Below are positions 1 to 64,000 of a stretch of DNA of 64,000 nt, piece after piece. The position numbers and the translations under genes are program-made. The stretch comes from Capitulum mitella. Taxonomy: Eukaryota; Arthropoda; Thecostraca; Pollicipedomorpha; Pollicipedidae. How positions within the stretch are numbered: the stretch's first letter is position 1; the number at the start of each line of letters is the position of its first letter. The notes under the pieces were generated by a model, which saw only the letters and a program-made list of their open reading frames with translations, did no database searches and was not told where the DNA came from. Location of the stretch: assembly GCA_030062745.1 (NCBI GenBank), contig CP099839.1, forward strand, positions 35,683,293-35,747,292, in the 5' to 3' direction.

Positions 1-133
1 AATATAAAAAAGATGAAGTTCTTGACCCAAAGTAAGTTTTACATCAACTGTTTCAGCTCAAGTTATTTCGTTAGAGTGAACCCAATTACACGATTTGATT
101 GCCATAAAACGCAGAAATTACACACATAAATAA

Positions 134-137
<4 letters not shown>

Positions 138-178
<41 letters not shown>
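138..178. repeat. (TA)n microsatellite
   Basis: About 20 TA units preceded by TAAA repeats. Confidence 0.95.
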
Positions 179-180
<2 letters not shown>

Positions 181-219
181 TATAGACAGGTAGACATATG
201 TAGAAATATAATGGTGGTG

Positions 220-527
220 GGGGTGTATCAATGTGCCAAAGGTGTTTTTATTGGGGTCTTTGAATGCAGATTTCATGCAAATTGACAAGCTGCAAAACAA
301 ATTCGGACCAGGTCACAAGACAGTTGACCATGACATTTTGATGGCCCTGACCTTTACTGACCCTGATATATGTAAGCGTATCAATCTGCGCATACGTGTT
401 TTCATTGGGGTTTCTGAATGGATATTTCATAGAAATCGGGATGTTACAAAGCAAATCTGGATCAGGTCACAAGCTGGATGACCTTGACCCTTACTGGCCA
501 TGGCTATGGTCTTGGTACATCCATCAC
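220..527. repeat. 154-bp tandem duplication (two units)
   Basis: GTATCAATGTGCC ... ATTGGGGTCTTTGAATG near 223 recurs as GTATCAATCTGCG ... ATTGGGGTTTCTGAATG near 377, followed in both by a CCAGGTCACAAG/TCAGGTCACAAG segment. Confidence 0.7.
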
Positions 528-1092
528 TTATGGCCGAATGATGTTGGCCGATTATGTTCTCTCGCGTAGAACGCTAATCCTTTCGCAAAGTCCCCATTTG
601 TCGGCGACAACCGTTATTTTTGTTATGTTTGTTTCACTTTAAATGCCTCAAACTTCAAACAATGCCGGCCAATTTTCGATCTTTTTGCGTCAATCGATGA
701 GTTTTTCAACTACCACAAATGTCACAAAGTAGCAGTGACCAGCTCCGATCCCTTCTCGAGATTTTCAAGAAAAACAGGTGGGAAACACGAAGGTGGTCCC
801 GCCCTTCCACTGCCCATTATTACACTTCCCTGAAAGAAAAAGGTGAACGTATCCAATGACAAGAAACTCTGACTCACATTATGTATGAATCTTACTAGTT
901 ATGTTCAAGACACCATGAACAAAACAAAATGGGTGGGTGACGGAAAAACTGCCGGTCTGCTAGGCTACTCTCAGATAATCCCTTATGCCAATTACGCGCT
1001 ACGTTTTTACACAAAATATGACAAATGACAGAGACATAAAACACAATACTTGAAGTGCAAAAGCTGAGTACGAATTGTGTCACTTGTCAGAG

Positions 1093-1188
1093 ATGGCTGA
1101 CGAAATCGAAACCAAGTTTTGGTCGCATGAAAACCAAGCCCGTTTACGTGGGGATACGAAACGGCCGAAAATTACCACGATACAATAA
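1093..1188 (+). CDS. Possible short ORF or first exon (31 codons)
   Basis: A small + strand frame begins in a fair Kozak context (CAGAGATGG) and reads MADEIETKFWSHENQARL to a TAA 31 codons on. The mix of charged residues looks protein-like, but there is no strong donor inside it and no homology that I recognise. The opposite strand is also open over a longer distance. Confidence 0.15.
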   Translation: MADEIETKFWSHENQARLRGDTKRPKITTIQ

Positions 1189-1189
1189 T

Positions 1190-3560
1190 TCATGAGCTTT
1201 CCATGACACTGTTTACGAACAGAATGCCTGATTTGCCCACAAATGCCCTGAAATACCCTAACCCAAAATACCCAGAAACTATTTTTACATTTTACATATT
1301 TCCGAGCCAAAATTTTTACGACCACAATGCCGAAAAACAATGCTTGCGTTCTCCCCCTGGATGTGACTCTGTGTAGAGCCGATCGCCTATCACGCCAGAA
1401 GTCCGGTCCCGATCCCCCGACCTTTAGGCCAACACAGGCGGTAATCAGGAAACCAGATTCAGCAATACCAGCTCGGGGAAACACCAGGCGCCCACACCGC
1501 GCTGCTCCTCGACGCCAACACACCGGCCCTGGTGACGAAAGTCCAGACAGTGGCCGCGTGACACGACAGAAGCACGCAATGGGGGCTGAGCCGGGCCGTT
1601 CAGGCCTCGCCGGACGGACCTCTGGATCCTCCTTCGCCGCGTTCGTGAGAATCTCCAAGATCTCGAGAACGATAAGTGTCACAGAAAAAGCGCAAGCACG
1701 GTTGTAACGGCCTTGACGAAACCAGTAGAAAACATTTAGAATTTTTGCAATAAAGTCAATATTAAGGTTACCCGAGGCCATCTCAGGTCATGTTACGCGA
1801 AACTCCTTCAAGCGGAAAACTTGGATAATCCTGCCTTATCCGTGACTCCAAAACAGTCTGGAGTAAAATCAGGATTTATTTAGCTTTCCCGAGCAGCAAA
1901 TAAGCACATGAAGCGAAAGTTAGTCATTTCAAACAAAGCTGAAAATGAGAGGAAAATGTCGCCGTTTGTACGGGCAGGAGTCACGTTTTCTTTTGCATCG
2001 TACCGCAGCTCAAGTCTGCATTCATCACACTTAAGCCTGATAACGCTAAACGATAAGCCTTAAGCCTGATAACGATAAGCCTCCCGCTTTATGCAATTTA
2101 TGTTCCGAGGCATTTTTCACGTGTCACCTGAGAACCGGGCGGCGGGCGCGGCCACGGCCGTAGTAGCCGAAGCGCTGTATAAAACCCAATCGCGGCCCCC
2201 ACGTAAAAGCCCCATATCTCGTGGGAAGTTATGCTATCGACGGTAAGACTTTGTGCTTTGGGGACTTAAGATAAGAAAGCTTAAATGATGTATGTTTTAC
2301 AGAACGGGATATATGTGTAGATATTTTATGGCCACAATAGTTGTAACTTCACGGAAAACTTTGATTTGGAAACTGTTGATGGTGGAGGCGACAAATTGTG
2401 ACGGGCTGCAATTACAAACACTCAAATCAAGGGCAAGCAAGATTTATGGCATCAGTGGCAAGATGCCATCCATGTGAGCGTGCAGCTTGTTGGAAATGGG
2501 ATCCTCCGTTTGCGGGAAAGTGTACGATTCATTTCTACGGGCCTGACGAGGAAGCAGTTTACTAGGCGTATACAGTTCTGCTGAAACAGGCGATGTAACA
2601 GACAACATAAAAAGAAATGCATGACATTTCGATTTTGACCTCAAACCAACCGCATAACGCGTTGGTTTGCCGCTAGTCTTTAAATGCAGATGTCATGTTT
2701 GGTCAGTGAACACAGTGGCTATGAACATGTTTGCAATGTGGGTCATAGCAATTTGTGCGCCTAACGCACCTCTTCAAGTGCACTTGCTGCATACAGTCCT
2801 GTTACGCACATGATAGTTCATGGAAATTTATGGTGTGCTGTATGTCTTATTGGTCCTTTTGTAAAATTTCTGCGTCCAATGTGTATTTTATTGTTTTTGT
2901 TGGTTCCACGAGCAGAGTTCAGGCGAATGTCTTTGTTCTTTTTTTGTTTTCGGAACGAACAAACGTGGATCCCCTAGCATGCCCGTACCATGGACAACTT
3001 TTTGGCTGTCTGTGAGCTTCACGAGCGATTAGCCATTGTCCAGAAAAGAACTTCTAAAATAACTGACGTGCCAGCTGAGGTTAAACCCACCAGGGACTGA
3101 GCAGCCTCCGTAAACGAGATCGAGTAGAGGAAGGGCAGACGTTTGATGTGGGGGACGTGTTACTTGACTGATTTCCAGTCGCTCTGGGTGCTGTCGCAAT
3201 GGCTGTAAGGACGTTTGCATTGATCGCTTTCTACATGCCTTCCTTGCTAGCGGCGCCGAGAACCTGACGCGCCAGGGCTTTATTGCATTTTGCCGAGCCC
3301 AAATGACGCCGGCTGCGTAAGAACGTGTCAGGGAAGCGACAACTGGGCAGGCCAAGACGCCGCCGAGGCATAATGTCCGATCTGGCCGCGAGACCGCATC
3401 GAAAGCGTGCGGCGCAGCGCACAGTTCTCGCGACGTCAGCAGATCTTTTGTTATAAAGATGATCGGAGCTGCTAAGCTTAGACAGTGTGGCCACGCAAAG
3501 GATCACAGACCCAGAACCGCATGTGCTGGTGGTGGTATAGGCGAGGCTGGGCGAGCGTGT
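1190..3560. other. No gene recognised
   Basis: A - strand frame of 233 codons (1080-1781) spans a GC-rich patch at 1380-1660, but its sequence has no recognisable domain and the + strand is open there too. The rest shows nothing beyond a small direct repeat, TTAAGCCTGATAACG, at about 2030-2068. Confidence 0.4.
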
Positions 3561-3561
3561 A

Positions 3562-3939
3562 GGCAAGTCTGGGATCATCGTCACTCCACGCCACCCAGTC
3601 TTCGGTGCCTCCCGGATGGCGTCACCCTCGATGGGCAGGCCACAGTGAAAGTTACATGCCCGACTAGCGCCAACGTCTTCGGCGGTATCTCTGCGCGGAT
3701 GGCAGTGTGGCAGCCAAGCATGTCGGACAAGTCCAGATGCTCATGCGCACGGCAAACATGTCAGAGGCCTGCTTCTGCGTGGCCGATCCCACGTTTGAAA
3801 CAAACGTTGCAATCACCACTGCTCGTGTCGCGTATGACGCGGTGTACTGTGAGCCACTGACGGAAGCGTGCCAGAGGGTTTGGGAAACGCGCGTGTTCGT
3901 AGTGTTTTACAATGCGTACAGCTCTAGATATGTTTGAAC
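3562..3939 (+). pseudogene. YqaJ-type (lambda exonuclease family) nuclease remnant
   Basis: Three successive + frames together match the core of YqaJ viral-recombinase domains, which are widespread in invertebrate genomes. Frame 1 (from 3562) gives GKSGIIVTPRHPVFGAS. A one-base shift at about 3612 continues PDGVTLDGQATVKV and TCPTSA. A second shift near 3695 continues AAKHVGQVQMLMRTANMSEA and FCVADPTFE, to a stop at about 3937. Active members have PDG followed by ExK in a VEVKCP-like motif (PD-(D/E)XK fold). Here the Asp of PDG remains, but the ExK pair is replaced in VKVTCP, so it would be inactive even without the frameshifts. An in-frame stop lies just upstream. It is probably a decayed mobile-element or host-recombinase copy. 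Confidence 0.6.
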
Positions 3940-4708
3940 AGGCGGCCGGCCGCAGCGCACTCTGGTTACACAGCTGCGGCAAGCTGCCAGCGCTCGGCGC
4001 CGTCGCACAAAGGGTGGTTTTCGTCGTGGCTTAGCTGTTACATATTTTTGGAACATCGATTATACCCTTTTACTATTATTTCCACAAGCGCTGTAGCGTT
4101 GATTATGTTCCCAATATATGTTTTGCTTCTTACACATGACTATATGAAAGGAAGGAAATGAAAATTTTGAGAAGCTTTGAGTTTCGCAAACACTAACTGC
4201 TAGTTCCAAGTCCTCCGCTGAATATTTGCTCTCATAAGCCATCGGTGATGTCACGACCACTCTTTCCTTCCCTCTCAGCCGGCATTCAATCTGAACAAGA
4301 CGTAATCCTCACGTTACCACTGATACTTCAAGGAAATCCACGGGTACCAAACGCACGCTTTATTTATGCCTGAACAATATCAATAATAACATAAAGCATA
4401 CTTACATTGAAAGGTCTTCACAACAATACAGGCATCCCTTGGAGACAGGGTATTCTCGACGGACGGCATCCCACCACTGTTTTCGGACCGCTTGATCACA
4501 TGAGGCGGTCACAGATCTATTTTCGGGAGTGGACCTCCCGATAACGAAACAATGGCGCACTGCACCGCAGAAGACTGTTTCCATTTCCATCACATTTTAC
4601 AACGATGCCGGAACTGTTCCGTACTGCTCTCAATACCTCAAAATACGCCCTTGCGTCGCAAACGTCGCCTCACAACTTGTTAACGTCGTGAGAGCGCAGC
4701 TTAAAGCC

Positions 4709-4793
<85 letters not shown>

Positions 4794-5662
4794 ACCGTGC
4801 AGTCACGGCGGACAGGATAAGTGCTGTCAAGTAAGGAACGCCAAATCCGTCAGTCCGCTATTTTATCACGTGACTTCTTGCCATCCTTAAATCGCACTAT
4901 AGTTCCCTATGGCCATAAAAGTTACTACTGTTTTTCTCAATGACAACCAGTGCTTTGTTCCATCTGTTACATTCTTTCAATGTCATGACTTTGAAGCCCG
5001 TTCATACATTTCGTAACACGCTACGCCATTTTACTTTTTTGAAAGACGGTCCTTTTTTCCAGTCCTCGGGTGACACCAAGCTAAAAAAATACACAAGCTA
5101 TAAAAAGGACGCATCGCAAGTACGCAACGTTTCATGTCTTGCGTCGCTCCGTTTTTTCTTCTCTTTTTTATCTTCACAAAAATGGAGAGTTCTCATGGTC
5201 CCCAGCCCCCCAAGGATTAAAAAACAGCTTCACAAATGAGCCAGTGCCCCACAATTAGTGCAGAGAAGACTGAAGTACATTTTTAATGTATGATTTTAGT
5301 TTCCCCTCCGAGGTAGGGACAAAAAGCCCGATGTTGTGCACGAGACGGCTCCCAAGGTACAAATTAATATAACGGAAGTTTGAAGCAGGCCATTGGAAAA
5401 TAACCAGCTGACAGGCGAAAACTGATACACCTTTCCAGGAAAAACTATGATCAAATATTAGGGAACTCAGATTTCTAGCAGCATCTCTGGCAAACCTGGA
5501 AAAACGGCATATCTAAAGAAAAGAAAGTTTCAACTCATCTAGACAGCGAGGACAGTTTCAAGATGCTAAAAACAAGACGACAGGTCAAGCAAACCCAGAC
5601 GGAAGAGAAAGGAGTGGAACCACAGTACCTCAATGGAGAGTATCCGTGATGCGGCAGGTAGC
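3940..5662. other. No gene recognised
   Basis: Apart from the TA microsatellite nothing is seen. Confidence 0.5.
4710..4785. repeat. (TA)n microsatellite
   Basis: About 38 TA units with one interruption. Confidence 0.95.
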
Positions 5663-5666
5663 TTAA

Positions 5667-6867
5667 CTGTATTCCCGGAGGGCTAGACGGTACGGCCGAT
5701 TCCCGGCGGGGGGGGGGCGGATTCGGCCCCCTCTGAGATCTCGAGAACCACACATCCGATTTTATCACAACAAACGGCGATTGATTCATGACGTTAACTG
5801 CATTTTTATAAAAAAAAATCAACTTTTTCTGGGGGGGCGTGGATACAGGGGGCAAAAAATTCAAAATGGGGAATATTTTTGGACTTCTTATAACTCCGTT
5901 GTTTATGGACCGATTTTGATGACACTGGCATGAATTGAGAAATTATGGATGGAGCTTTTACCACTGGTACAAACATTTGAAATTTTGAGAAAATTCATAG
6001 GCGTTCACAGGGTTTCGAAAACAGGACTAGTTTTTCAACAAATGAATGAGCAAAAAGATTAACAGCACTATTTTGGCTTCGGCTGGCAATGTTGTGCTGA
6101 AGAAGTATAAATTGTATTACAATGTTTGTATAGTGCTAACATAGCCGGTGCCAGGGACATGAAAAAGGGGAAATGCCATGGTTACCTGTTTATAAGACCA
6201 ACTTATGAGCTATGACCTTATATGACCTCCAGTGACCTAAGAGTCATTTGGAATGATCTCGAGTGCATTTAATATCTGAAAACGTTTCCAATCATCTAAA
6301 TCCGCTTTATTTTTGAAATTCCATTTTACGGCTGTTGTGATATAGGGTAAGCGCACCGGCATTTTACGTCATAGCTCCGTGACCCGCCCTGATATCAGGC
6401 TGAAACTCGGTACACAAGTAGAGGGCACCTTTCTACGTCATACATATTCCGGGTTTGGCATTTGAAAGAAAAGGCGCTAAAATTATTAATATAAAACCAA
6501 ATTCTGACTTATGACCTTAACCGGACCTTGTAAAGTGACCTCAGATGTACAAAATTGCATTTGTATGTTGCCCAACTATTTAGCTATACATCCACATAAA
6601 GTTTTAGGTTCTATCTTAAACACGCCATTTTTGGCAGCCATTTTCTTTTACCCTCAACATGGCCAAAAATGGCCTGAGGTAGCTGCCAAAAACGTTGCCT
6701 GGCTCTGTCCCTGAGCAAAACAGAATTACGAAATTCTGTCACAGTACATAGACAGAAAAGGTAGGAAAAGTGACCAAGTTTCGTAAAACTTCGTCAAAAG
6801 CCCTGGAACTGGCAGGCAAAAAAGGCCTGAGGAGAGCGGATTCAGCCATCCCCCTGCCAAGATAGGG
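5667..6867 (+). mobile_element. TTAA element copy 1 (piggyBac-like, non-autonomous, 1.2 kb)
   Basis: The element is flanked on both sides by TTAA (5663-5666 and 6868-6871). It starts CTGTATTCCCGG and ends CCAAGATAGGG, degraded forms of the family's inverted ends (consensus TTAACCCTATTCCCGG and its complement). TTAA duplication and CCCT termini are the hallmark of piggyBac elements. There is no transposase frame. The interior carries GAGATCTCGAGAAC near the left end and several TGACCT half-sites in the middle. Confidence 0.75.
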
Positions 6868-6871
6868 TTAA

Positions 6872-8530
6872 GAAAGGACAGGTCCCGTCAACCGAAACAA
6901 GCAGGCTCTGGGGCACCCGGAGAGAAAGGGAAGTCCCTGGGGACCAGAACAGAGAGCAGCCGACAGTACAAGTCCTGCTGGGAGGGAAAGCGAACAGCCT
7001 AAATATACCAGTCCTGAAAGGGCAGCTTCCGGGTGCCAGGAGAGACAGCAGCTCCACTGCACCGGTACAAGAGCGGCTACAGCGCTTCCGGGCTGAGAGC
7101 TAACTCGGCACGGGCCGGCCGTGGCGTACCTGGACAGAGGCGGCACCTCCAGCGGAAATCGGCAGCAGCCGGCGCGGCCGGAGGAGCTCTGCTCGCTCAT
7201 CAGAGGCCGGCCGGCCAGCGCCGTTCGTCCGATCTCCGGCACCCGACGACAGCCACTGGCGCCTGCCGCCCGGCACACATCGACCATAACCTTATCCCGT
7301 ACACGATAACAAAACGGCCGGCGAATCGATGGCGCCTCCCCCGCCGGCGCTCGCCGTCGGCCCGGCGCGGCCCGGCCGGCCGCGGCAGCCCGCCAGACAG
7401 AGGACACGGAGGGACGGGACGGACAGCTCAGGCCACCGAGACACCGGCGAATAAGCCGCCGCACAGCACTCTCAGCCGACTCGTCACGTCAATCATCGTC
7501 AGCAGTCCGCGGCCGACCAGGCTTCGGCCAGCTGTGTCATCTGGGGCTACACCAGCTGGGTCAGCCGCGACAAATCATCTGGGTCATCCAAGGTCAAACT
7601 GCGTGGGACGAGACCAGGCCAGCTGTGTAAGACGGGGTCAGACGAGACCTGGCCAGCTGTGTAAGACGGGGTCAGACGAGGCCAGGCCAGCTGTGTAACA
7701 CAGGGCCAGACGAGACCTGGCCAGCTGTGTAAGACGGGGCCAGACGAGACCTGGCCAGCTGCGTAAGACGGGGTCAGACGAGACCAGGCCAGCTGTGTAA
7801 CACAGGGCCAGACGAGACCTGGCCAGCTGTGTAAGACGGGGCCAGACGAGACCTGGCCAGCTGTGTAAGACGGGGTCAGACGAGACCAGACCAGCTGTGT
7901 AAGACGGGGCCAGACGAGACCTGGCCAGCTGTGTAAGACGGGGTCAGACGAGACCTGGCCAGCTGTGTAAGACGGGGTCAGACGAGCTATGACAGAGAGG
8001 GTTGGACCAGATGAGTCAGCCGGCGTCAGACCGCTACGTCAGAGGGTTCAGACAACTGGGTCAGAGGGCTCCGAGCACCGTGCCAGTCTGAGCCTCGGCC
8101 TTGCCCTCCGTCTCGGGTCAGGTCCACGCCACCTTGTCCCTCCCCCGCTCCGCTCCCGCAGGGCTCTGTCGCTCCGTTTTGGCCACGCCGACGGACTGCT
8201 GAGTGGACCGGGGCCTGCCGTGTCGGCGGCCGGCCAGGGTCGAGCGGCCATTATGCCCTGCGACAGAGCGCCGGCTCCGACGGCAGCTCGGCTGCCGGTG
8301 CCGCTCCGTCCTGGCCGGCCGCAATGGCGCCGGGAGCTGAACTCCATGCAGAGCTGGACAATGTCCCTCCGGTTCAGCGCGTCCCTGTCATGCAGGACAC
8401 GCGGCCACTCTCAAGCGAATAGTGCGTCACATTGTTCGCATGGCCGATCAGACGTACAGGCGGGACTGAGTAGCATCAATACGCACAGGTATCTTCAAAT
8501 GGAGAACAGCAGTCATCAATGCGTCATTCA
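6872..8530. other. GC-rich region around the 34-bp minisatellite
   Basis: Very GC- and CpG-rich sequence with frames up to about 220 codons open on both strands. These frames are low-complexity (Arg, Pro, Ala, Ser) and one runs into the minisatellite, so I do not call a gene. No splice pattern was recognised. Confidence 0.5.
7617..7986. repeat. 34-bp minisatellite, about 11 units
   Basis: The unit begins GGCCAGCTGTGTAAGACGGG and ends GTCAGACGAGACCT, repeated with few changes. Degenerate units precede it from about 7530. There are no spacers, so it is not a CRISPR array. Confidence 0.95.
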
Positions 8531-10008
8531 CTGAGAACGAGGAATGACTAGGCCTCGCATAACGATATTGGACGGACAAAGCCACCCTGTAAGCCTATGC
8601 GTGCAATCTAGAGCACGTGCGTGCAATCTCGAGCACGACAGTGCCCAGCCCCCTTCACCAGTGGTCCTGGTCGCCTGACTGCTGACGACAACATCCGACA
8701 CGCTCGACGGCGTGTATGCCAACGCTAATCGAGCACGTTCGCGACGGCGCTAGGCAACGAGCAGCGGCCATCACCCCCGACGCAACGCCCCCCAACAACA
8801 CCGTCATCAGTTGCGTCATCGAGTTGCCGAGTCGTAAAGGGTGGGCCGATTTACGAACCTCTACGAGGCACTGCCAATTCTGAGCGGACGAAACGTCATC
8901 ATCCAGAAACCGCCATCCATCTGGTGAACGACTGAATGGGAAAGGGTATCGACTTTCCCTGTTCGTTGCAGAGGACCGTCAACGAGAACCACGCTCACCA
9001 TCCTGCGGCCATGTATCTCTTCATTTCGTCCCATAGATGTAGCGTCTCGACCTCCATGCGGTAAAGCTTTGCTGAAGCGCTCAATGGGGCGACAGTTCGC
9101 CTACCGTCACACACCATTTGCCGGACTTGATATACATGTCCGGAGATGTCGACAGAGGAAAGAGGACGACGGAAATGACAGTAGAGGAAGGGCAGGACGA
9201 ACAGCAGGTCCATTCCCAAGTGACAAATCAACCAAAGTGGTAAAGGCCGACGTTTTTCTTTGGATTAAATCGAAAGTTCCCGTTTTGTTCAAACATAGGA
9301 AGATTGTCTCACACCTTTCCAAAATGATGTCAAGTTATTAGCATAATCTTGCTTAAAATGATCTCGACTGGCTAAAAGACTTTCGGTTTGGTTTTGAAAG
9401 AAAACAGCCTACTCTTTCCAAGAGAGGGTGGATTTTGAAAATACGATGTATGCATTCATACTGCTGTCGAAGTTTCGGCTTTGCACCATTCTCCGACGGC
9501 TCTTGGAGATGGCGTAGAGCTAAAATGTGAAGTACAATATTAGTACAGACATTGTACATAAAAACATAGTCTCTCCTGGGGTTTTCTTACAAAGTTTCAT
9601 AATGCTACGGATCCTAACATCCAGCACTTTCATTTGCTCTGGCCAGGGCGTTTGGGTCTGGCTTGGCGGGTTGATTTCTCAGCGTAACCCCCCGATTACT
9701 GGAGTTAATTTGCTTTCATCTCGAAACCTCGTCTAATCGAACCCAGGGTTACTCAAATGGCAGTGAGGTAAGCCCACTGCTTTAGCAGCCCGCCCATGTT
9801 CGGCCATGCGGTGACGCAACTCACTACAAGTTTTTCCTATACTGTAAGGTTTTTAATTTACAACTCAGGCATTACAGCATTGCGACGGACAAGTAAGCCT
9901 CGCACACTTTATCCACTCTATCCAAAGAATAACGAGACGATTCAACGGTAGCGTGTGTCTGCAACGCTCGCCCAAAACTATTAACATGACTGCAGCTTTG
10001 CAGGCCTG
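8531..10008. other. No gene recognised
   Basis: One short direct repeat, GCGTGCAATCTAGAGCACG and a near copy, at about 8599-8637. Otherwise unremarkable. Confidence 0.5.
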
Positions 10009-10440
10009 GTCCTCACAGAGGAGCCGCCGACTTGGAGACAGACGTCACAGATTAGCCATCGACTGGCGGACCGTCCTCACAGATTAGCCAGCAACTAATG
10101 AATCGTCCTCACCGAGGAGCTCATGACTTGGACACAATCCTCACAGACTAGCCATCGACTGGCGGATCGTCCTCACAGATTAGCTGGCAACTGGTGAATT
10201 GTCATCACCGAAGAGCTGACGACTGGTAGATCGTCCTCGCCGAGAAGCCGTCCTCACTGAGGAGCCGGTTTCTGGAGGATCGTCCTGACAGATTCGTCAA
10301 TGACCGGCGGACTGTCATCAAAGAGGAGCCGGCTACTGGGGGGACAGCCACCAGTCCTCACCGGAAGCCGGCGACTGGAGGACTGTCCTCACAGAGAACC
10401 CGATAATTACGGAACGACGTCGCCATCAGCAAGCATCCTC
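10009..10440. repeat. 32-bp degenerate minisatellite, about 13 units
   Basis: Recurrent GTCCTCACAGATTAGC followed by an ACTGGCGGAT-type half. Units are mostly 32 bp with some shorter, and are clearly diverged. Confidence 0.8.
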
Positions 10441-10679
10441 GCTCAGAAAACGCCACTGACCGGCTTCGGCCACATCACACTACAGCCCTGGACCGAGTGA
10501 ATGCTAGTGAGTGGTGTGGTACATGCAGTGCTGACGCGGCTGCCGAACCGTTCCATTTTCAGGGGCACGACAGACTTGACGGAACCAAGGTAAACGTCCT
10601 GCCAGACACTGGATGTGTACACTGCACCCAAACGTGCGAATGCTGGCGTGTGTCTGTATTAATCACAGCCATCCGTTAA

Positions 10680-11207
10680 CCCTATTCCCGGAGGGCTAAA
10701 CGGTATAGTCGATTTCTGGCGGGGGGGGGGGGCGATTCCTCCTCCTCCCGAGATCTCGAGAACTAGGCATCCGATTTCATCGAGACAAAAGGTAATCAAT
10801 TCGCCATGACGTAAACGACATTATTACGAAACAGAGCTTCCAAAATCTTGAAATGGATGGATGTAGGGGGCGGGGCAGAAAATTCAAAATGGGGATGTTT
10901 TTGGACGCGTCATAATTCCACTGTTGACGGATCGATTCTGAGGCAACTGGCATGAATCCAGAGCCGATGGAGAGAATTTCTGCCACTGGGCCACCCATCT
11001 GGAATTTTCAGAAAATTCAGACGTTCACAAGGTTTCGAAAATAAACTGAGAACTTGTTTCAACAACTGAGAAAAAACGAAAAGTCAGAAACGCATTTTGA
11101 GCTTTTGCTGGCCATGTTATACTGAAAAAGTATAAATCATATTACACTGTTTGTAAAATGTTAGCACAGGCGACGCCAGGGACATGAAAAGGGGGGAACT
11201 GTCATGG
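10680..11207 (+). mobile_element. TTAA element copy 2 (left half only)
   Basis: It begins TTAA|CCCTATTCCCGGAGGG at 10676 with an intact left terminus. It matches copies 1 and 3 up to about 11200 and then stops at unrelated sequence. The right half and right inverted end are missing, so it is a deletion or truncation derivative. Confidence 0.7.
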
Positions 11208-11949
11208 TTAAATGAGCTCTGTTCACAACGCACAGCTCGCATTTGGCCACCTAGGTAACTAGTGCACCTGATGCCAGGAATGCCATACCGAGAAATGGAG
11301 AGCGATGATACAGCACTTGATTTTTACAGCTGCGTATAGAAAACGATGGGATTATACACCAATTTAGCTCTTTCCGCACAACGAGCACCGAAAATCTTTC
11401 TTTACCTCTTTTCCCGGCAAACCCTGTCTACTTACGTCTCTGCATAATTCCGCTTACCACCCTCGGCGAATTAAGCACGATTCTGATAAGGAACAGCTGA
11501 TTCCCAGGTGAAACTTCCTTTGCATGATAAACCGATGCCGATAGATGCTACAGTGCCCGCTATTAAGGATACACAATGTATTCAAGCACCATAGCTTGAG
11601 GCTATGATCGGTTGAGTTTATCTAAATGATGTTCTTAGCCAATCCTGACAATAGTTTGCGTTCACCACGAGCGCCAAGAAAAGATCTGCTCCTCTGGCGC
11701 AAATCATGGCCAATCTGGAAAAGTTGGAATATTGTATCGTATTTGGAATGTTGCAAGCAAAAATATTAAAGATTCGGCTGGTACGACATTTTCAATAAAT
11801 CTTTTCCAAAGTATGCTTTTTGTCAAACCTTGTATTACAATTTCATTTACTTTCATTCCATTGTACAGCCATATTTGGGAAGAGTCCCGCAGGACCTAAA
11901 ACAACGATCAAATGCTACCTTGGTGGCCAACTTTGTGCGTTGTGAAAAT

Positions 11950-13842
11950 GACTATGTTCATCATGTCAACTCACGACCTTTGACTCCCAATGAACTCACA
12001 GTAGCGTCCAATGACCTTGAGTGCATTTCAGATTGTTTAAAAAAGTTTCAAATCATCTACATTGACTCATTCCTAAATTTCAGTTTAACCCTATTCTCGG
12101 AGGGCTGACGGTATGGTCGATTCCCGGCAGGGGGGGCGGATTCGATCCCTCCCTGAGATCTCGAGAACTACACATCCGATTTCATCGCAACAAACGGCAA
12201 TCGATTTGCATGACGCGAACTACATTTTTATAAAAAGAAATTTTCAAAAATTTTTTAAAAGTGTGGATACAGGGGGCAAAAATTTTAAAATCAGGGGTAA
12301 TTTTGGACTTATTATAACTCCGTTGTTTATGGACCGATTTCGATGAAACTGCCAAGACTCGAGAGATTATGGATAGGACTTTTACCATTGGCACACACAT
12401 CTGAAATTTTGAGAAAATTCATGGGCGTCGTTCACAGGGTTTCAAAAATAGGAGGATTAGTTTTCCAACAACTGAATGAACAAAAACGGCAAAAATACTT
12501 TTTGGGCTTCTGCTAGTCATGGTATGCTAAAGAAGTACAGATCGCATTATAATGTTTATATAGTATAATGTTAGCATAGGCGGTGCCAGGGACATGAAAA
12601 CGGGGGGAACTGTCATGGACACACGTTCTTCAGATCAAATTGTGATCTTTGACCTTAAATGACCTCCAGTGACCTTGGAGTCACTTGGAATGACCTCGTA
12701 TGCATTTAATATTATCTGCAAACGTTTTCAATCATTTGAATTCACTCTGTCCCAAAAATTTCATTTTATGGCTACTGCGATATAGAGTATGCGCACTGAC
12801 ATTTTAAATCATAGCTCCGTGACCCGACCTAATATCAAGCTGAAACTTGATACACAAGTAGTGGGCACCCTCCTACGTCATGTATATTCTGGTTTCGGCA
12901 TTTGAAAAAACGGCGCCGAAATTATTGCAATAAAACCAAATTTTGGCTTTTGACCTTGACCTGACCTTGTAAAGTGACCTCAGATGAACAAAATTACATC
13001 TGCACATTGCCCAATTATTTAGCTATACATCCATATAAAGTTTTAAGTTTTATCTTAAAAACGCTGTTTTTGGCAGACATTTTCCTTTTACCCCCATCAT
13101 GGCCAAAAATGGCCTGAGGTACCTCCCAAAAACGTTGCCTGACTCGCCCCTGAGCAAAAGAGAATTTTGAAATTTTGTCACGGCACGTAGCAAGAATAGC
13201 TAGGAAAAGTCACCATGTTTCGTGAAGCTGGGTTAAAAAACCTGGAACTGGCAAGCAAAAAAACTCGAGAGGGGCGGATTCAGCCCCCACCTTGCCGGGA
13301 ATAGGGTTAAGGCTGTCGTGATATAATGTACGCGCAATGGCACTGGAAGTCATAGCTCCGTGGCCCGACTTGATATCAATCTAAACTCAGTAAACAAGTA
13401 GCGTGCACACTTCTAAGTTACATCCAATCTGGGTGTTGCGTTTGGGAAATTGGCGCTAAATTACTAACATAAAACCAAATTTTGGCTTATGATTTCGACA
13501 TGAACCTAAAAACTGACCCCAGATTAACAAAATTCTTTTTGTGCTTGCGCACTTATTTACCTATACAACCAAATGGAATTTTAAGTTCTACCTTAAAAAT
13601 CCTATTCTTGGCAGCCCTTTCCTGTTACCTTCAACAGGGCCAAAAAATGCTCCGAGATGCCCCCAAAAATGCCGTCTGACTCCGCCCCTGAGAAAATAGG
13701 AATTACGAAATTTTGGTACAATACGTAGAAAGAATACGTAGTACAAGTGATTGTGTTTCGTGAAGCTGCCTCAAAAACCACGGAGCTGGCAAGCAAAAAC
13801 CCGAGGAGAGGCGGATTCCTCCCTCCATAGCCGGGAATAGGG
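11950..13842 (+). mobile_element. TTAA element copy 4 (host copy, interrupted by copy 3)
   Basis: The parts at about 11950-12084 and 13311-13842 are colinear with the middle and right half of the family and become contiguous if copy 3 is removed. The right end CCGGGAATAGGG is intact, but its flanking TTAA has decayed to TTCA. The left third was not found. It is the oldest member in this cluster. Confidence 0.7.
12089..13306 (+). mobile_element. TTAA element copy 3 (complete, nested)
   Basis: A complete 1,218-bp copy has intact inverted ends (CCCTATTCTCGG ... CCGGGAATAGGG) and TTAA on both sides (12085-12088, 13307-13310). The sequence either side of it is itself an older copy of the same family (copy 4), cut exactly at a TTAA. 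It is therefore a later insertion. It contains four TGACC motifs within 60 bp near 12648-12695. Confidence 0.85.
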
Positions 13843-13989
13843 TTCACTACGTGCCAAGAAGTCCCTCAAACAACATTTGCTTTGTGGTCGAGCGCTGTGC
13901 ATAAGCAGATCACCTTACATGTTTAACAGACATGTTTAACATGTTTTATGTTTTATGTTACATGTTTTACAGACATGTTTAACGTTTCA

Positions 13990-15195
13990 CCCTACTCCCG
14001 GCAGGAGGGCTGAGTAAACCTCCCCTCGGGTTTTTTGCTTTCCAATTCCAGGGTTTTTGATGCAACTTCACAAAACCTGGTCATTTTTCCTAGCTATTCT
14101 TTCTACGTCCTGCAACGAAATTTTGTAATTCTTTTCTCTTCGGAGCCAGGCAGGGGCGGAGCCAGGCAACGTTTTTGGGATGCACCTCAGGCCATTTTTG
14201 ATCCTGTTGAGGATAAAAGGAAATCTGCCAAAACAGCGTTTTTAAGATAAAACTTAAAACGTTACATGGATGTATACGCAAATATTTGGCAAAATACGAA
14301 TACAATTTTGCCTATCTGGGTGACTTCACAAGGCCAGGTCAAGGTCAAATGTCAAAATTTGGTTTTGTGGTTATAATTCCGAAGCCATTTTTTCAAACCC
14401 TAAACCCGACAAGTAAATGACGTAGAAGGGAGCCCTCTGCTTGTGCACCAAGTTTCAGCTTGATGTCAGGTTGAGTCACAGAGCTATGACCTAAAATATC
14501 AGTGCGCACACCGTATATCGCAACAGCCGTAAAGCAGAATTTTAGAAATACATTGAATTCAAATGACTGAAAACGTTTCAAATAATATGAAATACGCACA
14601 AGATCATCCCAAGCGACTCTAAGGTCTTTGGAGGTTATTTAAGATCAAAGGTCGTAAGCTGACCTGAAGAACATGTGACCATGGAAGTTCCCTCTTTTCC
14701 ATGTCCCAGGCTCCGCTTATGCTATTATTGTACAAATATTATACGATTTGTACTTCCTCGGCATAACATAACTGGTAGAGGCTAAAAAATGTTTTTAACT
14801 TTCTTCTTAATGCAGTTCTTAAAAAACTTATCCCCGTATTTTCGCAGACTTATGAACGCCTATAAATTTTCCCAAAACTTCATATGTACGGATGAATGGT
14901 AAAATTCCCATTCATAATCTCTCGATTCATACCAATTTCGTAAAAATCGGCCAATAAATAAAGAGATTATAACAAGTCCAAAAATATCCCCATTTTGACT
15001 TTTTTGCCCCCTCCACTGTACCCACCCCTTTCATAATTCTGAAAACTTCTTTTTATAAAGGTGTAATTTACATCATGGCACATCGATTGCCGTTTCTTGC
15101 GATGAAATCGGATGTGCAGTTCTCGAGATCTCAGGGGGGCCGAATCCGCCCCCCTGCCGAGAATCGGCCATACGATCTAGCCCTCCAGGAATATG
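13990..15195 (-). mobile_element. TTAA element copy 5
   Basis: A near full-length copy in reverse orientation. The terminus CCCTACTCCCGG at 13990 follows TTCA. The other end (CCTCCAGGAATATG) is degraded. It carries the family landmarks in reverse order, including GTTCTCGAGATCTC at about 15118. Confidence 0.7.
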
Positions 15196-15779
15196 TGCAG
15201 AAAATTGAGACAGGGAAGTTGTACACAATTCTTATTTTTGATTTCTGAGATACACGATATATCAAAACTAGTACATCTGGCGACTTTCCAAGCAACTGCT
15301 CGCAGATTTCTTTGTATCTTATTCAGCCGAGTGCAATAAGCAGCTGCTGCGGGATACCAGCGGGCATTGCGTCATCATCAATGGGTCACGTTGCAGTGTT
15401 GGTTTTGGTAAACTGCACTTCTGTATGATTTTTGGTATTTTTTTTTGTCGTCAGTCACCGCGACATTTCACAGTAAAAATGAATAACGAAAACACAATCA
15501 GTGAGACATAGACCAACAAATATAATTCTGCAAAATCGACCAGTCAAGCATGCTCGCATTCCCTTTAGCTGCTAGAAAGAACAAAAAACGGCGATTTATC
15601 GGTTCAGTTGTTCAGTTCAGTTAAGTTCAGTTCAGACGGCTTTTTACCGCAATAACACTACCGCTGAGTGTTTCCCGATAACAGACAAGAGATCTTGGTT
15701 TTCATCTCTTCCAACAGGTCCCGTCGCGACTTGCTTTTGTTACTGGTCATTTTTCTATCGGTCTGGGCTAAAGGGTTCG

Positions 15780-16110
15780 GTTTTCTGTGTCGGAGCGGAT
15801 GGCGTACGACACACCCCTCCTCACTCACTCCTGGGTGGCGGGAGAGAGCCTGGGACGCTTAGAGACTACATCAGCCCGCAGGCCGGCAACCGCGTCGTCT
15901 AAACAGCCGACATACCGAGCATCGTCGGAAGGCAGCGGGCGGCCTCCCGGGAAGCGACCCCGCTCGGCTGGAGAACAATAACATCCGCCAACGCCGCCGC
16001 CGCCGCGAGACCCGGCCAGCCCGAACCCCAACCGGCCCAGCACGTCCATCACCGCCTACCGAGACGGCCAAGACCGGCACGCTGCGTCGATATCGCGCAG
16101 ACGAGTGTGG
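15780..16110. other. GC- and CpG-rich island
   Basis: About 330 bp of dense CpG, open in several frames on both strands and including a GCC-repeat stretch near 15994. It resembles an unmethylated promoter island, but no gene start was recognised beside it. The + frame from 15802 encodes 59 residues without similarity known to me. Confidence 0.35.
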
Positions 16111-16227
16111 AGACAGGACGAGTCCACTTCGCCATGCAACCGAATGGTGCTGGGACGATTACGCTTCACCACGGAATGGCATGGCCACAGAGCTAAAAAT
16201 CAGCTACACAACGTGATTCGTGACGAT

Positions 16228-17125
16228 CAGGGTTGGAGACGATTCAGAATCCAATCAGAAATGATCATGACTCTTAAATCTTTTTCATGAGTCAGAACAA
16301 GTGCAGATTTACTAAATGACAAGCGTGAATCAGACCCAGAATCAATTTTGAGCCAGTTATAATACCCGAATCGATTCTCAAAGTTGCTAGGAATCGATTC
16401 ACTAAATACATTTGATTCACGGAATTTATTCCAACCAATGCACAGGAAATCGATTCACTGGACCCATTCTCAAATGCTGATTCACTTCAACGCATGCTTT
16501 GTTTACGTAATAAATGACTGTTATCAACGTTTACAAAAATACTCATGAATCCATCTGCGCTGAGAGTACAGCTCGGGGGAATGCGTATGATGAGACTAAA
16601 TGAGAGTACAACTAAATGAAATATCACTTTTGCAGATGTTATAGCTGTGTACATCTCTTCAATAACGCTTGAGCCATACGTGCCCATGGTTAGAGCCCAC
16701 TCAAATACAAACTCTCGTTTGCGATTGTCTGCCCATATTTTTACGAAAAGTGGAAGGCCGCCTATCCTAAATTCCAACTTCGTCAATAATTTAGGAAATT
16801 TTCAGTCTCGTGGCTGCCATCGTTCCCTAATGCTATTTTACAATCTGTACCATGTCTTAGGATAATTCAAGACCCAAGATTTGGCAGTCGCATTTGTGGC
16901 AACAAAAAAAAACGCACAAACAGATTTTTTGTGCTTCCACATAAAAAACTCAAACGTGAATCACGTGACCCGAGTCGATTCCCTGAAGTTAAAATGCTCT
17001 TCGAATCAAAATTGAATCGATTCTCTGTTTTCCGTTGTGAATTAGTACCAGAACCAGAATCGTCTTCTTGAGATGTAGATCAGAATCGAATCGATTTCTA
17101 ATTTCGTGAATCGCTTACAAACCTG
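16228..17125. mobile_element. hAT-like non-autonomous element (898 bp)
   Basis: The left end CAGGGTTGGAGACGATTC and the inverted right end (reading CAGGTTTGTAAGCGATTC on the - strand) form typical CAGG hAT termini. The flanking 8-mers GTGACGAT (16220-16227) and GTGATGAC (17126-17133) agree at 6 of 8 positions, as expected for an aged 8-bp duplication. The interior is packed with GAATCGATTC-type motifs on both sides. No transposase frame is present. Confidence 0.7.
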
Positions 17126-17133
17126 GTGATGAC

Positions 17134-19939
17134 TGTGACATTTCGCATCAGACCGACCACTGAAATAAAACCCAAAAAATAATAGCACCCTCATAGCTCT
17201 GATGCTGATATAAATTTGTCTATGGCGCTATCTGGTACAACGAATCCACCTGCGCAATTTCCAACTGGATTTGGCACACGATTTCAAGTTACAGCCTTGG
17301 GCATTCTTTTTTTTGTAATCACTGGAGATGGTTGTCTTTAACGGCCTGTATCTCCTATAGTAATCCAAGGAATCCATAAGCCATTATGTATCTAAGACTC
17401 GCAATGGCACAAGGATTACTTTCCACATTTCCTGTTTTGCGCGAATTCTGACCCCTTCATCTCGTGGCCTTAGTTTACGTATCTTAACACAAGAGCAGTG
17501 GAAAATTTAATCTTTTCATGTCAAAATGAGCCTTAATAGGTTGTCTTTAACCTACAAATGTGGGAGATTTAATTTTTCTGTGTATTTTAATTAAATCTGT
17601 ATTGCCAAATGGACCATTCCGCAAAATGACGCCTTTGGGAAGAGAGCTGCATTTTGGCACAGTGCTTCTTTCATTTTCGGCCGTGCAGTGCTCAGGTGGT
17701 ATACGGAATGTGCACCTTGGTGTTATGGCTCACTCTTCTTGGGTTTATTGCTTATATTTGACCGTCCCAGTTAGTTCGCGACAGTTATTCTTGGCAGCAT
17801 AGCCACTCACTGCATTCGCTTCGGACGAACATTCGCTCTTTTATTCTTTAAGTGGTGCAAATAATACTCGTCAACAATTAGGGATAGTGCAAGACATTTA
17901 CTCTCACTCAGAGGGTGGGGAAAAAAAAAAAACACGACGAAAATGAGCCGTCTCCCTTTTCCTCTGATGAAGGTACCACTAACGTTTCTCAATAACTCTG
18001 CACATGTGAAAAGTTAGATCAGACCGCAAGTTTTTGTCTGAGTCCTGGTTCGTGGAAATCAACGAGCCCCACAAGATTTTCAGGCGAAATACACCAAATG
18101 AAACTGAAGTTAATATCTGGGGCAAAAATGTAATTCAGATGTGGCATTATCTTTGTTGTTCACTGCACGTCGTCAATACAGTTACAATGAAACTCGCTTA
18201 GTTCTCGCCCGTATAGAGGGCAGGGAGTTGATGCACTCCATCCCTCACTCCGAGGTTTTCCGAGGACAACTTCCGAACGGTTTGTTCGACCCGCCTGAAA
18301 CTTGGTGAACTACTGGGGCATCCTTTCCGCATCTTAGGGTGAAATTTTTCTTTACGTTACCATGGTAACGAGCTATGACGCCATAACGGGAACCATGTCA
18401 GTCGTTTCGCGCGCCGACACGGCCAGTTTACTATGGTCTCAGTTTTGTCTCAATGTAAGACGACTGGAATGCACAAATACAAAAAAATATACATATTAAT
18501 CGACTCCAAACTGCATGTTCTATAAAACTATGCATAGATTTAATAGGCTTATGCTCACTACCGAGATTACCGAGGATTAAAAGTAAGGTCATGGGCATCG
18601 GCGAGAAACACGTTACTTTCTATCTTTAGGAATGCGATGCGAAACAGATACCGCACAACAACCCATATGTCTGGAGTGCTTCAGGTGTGAGGAATTTAAT
18701 GATATAAATTTGGTGCAATTTATCTTTTATTTCATCAAAAGAGGGCGCAATGCAGCGAACGCCTAACTTGCTCCGACGGGCGGAGCGGCGTCGGCCGCGG
18801 AGTGATGAGTCTTCAGTACCACGGCATACCTAAAGTTTGATTCTGTGTTCGATATCAACTCGAAAAGCACTTTTAAGGCCCCTAACTTACGATTTTTCGC
18901 TAATCCGAAGTCATCTGGTCATATCACATCTAATAATTTATAAAAATAAAAATAAAAGGGCTAATCATAGGTTACTGGCTTCAGATAACCTTGGGTGACC
19001 TAGGATGACATTACATGAACCAAGATGACCTTTATATGTTATTCGACAATACTCGTAGTACTTGTGCACTGAGAAGCTACATTTGACTTCAGTATCTATT
19101 ATTCTCTACAAAAATGTTACTATTCAGTGCTATTAAAAATGCTTCAGCATTTATTCTTCTCTAAAAATGCTTCTGCAGCTCCGAGAAGGCATTTAAGCCG
19201 ATGACCCCCGTGACAAGGACTGATCTAGCATGACCTGTGTCGGATCCCATCGATAAAATACAATCATGTGTACAGAAAGACTCATAACTGATTCACGAAC
19301 ACTATGACATCCATTTCGTTTCACCGTCATTTATTCTTTGGCATTAATTTGCGCTTAAGCTCGGAAAAGTACCACTTTCTGCCAATTTTTGAACTTTGAT
19401 CCGGCCTTCGAAGGTCATCCGTTGACCTGACACCTTAAAAAAGGTACCGGTCGGAATTCGTCACGCGTAACACGCCATTTTTCCGCGATACTATAAGACG
19501 CACAATGTGAAAATGGCCGGGGGGTCGTACCAACCCAACCTCCCTAAACGTTCGCGTTATGCAGAGGGCCTTAAACGGACGAAGGTTAAAGTCATTACGG
19601 TGTGTAATGCATTTGCTGTCACGAGGAAGCTGTGCAGGATGCCTCGTCCGGGGATGCAAATATTCTTTTGTCCCTCTGACTTAGACTCGGCAATGGAATA
19701 TGCAGTTTGCGTTACTGCGGTTTACGTATATGCGGTTTAAGTTACGTTATCAGAGTTATCTTGAAACAGAACACTACGCTACACCCATCCTTACGCCAAA
19801 ACATGCATGACCCGACATGAAAGTTACACTGTGGCAAAAAAGAGCTCCTTTCACAACGGTGCCATTTTGAGGGCAGACCCATATGACAGTCCAAATTTAG
19901 TTAAAATATTTGTAGAAAAATTGTTTCCGCCCATTCTCC
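17134..19939. other. No gene recognised
   Basis: 2.8 kb without convincing exons. Scattered TGACCT/AGGTCA motifs occur at 18.98-19.04 kb and 19.40-19.43 kb. The ACTCCGAGGTTTTCCGAGGA segment near 18257 and a related ACCGAGATTACCGAGGA near 18561 hint at an old repeat. Confidence 0.45.
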
Positions 19940-19944
19940 TTAAA

Positions 19945-21178
19945 CCCTATTCCCGGCAGGGGGGCTGAGTCCGCCCTCTTCGGGTTTTTTGCTTGTCAAT
20001 TCCAGGGCTTTTAACGCAGTTTCACGAAACTTGGTGACTTTTCCTAGCAATTTTTTCTACGTAGTGTGACAAAATTTCGCAATTCTTCTTTGTTCAGGGC
20101 CAGGAGGAGCCAGGCAACGTTTCTGGGAGACACCTCAGGCCATTTTTGGCCATGTTGAGGGTAAAAAGGAAAATGACTGCCAAAAATAGCGTTTTTAAGA
20201 TAGAACTTAAAACTTTATATGGATGTATAGGTTAATAGTTGAGCAATATACAAATGTGATTTTGTTTATCTGAGGTCTCTTCACAAGGCCAGGTCAAAGC
20301 CAAAAGTCAAAATTTGGTTTCAACGCAAAAATTTGGGCGTCATTTTTTCAAATGCAAACCCAAACTACATATGACGTAGACAGACGCCCTCTACTTGTGC
20401 ACCAAGTTTTAGCTTTAAAACAGGTCGGGTCACGGAGCTATGATGCAAAATGTCAGGGCGCGGACCCTATGTCACAACAGCAGTAAAATGAAATTTCGGA
20501 AATAGAGTGAATTCATATGACTGGAAACGTTTTCAGATAATACTCAATGCACACGAGATTATTCCACATGATTCTAAGGTCACTAGAGGTCATTTAAGAT
20601 CAAAGGTCGTAAGTTGGTCTGAATAACATGTAACCATGACAGTTCTCCTTGTCCATGTCCCTGACACCGCCTATGCTAACGTTATACAAACATTATAATA
20701 CGATTTGGACTTCTTCAGCATAAGATGACTAGCAGAAGCCGAAAAAAGTGCACTTAATTTTTGTTAATTCAATTTTTGAGAAACTAATCGTCCTGTTTTT
20801 TAAACCATTTGAACGCCTATGAATTTTCCCGGAATTTCAAATTCATGGGCCAAAGATAGAACTCCCATCTATAATCTCTCCATTCATACCAATTTCAATC
20901 AAAACTGGTCCATAAACAACGGAGCTATAACAAGTTCAAAAATATCCCACATTTTGACTTTTTTGCCACCTTTTGTATCCACCCTTTCCCGACTTTTTGT
21001 ATCCACCCCTTCCAAAATTTTGAAAACTTCCTTTTATAAAAATGTAGTTTACGTCATGGCAAATGAATTGCCGTTTACTGCGATGAAATCGGATGCGTAG
21101 TTATCGAGATCTCAGCGGGGGGCCGAATCCGCCCCCCTGCCGGGAATGGGCCATACCGCTAGCCCTTTGGAAATAGGA
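19945..21178 (-). mobile_element. TTAA element copy 6
   Basis: A reverse-orientation copy starting CCCTATTCCCGG next to TTAA (19940-19943) and ending near AAATAGGATTA. About 1.23 kb, no coding capacity. One end has an extra A between TTAA and CCC, so that boundary has mutated. Confidence 0.7.
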
Positions 21179-21795
21179 TTACGGGTTAAAGACCACTCAA
21201 TAAGGGTCATTTTGGAACGAAAAGAAAATTACAATGTTTACTGCCCTCGTGTCAAACTAGGTCATATGGACTAAGGCCACGAAGCCAGGAGATAAAAATA
21301 TGTACAAAACAAAAATAAAATAAGGAAAACAGTCCTTCCACCATTGTGAGTCCTATGATGTACAACTTTGCTGTAAGTCTTGCATTGTTATAGGATGTAC
21401 AGGCCGTTAACCAGCGCCGAACCGGGATGGGGGGTCATTCAGACCCACGGGGTCTTTGGTGATAGCAAGAAAAAACAGCACACGCAGCGCGCTGAAATGT
21501 GCAGTACCTTCCCTTGCATTCCTTGCACATGTCCTGTCCAATTTTTAATTTTCGGTCGCGTCAGGTTACTGACCTGAACCACGTAGAAGAGGCCGGCATC
21601 CGATTTTTTAAGTCTTCTTCAAACCACGCCACGCGATCGATCGAGCTACAACTTTAAAGGATAGCAGTCGACGACATGCCTAAAAATCGTGTTCTATGAA
21701 TTTGCTGTCACGATCACATCAATGATCTACGGTCGGCTAAATTCCCGCACTATTTCACCATTTCTAACGGCTTTGAACCGTTCCTCCAGCTTGAT

Positions 21796-22332
21796 GGTGC
21801 ACTAAATGCATTCATGGGCAAGGAAGTCTCTAAAACGACAAATGGCTGACCCACATGACGGGTGATGAGATCAGGTCACGTCACATTTCGCGAGGACTTG
21901 TAAAAAGGAGTCTACAACCCAGTTTTGATGATTCCTGACGTAAAAATATGCAACGAAGTCAATTCTGCAGCTCAAAATTGCATGAAAACGCCTCCAAACC
22001 GCGAAATGACCTTAGGTCATCCGAGGTCATGTGAGGTCACTGTCGATGAAACTGAAATATATTCCTGGTGCCTGAAACGCATTCCTAGGCAAGGAAGTCA
22101 CTAAACAAGGGAAACAGAGTTGGCCCACACGAAGGGTCATGAGGTCAGGTCAGGTCACATTTGGGATCAATTGGCAAAAAGGAGTCTAACATCCCGATCT
22201 GATGACTCCTAAGGTAAAAATAGCTAGTGACATCAATTATGAAGTAAAAAATTGCACCAAGACACTTCTATTCGTGAAATGAGCTTATGCCATCGGGGTC
22301 ATGCGAGATCACCGCGGTAGAAACTGGGGTCA
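21796..22332. repeat. 271-bp tandem duplication (two units)
   Basis: GGTGCACTAAATGCATTC at 21796 and GGTGCCTGAAACGCATTC at 22067 open two colinear units sharing GGCAAGGAAGTC, AAAAAGGAGTCTA and a closing cluster of AGGTCA motifs. Offset is 271 bp. Confidence 0.75.
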
Positions 22333-22475
22333 TATCCATATGCCCATCATTATCTTTCTAGTCTATTTCATGAGTCAAAGTCAAATCTAGGCATGAAAAG
22401 ATGAAACCCAAGCCTGCGTCAAATGATGTTTCAGATCATGCTCCTACATCAGGCCTGGTGAAATGATCAACTTAA

Positions 22476-23653
22476 CCCTGTTCCCGGGAGAGGGGAACTG
22501 AACTGGCCCCCCCCCCCCGGGTTTTTGCTTGCCAATTCCAGGCTCTTTGACGCAGCTCCACAACACTTCGTGACTTTTCTTAGCTATTCTTCCTACGTGC
22601 TGTGACAAAATTTAGGAATTCTGTTTTGCTCAGGGGCGGAGCCAAGCAACGTTTTTGGGACGCGCCTCAGGCCATTTTTGGCCTTGTTGAGGGTACAAGG
22701 AAAATGTCTGCCAAAAACAGCGTTTTTAAGATAGAACTTAGAACTTTATATGGATTTATAGCAAAATAGTTGGGCAACGTGCGAATGCAATTTTGTTTAT
22801 CTCAGGCCACTTTAAATGGTTAGGTCAAGGTGAAAAGTCAAAATTTGGCTTTAGAGTAGTAATTTTGACGCTATTTTTTCAAATGCCAAACCCAGGACAT
22901 ATATGACGTAGAATGGTGCCCTCTACTTGTGTATCAAGTTTCAGCTTGATATCAGGTCGGGTCACGGAGCTATGACCTAAAACGTCAGTGCGCGTATCCT
23001 ATATCACAATAGCCGTAAAATGGAATTTTTGAAATAGAGTGGATTTAAATGACTGGAAACGTTAACAGGTAATGTTAAATGCACACGAGGTCATTTCAAG
23101 GGATTCCAAGGTCACTGGAGGTCATTTCGGATCAACGGTCACAAGCGGATCTGAAGAGCATGTGACCATGGCAGTTCCCCTTTTTCATGTCCCTGGCACC
23201 GCCTATGCTAACATTAAACAAACAATGTAATACGATTTGTACTTCTTAAGCATAACATGACTAACAAAAGCCAAAAAAGCGTTTTCACTTTTTTTGGACG
23301 TTCAGTTGTTGAAAAACTAGTCCTCCTATTTTCGATAACCTGTGAACGCCTATGATTTTTTTTTAAATTTCAGATGTGTGAACCAATGGCCATAATCTCT
23401 CGATTCATGCCAATTTCACCGAAATCGGTCCATAAACAACGGAGTTATAAGAAGTCCAAAAGTACCCCATTTGGAAAAGACCCTCCTTCCAAAATTTTGA
23501 AAACTTCTTTTTTAAGAGTACAGTTTACGTCATGGAAAATCGACTGCCGTTTGTTCCGATGAAATCGGATGAGTAGTTCTCGAGATCTCGGGGGGGCCGA
23601 ATCCGCCCCCCTGCCGGGAATCGGCCATACCGCGTAGCCATCCGGGAATAGGG
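22476..23653 (-). mobile_element. TTAA element copy 7 (complete)
   Basis: A complete reverse-orientation copy of 1,178 bp with TTAA at both borders (22472-22475, 23654-23657) and good inverted ends (CCCTGTTCCCGG ... CCGGGAATAGGG). A C-run (22507-22519) lies just inside the end. With copy 3 it is the best preserved member. Confidence 0.85.
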
Positions 23654-23657
23654 TTAA

Positions 23658-26600
23658 TATTGTGCTATATTGGTCACGATTGCGGAACCCAAGGAGTTTC
23701 AGTCTAGGAATATCCTTCCCTTTTGTTTGTACTGTTACTGATCCTCGACGGGATACAAAACAAAGTAAAGAAAACGGATGAATGTTAGGTCAGGTCATAT
23801 GGTCAGGCCAGGTTACGTAGGTTCATAGGCGTTCAAGTTTCTCGGTTAAAAAATAATCGCTCAGATTATTTCTACCATTTTGGAAGTATATATGGACACA
23901 ACTCACCAGCGCCGTTCAAAAATCCCACAAATAAAGGGAAATGAAAAGTCGCATATCAGGTCACCTGACGCAATATGCGATTATATGCATGTTATATGTC
24001 ATATGTCACCGCAATATACATTTTATGAGCGTTCCACTGACTAATTTGAATTGCCCTAACTTTATTTGGGGCGATGACAGAGCTCTTTATAAAAATGCCT
24101 ATAATTTGCATATATAACCCCAAAAGTTGCATTATTCTTCCAACATTTACCAAGATTTAGAATACGTTGCAACGTGCTCATGGCCAGTTTTCCGATGTTA
24201 TAAGACCCATTTTTCTTCGACGTTCCGTTCGCGAAATAGAGAGGGGGCGTCGAAACGCCCCCCCCCCCCGCTCCGGCCGCCCACGTCAGGGTGCTAGTTG
24301 GGCGCGGATTAGCGACAATGTCTATAGCAAATTCTCAAATGTGCCAGAGGCTATGACTCAAAAACCGCGCGTCGGATCAGGAAAAAAACACTGTGCGGGT
24401 CGTCTCGGAGTATTATATACTCCCACGGGCCGGTTAATAATGAAATCTGAAGAATGGGGTTGGTGGGACCCGGTCGCTCTGTGGAATGTCCCGAATGACA
24501 TCCAATGTTGGTAAGATAACCACAAGGTGGCCAAATGTGCCTGGTTTGTGTTTAAGGTTTGGACCCGGGCCAGGTTAAACTGGCGTCAACCAAAAATTTT
24601 AGCCCCGCATATCTGTTACATTTTATGAACGCTGCTGCGGATCCAGGGGAGGAAAAGGGGTACTCAAGATATTCCTTCCGGTAAAGCAGCCAATCTACAT
24701 GGCCAGGTCAAAAACAGATATAAAAGCATTTGTTACGCCAGTCATAAGGCCTGTTTATTTTGAGATGCAAAAGCTGCATAATGACATAGTGATAGCAGGG
24801 GTGGATCCAGGGGGCCAAAAACGGGCACACAGAAGACCATGCCACGAATCTAACGTCCACATAATGCGATTCCTTGGACGTCTTTGGACTACCCCCGACC
24901 AACCTATGGTGCATACTGCCAGGGATGGATTCCGGAAAACCCTCTTGAAGCCCATATGACGTGCCCGACACCAAGGTACCTTCTCATCACTGTAAACAGT
25001 GATGAATAAGCAAAAGAAAAAAAAGCAGTTTGACTCTTTTTTTGAGACACCGCCACTGGTTGCTAGTATTTCTATGTTGAGTACCATACCTGAGCTCGTG
25101 TTAGGTCTCACCGATATGTAAAACCATGCAGCCAAGAGGGTAAGAAACAGTGCCTCCCTTGCGAGGTTCCTGGCTAAGCCACTGGTATATGGAGTAATGC
25201 ATGCCACCATGTCAGTATAATATCAGACTCTCAGACCACGAGCGTATGCAGTCACAATATAAACACCAGTATGGACACTTCCGCGTGCATTACATTTCCC
25301 TTCCTTGTATGGTCTCCGGATGAGCCATTAGTACTTGATGAATTCTGACTTTCAGATATGTTTTCGACCCCTGAGTCTCATTTCCACTCATATTTCAGAA
25401 TCTCCTTCAAACGATATCCGATCCGAAGGTGATCAATGTAACTGCTACAACTCTCTTTTTGGTTCCACACGCCGCCTCTGAAAATTTTTCGATTCTGAAC
25501 CACGTAGCATTGCAGATTTGGTCAAAAGGACTCGTTTAAGCCGTCTCATCCAAAACAGGATGCTTACTTTCCGGGATCTGAAGAAGGGCCGCATAAACTC
25601 CCACTCCAGCGAAATTGGGCTCTAACATTCAGGTACCGGAATCGGGTCGTCATGTCAGTTTCCAAAAGCCGTCAAAACATTATGCAAAAACAGCGAGTGC
25701 CAACAGAAGCACATGCAGTATGTTAAGATACAAATACGTAAAAAGCCACGCAGCGCTTAGAGGTCTACATACTACTGCATCTAATTTTGCAAAACCGAAA
25801 ACGTAACGACACAATCAAATGCTCAACCACATGTTGGTAACGCCAAACCTTTACGTCAATGGTCGTTTATGACACATCTAAACCCATTTAGACCCTATAA
25901 TATGAGTAACTTCACCACACAAAGATTCAAGTCCACGCCGTGGAGACGCAAGAACCACTTATTATGCAAGCGAATACTCGTATTTATTATACAACCTTTT
26001 ACTGGTGCATAAATACTTGTATACTTGTGTAATTATTCGTGTATTTGTATGCTTACATATACGCACGATTTATATGCACATCTGCAATTACGTGTACCTA
26101 AATCAGTGGTTTTGCGAAGGCAGAATCTCACCGGCACCAGGCAGTCAAAGCCAGCGGCGCCTGAAGCACATCACTTTTCAAAGAAAACTTAGGCCTGTCG
26201 TCGTTTGACACATGAGCTGAAAGGCACGACGGATTTAATGGCGGAATCGAATGTCTTTTTCCTCTAGTGGCTTTCAGGCTGTTGCCTGTTTTTTTTTTGC
26301 GAAATGTATGAAATGAAACAACAAGCAAATAATCTGCCCACCCACGAGTCTACATCAATCCAACACCGACAACCAACAGTCTTATAAGTAGCCACTGTAA
26401 GGCAGCCAGCAATATTAAATACATGACAAAATCCTCCACAATTGGTGGTTTCAGCACAAAATACGTTCTTGGCAGATTCCTGGACGATGCCACGATAACG
26501 GAATCTTCTGATCAACATCATTATCTGTCGTGTTGGCTACGATGACCCGGAAACATTAAAAAGAGGTGTATTACGATGTGCACACGTGTTTCATAGTCTT

Positions 26601-28739
26601 GCAATTCTAATACTGTCTTAAGCTCAGGAGCGCAACTTTACCCTCACCTTTTAGGGTTAATTCGCTATGAACTATGCCAAAATATTTATTAAAAAGTATC
26701 TTATTCCTTTTAATTTAAAAGGAAATCGAGAAGTGTAAGATCCCATGTAAATTAAGGGACACAAGAAACCGATCCAAGAAAACGGCTCCAGCAAAGTTTT
26801 TTGGATCGCATGACTGCAAACGACTACTGCATTAAATATGCACGAGAAAGAATATTTATGGAGATATTTTCTCTCTTGCGCACTAATGCTTTTGAATGGA
26901 ATGAACGGATAAAACGTCCATTTTTTTACCAAAGTTTGCAGCTTGAACATACCGTCAACGCTCAAAAAATGACTCAAGCCCTAGCTCCATTATGTTGCCA
27001 CCTTCCTCGAGTCGTCATTAAAAATAAAAGCAATAATGCCTTAAAAAGATTTTGCTACCGCAAGGCGTCACGGTTGGATATACAAAACTTGTGAAAGCGC
27101 ACTGAGTTCAAAGAAAATCAATGAGGTTCCGTAAACCTCGTCTACGACAGCTTTTTGGGGGTTAATGTTTAACATACACACAAACAGAGCTTTAAACCTG
27201 GCACGGTAACGTACGACGCAATGACAGTGAAAATGACCTCAATAATAATGAAATGAAAAATGGCAACAAAATAACCCCTAAAGGCCAAACCGCCTTCAAA
27301 AATATTTAAAAAAATATCACACTTAATCAATCCTGGTATTACCTAGCCATGTCAAAGTTAGTCGTAACGCATACTGGGTTGGGTTTTAGTAGAACATGTC
27401 GTTCTAACGTATCGTGGAACTGTATTTGGAAGGCAGGCGTTTTGACCACACCTGGCGACAGCAACTGATCACGTTATGAGGTCTTGAGGTTGTTGGGGAA
27501 CATATCCCCATGTAGCATGTTAGGAGAAGGCACATTTTGAAATCTTCTGTTGCGTTCAATGGAAAGCTTTCGGACATAATTCAACAGAGCATGTGTGAAG
27601 GGGAGAACTGAAAATATCGAACATGCAGGTCGCCTGCGTAACATCTGTCGTTTCATATCAACATTATTCCGGCATGCAGCCCGCCCAAGTACAGTGTACT
27701 CCTGCGAAGAGGGCGTGCCAGCACATGCAAGCTACAGCCCAGCACGATGACATCACTGTTGTGCAATAATGTCACGAAATATCTGACACTGTAATTAAAG
27801 GTGCGCCACGTTCTTCTGCATCAGGACCGAATTCATGGAAAACAGCGACATTCAAACTTTGTCAATCAATCCCACTCGTTACGGAAGCCAGCATACCGAT
27901 CTATGTGGTAACCATTTTGGCGAAGAAGTTGGCAAGTGTGCGTTCCTCCTGTCACCTGACAGGACGAAAAATACCCCATGCTAAAAAATACAGAAATGAA
28001 AAATGGAGGAACTAAGAGAGTCTCGTGCAAAACAAGCCATTCAAAAATCCAAATATCAGCCCAACTCGTATGAAACGTAACACTACTGATTCAGTTACAC
28101 GCAAAAGTCACACACCAAACAGGGAGAGCTTACCAGTTTTCAGCCGTAGCCTAGCACAAAAAAAGAATGGGTGTTAAGTGATTTCAAAACAGAGACTAAC
28201 CAATAACGAAAAACAGTCAACCGCTCACGGATACAGACAACAAAACATTACTTCACGGTAAAAAGGAACATTACGTCACGAGGCGGACTTGACTGTGAAA
28301 AAATGTACGTTATAGCAAAAGGATTTCCGTTCGAAACAAACAAGCCATTACACTTCACAGCGTAATTTAACACACTGTTCGATACCCAGCATAACTCTGA
28401 CGCCACGAAAGGCTCAAAGGTCATTAAAAAGACGAATCATTCGCACGTACCTTAAATTTAATCTCACACATGTCAAGTGCGGAAATTTAACCTCCAACAC
28501 GCGGATCGTCCGTTACGATTTCACGGGCCGTTTCAACTTCTTACTGTGAAATCTGACCATTACAGGAGGCGAAGCCAAAACGATCTGCATGTCTTATAAC
28601 CTCGATATATTTTTGGAGCAAAGCTCCGGAACATCATTTGGCCATCAAACACAACAAAGACAAAGCGCTACCAACGCGAGTTTCCCAATGCCTCCGCAAT
28701 GTCAGTCCGAGGGGGTCCGGCACCGCGGGAGCTTCTTAC
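23658..28739. other. No gene recognised
   Basis: Five kilobases with only short open frames on either strand. A C-run lies at 24259-24270. A - strand stretch near 25566-25620 has weak splice-like borders and reads PNFAGVGVYAALLQIPE. Its phase would fit after candidate exon B, but the acceptor is poor and I do not call it. Confidence 0.4.
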
Positions 28740-28804
28740 CGTGGATCAGTTTCAAGATGGCGCGCCTGTGGTTGGCCACGGTCCTCGGATCACTGGCCTG
28801 CTTG
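28740..28804 (-). CDS. Candidate alternative exon B of the membrane glycoprotein (basic tail)
   Basis: A 65-bp - strand exon lies between a good acceptor (CCTGTTTTCAG) and a consensus donor (CACG|GTAAGAAG). It accepts phase 2, as the transmembrane exon at 30973-31090 requires, and reads KQASDPRTVANHRRAILKLIH before a phase-1 exit. The result would be a basic cytoplasmic tail that needs at least one more exon at lower coordinates. The same bases on the + strand encode MARLWLATVLGSLACLLKTG after a good Kozak context (28757 onward), which looks like a signal peptide. One of the two readings is therefore likely coincidence. Confidence 0.35.
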
Positions 28805-29012
28805 CTGAAAACAGGCGTCCCAGTCAGTGATAAAAACGAGCGTCAAGAATCGGCCTGAGACGATACCTGGTACGTGCTTCACACAGGCGGACGGCGAGAC
28901 AACACAGGACGTAGTGACGAACATTACAGGATTGCCAGCAAAGAAAATCATTGCGCATAAAAGAAACAAGCGGCGGAATTTCCGCAAAGATGACACAGGA
29001 GATATACACTAA

Positions 29013-29056
<44 letters not shown>

Positions 29057-29085
29057 TATCTGTATCTATCTATATATATCTATCT

Positions 29086-29148
<63 letters not shown>

Positions 29149-29149
29149 A
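29013..29149. repeat. (TA)n/(TATC)n/(TG)n microsatellite
   Basis: TA run, short TATC stretch, second TA run, then GT repeats. Confidence 0.95.
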
Positions 29150-29623
29150 TTGGGATATGTTACGCATAATGCTAAATGCGCGGACCGCCTCGGGTTCAGA
29201 CTGTTTGACGCTGGGCTTCATACGAGATATACCAGACAATTTTCCCGTGGTGTTCGTAGGCCCAGACTGCCGAAGACAGACGACATCACGGACTCTCGCG
29301 GCTCAGAGTAAAACTAATATCTTGCTTTACCTCGTAAAAGGCAAAGATCCGCTTTAGATAGGGCTTCGGTGCTTTTAGGGGCCTCTGATCATTATAGCTC
29401 GCTGGTATTTACCACACGTATTTTAAATCTCACCAGTGATCTGATAGGCTAATGAGTTTTGAACGTCACGTACGACTGCCATTCTTCGATTCTGTTAGAC
29501 TGAGCTACAGTCATTTATGCTTTAATTATTGAGTCACCTTCATTTATTTAACGTTTCAAGTTCGATCGGACCTTTTGCGCATCTCCTACCAGTGACGCAT
29601 GAATGTCAAAACGACATTCTAGT

Positions 29624-29653
29624 GTTTACACTGCACTAGAGTGTAGTGTAAAC
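29624..29653. repeat. 30-bp near-perfect palindrome with forkhead-like sites
   Basis: GTTTACACTGCACTAG and its inverted partner AGTGTAGTGTAAAC form a near-perfect palindrome. Several TGTAAAC/GTAAACA motifs (forkhead consensus) lie in it and at 29701. Confidence 0.5.
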
Positions 29654-30049
29654 TAAGAGTGAGTGCAGAGTCTAGTGTGAACAGTACACCAGAGTGTAAC
29701 GTAAACATCCTAGTGTCAAACAGTGTAGCGTTCAAGCGATCACTACAAACAGATGTCAAAAAAGACGGAATTTGATACGGAAAACGAGGCAATTTTATCC
29801 ACTATGTCCCAGCTCAAGAAGCCTCACAAACACAGAAGACGTGATGAGCCAGTATCGCTGATTACCGTACATTACGGCTATTTTCACCACCACTCAGCGA
29901 TTATAGCTAAAGATCCAACCTCCATCACACGGCGACACTGGAGAACGGAGTTCCTCTTCAGCCAAAGGTGTTCGACATCGCAAATATTTCCCGCACAGCC
30001 AACAGATACAATGAAGAACATAGTTCCAAAACCTCCATGAGACATTTCA

Positions 30050-30570
30050 TAATGCATTTCCCTCTCCCTCCGCCTGGCGGAGATAAAGTACAACAGAGTT
30101 ACTTTCCTGCTCCACCAGACGGAGATTTTAGGGGACAAGTTTCTCTTTAGCGCCACCACGCAGCATTACCGGAGGATGAGCTCCTCATTCGCTTCATCAC
30201 TCAGAGACACTGTCACCCTCCACTGGGCGGAGGTGCAGGACAAGCATCTCTCTCGTTCCACCGGGTGGAGATTATGGAGGACACTAGGCGGAGTTACTGG
30301 ACCAGCTTCTCTCTCTCGCTCCACCAGGCGGAGGTTATGGAGGACACTAGGCGGAGGTACTGGACCAGCTTCTCTTTCGCTCCACCAGGCGGAGATTATG
30401 GAGGACACTAGGCGGAGGTACTGGACCAGCTTCTCTCTCGCTCCACCAGGCGGAGATATTCGAGGACACCTTGCAGAGGTATTGGGCCAGCTTCTCTCTC
30501 GCTACATCCGGCGGAGATACTGGAAGATACCAGGCGGAGGTACTGGAGCAGCTCCTCTCTCGCTTTAACA
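30050..30570. repeat. ~61-bp minisatellite, about eight units
   Basis: The unit contains CTCCACCAGGCGGAG, a GATTATGGAGGACACTAGG segment, then CGGAGGTACTGGACCAGC. The best copies start at 30301, 30364 and 30425; flanking copies are degenerate. Long open frames over it on both strands are repeat artefacts. It sits between alternative exons A and B of the - strand gene. Confidence 0.85.
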
Positions 30571-30838
30571 GACGGTAGTCGAGATCGGCCAGAGCACGCT
30601 TGTCCCAGGCAGCGAGACGCAAGACACTTTAAGCCGTCCAGGATGTCGGTATAGCAGGGCCCACAAACCGAGACCACGGTTGCAGCCATGTGCCTTAAGT
30701 GTAGAAGTGTCCCACACCGGCAATACCATGAGTTGTAATGCATTCGTTAAATGGTTCAGGCATGCAATTCAGGGATTCATTAATCAAGATTTCTGACAGA
30801 TAACTTTTTACCGAAACTTGCTTGCTCTCATCAGCAAT

Positions 30839-30893
30839 TCACGCAGCTGGAACTGGTAGCATGCATCCGTTTTTCCATAGCCTGAAAACGTAG
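30839..30893 (-). CDS. Candidate terminal exon A of the membrane glycoprotein (short tail)
   Basis: Only 79 bp after the transmembrane exon, a good acceptor (TTCTTTTCACCCAG) opens a frame that fits phase 2 exactly. It adds SYVFRLWKNGCMLPVPAA and then a TGA at 30839-30841. A second AG twelve bases further in (TACGTTTTCAG) would keep the same frame and drop four residues. The product would be a type I membrane protein with a tail of about 18 residues. The alternative is exon B at 28740-28804. Confidence 0.4.
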
Positions 30894-30972
30894 CTGGGTG
30901 AAAAGAACATCATCAAAAACATTTTTAACAGCAAAGAAAGAATAATGAAAGAAATAACGGAATATATCTTAC

Positions 30973-31090
30973 CTGCAGTACTTCAAGGTAGCAATCAGGA
31001 GCGCAAACAGGATGAGCATGATGCATCCAAACCACCACCAGGTGCTCTCTGATACCTTCCAGGGATCTCCACAGCAGTCAGAATCCAGCA
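30973..31090 (-). CDS. Unrecognised membrane glycoprotein gene, transmembrane exon
   Basis: A 118-bp exon on the - strand lies between ACTTTCCAG and a consensus CAG|GTAAGA donor. It is 2 bases, 38 codons, then 2 bases: in-phase 1, matching the exon at 36100-36225, and out-phase 2. It encodes LDSDCCGDPWKVSEST, then a Trp-Trp-Trp-Phe belt, then the hydrophobic helix GCIMLILFALLIAT ending in LKYC. This is a single-pass segment with the sequons on the outer side. The vicinal cysteines followed by a Trp belt recall WBP1/VOPP1/Shisa-type small membrane proteins, but the similarity is only in layout and I do not assign the gene there. It is the best-supported exon of this gene. Confidence 0.7.
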
Positions 31091-31241
31091 CTGGAAAGTT
31101 GTGTTGGTGGTAGCATGGCAGACAGACAGTCCACAGTCCACCAACGTGCACCGTAACGTCAAAACGGATGAAACTAAGTGGGATTTGGCAAAAGCCTGCA
31201 AAACTAACAAGAGATACCACCCACCAAGTCAGGATCTTACC

Positions 31242-31740
<499 letters not shown>

Positions 31741-31875
31741 AGACCGGATACGAATCAGGACACCCATGTCACCTACTTTTTGAAGCGAAAGAATTCAAAC
31801 GTCTTAAAATGCTTCCACTGGGCTCCATGATTCGTGATCCTTTGGCAACTAATGAATTACAATTAAATAAAAAAG

Positions 31876-32270
31876 GGGGTAATTCCATAACATATCACCA
31901 ACGCGGGGTTCGAAAAGTTCACCACTCCACGTCGGATTTCGTTTAAAATTGATGTTTGGAGGTTGTTCCAGGCTCTGATTTCGATTCTGGGATTCAGAAA
32001 GTCGTGAGAGGGAGTAGTCACCACATACAGGTCATTAAACATGTTAGGCCAAGGCCGACGACCCATTACGCACGCCACAGTATCTACATGACCAAAAAAG
32101 TCATCAGGGCAAAATTATATATCGTTAAAAAGAGGAAGAATCAAGGAATGGGTTTCCGCACAAGCTGACCTTCTGAGGTCAAATTTGTAACTCTGACGAC
32201 ATGATACCTATTTAATGTCAAAGTCGAACAAAGTCTGACTGTTTCGATTTCTTTTAAATTCATACAAATT
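31876..32270 (+). repeat. Inverted dispersed repeat, left arm (~400 bp)
   Basis: Diverged reverse complement of about 35125-35549. Shared landmarks include GTAATTCCA, CTGATTTCGAT, AAGAGGAAGAATCA and GTTTCGATTT. Together the arms bracket about 2.85 kb that includes the 17-bp array. Confidence 0.7.
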
Positions 32271-34034
32271 TGCAATGGGAGCTCCATGGCGGGGGGACGG
32301 GGGTCATGTCCTGACCTAATTTGACCCGTATGCTTACTGACCTCGATTTATTCCAAGATGTAAGAAACGTGGATATTACCTGGAAACATTTGTCGTTTGG
32401 AACATATCCATGACATAAATGTTCACCTTTCAGTCTGTTTTCACGTGTTTTACCCCTTGCCTTACTCCCCCAGCACTTCGATGGTGCTGGGGGAGGGACG
32501 GGGGGCAAGAAACCCGTGGTGACTGGTCCCTGAGCTAGAGTCGCGAAACAAAAACAGACGTGTTGCTCGCCATGACAGGAGTCCAATGACATTCAGTTCT
32601 GATCCCCGCCCGACGGGGCCACTTTTAAACCCTCGCCTGGTGGGTGGGGGTCCTAAAACAACCCCCTCCACGAACTTTTGACGCAAAAGATAAAGCAACG
32701 CGGTAAAAACTGGTGCGTTGCTCGTCACGTCAGCAGCTCAACAATATCAGAGCGACGACTCCACGATACGATACCTCCCGGGTCACGGTAATGATCTCAA
32801 AGCGGCCATGCCAAAATTGTCTAAGTTTTCTTAGCAACAGTTTCCAAACTTTTTAAAATAAATCGATTCTGTAAACACCAGCGCGTTGGCCGTTGCCTTA
32901 GCTCTCGGAGAATGTCTGGGGTTTTGGGTTTCGGTCAACAGGTGACCTCCCAGGCCACGAAAATGTCATCATAGCTGCAATTTGCAATGGAAGGCATGAT
33001 GTTCGCATAATTCTTTTGTCAGGTCACAGGGCCAACGTGCGACAACACACGTGTCAAACTTGGTAAACCGGTTCTCCTTGCGCCGGGAGGGGGTCGCCTA
33101 TTTGGGGTTGCGGATGCGGAGCTTAGTTTTAGTTCCCAAGGTCACCGTCAGGGAAGACCATGTCGCATGTCGAAAACCGCTCTTTGTCGAAAACCATTCG
33201 AGCTAGAGCTACCAAACTTGGTGTGCAGGTAGGCGGGCATACGGTCTGTCCGAACATGTCATTGCGGTGGCCGCAATATTTCCTCAGTCAGCGCTAGAAG
33301 TCCAATCGAATTTCGCATTTTCGAGTTTTCGAACATATCCGACCCAGCTTGACCATAATCTACAAAATGGCTTCACGCTACATTAAGCAATCTTCGTCAC
33401 AATAATGTTGATGTGGTCGTAGTAGTATGAAAGTAGATCGTAACAAATATAGGTAACGCTTAACCCGCTTACAAAATTACAATGGCGTGTGGTATCAGTG
33501 TTTGGCACTTTTGACCTAGCCTGACCTCTGATGACCTGATCTTCCCATACACTAAAATCAAGTCACTGACGCTAGCATTTATAAAAGTAACATGCAAAAC
33601 AACAATGCAATACCCAATTCCCAACAAACGAAAAGCATTGTTAGATTCATTTGAAAACACGACTGACATGGCCGTGACATGGTCACAGATTACGACCTAT
33701 TGCATGTAAAATTCTAAAAAATTCACTTAAGACTTGCCAATGTTCGAAACTCAAATACAGCAAAATACAGCGTTCTGTCTTCCGAAGTTGAAACGTTACT
33801 GATGAAAACCAACCGGGCGGTCCTAAAACGACCACCCCCCACCGCCGGGCGCAGCTTAAGGCTACAGGTTAACCGATGATCTCCCAAGTCCGGTCAATGA
33901 CCCGAAATTGGTTAAAATCGCGAAGCGTTTTGTTCGGAGGGTCACAGAACAAAACGTTTTGCAGTTAGAGAATGTTTTACAGTTTTACTGTATATTAATG
34001 TTGGAAAACAGTACACTGGCGAGGGGATTTTAGG
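32271..34034. other. Intronic spacer of the - strand gene, degenerate repeats
   Basis: No exon seen. GTGTTGCTCG at about 32560 and GTGCGTTGCTCG at about 32712 suggest a decayed ~160-bp repeat. A G-rich/C-rich pair at 32.62-32.67 kb and 33.81-33.85 kb shares the GGTCCTAAAAC motif. Confidence 0.35.
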
Positions 34035-34790
34035 GTAAAAGTTCGTATCGCAGAAATTCGCCGGACAAAGTTCGTCGTGCTGAAGTCTGTCGTGTAAAAG
34101 TTACTCTGGGGAAAAAGTTCGTCTAGGACGAAAGTTCACCGTGCAAAAGTTCGTCGTGAAAAGGTTCGTCTAGGGAAAAAGTTCGTCGAGGGTAAAAGTC
34201 TGTCTAGGACAAAAGCTCGTCTTGCAGAAGTTCGTCTACGGAAAAGGTTCGTCTGGGACCAAAATGTTTTTTTCGCAGAAGTTCGTCAAGGACAAAAGTT
34301 CGTATAAGGCAAAAGCTCGTATGTGGCAAAAGTTCGTTTAGGACAAGTTTATTTTGCTACTGGAAAAGGGTCGTACTGCAAAAGATTCGTATGGAAACGG
34401 TTCGTACGAAAAAGGTTCGTAAGGGAAAACGTTCGCAAAGAAAAAGATTCGTAACCAAGGGTTCGCAAACTTAAGGCACGTGTCCGAAAAGATTCGCATC
34501 GGAAAAGGAACGGGCCTAAAATAGTGACCCAACCAAACCTTTTGCACTGGACGAACTTTTGTCCCAGACGAACCTTTGCCCTAAACGAATTTCTGCGAAA
34601 CGAACTTTTGTCCTACACGAACTCTTGTCTTAGACGAGCTTATGCCCTATTCGAACTTTTCTGGACGAGCTTTTGCCCTGGACGAACTTTTGTCCGATAC
34701 GAACTTTAGCGAGAAAAATCTCCGTCCTAGACGAGCTTTTGTCCTGGACGAATTTTTCCCATACGAACTTTCGCAAGACGAACTTTTGAA
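34035..34790. repeat. 17-bp repeat array that reverses direction at its centre
   Basis: From 34035 to about 34510 a degenerate ~17-bp unit, AAAAGTTCGTCTAGGAC, repeats head to tail nearly 28 times. After a ~24-bp centre the same unit continues in reverse complement (GTCCTAGACGAACTTTT) about 15 times to 34790. Any transcript through it would fold into a long imperfect hairpin. It lies within the 5-kb intron of the - strand membrane-protein gene. Confidence 0.85.
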
Positions 34791-35124
34791 CTTAAGTCCA
34801 ATGATGAACGGAAGTCCCATGAGCTTCTGTCTGAAACCGGCGAGGGGCAAAACACATGAGACTATAGAGACAGGTGGGGACTGACATGTCATGCATGTAT
34901 CCCGCGTGACAAACGCTTTGAAATGATACCCATATTGCTCACATGTTGGTATAAATCGAGGCCAGTAAACAAACGGATTAAATCTGGTCATGAAAAATCA
35001 TCCGTTGCCCCCCCCCCTCCTCCTCTTCCAAGGAGCTCCGAACGCACAGAAGAATTTCGTCAGTATGTTACCAACAATGTAATTGAGTAGAATAGAATAG
35101 AATGTAATGAATAGAATGTAACCA

Positions 35125-35549
35125 ATTGAGCGTGTGAATTCAAAACAAATCGAAACTGCCGAAATGTACTGACCTCGACATTCAAAATAGGTCAGAAGGT
35201 CATATTTACAAATTTGGCTTGAGAAGGCCAAATTCTGCGGGAACACATTCAATGATTCTTCCTCTTTCGAATGATATCTCGCTTTGCCCTTACAACTTTT
35301 TTGCCTACGGAGACAGAATGGCATACGTCGTTGGTCGTAGGCATTGAGCTCGCATTATTAATGACCTGTATCTCGCGACTTCTTGACCTCACAACTATAA
35401 ATCCAAAAATCGAAATCAGGGTCCAGAACAATTTTTCAATTTTTGAGAGAAATTTTTAAACAGAGAAAGAGCAATTATTACACCAATTTTGAGGGAAACC
35501 TGACAGAGTGTGGCGAACACGCCCTGGTGATCAGTCCTGGAATTACACT
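35125..35549 (-). repeat. Inverted dispersed repeat, right arm (~420 bp)
   Basis: Partner of 31876-32270 in the opposite orientation. Homology continues across nearly the whole arm with many substitutions, so the pair is old. It could be two copies of a dispersed repeat or the long ends of one ~3.7-kb element. Confidence 0.7.
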
Positions 35550-36099
35550 CAATGGAAGATAAACCGACGGTGTCAAAACATCAAAATGTACTATGACCCG
35601 AAGAGCGGTTCTGCTTTATATCACAAAAATCCAGCAATCCCAGATGGATACCGTAAAACAGGATGAATGAATTAAGCCAATCGCTCTCAGACAACATTCG
35701 TTAGTGGGTGCAAACATGAACAAAAAAACAACGAAAAAATACTTCCGAGCTGGTTTTTACAAATGGCCAAAAAAGTGATACCTTTTCTTCCCCAGATACA
35801 AACTTTTTAGTATAATGTCATTTAAACTAGAAGATTATCAATTTTCTTTTATGCCAAAAAGCAGGCTCAGCTAGTCAAACTGTGATTGTGCGTCAAGCAA
35901 ACATGAATCCCCGGTCAAGATCCAGGCTCATGAAGGATATCGATTGAATATCTTCTTCGCATATGTGCTGGTTACCTAAATATGGTTCCGCATTGCCACA
36001 TTCATTATCAGTAATGAATTATCATGATCATTATTAGTGAACGAGTCAGCATATCAATAATGACCCTCCCACGTAACTTGCTAGCGAAAACGTTCTTAC

Positions 36100-36225
36100 C
36101 TGTGCCATTCTCTGCAACCTGGACGGTGTAGTTGTCAACGATCTGCCAGCCAGTCAGCTGGTATTCTTCATGTTGTTCAGAGACCCCCTCTTCTGGCTGA
36201 GCTGCAGGTGTCGTGAACATGGAGA
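36100..36225 (-). CDS. Unrecognised membrane glycoprotein gene, glycosylated stalk exon
   Basis: A 126-bp exon on the - strand is bounded by CTTTTTCCAG and GGTAAGAACG. It is 2 bases, 41 codons, then 1 base, so it is phase 1 on both sides like its upstream neighbour. It encodes SMFTTPAAQPEEGVSEQHEE, an acidic, Pro-rich linker. The linker is followed by YQLTGWQIVDNYT and VQVAENGT, which hold two N-glycosylation sequons (NYT and NGT). Position and composition suggest a juxtamembrane extracellular segment. The next exon, 5 kb away at 30973-31090, supplies the membrane helix in the matching phase. Function and family are unknown. Confidence 0.6.
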
Positions 36226-36518
36226 CTGGAAAAAGTTGACATTTCACTTATACTTTTACAACACCTTTACATGACACCGGCCAATTATCGATCGCAGATA
36301 CATGCTTCAAAGCTATGCCAACTGCGATACCAAACAGACATCTCACTATGTATCTCAGACATCTACCAAGGATGTTGCCATGAAGGTGGGCGACATATTC
36401 ATAAGTTCACACCCATGACTGAAATATACTAATTCATAGACGTAAATGATCATTTGGACTGATGTGCAAAATGAGAATAATTTGATTAACTGATCAAAAA
36501 CGATGACACACGTAATTT

Positions 36519-36597
36519 GGCGCCGTGATCAGTGGTTCAATCGGTAAACCAGTGATCTCCCGGTACAGGTAAGACGGGTGTGGTTCGCATCGGCGCT
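36519..36597 (+). ncRNA. tRNA-like sequence, probably a decayed SINE head
   Basis: GGCGCCG at 36519 pairs with CGGCGCT at 36591-36597 as a 7-bp acceptor-like stem. AGTGGTTCAATCGGT resembles an A box and GGTTCGCATC a B box. The T stem does not pair and the anticodon stem has an oversized loop, so it is not a functional tRNA gene. A tRNA-derived SINE fragment is the simplest reading. Confidence 0.35.
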
Positions 36598-37757
36598 AAA
36601 TATTCAGCCCCCGGGTCAGCTGGCAACTCGCCAATAGATGATCATACTGAGTACCACGCGGTCATTTCGCGACACGAAAGTGCACACTAAGCTTTTGCTT
36701 CAGTCAGGCATTACCTGGCAGTTCACGACCGTAGGGTAAATGCCACATGCCACCTTCGATCACCAACATCACTCCCGCAACCATTTAGATTAAAGAAGAA
36801 AGTTTATTACTCTCTCACAGTATTTCTCGTGAAAACTAGATCGACAGCATTTTTCATACTGTCATATTTTCATTCATGTAAGCTTGAATTTTCTAAATGC
36901 AATCAGTAATACCAAGATTAAAACATTTTCTGTACCATCTTCTAAGTTGGGTTTGCCTTTTAAAACATCACACACATCGTACATTCAAATGGGACGTCTC
37001 TGGGCAAATTGACCAGTCAAATAAACAATTTCACATCCTTATATGTCAGACTTCATTATCACATTGTCCTGGGCATCGTCTTCGGCGCAAAATACGTCTG
37101 ACAGAATTTTGTTTTTTTCCAGACTCGCTTTTTGGGTGTTATTGCCTCCGGCAATTTTGCTCACTGCTGACTGTTGTTGATGGTAGATAAACGGGATAAA
37201 ATATAACCAATCATGATTACAACATACATCGTTGAGTAAAAAATAAGCAATAAATCTTTTTGGGCATTATCTTTTGTTCCCGTGTCGATTTCAAGCACGC
37301 CACCTCGTGACCCAAAGTCCCGTGAATTAGTATGACCTTAATTTAGGCAAAAATCACATTTTTTTCAAGCAATTACGTGCCAATGATAACTTGTCTTTGT
37401 AAACGAAAAGTATCTTGTTCTTCTAAAAAAAATGAAAACAGGGGTTACGGTAACTGCGTTGCCAGTTATGAAAGTATGACGGGCGCAACAGCGAAAGACG
37501 ATAGGAACAGTCCGCAACAGTTTTTATGGTATGAAATGAGCAAGTAATGTTTCTGGATCACGTGACCTGCGACGGCGTACCACAATGGTCATGCCGAAAA
37601 CAACAACCTGCTAAAAGGCCATTACAGTTGTCGTAAGTAATTTTTCTTGTTCACATTGAGTTGCCCCCACATATGACTGCATATACTAAAGTAGAGTGTA
37701 ATATAAGATGTAGAAAACATAATTTGGAGACGATGTATCGGAAAAACCTCATCAGTC

Positions 37758-37805
37758 GATGAGACAACTTTGTCTCATCAACTGATGAGACAAAGTTGTC
37801 TCATC
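37758..37805. repeat. Perfect nested palindrome (48 bp)
   Basis: Two 22-bp arms are exact reverse complements separated by AACT. Each arm is itself a hairpin, GATGAGACA and TGTCTCATC, with loop ACTT in the first and AAGT in the second. The two loops are complementary to each other. It lies in an intron of the - strand gene. Confidence 0.9.
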
Positions 37806-38226
37806 AAAAATGTCAGATGATGCTATTTTTAGACTTCAGCCCCTCCCCCTCCAAAAAACGCCGATTAAGACCACTTTAGTTTCCAATACCAGAGAGTTTG
37901 ATTTTTATTTAATACACTAGACGTAGTGATGCCGTTTGGCCTATTTATATCTCCTCGTCCTCCTCAACAGGTTGAATATTCGTAATCTTCGTCAGCTATC
38001 ACACCCTGTCAGTTACGAAACGGGAAATCCAACTTCAATGGGTTCGAAGTTTATGTTCTGGATCTAATGATTTATGCAGGACGCGGAGAACTTGTCAAAA
38101 AGGGTACGAAAGACATCAGAGATATCAATGCTGGTACATGCTGGATGGCGCAGGCCGGTGTCGGGTGCTTCGTGCTGGGCCGGATATAAGAAAAAGTTAG
38201 CACGGGGAAATGGACATTTTGCTTAC

Positions 38227-38328
38227 ATTTAAAGCAAAGCCAGATGTCAGGCACAGTAGCCTGTTGCATCTGCCCAGTCACGGCTACCCAGTCCCAAAGT
38301 TTCGGAGTCATGAAAAAATCAACAAGCG
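38227..38328 (-). CDS. Unrecognised membrane glycoprotein gene, ectodomain exon
   Basis: Read on the - strand, a strong polypyrimidine acceptor (GTTTTCTTTTTTAG) opens a 102-bp exon that ends at a GTAAGC donor. It is 2 bases, 33 codons, then 1 base (phase 1 to phase 1). The other two frames contain stops. The codons read LVDFFMTPKLWDWV and later VPDIWLCFK. They are rich in Trp and Phe, as in a folded extracellular domain. An ATG lies inside the exon (MTPKLWDW), so translation could in principle start there, but the open phase-1 acceptor suggests more exons upstream that I could not find. It splices in phase to 36100-36225. No family was recognised. The exon call rests on splice signals, reading frame and phase only. 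Confidence 0.5.
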
Positions 38329-39396
38329 CTAAAAAAGAAAACTGAGTAACAAATTGGACACACTATAGCATTCGCATTTCAACAAATTTTACATAGGTAC
38401 AGCTTCACATGTGTTTCTGAGGGCCCATGAAATCTGTGGTCGTCCCGTTTCGTAAACACTATGTCACGAAGAGATTCGACACCGAAGACAAATTAGAATT
38501 TGGTAAGCCCTGGAAAGTCATCACGACGACCTTTACAGAAAGTCGTCAGAAAGAAGAAGACTGAAGAAAACTGCTCTTGTACACATGGCATTAACTCATT
38601 AACTCAGGCCAGCTGACTGCGCTTTCTTTTTTTGTACACGGTCCTACAGTGAGGCTCCTTAGCACATGATTGTCCACTGTTTCGACTTTGCTTCCAAACT
38701 TTCCCATGCTGCATCTGAGCCCAAAAGTCGAAGCAAATTATTTTAGTTTGTCATCAGGGACAACAAAATATCTAGGCTCGTTGACTAACTACCAAGTACA
38801 ATAATCGCGTGTCAACGACACTGAAATATCTGTTTTTATCTAAATACTTTGAAGTACTTGCAAATACTTTTTACGTACCTCGGCTTCGCAGGTTTCGTGA
38901 TATACTGTGAACAACATAATGCAGATGCGATATCAGCTTACGCATCTGTGTATTTAAAAAGTAGCCATTGGAAGGAACATACCGTTAAACTTTTGTTTTC
39001 TCCTTTCACTGCTAGGAGGGGGATAATGCAGAGTTCTAGTTTAGGTTCTCCGTTTGGTACGCTAAACTGTCTCCATATCTCTGACGACGTGGATTCGGAG
39101 GTCGGAAGTCGAGAGGATTTGAAAGAAGAGTGGCGGGACGATTACTGGTGGGGGAAGCTTCTTGCCTTGCCCACTGCGCCACTGCGCCCAATCCCATTCT
39201 GCTCCATCACTCGCCGCCTTGTCCTTCACTGAAAATGACGTCACTAGTTTTGCCGATTGTTGTAGACGAAGCACTATTTTTCATACTGGTCATGCCGACT
39301 TCAATACAAACGTAAGGAATGATTGCCCACCCAACCATCTGAGATATAAGCGTTATGTGATAACGAACGATATGCATATTAGCATTCGAAACCACA

Positions 39397-39510
39397 GCAT
39401 GCTGCGCAACATTTGGTCTAGATGAGTAATGAACTACTCATGGTTACCCCATCAGGAGGTTACCGTTCAAAATCCTTGCGGCTCGTTACAAAGAAAAAGG
39501 TGTGTGTGCC
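39397..39510 (+). repeat. Left arm of the 114-bp inverted repeat
   Basis: Exact reverse complement of 40832-40945. The arm runs from GCATGCTGCGCAAC to AAGGTGTGTGTGCC. Confidence 0.9.
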
Positions 39511-39651
39511 ATGGGGCACAACAAACGTATGCATAGACCACATCTGGATTATGAATCCCATCCATCAGCAAATCTACCCGCGTTGCGTGATATTTGCCAG
39601 CAGGTAACATGCCTTTGGATGCTTCTGACCATGACTGGCGATCCGAGGGAG

Positions 39652-39775
39652 GATCCGGACCCCCCAATATTCATGGATTTTAGCACTGGGCCTGTGGCAA
39701 TGACTGGAAAACAGCTGTCTGAAATTATTTGCGGACCTACACCCTAATAATTTTTGGAAGCCGCCAAGCATGTTT
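39652..39775 (+). repeat. Dispersed ~120-bp repeat, copy 1
   Basis: Colinear with 57875-57990. Shared segments include GGATTTTAGCACTGGGCC against GGGATTTTGACATTAGGCC, ATGACTGGAAAA against GTGATTGGAAAA, and CCCTAATAATTTTTGGAAG against CCCAATAATTTTCGAAAA. Confidence 0.55.
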
Positions 39776-40831
39776 CTGGTATTCTGAATCCTCCCCGCAG
39801 AAAAAATATCGGTAAATCTCTACGGGACAATTCAGTTACGCGGCCAGCCCCAAAGACGTGCATGCGCTCACGACGGAGAAAATGACTCTCCAACGAATGC
39901 AAAAAAGTGAAACTTGTTTTCTTGTGCCAGACTTCTTTATTTATATTAAGTTTAATATTTGTCGTCCGCAATCTTGCGGTATACAGATTCTGACATCTGA
40001 TGACTTCTGGCTATCATGGCCGTGGTGAAATAATGTGTATCGTTTCAGTAACCAATGGTAACACTTTCAAAAACTGGGTATCGTTGTGACGAAGACGAAA
40101 TTATTTCCGCTATTAATTTTTCTCCAAAATATCTCTTCCTTTTTATTTGACTTTAAAACCTATTTTTAAGGCCAAATTTTAAGATGTGGCCAATGATTTC
40201 GACTGAAACTTTTCACAGGTAAAATGCTCTCCAATGAATTCCCATTTGATTTAAATCGAGAAAAGTCCCACATTTCAGCTTTTATGTTACAAATTGCACT
40301 TCAGATTTGCGATGCTTTCACCGACGACCTCCTTGTCGGGAATTTCCCACCTGGACTGGCAAAAAGTAGTACGAGCGATCGGCAAAAGTACTTCTGAACA
40401 CCCTCAGCCATTGTTTCTTTAACTCCAAGACAGATGGCCGAGCCGCATCGCCTTGGCACAGACTACACGCCACAGGGAAGTGCGTCGCGGGCCGGCGCAG
40501 CGTTAAAGCCCTTTAGCTTTTTTTAGCTTTCTGAAAGCAGTTCACACGAGCGGTAATCCGTTGCGGACTCGACCGACGCGGACTTGACGGACGAACGGAA
40601 TGACTCCACCCAGATTTCAATGATGTGACACCTCGACGCACTCGACTGAAAATGTAGTCAGCTAACTGCGTTCAAATGATCATATCCAGCAGCTTCGTTT
40701 GTTGACTTCTGCTTTGAAGTGCGAGATTCGTAGACTTTCGATTGGACTGGTTGCGAAGATTCTGTGGTCCTTTTAACACGTCCCGTAGCAGTCGTCAGGT
40801 CCACCTTTCCCGTACCAGGGGAAAGGGGGGG

Positions 40832-40945
40832 GGCACACACACCTTTTTCTTTGTAACGAGCCGCAAGGATTTTGAACGGTAACCTCCTGATGGGGTAACC
40901 ATGAGTAGTTCATTACTCATCTAGACCAAATGTTGCGCAGCATGC
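40832..40945 (-). repeat. Right arm of the 114-bp inverted repeat
   Basis: Exact reverse complement of 39397-39510. A G-run (40825-40832) abuts the inner end. Confidence 0.9.
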
Positions 40946-41725
40946 AGCATCTGAACGTTCTTCCCCTTCCAATTCGCGAACCGTAGCCAGAGAAAAAAGC
41001 CATTAAAGTAGAGCTTACATCATGCAAAATATATTAGTTAAAATGAAAATCCTATACAGCTTTTGGCCTGAAAATGCCCTGCGTGAAATCACACAAGCAT
41101 ACGGAAAGCCAACTCACGAGTCAAGACTTTGACGTTAGGGGAACTTTACACTGAAACGGGACAAAGATGGAACAGAAAAATATTTTCACGTAAGATATCA
41201 TTCTCCACATGCCTCGACTGGGTCAGCAACGTCGTTCGAAGTATGCCATCTGTTGGGATATTTACTGTGCCTGAAATTCTAGTCAATGTATGATTGTCTT
41301 ACTTGAGAACTTTACCTTTTTGTAAATAAACAATAAACGAAGAAAATTAAATATCGCCCCAAGCTCTGAAAACTATTTACAAGTAACTGCATTTATGTAA
41401 TGCCCAAGTCCAAGTGTGGCGGCAGTGGGGAGGGGGGACAGCTGCCCCCCCCAACTGTGATGGGTCTGGGGCAAGACTATGCTCCTGTCCTCCCCCCATT
41501 TATGATCTTGGGGGTCCTAGTAGAAAACTGAACAGAAAAGGAAATGGGGACAAAAGCGACGAACACGTTGAAAACCCCAAAAACAAAGGAAAATGCCAGC
41601 AAAGCAGGTAAGGATGTAGGCACATGGCGTGCGTGTTCTCTCAAGTCTTACTTTGTTAGGGGCATCAGCTTCTTCCGGTAGGGGCCTCGAACAGGTTGGG
41701 CCCAAAACTGGCCAGAGATCGCGAA

Positions 41726-42530
41726 CTTACAATTTTTAAGGCGCCTCGCGGAATGGACCCGGCTGGCCTACCCGACACACAGTTCGGACCCTGCCAGGGG
41801 GCCACGCTTCCATTCAATAGAGGGTCTCGTGTAGATTACACTCGAAGGTGGTCCAGTGACAAGGACTAGTAATTTTCAGAGGCCTCAGAATTAATGGACC
41901 GGGGTGGCCTGCGCTGAACCGGGGTCCAAACCCTGTAAGAAGGCCCCGGCTTAGGTTCCAGAGGGAACCTCGTACCGATTACACTCAAAGGTGGTCCAGC
42001 GACCAGGACCTCACAATTTTCAGGAGGCCTCACAGAATTCAACGACAGGGTTGGCCTACGCTGAACCACGGTTCGAACCCTGCTAGGGGGCCCCGCTTAG
42101 GTCCAAATGGGGGTCTCGTATCGATTACACTCAAAGGTGGTCCAGAACCTCACAATTTCCAGGGGGCCTCACAGAATTCATCAACAGAACTGGCCTGCGG
42201 CGAAACGGGATTCGATCCCTGTTAGGCGGCCCCGGCTTAGGTCCGAAAGAGGGCCTCGCACCGATTATCACTCAGAACCAAAACGGGACCCGAGAACCTA
42301 CAGTTTTTCGAGAGGCCTCATAGAATGGACCCAGGGGGCCTTCGCTAAACCAGTCCGGGTCTCGGGAGGCGCCCCAGCATCCGTCTGTAAGAGGGCCTTG
42401 CGCGAATTACGTTCAAAAGCGAGCCAGGACCGGGAATTTACAGCTTTTTAGGGGCCTCGCGGAATGCACTCGGCAGGCCTCTGACAGAGTTCGGACCATG
42501 TTAGGGGACCCCCGGCTTTCATCCGAGAGC
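41726..42530. repeat. ~141-bp tandem satellite, about six units
   Basis: The motif CACAATTTTCAGGAGGCCTC recurs with variants at about 41729, 41870, 42013, 42151, 42301 and 42441 (spacing 138-150 bp). Each unit also carries a GATTACACTCAAAGGTGGTC segment and a TTCGAACCC-like segment resembling a tRNA B box. No unit is coding. Confidence 0.85.
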
Positions 42531-43549
42531 GGAAACTGATTTGTTTGAGTTATCCTCCATTTGTAACACTGTATTGGTTCGCGAAGGCTCCTCCACGGAA
42601 TGGCTCTCGGGGCCCAGTCATTACAATGTTAGAATGTAAAACACACCATTGTGTTATGTGTCGTTATTCATTAATGCAAGAACACTACGTTATGTGCGCA
42701 GATAATGGGAGGGTTTTGTCAAATTTTTTGCATCAAGTCGTAAGATAATTAGACTTGGATTCCGTTGCCACCGCGCCAGTTGCCTCGGTTTCCGACCAGC
42801 TGTCTGGCTGAGGGCGTCAGGAAATCACGGTGGGACCCAGCTGTGCTGCACCTGTCGAATTAAGCGGCTGAATGCCAGAGTTCGCACAACGCACGACTGG
42901 ATCGTGGACTTACCCCGCCCGGTCGGGCGAAATACGACTCCAATTAAATGAAGCATGGAACTTTTTTGGGATGAGGGCCCTTCGTAGGAAAGGGAGCCTC
43001 TCAAGATCAAGGGGCCTCGAAATTCTGCTTTGTCCCCCCCCCCTTCCATGATGAAATACGATCCGCCGCCACTGCCCATGTCTGACGGAAACAGACATTT
43101 CCGGCGAAATAAATGCTAGAAACGTAATCAGCGATATTTTCAGCGATATTTAAGGAGGGACATTCCTTTTAAGAGGGATTTTAGCCAAAAAAGAGCATGC
43201 TAAACGAAAAGCTGGAAAAACGCAAGGCATCGCATCAGTCCCGGTGATTCTTCCCAGCAACCACGGGTAAGATCGCCTCCAGACGCGCCCACTTCCACTG
43301 AGATCGAACGGGCACGGGTGTGGCGTAGACGAAGTTTCAATGCGCGCAGCGCACGCCACGCGCAAACGATGACAAAATGTACTATGCTGTTCGAAGCGTT
43401 TTCAAGAATTCCGTGTGGTGTTGGTGATCCAAAGGTAGCAACGACCTACAGCAAGCATCACGGTGTAGCAAAATGTTGCTGTCCCGCGCTGCTTCGGGAT
43501 ACCGGCTGGACTTGGGATTCTTTACCATATCCACTACCACATCCCGGGT
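42531..43549. other. No gene recognised
   Basis: Between the 141-bp satellite and the LINE remnant. Short open frames only. Confidence 0.45.
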
Positions 43550-44090
43550 CGTGCGCTCGAGACAGATAATGAAGGGGCAAAAGATAACCAATTGCGCAGT
43601 TCGGGCAATTTTCGGCCGCCGAAAGTTTGAACATTTGTGGGACATACGTGAGAGGCTCGGCTGGATGGTGGCAGACGAAATGTATCGTCATCGCATCCAC
43701 CACCTGCTCCACAACATACTGGTGACTGGCAAACCCAAGTCCCTGACCGGGGAAGTTTGCACCAACCAGGGACACAGCACAATCGTGGCATCCAGCAGGA
43801 TCACCTGTTATATGCCATGCTCTAGAAATGAGACAGGTAAACATATGGTGTCCCAGTTTTGTTCAACGAGCTACCACTCGAGGTTTGTCATCAGCTTGTC
43901 ATATCTAGATACATGCTTTTTGAAGATGCTGTTTAGTGAAAATGTGGGTGATCTTTCCTGCTAGGTGCTTCCCCTTTTGTAACAGTGATCACCCTTATAT
44001 TATGCCTCTGACACTCTGCCTAACAGCCACCAATTGGGTGGACAAATCTTAAAATGTACAATACAATACAATACAATACAATGTACCACT
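43550..44090 (+). mobile_element. 5'-truncated non-LTR retrotransposon (CR1/L2-like reverse transcriptase C-terminus)
   Basis: The + frame around 43575-43760 reads KITNCAVRAIFGRRKFEHL, then ERLGWMVADEMYRHRIHHLL. This follows the pattern of the region after the reverse-transcriptase catalytic domain in CR1/L2/Jockey-type LINEs (conserved N-AAR-I-G-RKFDHL and LGWLPV-EM spacing). Near 43852 another frame gives PVLFNELPLEV, the family's terminal NxLPxxVR motif, so there is at least one frameshift. The element ends in a short 3' UTR and an (ACAAT)n tail at about 44055-44085, a typical LINE 3' end. No catalytic YADD box is present, so this is a dead 5'-truncated copy. Confidence 0.6.
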
Positions 44091-44859
44091 ATTCATTAAT
44101 ACTAAGAGCCAAATGCCTGCAACCCAAGGTAAAACTGCTACACCACCTGGAAAGGGACCACACATTCATTCTCAAATGCCCTAATGGTTCCCACTTATAA
44201 TGAACATAAGCAGTTTCTCTTTTGTAGTGAAAATCACACTAACATCAACTCTGCACGGAGTGCATGACCAGTTCAACACACCATCTTCTGTGATTCATTT
44301 TCTTACACCCTTCATGTCCTAGGAAGGCTTTTCAGGAAAAAAAACTTCTTTCTGTGCAGCTTGCCCTATTCAGCCACTGGGGAACTTCACTGCCAAGTAA
44401 ACTGCTCTGCATGCATGATGCACAATGTCTGACCTCCTTTGATAAAAGGGCATACATTTTCCAGAAATTATTACATTAACATGCATCAATACTTAAATAT
44501 GTAAGGGCTTAAAAGATGCCAAATGAGATCCACATCAGTGATGAACTATGAAATATTTTTTTGCATGATCCATGGCCAAAAACCTTGAAATTTCCAGAAA
44601 TTCCATGCAGAACTGTTGCATCTGCTTTGTCATCTCAAACATCTTTTAACTTTACAGACAAATGAATGCTTTAAAAAAATATGTCACTTTGCTTCTCTGT
44701 AACACAATGCTATCTGACCTATCCAAGGACAATGATTTGGCATGCCCAAGTGGCAAAAATCACTACTACATATACAAAGCATGTATTAAATGCCAATGTA
44801 ATGTAAAAGGAGCCCCAACTTTTGCATCTCTGTGCCTCTGGAGTTTTCTGGCTCGGCAC

Positions 44860-44930
44860 TGACTGGAAAGAATTGTCCCACAATGCCTCTTGGCCCCTCC
44901 CAAATGAAGAGGAGTTTCCTCGCCCCTACA
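44860..44930 (+). repeat. Dispersed repeat fragment, copy 1
   Basis: GACTGGAAAGAATTGTCCCA, then AATGCCTCTTGGCC and GAGTTTCCTCGCCCC match 60557-60620 at most positions. Confidence 0.4.
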
Positions 44931-47369
44931 CAAGAATCGTCTATGAACACAAACTTCTTATGCTTTACAGACTGCTATCTCACCCAAAGGTGGCCAGATT
45001 CGAACACCACTCCTACCCAGTCGCTCTTCGGTACTTACCACCACGTCTTTCACGGCTGAATAGTTTTGCTTAACACTAAGGCCTTGCCACAAAGCACACT
45101 ACTGCAGATTTCCGCTGATGCTCTCGAATGAGTTCGATCCTTTTTATTATTATTACTGTATACACGACCTTGCGTTGCAGAGCCCTTTTCGTAAGCTGCG
45201 CAGCTTTGAGTTCAAGGTTAGAGGCTTTGCACAAGTGCCGTGTTATACAAGCAATCCGCATTTGCAAGGTTTGATGATGGGGTGATTGAAGCCGTGTAAT
45301 TTCAACCCTATCAGGCTTGCAACATCAGAGAAATATCATCTTATTGACGTTTTCAAATACAGGGAAATGTGAGCTTGGTCTCCAACAGATAATTCTGAGT
45401 TGACAATTGCCATGCTGTGTTCCAAGCAGTGCAATATTTTACTTTGTGCCAAAATCGCTGCACATACCATTATTTATCACCACCAGGCAGGGGAATTGAA
45501 GGATGCAGAGGTGTAATTTTCCTTAATCCTTCATGGATTCACCCAAGTGCCAGGGTTGTGGTATGACAGGGGCTTTAGCAGCCATAACCTGGAAGCCAAA
45601 AGCCCTGCATATGTTGGCTGCTTTGTTTTCAGATACAGACAATTTGGGATTTTTATTTTTTGGGGTGGGAAAAATTTACAACATAAGAGTGACTGATGCA
45701 CTTAACTCATTGTGCCCATGTATCTGTGTTAAGTTAAGATTTCTGCACCTCTGTTTTGGGCCATGTAGTGGTCAGCCACGTATCTGTGCGTACCTGTTTT
45801 TTTTTAACAAATATGGCTTGTTCTTGTACTATGGAAAGTTCAGGTTTTGCTTCTGAGTTTATAAACTGTTTTTTTTTTTTAGTTTGCAGTTGCACAGGCC
45901 ATGTTTGTAGGTGCAAAGATCATGTTTGTGGGTGCATGTCCTCCAGCAGAGATATAGTCTCTCCCTGGCAGTGTGACAGAAAGTGGGAGGATCATTCCTG
46001 CAGCAGCACCAAACAGCAAGGGCATGCAGATTTTTGACAAGGGCACCATTTACTTGGACAGGAACTGGTAGTTGACTCATCTTTGTAGATTTAAAGGCAC
46101 ATGTATCATTGCGTTGTTATAATTATAACGCATGTACATACATGGGCATGAATAGTGTTAGGGAACTAGATGAGTTGAGTTTTTGCTCATATGGCAATAT
46201 GGCATCTGATTTCATACTTATGACACCATTTTCTATGCTGCTTTATTTCATGACACTATGGTTCAAGACAGCTATGCCACATTTCATTTCTCCCCATGAA
46301 TCCTTATTCCATGGCTGCACCTACCTTCTCCCAGATGTTGATTTGTGGGGAGAAGCAAAACCAAAAAGCAAATGAAGCTGGCAGTTGGCCATAATGCAGT
46401 GTAAGACATACTTGTGAGTTGCACACTACATCATCTAATGTAAGTTGTGCCTGTTCTGTATGAAATGTCAAGTAATGGACACCTGGTCTGTAGAGGGGGT
46501 GTGTATTATACCAGGGGTTGCTGATTTGTATGAGGTGCCTCCTGTCTGTCAAGTCAAGTTTGTCCTCCTGTCAAGAGTTCTGGGCCCCCAAATGGCACCT
46601 GTTCTGTGTGTTTGGGAGGGAGGGGCACCTGGCATGCATGGGCTGCCTGATTTATACACAAGTGCTTGCCTGTAAGGGTTGCTGTGTTATTGAATAGTGC
46701 TTGGTCATTACATAGGGAGGAGGTGCATAGAGGCTGGTTTTTACTGAAGATACTAAAGAACCCCTCCCAGTAGCAAAAAAGAAAAGAAATCTCCCACATT
46801 CTGGTGTCTCTTTAGGGGATGGGCTTATGAGATACTTTTCTGAATTTTCCTCTGAAGCCCATTCCTTTTTGCCATATCACAAGGGGGTGCACACACACTG
46901 CAGGCCAAAAAGTGGGGGATACCCGTGTTTTTTTACAGGTATGCCAGATACATTACATCAGTGTGCAGGCAATATTTGTGGAATTTCATGTTGTCAGATA
47001 GTCATGATGTTGTTGCTCAGTAAGGTAAACTCCTTAAATTATGGATTACAGAATGAAGTCCTGTGTGTGCTTAAAAAGATTTTTCACCTTTTGTGTCAGA
47101 CATACAAACAGTTACCAAGATCAGATCATCAAAGCAAAATGCAACATAAAATGAACTACATATAGAAACAGGATCTGTCAAGCACAGGGGCATCCAGCAA
47201 GAAGCATGCCACCATCATTTATGACAGTCTGCACCCAAAAGCCCAAAACCACTGATACCAAAGATCTGAAAGGCCAGATTGCTTTGACACTGTTTCTGTT
47301 GGAAACTAAACATTTCAATGCTCTTAAACCTACTTAACAAAGCAGTGGGGAGCCTTAGTTTGATACCAT

Positions 47370-47554
47370 TTGGCACCAAATGGTTTGACCAGTTCAGAAC
47401 ATTTAGTACTGTTAAGCACCAGTTTGAAGGACTATTTCATGCCATTTCATATCTAATGGCACAACCATAAGGCTTCATTTCAGACTATTTGATGTGACAA
47501 TTTGGGACCAATTGGAAAAGGTTGAAAATTCCAAATGCCAAACCATTTGGTACC
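47370..47554. repeat. Small inverted-repeat element (~185 bp)
   Basis: ACCAAATGGTTTG at 47376-47388 is the exact complement of CAAACCATTTGGT at 47539-47551. A further palindrome (ACCATTTGG-CA-CCAAATGGT, 47365-47384) overlaps the left end. MITE-like, but no target duplication was found. Confidence 0.4.
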
Positions 47555-48383
47555 AACTGGCTCATCCTAATGCATTTTTTTGTGGGATCAGGTCCAGAGG
47601 CCCTCTGGGCATGTATGTGAGATTCAGGGGCAAGGGGCTTTTTGGCCACAACTTTGAAGTCTGCATTTATGTAATGTGCTCGCCACTGGCAGTTCCAGTG
47701 GGGCATCTCAGCCATCCCCTCCCCCAACCACAATTATGGGGGCCAAATGGCCATTTGCCCCCTAACCCCAAAAAATGACTTGGATATTTCTAATTAACCA
47801 GGGTTTGAAAATGCTGCAATGTTTGATCTAGTCCATGGCCAGTGTCTTCCACGTCCCCCAATGACTTGCCATTCATACTCAGCCACTGAGTAGACCCCAA
47901 ACCCACAACCAGCATTCACCCACCGCCACCTCTCCCCTGGTCAGTGACTGTTGACCCATCATCTGGACCCAGGAAACTGGTTTGTCCCGCCCCCAAATGG
48001 AACTGCTGAATCTGCCCCTGGCACAAACACATTTATTTCATCCATTTTGGCAGCCCATCTGCAGGCTTGGGGTCCAGTGCAGGATTTTTTTTTTTGGGGG
48101 GGGGAGCAAAATCATATGCTTGCCTCTAACTTTTCATATGGGGTTAGCTGCCCTTCTGCCCTGTCTTCTCCTGATTTGCCATCCTTGAGTAGCAGATAGG
48201 AATCATTTTTTCAGAGAAATGATTCAGGAATCATTTCTATGCACGATTTAGCGCCATCATGACAGTTGTAGTGCAAATTCTCGAGGCCAGTGAAATTTTT
48301 TCTTTGCTCAGAGGAATGGCTCTCTGGGATCATAGTCTCCTGCAGCTGAAGGTGAAGAAGAAGAAGGGGAAGGGGGTCATGGC

Positions 48384-49150
48384 CCTCTGAGGTTGAAGTT
48401 ACAGGCCATGAAAGATGACCGATTTTTATGGACATTGAATGATTCAAACACCCATGGCTCGGTGACAGATTGTCACAAAAAGGTGCGATTAGCTCCATTG
48501 GAAAGGGAAATGTACCAGCTTTCATAAATAAGTCCACTTTTTCGGTGACCTGGGTGACCTTTGACCTGAGTAGGTCGCAGAAGATTGTACGGTTTTTCTC
48601 TGCTTCACCACAGTGATTTGCGCGAAAATAAAGCACAGTATGTCCCCAAGTATTTGCAATAAGCATTCCAAAAAAAGTCCCGGCCAGATTTAAACTTTTC
48701 AGATATGTTGACATAAGTGCTGTCGAGTGGCGCTTGAGAAGTATGCCTTACGGGTATTTGACGAATATTGCTTGATTTCCTGTTTTTCGTTTGCCCGATT
48801 GTTTTACAATTTGGTGTGCGCAATGTCATGCGTGCCTTTTACGTATCAATTTAGTCTTAAATTGCTTGACCAAAAAGGCCAAAGCTTATGACATTCTACT
48901 ACCAGTCGATCGCTACCGTCCAGATGTGATACGCCCGCTGTCACATTTCCACAAAAGTGAGTCTGTCGTGTGTTCTTAGACCCCAAAGCCAACTGAGATA
49001 ATCCCAGTCGTGCATCGGAAGCGTTGAAAGGACAACCGAGACTACCGACGTCAGTTGACCCTGTATTGCCCGTTTTGATCTCGGGTCATTTATCGGTTGT
49101 CGGGGACTGATTTCGAATTTTATATCCATTTTGCACGTTTTGAGTGGATA
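48384..49150 (+). repeat. Inverted repeat pair, left arm (~765 bp)
   Basis: The reverse complement of this arm aligns with about 49350-50105. Landmarks on the complement are TCAAGCAATTTAAGAC, GGCAAACGAAAA, AGCAATATTCGTC, ATCTGAAAAGTT and GCAAATACTTGGGG. The - strand is open for 167 codons within it, but no domain was recognised. Confidence 0.65.
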
Positions 49151-49349
49151 CGTACGGGGTATATCCTGGATGAAAGTTGATTTTCTGTTTCTGATTTGCA
49201 CGTATCTGAGTCATCACTTTTATCTGCTTCCATACGAAGTTGTTACTTCATTTGTAACTATTCAGACATTCAGGGGATGATGTGACAAAAAAAATCAATA
49301 CACGGTAACCGACATAGAATCTTCGATACTTGTAAGCGCCGATACGTCA

Positions 49350-50105
49350 AAACTGTATATGAAGTTCGGAATCAGTGCCCTAGAAAAGCTATTAATGGCC
49401 CGTGGTTAACAGGTTATCCAAAGTCAGTCGGGATCAGTGACTTCAGTGGCTTTCAGAAGGCCCCGATTCGTGTATAAGATTGTTTCAGTTAGCTTAAAGG
49501 ACTAAGAACACCAGTTAAACTCGTTTCCGTGGAAATATGAGGAACGGATATGTCTGATCGGGATGGTAGGGATTGACTCATGGCGCGATGTTATAACCTT
49601 TGACCTTTCTGGTCAAGCAGTTTACAACGAAGCTGATGAGAAGCTGGCTCGCAGGACATTGTACACCAATTGTAGCAAAATCTGACAAACGAAAAGTGCG
49701 AAGTCGAGCAATATTCGTCATATAACCCCAGGGTATATGTCCACTTGGCAGCACTAAAGCCAAGGTATCTGAAAAGTTGCAGTTTGCCCAGAAATGTTTT
49801 TTTCTCTGCAACGTTTATTGCAGATACTTGGGGGCATGTTGTACTCCATTTTCGGGAAGATCACGGTGGGCAAACATGGTTAAAAAAATGTTCCATATGA
49901 CGTAGTCAGATCAAAGGTCATCCTGAGGTCACCAAAAAAATGAACTGATCTAAGAAAGCGGGAACATTTCTCTTTCGAATAGCTCTGATCGTACTTTTTT
50001 GTGACAATCTGTCACTGAATTATGGACATATGAATCATGCAATGTCAGTAAAAAATCGGTGGTGTTTCATGACCTGTAACTTTGATCTCAGAGGTCTTCA
50101 GGGCA
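49350..50105 (-). repeat. Inverted repeat pair, right arm (~755 bp)
   Basis: Partner of 48384-49150, about 200 bp away, in opposite orientation. The order of landmarks (GGTCAAGCAG, GACAAACGAAAA, AGCAATATTCGTC, ATCTGAAAAGTT, GCAGATACTTGGGG) is preserved, with moderate divergence. Confidence 0.65.
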
Positions 50106-50839
50106 AAAAATTTGTTCGTGGCCATATTTCGATAGGAGCTATGAGCTTACCAAATATTATTAAGATCGAAAGTGGTCGGGTCAGTTATTGAGCGATTTGA
50201 CATGGAATGACCCTTCTACATTCTGGAGGACTTTGGTCTTCACCGGGAATTGGGGCCCTTGGCCTTCCATTAGCCCCGGGACACACCAAGGGCCCCTGGC
50301 CCTCTCCAGGAATACCGTCTCCTTATCTGGAGGTCCTCAGACTTGGTCAGGGACCTTTTGTGTGTGTTTGGGGGCCCACTGGAAGTCAGGCGCTCGTATG
50401 GTATGGTTAGGGGTACTTTGGGACCCGTGGACTTCAAAGGGCCCCCAGAGACACCGAGAGTCCATGGTCGTCTTTGGAATGCCCTCTACTTTTATAGGGT
50501 CCTTGGTCTTCACCGGGGATCCGTAATGTGTTTGGGCCCCAATGAAATTCCGGCCAGATTCAGGGGCCTAGTGTATTCAGAAATCACAGGGAATCAGGGT
50601 CGCTGTAACCGGTATGAAGTCGCCTTTAGGTGTGTGACTTTCAAAGGGCCCATGTTCAATAGTCAGGTCTAGAAAGTACATGTAGTACATGAATTCTTGG
50701 GGTGGCCAGAGGTCGTCTGGTCACAGCTTTTAAGTCCACATTTGTGTCAGGGGGCGCAGCCATGAATGAGTTTGGCTGCGCTTTGGTGTCAGGGGGTGCC
50801 GGTAGGGGGTATATGGATCCAAATATAAAAGCCTGCTGG

Positions 50840-51058
50840 CCTGTAGGTATCCTGTTCGGCCGGCATGGAGCCTCCTGCCGGCCTTTTAGGTCCCAGTGTA
50901 CGGCGCTGTGGGGACCACCTGCCGGTCTGTAGGGCCCCTGTCGCCCTATGGGACCCCTGTCAGCCTTTGGAAGGCCCTTGTTGGCCTGTGGAGGGAACCC
51001 CTGCCGTCCTGTGGGCCCCTGTCAACATGTAGGGGCCCCTGCTGGTCGATAGGAGCCC
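50840..51058. repeat. ~20-bp GGCCCCT minisatellite
   Basis: About ten degenerate units such as GCCGGTCTGTAGGGCCCCT, 18-23 bp each. The preceding 50220-50660 is also GGGCCC-rich with looser repeats. Confidence 0.7.
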
Positions 51059-51629
51059 CGTTTCTCTTCCGTCGGTTTCTCTTCCACGCTCAGATCTTGC
51101 CACTTATCTTCAAATGGAAATCCTTGACGTAGCAAGTGAACCGACTATACGCTGTCCAGATGTGGCCTGCCTCATCCTTTAAATGTTCCATCGATGGCGT
51201 GACCAAATAATGACAGCCCGTTTTATGCAGGTGTCCCCGTTCACGACAGGCGACGGCTCCTTGGCGACGGACATAGGCGCGCCACAGTTGTGCCCGGCTG
51301 CGGCGAAACATTCGGAAGCCCGCAACGCCCTGACAGGGGCTCAGAGGTGTTCCAGCGGCCGCATGCATCGATTCGGCCCATTTTTCACTCTGCTGCAGAA
51401 TGTTGCACAATGTTGCAAGCGCCAGCATCTCGGCAACGGTCAGCCGGAACGCCAAACGAACACAACCAGTGTGCTTGCGAGGTTCGGATGGATCCAGTGG
51501 TATCTTGTGCTGAAATTGGAAATTATTGCAGTGCTGCATGAACATCAGATTGCAATCACCGTTACCTAGGTTTCCATATTCATTATGGAAAAATAGGATG
51601 AAGGTGAAGTTTGCCATCCAGATCTTCAG

Positions 51630-51823
51630 CAACGCAATTTGTACGACACGTCGAGTACCTGTCAGAGCCTGGCCATTCTGGCTTTGTTGGAGCTGGGCCA
51701 ACAGCTGAGCATTATGTTACTGGTGAATCAGCTGTATGACTATGTGGATGCCAGCAGTCCCTTTGGAGAGGAATGCGAAGCACCAGCACAGCAAATGGAA
51801 ATGGCAGAAATCAACATCCTCGT
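51630..51823 (+). CDS. Candidate internal exon of an unidentified gene
   Basis: An open + strand segment of 194 bp lies between a CAGATCTTCAG acceptor and a GTAAGT donor (51824-51829). It is 64 codons plus 2 bases in the only open frame. It reads QRNLYDTSSTCQSLA, then a Leu-rich helical part ILALLELGQQLSIML, then an acidic part DYVDASSPFGEECEAP. Codon composition is protein-like, but no family was recognised and no neighbouring exon was found. The stop two bases past the donor means it must be spliced to be part of a longer protein. Confidence 0.3.
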
Positions 51824-51830
51824 GTAAGTT

Positions 51831-53023
51831 ATACAGAAATGGCGAACTAGCACCTCCTTGTCTCAGATTTTGGCATAAAGTTATCCAGTGAGGTTATCTT
51901 GGTATTCCGGAATCAAACTGTGTTATTTAAGCCCTACCCGATTTACGATGTTTGGGTTATAAAGCCTCTTGAGACGTTTTTTGAGAAAATTGCAGCAGAT
52001 GGTTATCTTCATGTTTGTTTTGTTCACATTATTAAGCCAACGGAGTTGTCTTCCTGGCTGACAGACGAAGTGCTATGATTAAAAGAATGGACCAGAATGC
52101 CAGAAACAAAATCGCAAAATTCATACAGAAATAGAAACATATACGAAAAACGCCAAAGCTTCGTATAGTTTCTTCATCATACTCTATGTGTCGTATAATG
52201 TTAGTACATACGCTACATCGTTTAGAACCTGTTATAATGTTGTGATGGAATTTTTGGACATTTTGACATTGACATTTTTGACATTGACATTGACATGACA
52301 TTTTTGACATTTTGACATTTTTGACATCAACCCCAGGTGCTAAAATCGCCTGGAGGAGTCTGTTTGCTCAGTACAGCTTAACATCGGCAGAATATTGATG
52401 AATATGAACAGTGATTACCCATGCTCGGGTAATCACTCCGAAAACGTAAGCGCAGATTGACGGACAGGCATATGAAGGAAAACAGATTAATCATCTAAGA
52501 GGTCCCACGTTATTGCGAAGAATGTAAGGTTAGAAACCAACTCGAACTTCCATCTCTTGTTCGCAAAGTCCGTCTTGACAGGCTCTGGCTTCCGTTCCAG
52601 TCGGCGAAAAGCCGCCTTGACGCAGAGCGCACGCTTGCCAGTCGATCCAAGGGGGTACGGGTGTCTGAGGACCACCGTGAGGACATAATCCGCAAGCAAA
52701 GGAGTTCAGCAGCGAGCAAAATGTGTCCACTGTCTCGGTGAGCCCGACATAGTCCGGCAGTGTCCACAAGATTGAGTGAGAACTCAGCGCCATCTTTGAA
52801 GTCGACCCGTCGTACAGCAGGCAAGAGGATGGTTCATCCGTTGCACTAAACGTGGCCACGGTCTCCTGTAGTCAGAGACCAACAGACCGTCCTGAACATT
52901 AACGCGGTTAGGCATCCGCCTGGACATCGCAAGGTCGATTTTGTTTTTTTACTCCAGTTATGGCCTGTATCTCAGATAATGATCAGGGAATGTAATAATT
53001 ATACATCATTAGAATCGTAATGA
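51831..53023. other. No gene recognised
   Basis: The - strand from 52860 to 52490 is open in several overlapping frames (for example RVDFKDGAEFSLNLVDTAG and RWKFELVSNLTFFAITW), which may be a decayed coding sequence. No family was recognised. Confidence 0.3.
52255..52327. repeat. (TGACATT)n simple repeat
   Basis: TGACATT and TTTTGACAT units repeat about ten times with small length changes. Confidence 0.85.
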
Positions 53024-53523
53024 NNNNNNNNNNNNNNNNNNNNNNNNNNNNNNNNNNNNNNNNNNNNNNNNNNNNNNNNNNNNNNNNNNNNNNNNNNNNN
53101 NNNNNNNNNNNNNNNNNNNNNNNNNNNNNNNNNNNNNNNNNNNNNNNNNNNNNNNNNNNNNNNNNNNNNNNNNNNNNNNNNNNNNNNNNNNNNNNNNNNN
53201 NNNNNNNNNNNNNNNNNNNNNNNNNNNNNNNNNNNNNNNNNNNNNNNNNNNNNNNNNNNNNNNNNNNNNNNNNNNNNNNNNNNNNNNNNNNNNNNNNNNN
53301 NNNNNNNNNNNNNNNNNNNNNNNNNNNNNNNNNNNNNNNNNNNNNNNNNNNNNNNNNNNNNNNNNNNNNNNNNNNNNNNNNNNNNNNNNNNNNNNNNNNN
53401 NNNNNNNNNNNNNNNNNNNNNNNNNNNNNNNNNNNNNNNNNNNNNNNNNNNNNNNNNNNNNNNNNNNNNNNNNNNNNNNNNNNNNNNNNNNNNNNNNNNN
53501 NNNNNNNNNNNNNNNNNNNNNNN
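53024..53523. other. Assembly gap (500 N)
   Basis: Exactly 500 unknown bases, a conventional placeholder length, so the true distance is uncertain. It separates a CpG-normal segment from the CpG-poor COA7 region. Confidence 1.
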
Positions 53524-53759
53524 TTCATAAATCTGGCTGCTTAAAGATTTTCCTTTGTTACTGTCATCCCGAAAATGTTAAAAACATATTAAAGGAATGA
53601 CTTGATTAAGATGAAAGTATATCTAATTAATTAAGAATGCTTGAAACACAATTTGTCACGTTTTATCCTCCATAAATTTATTTGACTGATCTGAAGCTAG
53701 ATGATCAGTTTCTTGCATAATAAGGAACTAAATTCCCCTTTATTTCATTTTTGGTTAAT

Positions 53760-53900
53760 ATGACGCGCTTGGTACAAAACGGTAATTGCCGAAACCGACA
53801 CCTGACATTGATTCTAGCACCATGTGAATTACGTAAGTGGGACGAAGTTGGACTTCGGCTTTTTGGCGCGCGGTCGTGAGTTAGACTGGCAAAAGGTCTG
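53760..53900 (+). promoter_or_regulatory. COA7: Probable COA7 promoter and non-coding first exon
   Basis: A short CpG cluster (about a dozen CpGs in 140 bp, including GGCGCGCGG) stands out in an otherwise CpG-depleted block, 1.2 kb upstream of the COA7 start. Two donor-like sites lie in it, GTAAGT at 53833 and GTGAGT at 53876. Either could splice to the acceptor at 55060 to form a 5' UTR intron. No TATA box was recognised. This is inference from composition and splice signals; no transcript was available. Confidence 0.45.
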
Positions 53901-55072
53901 AGGTTAGGATTGAGAGCCTGCGGATTGTGTCCAGAAGTGTGTTTCAGACTTTTTTCTTTAGCTTACTCGAACTTTAGTTTTGTTTGGATGCCTGTATTAT
54001 CGTGACTCTATAAAATTTTCACTCCACCCATTCAGTTCACTCCAAATACTCATTTTATATACACGTAACCTCATACAGAAAACGGGTTTATGTTTATGCC
54101 AGGTTGTCACAGGTATTATGCACTAAGGTTTGTTTTACCCATTTGCATTGAAATATTTGTAAAATTATGTAAAAGGTATTAATGTATTGTGATTGACTGG
54201 GCATGATGGTTGTAATAAGGTAATGCAGAAGTAGCCTTAAGCTCATAGTGTCTGGAATGTTTGAATGTATAGCATTTATTTGGTATGTCTGTAACACATT
54301 AGAAAATAACAGAAAGGTATAAAAACAAAACAAAAGTAAAATAGTCCCAAATTTCAGCCCTGGGCCTTCCTCAGGGATAGTTTTTCAAAAAGTAAACACA
54401 CTAACACTGATGAGTACAAAATCTAACATGTCCATGCCAGAAACATAAATCCATTGCACTGGAGCACCACCACATAATGGATCTAAATTAATTTGATGGC
54501 AACAACTGGCATTATAGGCATTGTACAACTAAACTTTATTTAAACCATCTGCTGGTATGAGACTGGTGGCAACAGGCACTAGGATGAACTATTGGTTTTA
54601 AGGATAGGCCTAGCAATTACAAATTTTAACAGGTTCCACAACCCAGAATTCTACATGATCACAAGCCTGGATCATTTTAGTGGTTGGAAGTTTAGACATA
54701 ATGTGGACATCTGTTTGAGGTGTCCAGAAGTGGTCACCCTGGGGCATGTTCCTAGTTGTGTTGTTTGCTCCTCTCAGATGTTCATTTTACAGCTTCCAAA
54801 TTGTATGTTTGGTTTCCTCAGCATAGCTAACCACATGAAGAGCTCTCAGACCACAGGCAGTTTTCTAACCAGTGTTCTTAACATGGCATCTTCCTCCCCA
54901 AAACCCACCTCACAACAGTGTCGATGATGCTTTCCCCCTGGGTAGGGAAAAATATGGTAGGAGTTTAAGGCTACCTCTACTTTACCATATTATGTAAGGT
55001 ACATTGGAGTGATTATGGCATTTCATATGGCTAACAAGATGTCATGTATTTTCTTTACAGGTTTTCGTAGTC

Positions 55073-55172
55073 ATGTCATTTGATTTGAAATCGGAGGAAG
55101 ATGTGAAGCAGTATGTGGATAATTTAGGAATTGAATACCGATTTGGGTGCTACAATGAAAAAAAGCCAGAAA
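55073..55172 (+). CDS. COA7: COA7 coding exon 1 (Sel1-repeat cytochrome c oxidase assembly factor)
   Basis: First coding exon of COA7, a soluble protein of the mitochondrial intermembrane space needed for respiratory complex IV assembly (known for the family). The exon encodes residues 1-33, beginning MSFDLKSEEDVKQYV, and contains Cys26, the first cysteine of the first CX8C pair. It ends with one base of codon 34 followed by a GTAAGT donor at 55173. The exon itself opens at 55061 after a TTCTTTACAG acceptor, so the 12 bases before the ATG are probably 5' UTR joined to an upstream non-coding exon. This ATG is chosen because the protein then aligns end to end with vertebrate COA7, and the joined length (231 residues) equals that of the human protein. 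The frame stays open through those 12 bases, so a slightly longer N-terminus encoded upstream cannot be excluded. Confidence 0.9.
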
Positions 55173-56532
55173 GTAAGTTGATATGATAGCACATATGTCT
55201 TACTATGACACAATGTGGGCTACTTCATCACTTACTAATTGTAACTGTCTTAGCGCTGGATATTTTTAAAGGCTAATGTCAATTTTCCTTACTGCATTTC
55301 CTCCTGCAAACATGTTAATTCTTGGTTTTGGAGTTGGTAAGTATTAGAAACATAAATGTCAGAAAATCCAAATTTAGGCCAATTTATATGTGACAAATTT
55401 CACTTTGAATCCATGCAGCAGGGACTTCTCCCTAAGATCTGCCAGTGCACCAGACTGATTTAGACAAAATGGCATAGAACAAAAGCTGGAAATCTGAGTT
55501 ATCTTTCCATGTACTGAAAAGTGTCCAGAAGTGTCATTTGCACCTCCCAAAAGTGTAAAAAAAAGGCCAAGTACTATTTGCCATCGCATATGTTGCTGCA
55601 GGCACTGAATGTGGCTCTGATACCTACTTTTGGTCCTGAAGCTAGTCTCCTGACAGGCCTGGAAGCAGTTTTTAAAGAGTGGCTGATGGATGGTCTGCTT
55701 CATCAGAGGCAGTTATGTGCAAAGTTTGGTTTTATTTTTTTCACTCAGTTTTGCAGGATTAGTTGGGTTAATTTCATTATCTCTGAATGAGATGATGGCT
55801 ACAGTCTATAAGAAACATCAACTGTGGGTCCAGGAAGCCAGTATAAGGAGCAAATGTGACCTACTGGAAATGCCAATGGCATATGTATTTTACTAGACAA
55901 CAGCTCTTATTTTCTTGTTTCCACATTTCATTTTTCCCAGATCTGCCCATGTCAGTGCATCTACAAGTATATGCTTTATATGTATTTGCCTTAAATTTCA
56001 CCATTGGGATGAAATCAATAATGGAGATCACTGGTAAGTGTGGATCAAATTCTCAGCTTCTCAAATTTCTGCACCTCCGGACTTTACTCAGTCATTTTCT
56101 ATGTTGCCAATAAAACCTTCATCCTCTCTAGCAGTGCTGTGACATCTAAAAATGTGTACTTATCCAGCTTCATCTTGTCTTCATCATGAAGAACCCACTT
56201 GCACATGTCTCATTACCCCATGTGATGTGCCCTGCATCTGCCCTTTGCAGTTTCTTAACACTTGATTCTATCTGGTAGTCACTTACAACAAATGTCAGTC
56301 ATTAAAATCATGGTGTTGATAGGTTTATGTTAGGTATTATATTATGCATTAACCCAACAGCATCAGTATCTAAATGGGTGAGCACAGTTCTGAAATGACT
56401 ACAGATTGGCTTGACATGCTTCCCACATACTCCTGTTCCATGTACAACATCCAAAATTTTGTGTAAGGTATAAAAAAACATAAGAAGGGAAGTCGCCATA
56501 TTCTAACACTATATTTCAAATACTTTGGCTAT

Positions 56533-56688
56533 GGTGTCAGAAAAACTTGCTGGGATCTGGATCCTCTTGCATGGAAATAGAGCTAAGCAGGGAAGAGGGT
56601 GTATGGCATTGGTGTCAGAAAAAATTGCTGGGGTCTGGATCCTCTTGCATGGAAATAGAGCTAAGCAGGGGAAGAGGGTGTAAACCAT
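56533..56688. repeat. 78-bp tandem duplication
   Basis: GGTGTCAGAAAAACTTGCTG at 56533 recurs at 56611. The following GGATCCTCTTGCATGGAAAT segment is identical in both, so the event is recent. Confidence 0.9.
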
Positions 56689-57746
56689 TTTAAAATCATT
56701 TCTTTATAGGCAGTACTGCAGGATTAATGCCAGATTTTAGTGCCAGATTTTAGTGCTCAAGATAGGTTGCAGCATCCCAGTGACTCATTGATCCTGCTGC
56801 CAGTGCTTACAGACCATTGCCTCTCTGAAGACTGAAATGCTTAATTTCATCGGTTTGGAAGATGATTAGGGCTGCAACAATATCATGACCTTTGCCTCTG
56901 CCATGGTATTCAAACTGATGTTGTCGTGACAAACTATTTGTCACACACCAGTGTGATGTGCTCAATAATATGACGCACATTGTTGCATTTATTAAAGAGG
57001 ATAGTCCACCATTATTATGTTACTATTGACTGATGTGGCCAATTTGTAGACTGCACACTAAATCAGATTTTATTGCATCTTAGATCTGCAGACTCTGTAA
57101 ATATCGTGTGTAAAGGGATGTACTTGATTATATTATAAGTGTTATTATTTGCAGCTGTTGTCTTCACACAAGGTTTGCCACCTTTGCAGCTGAAATGTAG
57201 GGAACAAATGGCATAATGCAATTCACGTTTTAAGTGTCGAGGAGATGGCGCGCCGGTCGCGGCATTTCCGGGCGGTTGCCAACCGTCATGTGGAATGATG
57301 AGATGAACAGTCACGGCGGACGTTGGGGCGGCGTGTGATAACATCTTTTCTGTGGACGTTTGAGACATAGTGAAGTATGTTCGTAATTCTCAACGTTACT
57401 GACAGAAAGGGAGGCAGTGCTCATGGCTGGACATGTCATTGAATGCGATGTTCTTGAGAGAAGAGAGGAAGAAATGGAGATCACTGCCTTATGTGCTCAG
57501 ACATCTTTGGCAGTCAGCAGAAAAGGAGCGTTATTTGTCAGCAGTCTGTCAGTGTCCATTCCGATGCACTTATCATAACGGGGGTGTCGTTTTGCGTACA
57601 TGATTGAGAGGGCCCAGCTGAGATGTCCAACAACTAAACCCCCCCCCCTCAGCGTGAATTTGTCAACGGATTTAGGCCACTGTTTTGGCCGTTAGTAATT
57701 TTCAGTTTCCCTATTTTTGCATTTATACCTGCTTTTGAAGTGGAAC

Positions 57747-57751
<5 letters not shown>

Positions 57752-57815
<64 letters not shown>

Positions 57816-57853
57816 ATATGTATATATATATATGTATATGTATATATATATAT
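57752..57853. repeat. COA7: (TA)n/(TG)n microsatellite in the COA7 intron
   Basis: TA run, short TG stretch, then TATG/TA. A dispersed repeat (57875-57990) follows directly. Confidence 0.95.
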
Positions 57854-57874
57854 TATGAATGTTAAACCGAGGGG

Positions 57875-57990
57875 GATGGGTGTCTGGACCCGAGGATTCA
57901 GGGATTTTGACATTAGGCCCATGACAGTGATTGGAAAAAGCAGTCTAAAATCTTACGTGGACCCCCAATAATTTTCGAAAATCTCTGATA
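57875..57990 (+). repeat. Dispersed ~120-bp repeat, copy 2
   Basis: Partner of 39652-39775 in the same orientation, inside the COA7 intron. Confidence 0.55.
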
Positions 57991-58636
57991 CCCACACCCA
58001 CCCGACCACACGCACACACGCGCGCACGCGCACACACGTACGCACCTATACGGGTAAGGACCCCGAAGTGAGGACCTCAAGGGGTCACCTCTTAATGAGG
58101 ACCAATACGACTACCCTTCAAAATCGCGAGGGCATTTTTAAAATAATTTTCCGACAATGCTGTTACCCAGATATGACGACGGCAGCCATTTCAGAGGTCT
58201 CAAACAAATATCCAGGTGTCCGTTGGATGTCACGAAATGAGGACCAAATGAAGTGACCTCATTCTTACGTCACAGTTTAAACACAGCGTACTGGGAACCG
58301 GTCCTGGTTCCACGCCTAGTCATTTTCCATCACACCTGACCCGTGCCTGTTGTTTCTGCTGCCATCAGTCGAAGCAGTGCGTGCCGTCGGCCGCCGGTTT
58401 GGTGAACTCAGCGGCCGCATCATCGGTGTCCTCACTCAAATCATCCAGTCTTTTTTCCCACAAAGCCTTTTAGCTTATGGCCAGATCTTTAACTCCACTT
58501 CACGTCCCTCTTCCATGCGTGGTGTCTTAGACATGCCTTGGAACGCAATGAAAATTTCAAGTTTTTGTTTCACTTCGGTTGCCTGCTGTCTCATGCAAGC
58601 GTAGTGGGGAAACAGCCCCCTGTGATCGCGCATTTG

Positions 58637-59335
58637 CCCTATTCCCTACCCATAACGCCAGGGCGCATTCCCATATGACGGGGGAGGGGTATGCCCCCCC
58701 CCCCTCTCCCGAGATCTCGAGAGATACTGGACCGATTTCATCGTAAGAAATGGCAATCGATTCGCCATGACATCAGTACATTTTGAAAAAAAGATTTCAA
58801 AAACTGAAAAGGGACGGATAAAGAGGGCAAAAGACTGAAAAGGGTATATTTGACTTCTTAGAACTCCGATGTTTATGGACCGATTTTGACGCAGTCGGCA
58901 TGAATCAAGAGCCAGTCGATGGAACTTTCCCTTTGGTCCATGCGTCTAAGATTTTGAGAACATTCATTGGCGTTTACAGGGCTTGGAAAATGGGAGGACT
59001 AAAAAAATGAACTAGCGGGAGTCAAAGACCTTTTGGCTTTTATTAGATATGTGACGTATTTTACTGTTATAGATTATATATTTTATGTTTTATAGATACG
59101 TGTTTTAGGTTTTATAGATACGTGTTTCATGTTTTATAGATATTGTTTTATAGATACGTATTTTATATTTTATGGATATAGCTTTTATTATAGATATGTT
59201 CAAAAGTAGAAAACATATTAAATGGTTTTTATAATGCTGGCATCGGCGGAGCCAAGGACTTGAAAAAGGGGAACTATTATGGTTGCAAGTTGATCAGGTC
59301 GATTTACGACCTTGCGATTTCATAAATGACAACGA
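58637..59335 (+). mobile_element. COA7: TTAA element copy 8 (right side lost, in the COA7 intron)
   Basis: A left-terminus-like CCCTATTCCC is followed by the family landmarks (GAGATCTCGAGAG, then the TTTATGGACCGATTTTGA region). It then diverges after about 59330 with no right end. Between 59043 and 59205 it carries an internal expansion of a TTTTATAGATACGTG-type repeat absent from other copies. Confidence 0.6.
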
Positions 59336-59589
59336 AAGTAAAATTTCCCTCGGTCAAAATGAAGTGGGCCAAATCTGTTAAGAAATTCACGTGGGGAAGT
59401 TTTCGTTACCGGACACTCACTGCCCCCTCCCCCAATAATTTACACAAAACGTCATCCATGGATATGGGGCATTTTGTGGGAATGCAGGTGGTGGTTGGCG
59501 TTTGCATTGTTACAGTGTGAACATTCAGTCATTTGAAACTCTTGGTCAGCACTGAAATACGGAGGTTGTCAGCGAATACTATGGTTCAT

Positions 59590-60070
59590 TTCGAATGTGC
59601 CGACACTGGAACGGCTGGCATAGTCGGTGGCGTTGCGCAGACATTCGGTGGAAGGACGTTGACACTGGACCGGCAGGGGTGCTCGGTGATAGTGCGCCGA
59701 CAATAGCGGATGGCGTAATCGGTGATGGTGTGCCGACACACGGCGACGGTGTCCCGACAGTCGTTGACGGTGCGCCATCACTCGGCGGCGGTGCGTCAAC
59801 ACTGGATCGGCAGGGGTGCTCGCTGATGGCGCACCGACTGCGGGGCGTAATCGGAGATGGTGTGCCGACACTCGGCGACGGTGCGCCGACACTAGAACGG
59901 CTGGCGTATTGATGACGGCACGCCGACATTTGGAGATGGTGCGCCGATATTGGACCGGCTGGCATAATCACTGACGGTACGCTGACAATGGAACGTGGGG
60001 CTTAATCGGCGACGCTAGGTCCACGCTGTAACGGCGGGCGTACTCGGCGAAGATGCGCCCACACTGGATA
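59590..60070. repeat. GC-rich minisatellite with ~137-bp higher-order unit
   Basis: Short units of the type GGCGACGGTGCGCCGACACT repeat through the region. A longer period is visible because ACTGGACCGGCAGGGGTGCTC at 59664 recurs at 59801. It lies in the COA7 intron. Confidence 0.75.
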
Positions 60071-60556
60071 CCAGTCAGGGATGCAGGAGCGTGACGCACG
60101 CAATCCAGCAGTCAGCACTATGTTCAGGTTTTGCGGGCACTGATGCATCATGGAACATCATGTTACAATGTCAGGTTGGTGCAGGAGTACTTGTTGCTGA
60201 ATGTTAGTGAGTTTGGCGGGTAATGGTGAAGAATAAAGTCTCTATGACTCTGGGCAGAAGGTTGTGAGTCATTGCCATATGACATCCTCATGCAGAACGT
60301 AATTTAACATTGGGCAAATAGGTGCTGCAAGAAAGAACTGACCTGAATGTAATCTTGCACCCAAACATTTTTGTAACCTGTTTGCACTGTCCCAACATTG
60401 CATTTCTTTTACCGGCTTGTGCGTCGGGCACAAATGGAAACTCAGGGCTCCGTCCCTTCCATAAAACTCCAGGGCGCGGGAATCGGTGAAGCGGGGCGGA
60501 GCGCTGCTCCTTCCTCCAACTTTTTTTGAAATTCATCGTTCGTCCTTTGAGCGTTG

Positions 60557-60620
60557 ACTGGAAAAATTGACCCATAATGCTTCTTTGACCTCCCAACTGT
60601 GGAGTTCCTGCCCCCTGCCA
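60557..60620 (+). repeat. Dispersed repeat fragment, copy 2
   Basis: GACTGGAAAAATTGACCCAT, then AATGCTTCTTTGACC and GAGTTCCTGCCCCC. Same orientation as 44860-44930; too short to classify. Confidence 0.4.
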
Positions 60621-61360
60621 TTTACACTGGAAAACAGCAATTGTGGCATTTCTTGCATCAAGGAACTTTCCTCACTTTGTCCTCGTTCTTCATGGGCGGC
60701 TCCTTGCCTTCTGACGTGAAGAATCCAAACAAAACACCGACACCGTCCATTCCAACCCGTCGCCCCGATGTATGTGGCGCTGATCCAGTCGCCGATCATC
60801 CTACGTCAGTTGTTTACGCGGGTGGCCGCTAGAGGGGCCACTATCGAGTGAAATGGCGAATAACTACAAGCAGTAAACATTAATAGAATAACGAAATTGG
60901 AATGGAAATTGGTTGATTGTGCGGGTATTGCATCAGTCTTAAAAGTTCCAATGTTTGGACTGCTCTTCAGCTCACAGTATTTTACCCATTACTCCGAAGG
61001 AATGTGTTGCATCTTATAAGCCGTCAAGGATATCAGTCCCTTCTATGGCCTTTCACATGGGAAAGTTTCCGCTTGATTTCCGTCGTTTCCGAAGTGTTCT
61101 CCTGCGAATTTATTTCTTCAAACATGCAAAAGGAAACACTGCTCGGACACATGTTTACGTGTTTTGTCTGGAGAATGAATTTTGAAAATGCATTGTTTTT
61201 TGACCGGGTAAAAACGACTGAAAACGTATTGCCATTACTCCGTATTTGCTGTCAAATAGTTATTCGTAGCTGCTCAAAAATGAGGTGAAATGTATTCCCC
61301 ATGAGGGATAATTTCGCTTCGCCGCTATCACACTCATGTTATGTATGTACGACGTTTCAG

Positions 61361-61956
61361 GTTGCCACTTGCTAGCGGATTACTTCGAAGGCATCAAAAA
61401 AGACTTTGAACGAGCTGCCAAAGTGTACAAGAGCACCTGTGATGACTACGGCTTAACCAAGAGCTGTCACAAATACGCCAGCTACGCATTCCTGGGCAAA
61501 GGCTGCCGTCAGAACCCGCCGGAGGCGCTGCAGTACTACACTCGCGGCTGCGAGGGCGGCGAGATGCAGTCGTGCCTGAATGCTGGGCTGATGCACCTGT
61601 CGGGCGCCACCACCAACGGCGAGGTCAAAGACGTGCCGCTGGCGATGAAGCTGATCGAGCAGAGCTGCTCGGGCGACAACCCGACCGGCTGCTACTACCT
61701 GTCCGGCCTGTACATCACCGGCGTCAAGGGGCACCACGACAAGGACATGGAAACTGCTTTCAAGCACGCGCTCAAAGCCTGCGAACTCGGCAACATGTAC
61801 GCCTGCTCTAACGTCAGCCAGATGTACCGCAAGGGCGACGGCGTGGAGAAGGATGAGAAGCGAGGGGCTGAGTTTAAACAGCGCGCGGCCGACATGCAAG
61901 AACAGGTCAAGAAGAGCGCGCGCATCGGTTTCCAGCAAGGCACGGCGCCTTCGTGA
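61361..61956 (+). CDS. COA7: COA7 coding exon 2, to the stop codon
   Basis: Second and last coding exon, opening after the acceptor GACGTTTCAG (61351-61360). The single base from exon 1 plus GT makes Ser34, and the protein continues CHLLADYFEGIKKDF to a TGA at 61954-61956. It carries residues 35-231: Sel1-like helix-turn-helix repeats with paired cysteines at 26/35, 60/69, 97/105, 136/144 and 174/182, each pair separated by 7-8 residues, plus a lone Cys82. In this family such pairs form disulfides after import through the MIA40 pathway, and no cleavable presequence is expected or seen. The C-terminal repeat MYRKGDGVEKDE is the most conserved stretch. The exon is GC- and CpG-rich with G/C-ending codons, unlike exon 1 and the surrounding introns. 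The identification is firm; the function is transferred from the family. Confidence 0.95.
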
Positions 61957-62550
61957 TAGTCGCCGGCCAGAGCCGATAGTAGATGCAGAGTCTAGCGCTT
62001 AGCGCACCGAAACGGCAGTCTTTTTTTGTTGACTCAAGGTCTCCGTTTCGGTGCCTGGGCAAACTGTGTGTCGGGTTGTGAGCACTGGTGTTCTCAGGTT
62101 CACTAATTCGGCTCGTGACTGATTCAGGCTGGCGAATGAATTCGTGGTTGGCTCAGGCTGATATGAGCAGTCACTTGTGTCGCAGCGTCCTGCAGGGCGC
62201 GTCAGCGCGTTCAGGGTATCTCTGATGGGTGTGTTGTGTCTTGGTTTGTCCTTTACAACGTTGCAGCCAACCCTCGACAAGTGTTACATTTTTCTAATGT
62301 CATTCGTCTCCAACACTTCGTATATTTCTACGATTGGCAGGGAAAGCCATACCATATTGTCACTAGCAGATTTTTCGAAAAGCAATCGGCTATTTGTATT
62401 AACTGTTGTTAACAAAGCTCCGTAACATGGGTGAAGGCATGATAGGAGCAAGTAAGCTTATGTTAGTGCTATGGAATGCGATGTTTTAGTGTACTCCAAA
62501 TATATGCAGTTTTATGTTTTTAATTTTTTTCTCCTTTGAGTTGAAATAAA
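61957..62550 (+). other. COA7: COA7 3' UTR with poly(A) signal
   Basis: About 590 bp follow the COA7 stop with no open frame of note. An AATAAA hexamer at 62545-62550 lies in a T-rich context and is the first good polyadenylation signal downstream. An A-rich/T-rich stretch follows. Extent is inferred. Confidence 0.55.
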
Positions 62551-64000
62551 TATTCCGGCAAGGCTGCCGTTCAGATCTCCAAAATGAAAATGTTCTGTTC
62601 CTAAAATCTATTACTTTTGTTGATTTTTTTTTACCGAAACTTAGCCCGTACGCACTGAGATAAATATCACTGAGATCGCGATATGTACTCCGTTGAACTT
62701 CTTAGACCTGTCTCTCAAAGTCCCAAAATGTCGTATAAACGTGTACCAGGCACCAAGCCAGATGGCTGTGTGTTGGAATAGCATTGAAAGTCCGATTCGT
62801 GACACACGGCTTTTACTGTCCTCGAGTCAAACACGATATAGCTACAATATTGGGTACAAAAGAAGATGCATGCATTCACGGCCGATTTAACTCTGCGATG
62901 AGGCGGTCAAAAAAAGGTACAGAGAAGGGAAAATACAACCATAAATCACGTTGTGTTTCACCATGAGATGTTTAGTTTGGTTGCAAAAATGTATGGTCCA
63001 AATCTCGTAACCGTCGGGCAGAGCTCAAATCGGTCACCGCTTGATTTAAAATCTCCGCCCCCTGACTCAGTCCGGATGGCCGGTGCAAGAAGGTAACAGC
63101 TCTATCCAGTGTTACGATGAAAGTCCTACCAGGAAAGTATTGAAGCGGACATTGATTTAGGCCACGACATGGTTAAAACACCAGCATTTCACGAAGTCGT
63201 CGCTGTATGATGTCAAAACAAGTTCATGACCCGGAGCCAGGCTAGGCCGTTTAAAGCGTCGCTAATGCACTGAAATTTTCTGGGACGTGAGATCACGAGG
63301 GCTGCAAGGCTTACGATCCCTTGGAGCATTTTTGTTCCGGGGTTGTTACTGGCCCCGCGAAGACTACAACCATGCGTAACAGTAAAACCAGACCGTGAAC
63401 CCGTGTCAACAGGAACGAGTCAGTAAGGTTGTGACTAAGCCCAACCAGCAAACCGGTGCACCTTCGCGCCACCTCATCATTGTGCTCAGAAACAGACATG
63501 CACACGCCAGACGTGACACTGAGCACGTTTATCGTGGAGGAACCAGGTATGTCAATTTCGCCAAATTTTGATATATTTGTGACAGGTTGTATTGCGTTGT
63601 ACTGTACTGCACACCGTTCGGACGTGTTCAGTTGTGAAATACATGTCGGGGCTATTAAGTCCCCGAGTCAGAGACAGGGAAGTTTACACAGGTAAAACAC
63701 CCACACGTCACTCATCACGCCACTGGCCGGAGAAAGACAGAGGAGCAAAGCGAAGGTTAGCTAGGTGACAGTGGACCTGAGATGGGAAAGGACGAAGGCT
63801 TTGAACTGAGACGCAGAACGGGAAAGAGATTCAGGATGAAGCAGGTTGAAGGCGGCGCAGGCGCGGTAAGAAAGCGTTGGCTTTCCTACCTCTGGACCCG
63901 GGCGAGGGTGAAAGGAACGGTCGTCTCGCCGGGTATGGCGAGCACAGACTCCATTATTTCTGCCGAGCAATGAAACCATGTCCGAATACCTGGCCAAGTT
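62551..64000. other. No gene recognised
   Basis: Sequence downstream of COA7 with only short frames and no repeat that I could recognise. Confidence 0.5.

What the first reader, a model, noticed from the sequence alone, without database searches (positions are those of the whole stretch)
34035..34790. Convergent 17-bp repeat array forming a giant potential hairpin
About 28 units of AAAAGTTCGTCTAGGAC in one direction meet about 15 units in the opposite direction across a 24-bp centre. Ordinary minisatellites do not flip. This needs an inversion within the array or growth by a foldback mechanism. Because it lies in an intron of the - strand gene, transcription would yield long double-stranded RNA, a possible source of siRNA or an RNA-editing target.
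Basis: partly seen in the sequence, partly recalled or inferred. Interest (0 to 1): 0.75.

Follow-up and report, generated by a model that had tools for sequence, protein, structure and literature searches.

The report
Old foldback-type jumping DNA element
The convergent repeat array is one old copy of a jumping DNA element that occurs in many places in this large genome, a type whose ends are built from short tandem repeats facing each other, so it is a new family of a known kind rather than a local flip or an assembly error.

Summary
The array is real: 25 forward and 16 reverse unit cores. It is not a minisatellite that flipped here. It is one copy of a dispersed, non-autonomous foldback-type DNA transposon, 812 bp at 34027-34838, flanked by an exact 9-bp direct repeat, GGCGAGGGG (34018-34026, 34839-34847), found nowhere else in 64 kb on either strand. 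In the same genome 40 places were scored (of 929 candidates); all 40 match through both arms and the centre, the other 39 at 71-78% identity, and all 40 are convergent by unit count. The copies share sharp ends. Of 40, 20 carry a direct repeat at the ends, against 19 of 1560 mismatched pairings. The element sits in an older dispersed repeat; four spanning alignments from three paralogous loci are uninterrupted at the insertion point. Units match by position between copies (0.775 against 0.58), so the array was already diversified before it dispersed. No transposase partner was found. Closest published relative seen: Tm1 (Mutator/Foldback, PMC3169594). The RNA would fold strongly, but dsRNA or siRNA function and the intron claim are unsupported.

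The parts
34027..34838 (+). Foldback-type non-autonomous DNA transposon, 812 bp (first base may be 34026 if the family's leading G is counted)
   Evidence: family edges from 40 copies, flanking 9-bp repeat, paralogous empty sites
34018..34026 (.). Left copy of the target-site duplication GGCGAGGGG
   Evidence: only two occurrences in 64 kb, none on the other strand; 7 of 200000 random edge pairs do as well
34839..34847 (.). Right copy of the target-site duplication GGCGAGGGG
34027..34357 (+). Left arm: tandem units of mostly 14-17 bp read forward; the part 34067-34315 pairs with the right arm
34358..34505 (+). Inner block of 15-16-bp variant units (GGAAAAGGTTCGTA type), forward only, part of the middle domain
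   Evidence: TRF rows at 34358-34453, periods 15-16; spacing list
34506..34533 (.). Centre; in the majority sequence of the family this is a short AACCT run, here decayed
34534..34838 (-). Right arm: tandem units read in reverse, down to the family end ...GAAAACC
31877..32598 (+). Left arm of the older dispersed long-inverted-repeat element that hosts the insertion
33856..34017 (+). Part of the same host element left of the insertion point (33856-33972 and 33999-34017 align to paralogues)
34848..35453 (-). Right arm of the host element

Best explanation
It is a non-autonomous foldback-type (FB-like) DNA transposon. Its two inverted arms are tandem arrays of units of about 15-17 bp, and its ends read (G)ATTTTAGGGC on the left and, on the opposite strand, GGTTTTCGGGC on the right (family majority). 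A transposase made elsewhere cut and pasted it into an older repeat and made a staggered break that duplicated 9 bp. Shown: common ends, flanking duplication, uninterrupted paralogous sites, dispersal. Inferred: the transposase and the cut-and-paste step. The tandem units most likely serve as repeated transposase-binding sites (inferred from the Galileo work, PMC3688188). The 9-bp duplication and composite ends point to the Mutator/Foldback superfamily (about 0.6; not shown). The copies look like one old burst from one master (inferred from divergence).
For: All 40 scored places (of 929 candidates) match through both arms and the centre, the other 39 at 71-78%; 40 of 40 have mainly forward units left and reverse units right of one switch point. 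Conservation drops sharply at common ends. Perfect direct repeats of at least 9 bp at the ends in 9 of 40 copies against 0 of 1560 mismatched pairings; score 6 or more in 20 of 40 against 19 of 1560. The end motif with up to 1 mismatch occurs 284 + 271 times in the genome, reversed control 0 + 1. Four alignments that span the insertion point, from 3 of 4 paralogous loci fetched, are uninterrupted there. Units match by position: 0.775 at the same position, 0.582 at different positions. Median identity to the majority sequence 0.883 and median pairwise identity 0.784 fit a star-like burst.
Against: No autonomous partner found: 6 MULE-domain hits have no unit arrays within about 5 kb, and only scattered 12-base end-like matches with up to 2 mismatches. 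Of 9 inward-facing pairs of exact ends (my pairing), 8 are 658-1829 bp; the one of 4.6 kb is long because another element is nested in it. Half of the 40 copies show no clear duplication, partly because about eleven copies have an end misplaced by the alignment. The window copy's own ends were set by hand with the repeat in view. In the paralogous sites only 7-19 columns align left of the 9-mer (6 of 7, 14 of 19, 13 of 19, 6 of 7 identical), and three of the four differ from the 9-mer by 1-3 bases.
Confidence: 0.94

Rival explanations
1. A minisatellite at this locus that acquired an internal inversion or grew by foldback replication.
For: The units are tandem and the orientation flips once.
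Against: The same flip in all 40 copies examined; target duplication and uninterrupted paralogous sites; units match by position between loci, not within an array.
Confidence: 0.02
2. An assembly artefact that joined two arrays in opposite orientation.
For: None found; raw reads could not be examined.
Against: The same structure at 40 independent places with different flanks.
Confidence: 0.01
3. A foldback-type element moved by a transposase outside the Mutator superfamily (P/Galileo, Merlin or hAT), so that the foldback shape is convergent.
For: Some copies fit an 8-bp duplication as well as 9. Galileo shows that P-type elements can take this shape (PMC3688188, passages seen). No array-flanked MULE gene was found.
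Against: Exact duplications are mostly 9 bp (6 of the 9 longest), within the range of Tm1 (8-10 bp, PMC3169594).
Confidence: 0.3
4. A functional hairpin locus that makes siRNA or is edited, kept by selection.
For: Strong RNA fold, z -9.6.
Against: The fold follows from inverted arms. This copy is 0.849 identical to the majority sequence, below the median of 0.883. Longest perfect arm pair 17 bp. No gene context found in the ORFs tested.
Confidence: 0.04

Closest known systems
Tm1, Mutator/Foldback family of root-knot nematodes (PMC3169594; abstract, passages and part 1 of the Discussion seen)
   Same: Arms made of 13-15-bp tandem units, 8-10-bp target duplications (45 of 53 elements, mostly 9 bp), unequal outermost motifs at the two ends, mostly non-autonomous MITE-like copies
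   Different: Different unit sequence; Tm1 has a member that encodes a MULE (Phantom-type) transposase, none found here
FB (Foldback) elements of Drosophila (recalled, and as cited in PMC3169594)
   Same: Long inverted repeats made of short tandem units
   Different: Unit sequences and sizes (recalled); link to a NOF-type gene not tested
Tetris of Drosophila virilis (PMC4079207; passages seen)
   Same: Non-autonomous, tandem units in the arms, 8-10-bp duplications, no autonomous copy found
   Different: Units of about 220 bp that spread into satellite arrays; here 15-17-bp units held in position
Galileo, P superfamily (PMC3688188; abstract and passages seen)
   Same: Foldback-like arms with tandem repeats, in which transposase THAP-domain binding was shown
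   Different: Arms over 1 kb, P-type transposase; longer units (recalled)

Membership tests
Foldback-type DNA transposon (structural class) | Long inverted arms made of short direct tandem repeats | tested here: met
   for the window copy; 40 of 40 copies convergent
Foldback-type DNA transposon (structural class) | Dispersed copies with common ends | tested here: met
   40 of 40 scored places; sharp edges; 284 + 271 end motifs
Foldback-type DNA transposon (structural class) | Target-site duplication of 8-10 bp | tested here: met
   9 exact bases here; 20 of 40 copies against 19 of 1560 pairings at score 6 or more; single site in paralogues
Mutator (MULE) superfamily | Mobilised by a MULE transposase carried by a member with the same ends | tested here: inconclusive
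   6 PF10551 hits, none with unit arrays within about 5 kb
Mutator (MULE) superfamily | Target duplication typically 9 bp | tested here: met
   some copies also fit 8 bp
P superfamily (Galileo-like) | P-type transposase with THAP domain in the autonomous member | not tested
   no search made
Merlin superfamily | IS1595-type transposase in the autonomous member | not tested
   PF12762 requested; did not complete
Minisatellite or satellite array | Units homogenised within an array | tested here: not met
   identity of different units within a copy 0.583, of the same position between copies 0.775

The most novel reading that the evidence does not exclude
The family is a foldback element driven by a transposase from a superfamily not yet tied to this architecture, in which some 40 short binding units in convergent arrays are read in fixed positional order, so that arm sequence specifies the two ends separately (left end (G)ATTTTA, right end GGTTTTC).
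Probability: 0.1. Interest if true: 0.45.

Novelty: new member of a known kind. Interest (0 to 1): 0.27.

Why it matters
It turns a puzzling flipped minisatellite into a dispersed transposon family with a visible insertion event, and shows that convergent short-unit arrays in raw sequence should first be checked for target duplications and sister copies. Elements of this shape supply inverted repeats that can fold and recombine; Galileo has been tied to chromosome inversions in Drosophila (PMC3688188, abstract).

Tried and rejected
Larger copies as the autonomous partner: one 4.6-kb copy (L066) looked promising, but its inside is a nested element with ends CATAGGTGGGCA...TGCCCACCTATG and its own 8-bp duplication TCCATAAG (read by eye). 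Of the 13 L066 ORFs of at least 80 aa I gave 8 to Pfam; the best match was E 0.11. L068 (1.8 kb) has an unrelated 1.2-kb centre with no inverted repeats of 14 bp or more and no ORF over 147 aa; I did not scan these for domains. MULE loci as partner: no unit arrays around them. The one match in L065 (113 bp) is to a stretch without units that lies inside copy L035, and the one in L060 is 32 bp. The large inverted repeat around the array (31936-32461 with 34018-35453) first looked like outer arms of the same element; it is a separate, older dispersed repeat. The window's own left arm of that repeat is homologous up to the 9-mer only and says nothing about the left side of the site. Rfam: no match at gathering score in the window. 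Literature search for the unit letters: 3 papers, each with one 11-letter match; listing and abstract starts seen, none on this topic. Repbase and Dfam were not available, so 'new family' rests on that search and on the papers named. The species was not identified.

Limits: only 40 of 929 first-look candidates were scored, so copy number is open. About eleven copies besides the window have one end misplaced by the alignment, judged by eye; they were kept in the counts. The window's ends were set by hand; without it the counts are 8 of 39 (9 bp or more) and 19 of 39 (score 6 or more). A first, crude unit chain showed both blocks in only 15 of 40 copies because it broke at gaps over 90 bases; the recount gives 40 of 40.

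Full report
What is there. The array was confirmed directly: 25 forward and 16 reverse unit cores, 41 in all against a shuffle mean of 3.8, TRF arrays on both sides, and arms that pair at 70% over about 250 bp and 78% over 150 bp. The forward arm has an outer part of mostly 14-17-bp units and an inner block of 15-16-bp variants that lies outside the best alignment with the right arm, so the hairpin is asymmetric with a middle domain.

Boundaries. An exact 9-mer, GGCGAGGGG, lies at 34018-34026 and 34839-34847 and nowhere else in 64 kb on either strand. Random edge pairs of similar spacing in the window give such a repeat in 7 of 200000 trials. This sets the element at 34027-34838, 812 bp.

Family. 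The window lies in a genome of 477 Mb in 16 contigs. A search with the array found 929 first-look candidates. The 40 that were scored all match, each covering at least query 109-663 and so both arms and the centre; the 39 other than the window itself are 71-78% identical. I fetched those 39 with flanks. Counting units on either side of the best switch point, 40 of 40 are convergent (17-32 forward units left, 9-24 reverse units right). In the alignment of the 40, agreement rises abruptly from mostly 20-40% to mostly 60-90% at ATTTTAGGGCAAAAG and falls again after CTGCCCGAAAACC. The end motif TTTTMGGGCARAAGTTCGT with up to one mismatch occurs 284 times forward and 271 reverse in the genome, against 0 and 1 for the reversed control.

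Insertion. With the ends fixed (slack of 4 bases), 9 of 40 copies have a perfect direct repeat of at least 9 bp at their ends and 20 of 40 score 6 or more; pairing left and right flanks of different copies gives 0 and 19 of 1560. The window copy, whose ends I set by hand with the repeat in view, is one of the 9. The other 20 copies show no clear repeat; about eleven of the 40 have a misplaced end. At the window locus the flanks belong to an older dispersed long-inverted-repeat element: 175 first-look candidates, 40 places scored and matching, among them the query itself and the window's own left arm, many over part of the query only (internal pairing). Of four paralogous loci fetched, three give four alignments that cross the insertion point, and all four are uninterrupted there. 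One holds GGCGAGGGG exactly once; the others carry it with 1, 2 and 3 differences. The alignments reach only 7-19 columns beyond the 9-mer on the left (39 of 52 columns identical in sum), but hundreds of columns on the right. The fourth locus, L074, gave no spanning alignment. The array therefore arrived by insertion.

History. Units at the same position in different copies are 0.775 identical; units at different positions are 0.582 identical between copies and 0.583 within a copy (25 forward units used). The array was diversified before it dispersed, and the units have not been homogenised since, unlike a satellite. Median identity to the majority sequence is 0.883 and median pairwise identity 0.784, close to the square of the former, as expected for a burst from one master (inference). 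The window copy, at 0.849, is more decayed than the median. CpG sites mismatch at 15.4% against 12.3% elsewhere.

Partner. MULE domains occur six times at E up to 0.001. The 10-kb stretches around them hold no unit arrays, and 12-base end-like matches with up to 2 mismatches are scattered in five of the six, at about the number I would expect by chance (my estimate). Pairing the exact end motifs (72 places; 84 places) by hand gives 9 inward-facing pairs: 8 of 658-1829 bp and one of about 4.6 kb, which is long through a nested element. The transposase stays unknown. Mutator is favoured by the 9-bp duplications and by likeness to Tm1, whose arms hold 13-15-bp tandem units and whose duplications are 8-10 bp in 45 of 53 elements (PMC3169594, passages and part 1 of the Discussion seen). 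The same Discussion notes that foldback-like families carry different classes of transposase, P-type in Galileo and MULE-type in FARE.

Function. [quoted passage not shown] As RNA the minus strand folds at -301.7 kcal/mol, z -9.6 against 20 shuffles, with 287 pairs and a longest helix of 18; the longest perfect arm pair is 17 bp. That shows ability to fold, not function. The claimed intron was not confirmed: of 20 ORFs given to Pfam (of 87 ORFs of at least 100 aa listed), only the plus-strand ORF 61312-61953 matched (Sel1 repeats). Spliced genes with short exons could have been missed.

Verdict. It is a new family of foldback-type transposons, a known kind, with modest interest.

Noticed in passing
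5660-6872, 12082-13312, 13986-15193, 19938-21181, 22471-23657, partly 10676-11214 and 58700-59001: A dispersed repeat of about 1.2 kb with five near-complete copies in the window, 75-82% identical to each other; two lie head to head at about 12085-15193 and make a 3-kb palindrome.
   Followed up: no
39397-39510 and 40832-40945: A perfect 114-bp inverted repeat with 1321 bp between the arms, the only 100% pair among the 25 longest listed; perhaps a young element. No target duplication was obvious by eye.
   Followed up: partly
48384-49003 and 49478-50094: Inverted repeat of about 620 bp, 72% identical, another long-arm element candidate.
   Followed up: no
31877-35453: Older dispersed long-inverted-repeat element that hosts the insertion; at least three genomic places hold it as inverted pairs about 2-3 kb across.
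   Followed up: partly
L066:1108-4778: An element of about 3.7 kb nested in another foldback copy, with 8-bp duplication TCCATAAG and hAT-like ends (classification recalled); its ORF at 1789-2061 resembles a BED finger by eye, but Pfam gave no match.
   Followed up: partly
L068:680-1890: A foldback copy whose centre is replaced by about 1.2 kb of sequence unrelated to the other copies, perhaps captured DNA.
   Followed up: partly
61312-61953: Plus-strand ORF with Sel1 repeats (Pfam E 5.9e-22); the likeness to COA7 is recalled, not tested.
   Followed up: no
7607-7986 and 31255-31738: A homogeneous 34-bp minisatellite (11.2 copies, 92% matches) and a 484-bp GAGA/GACA-type microsatellite.
   Followed up: no
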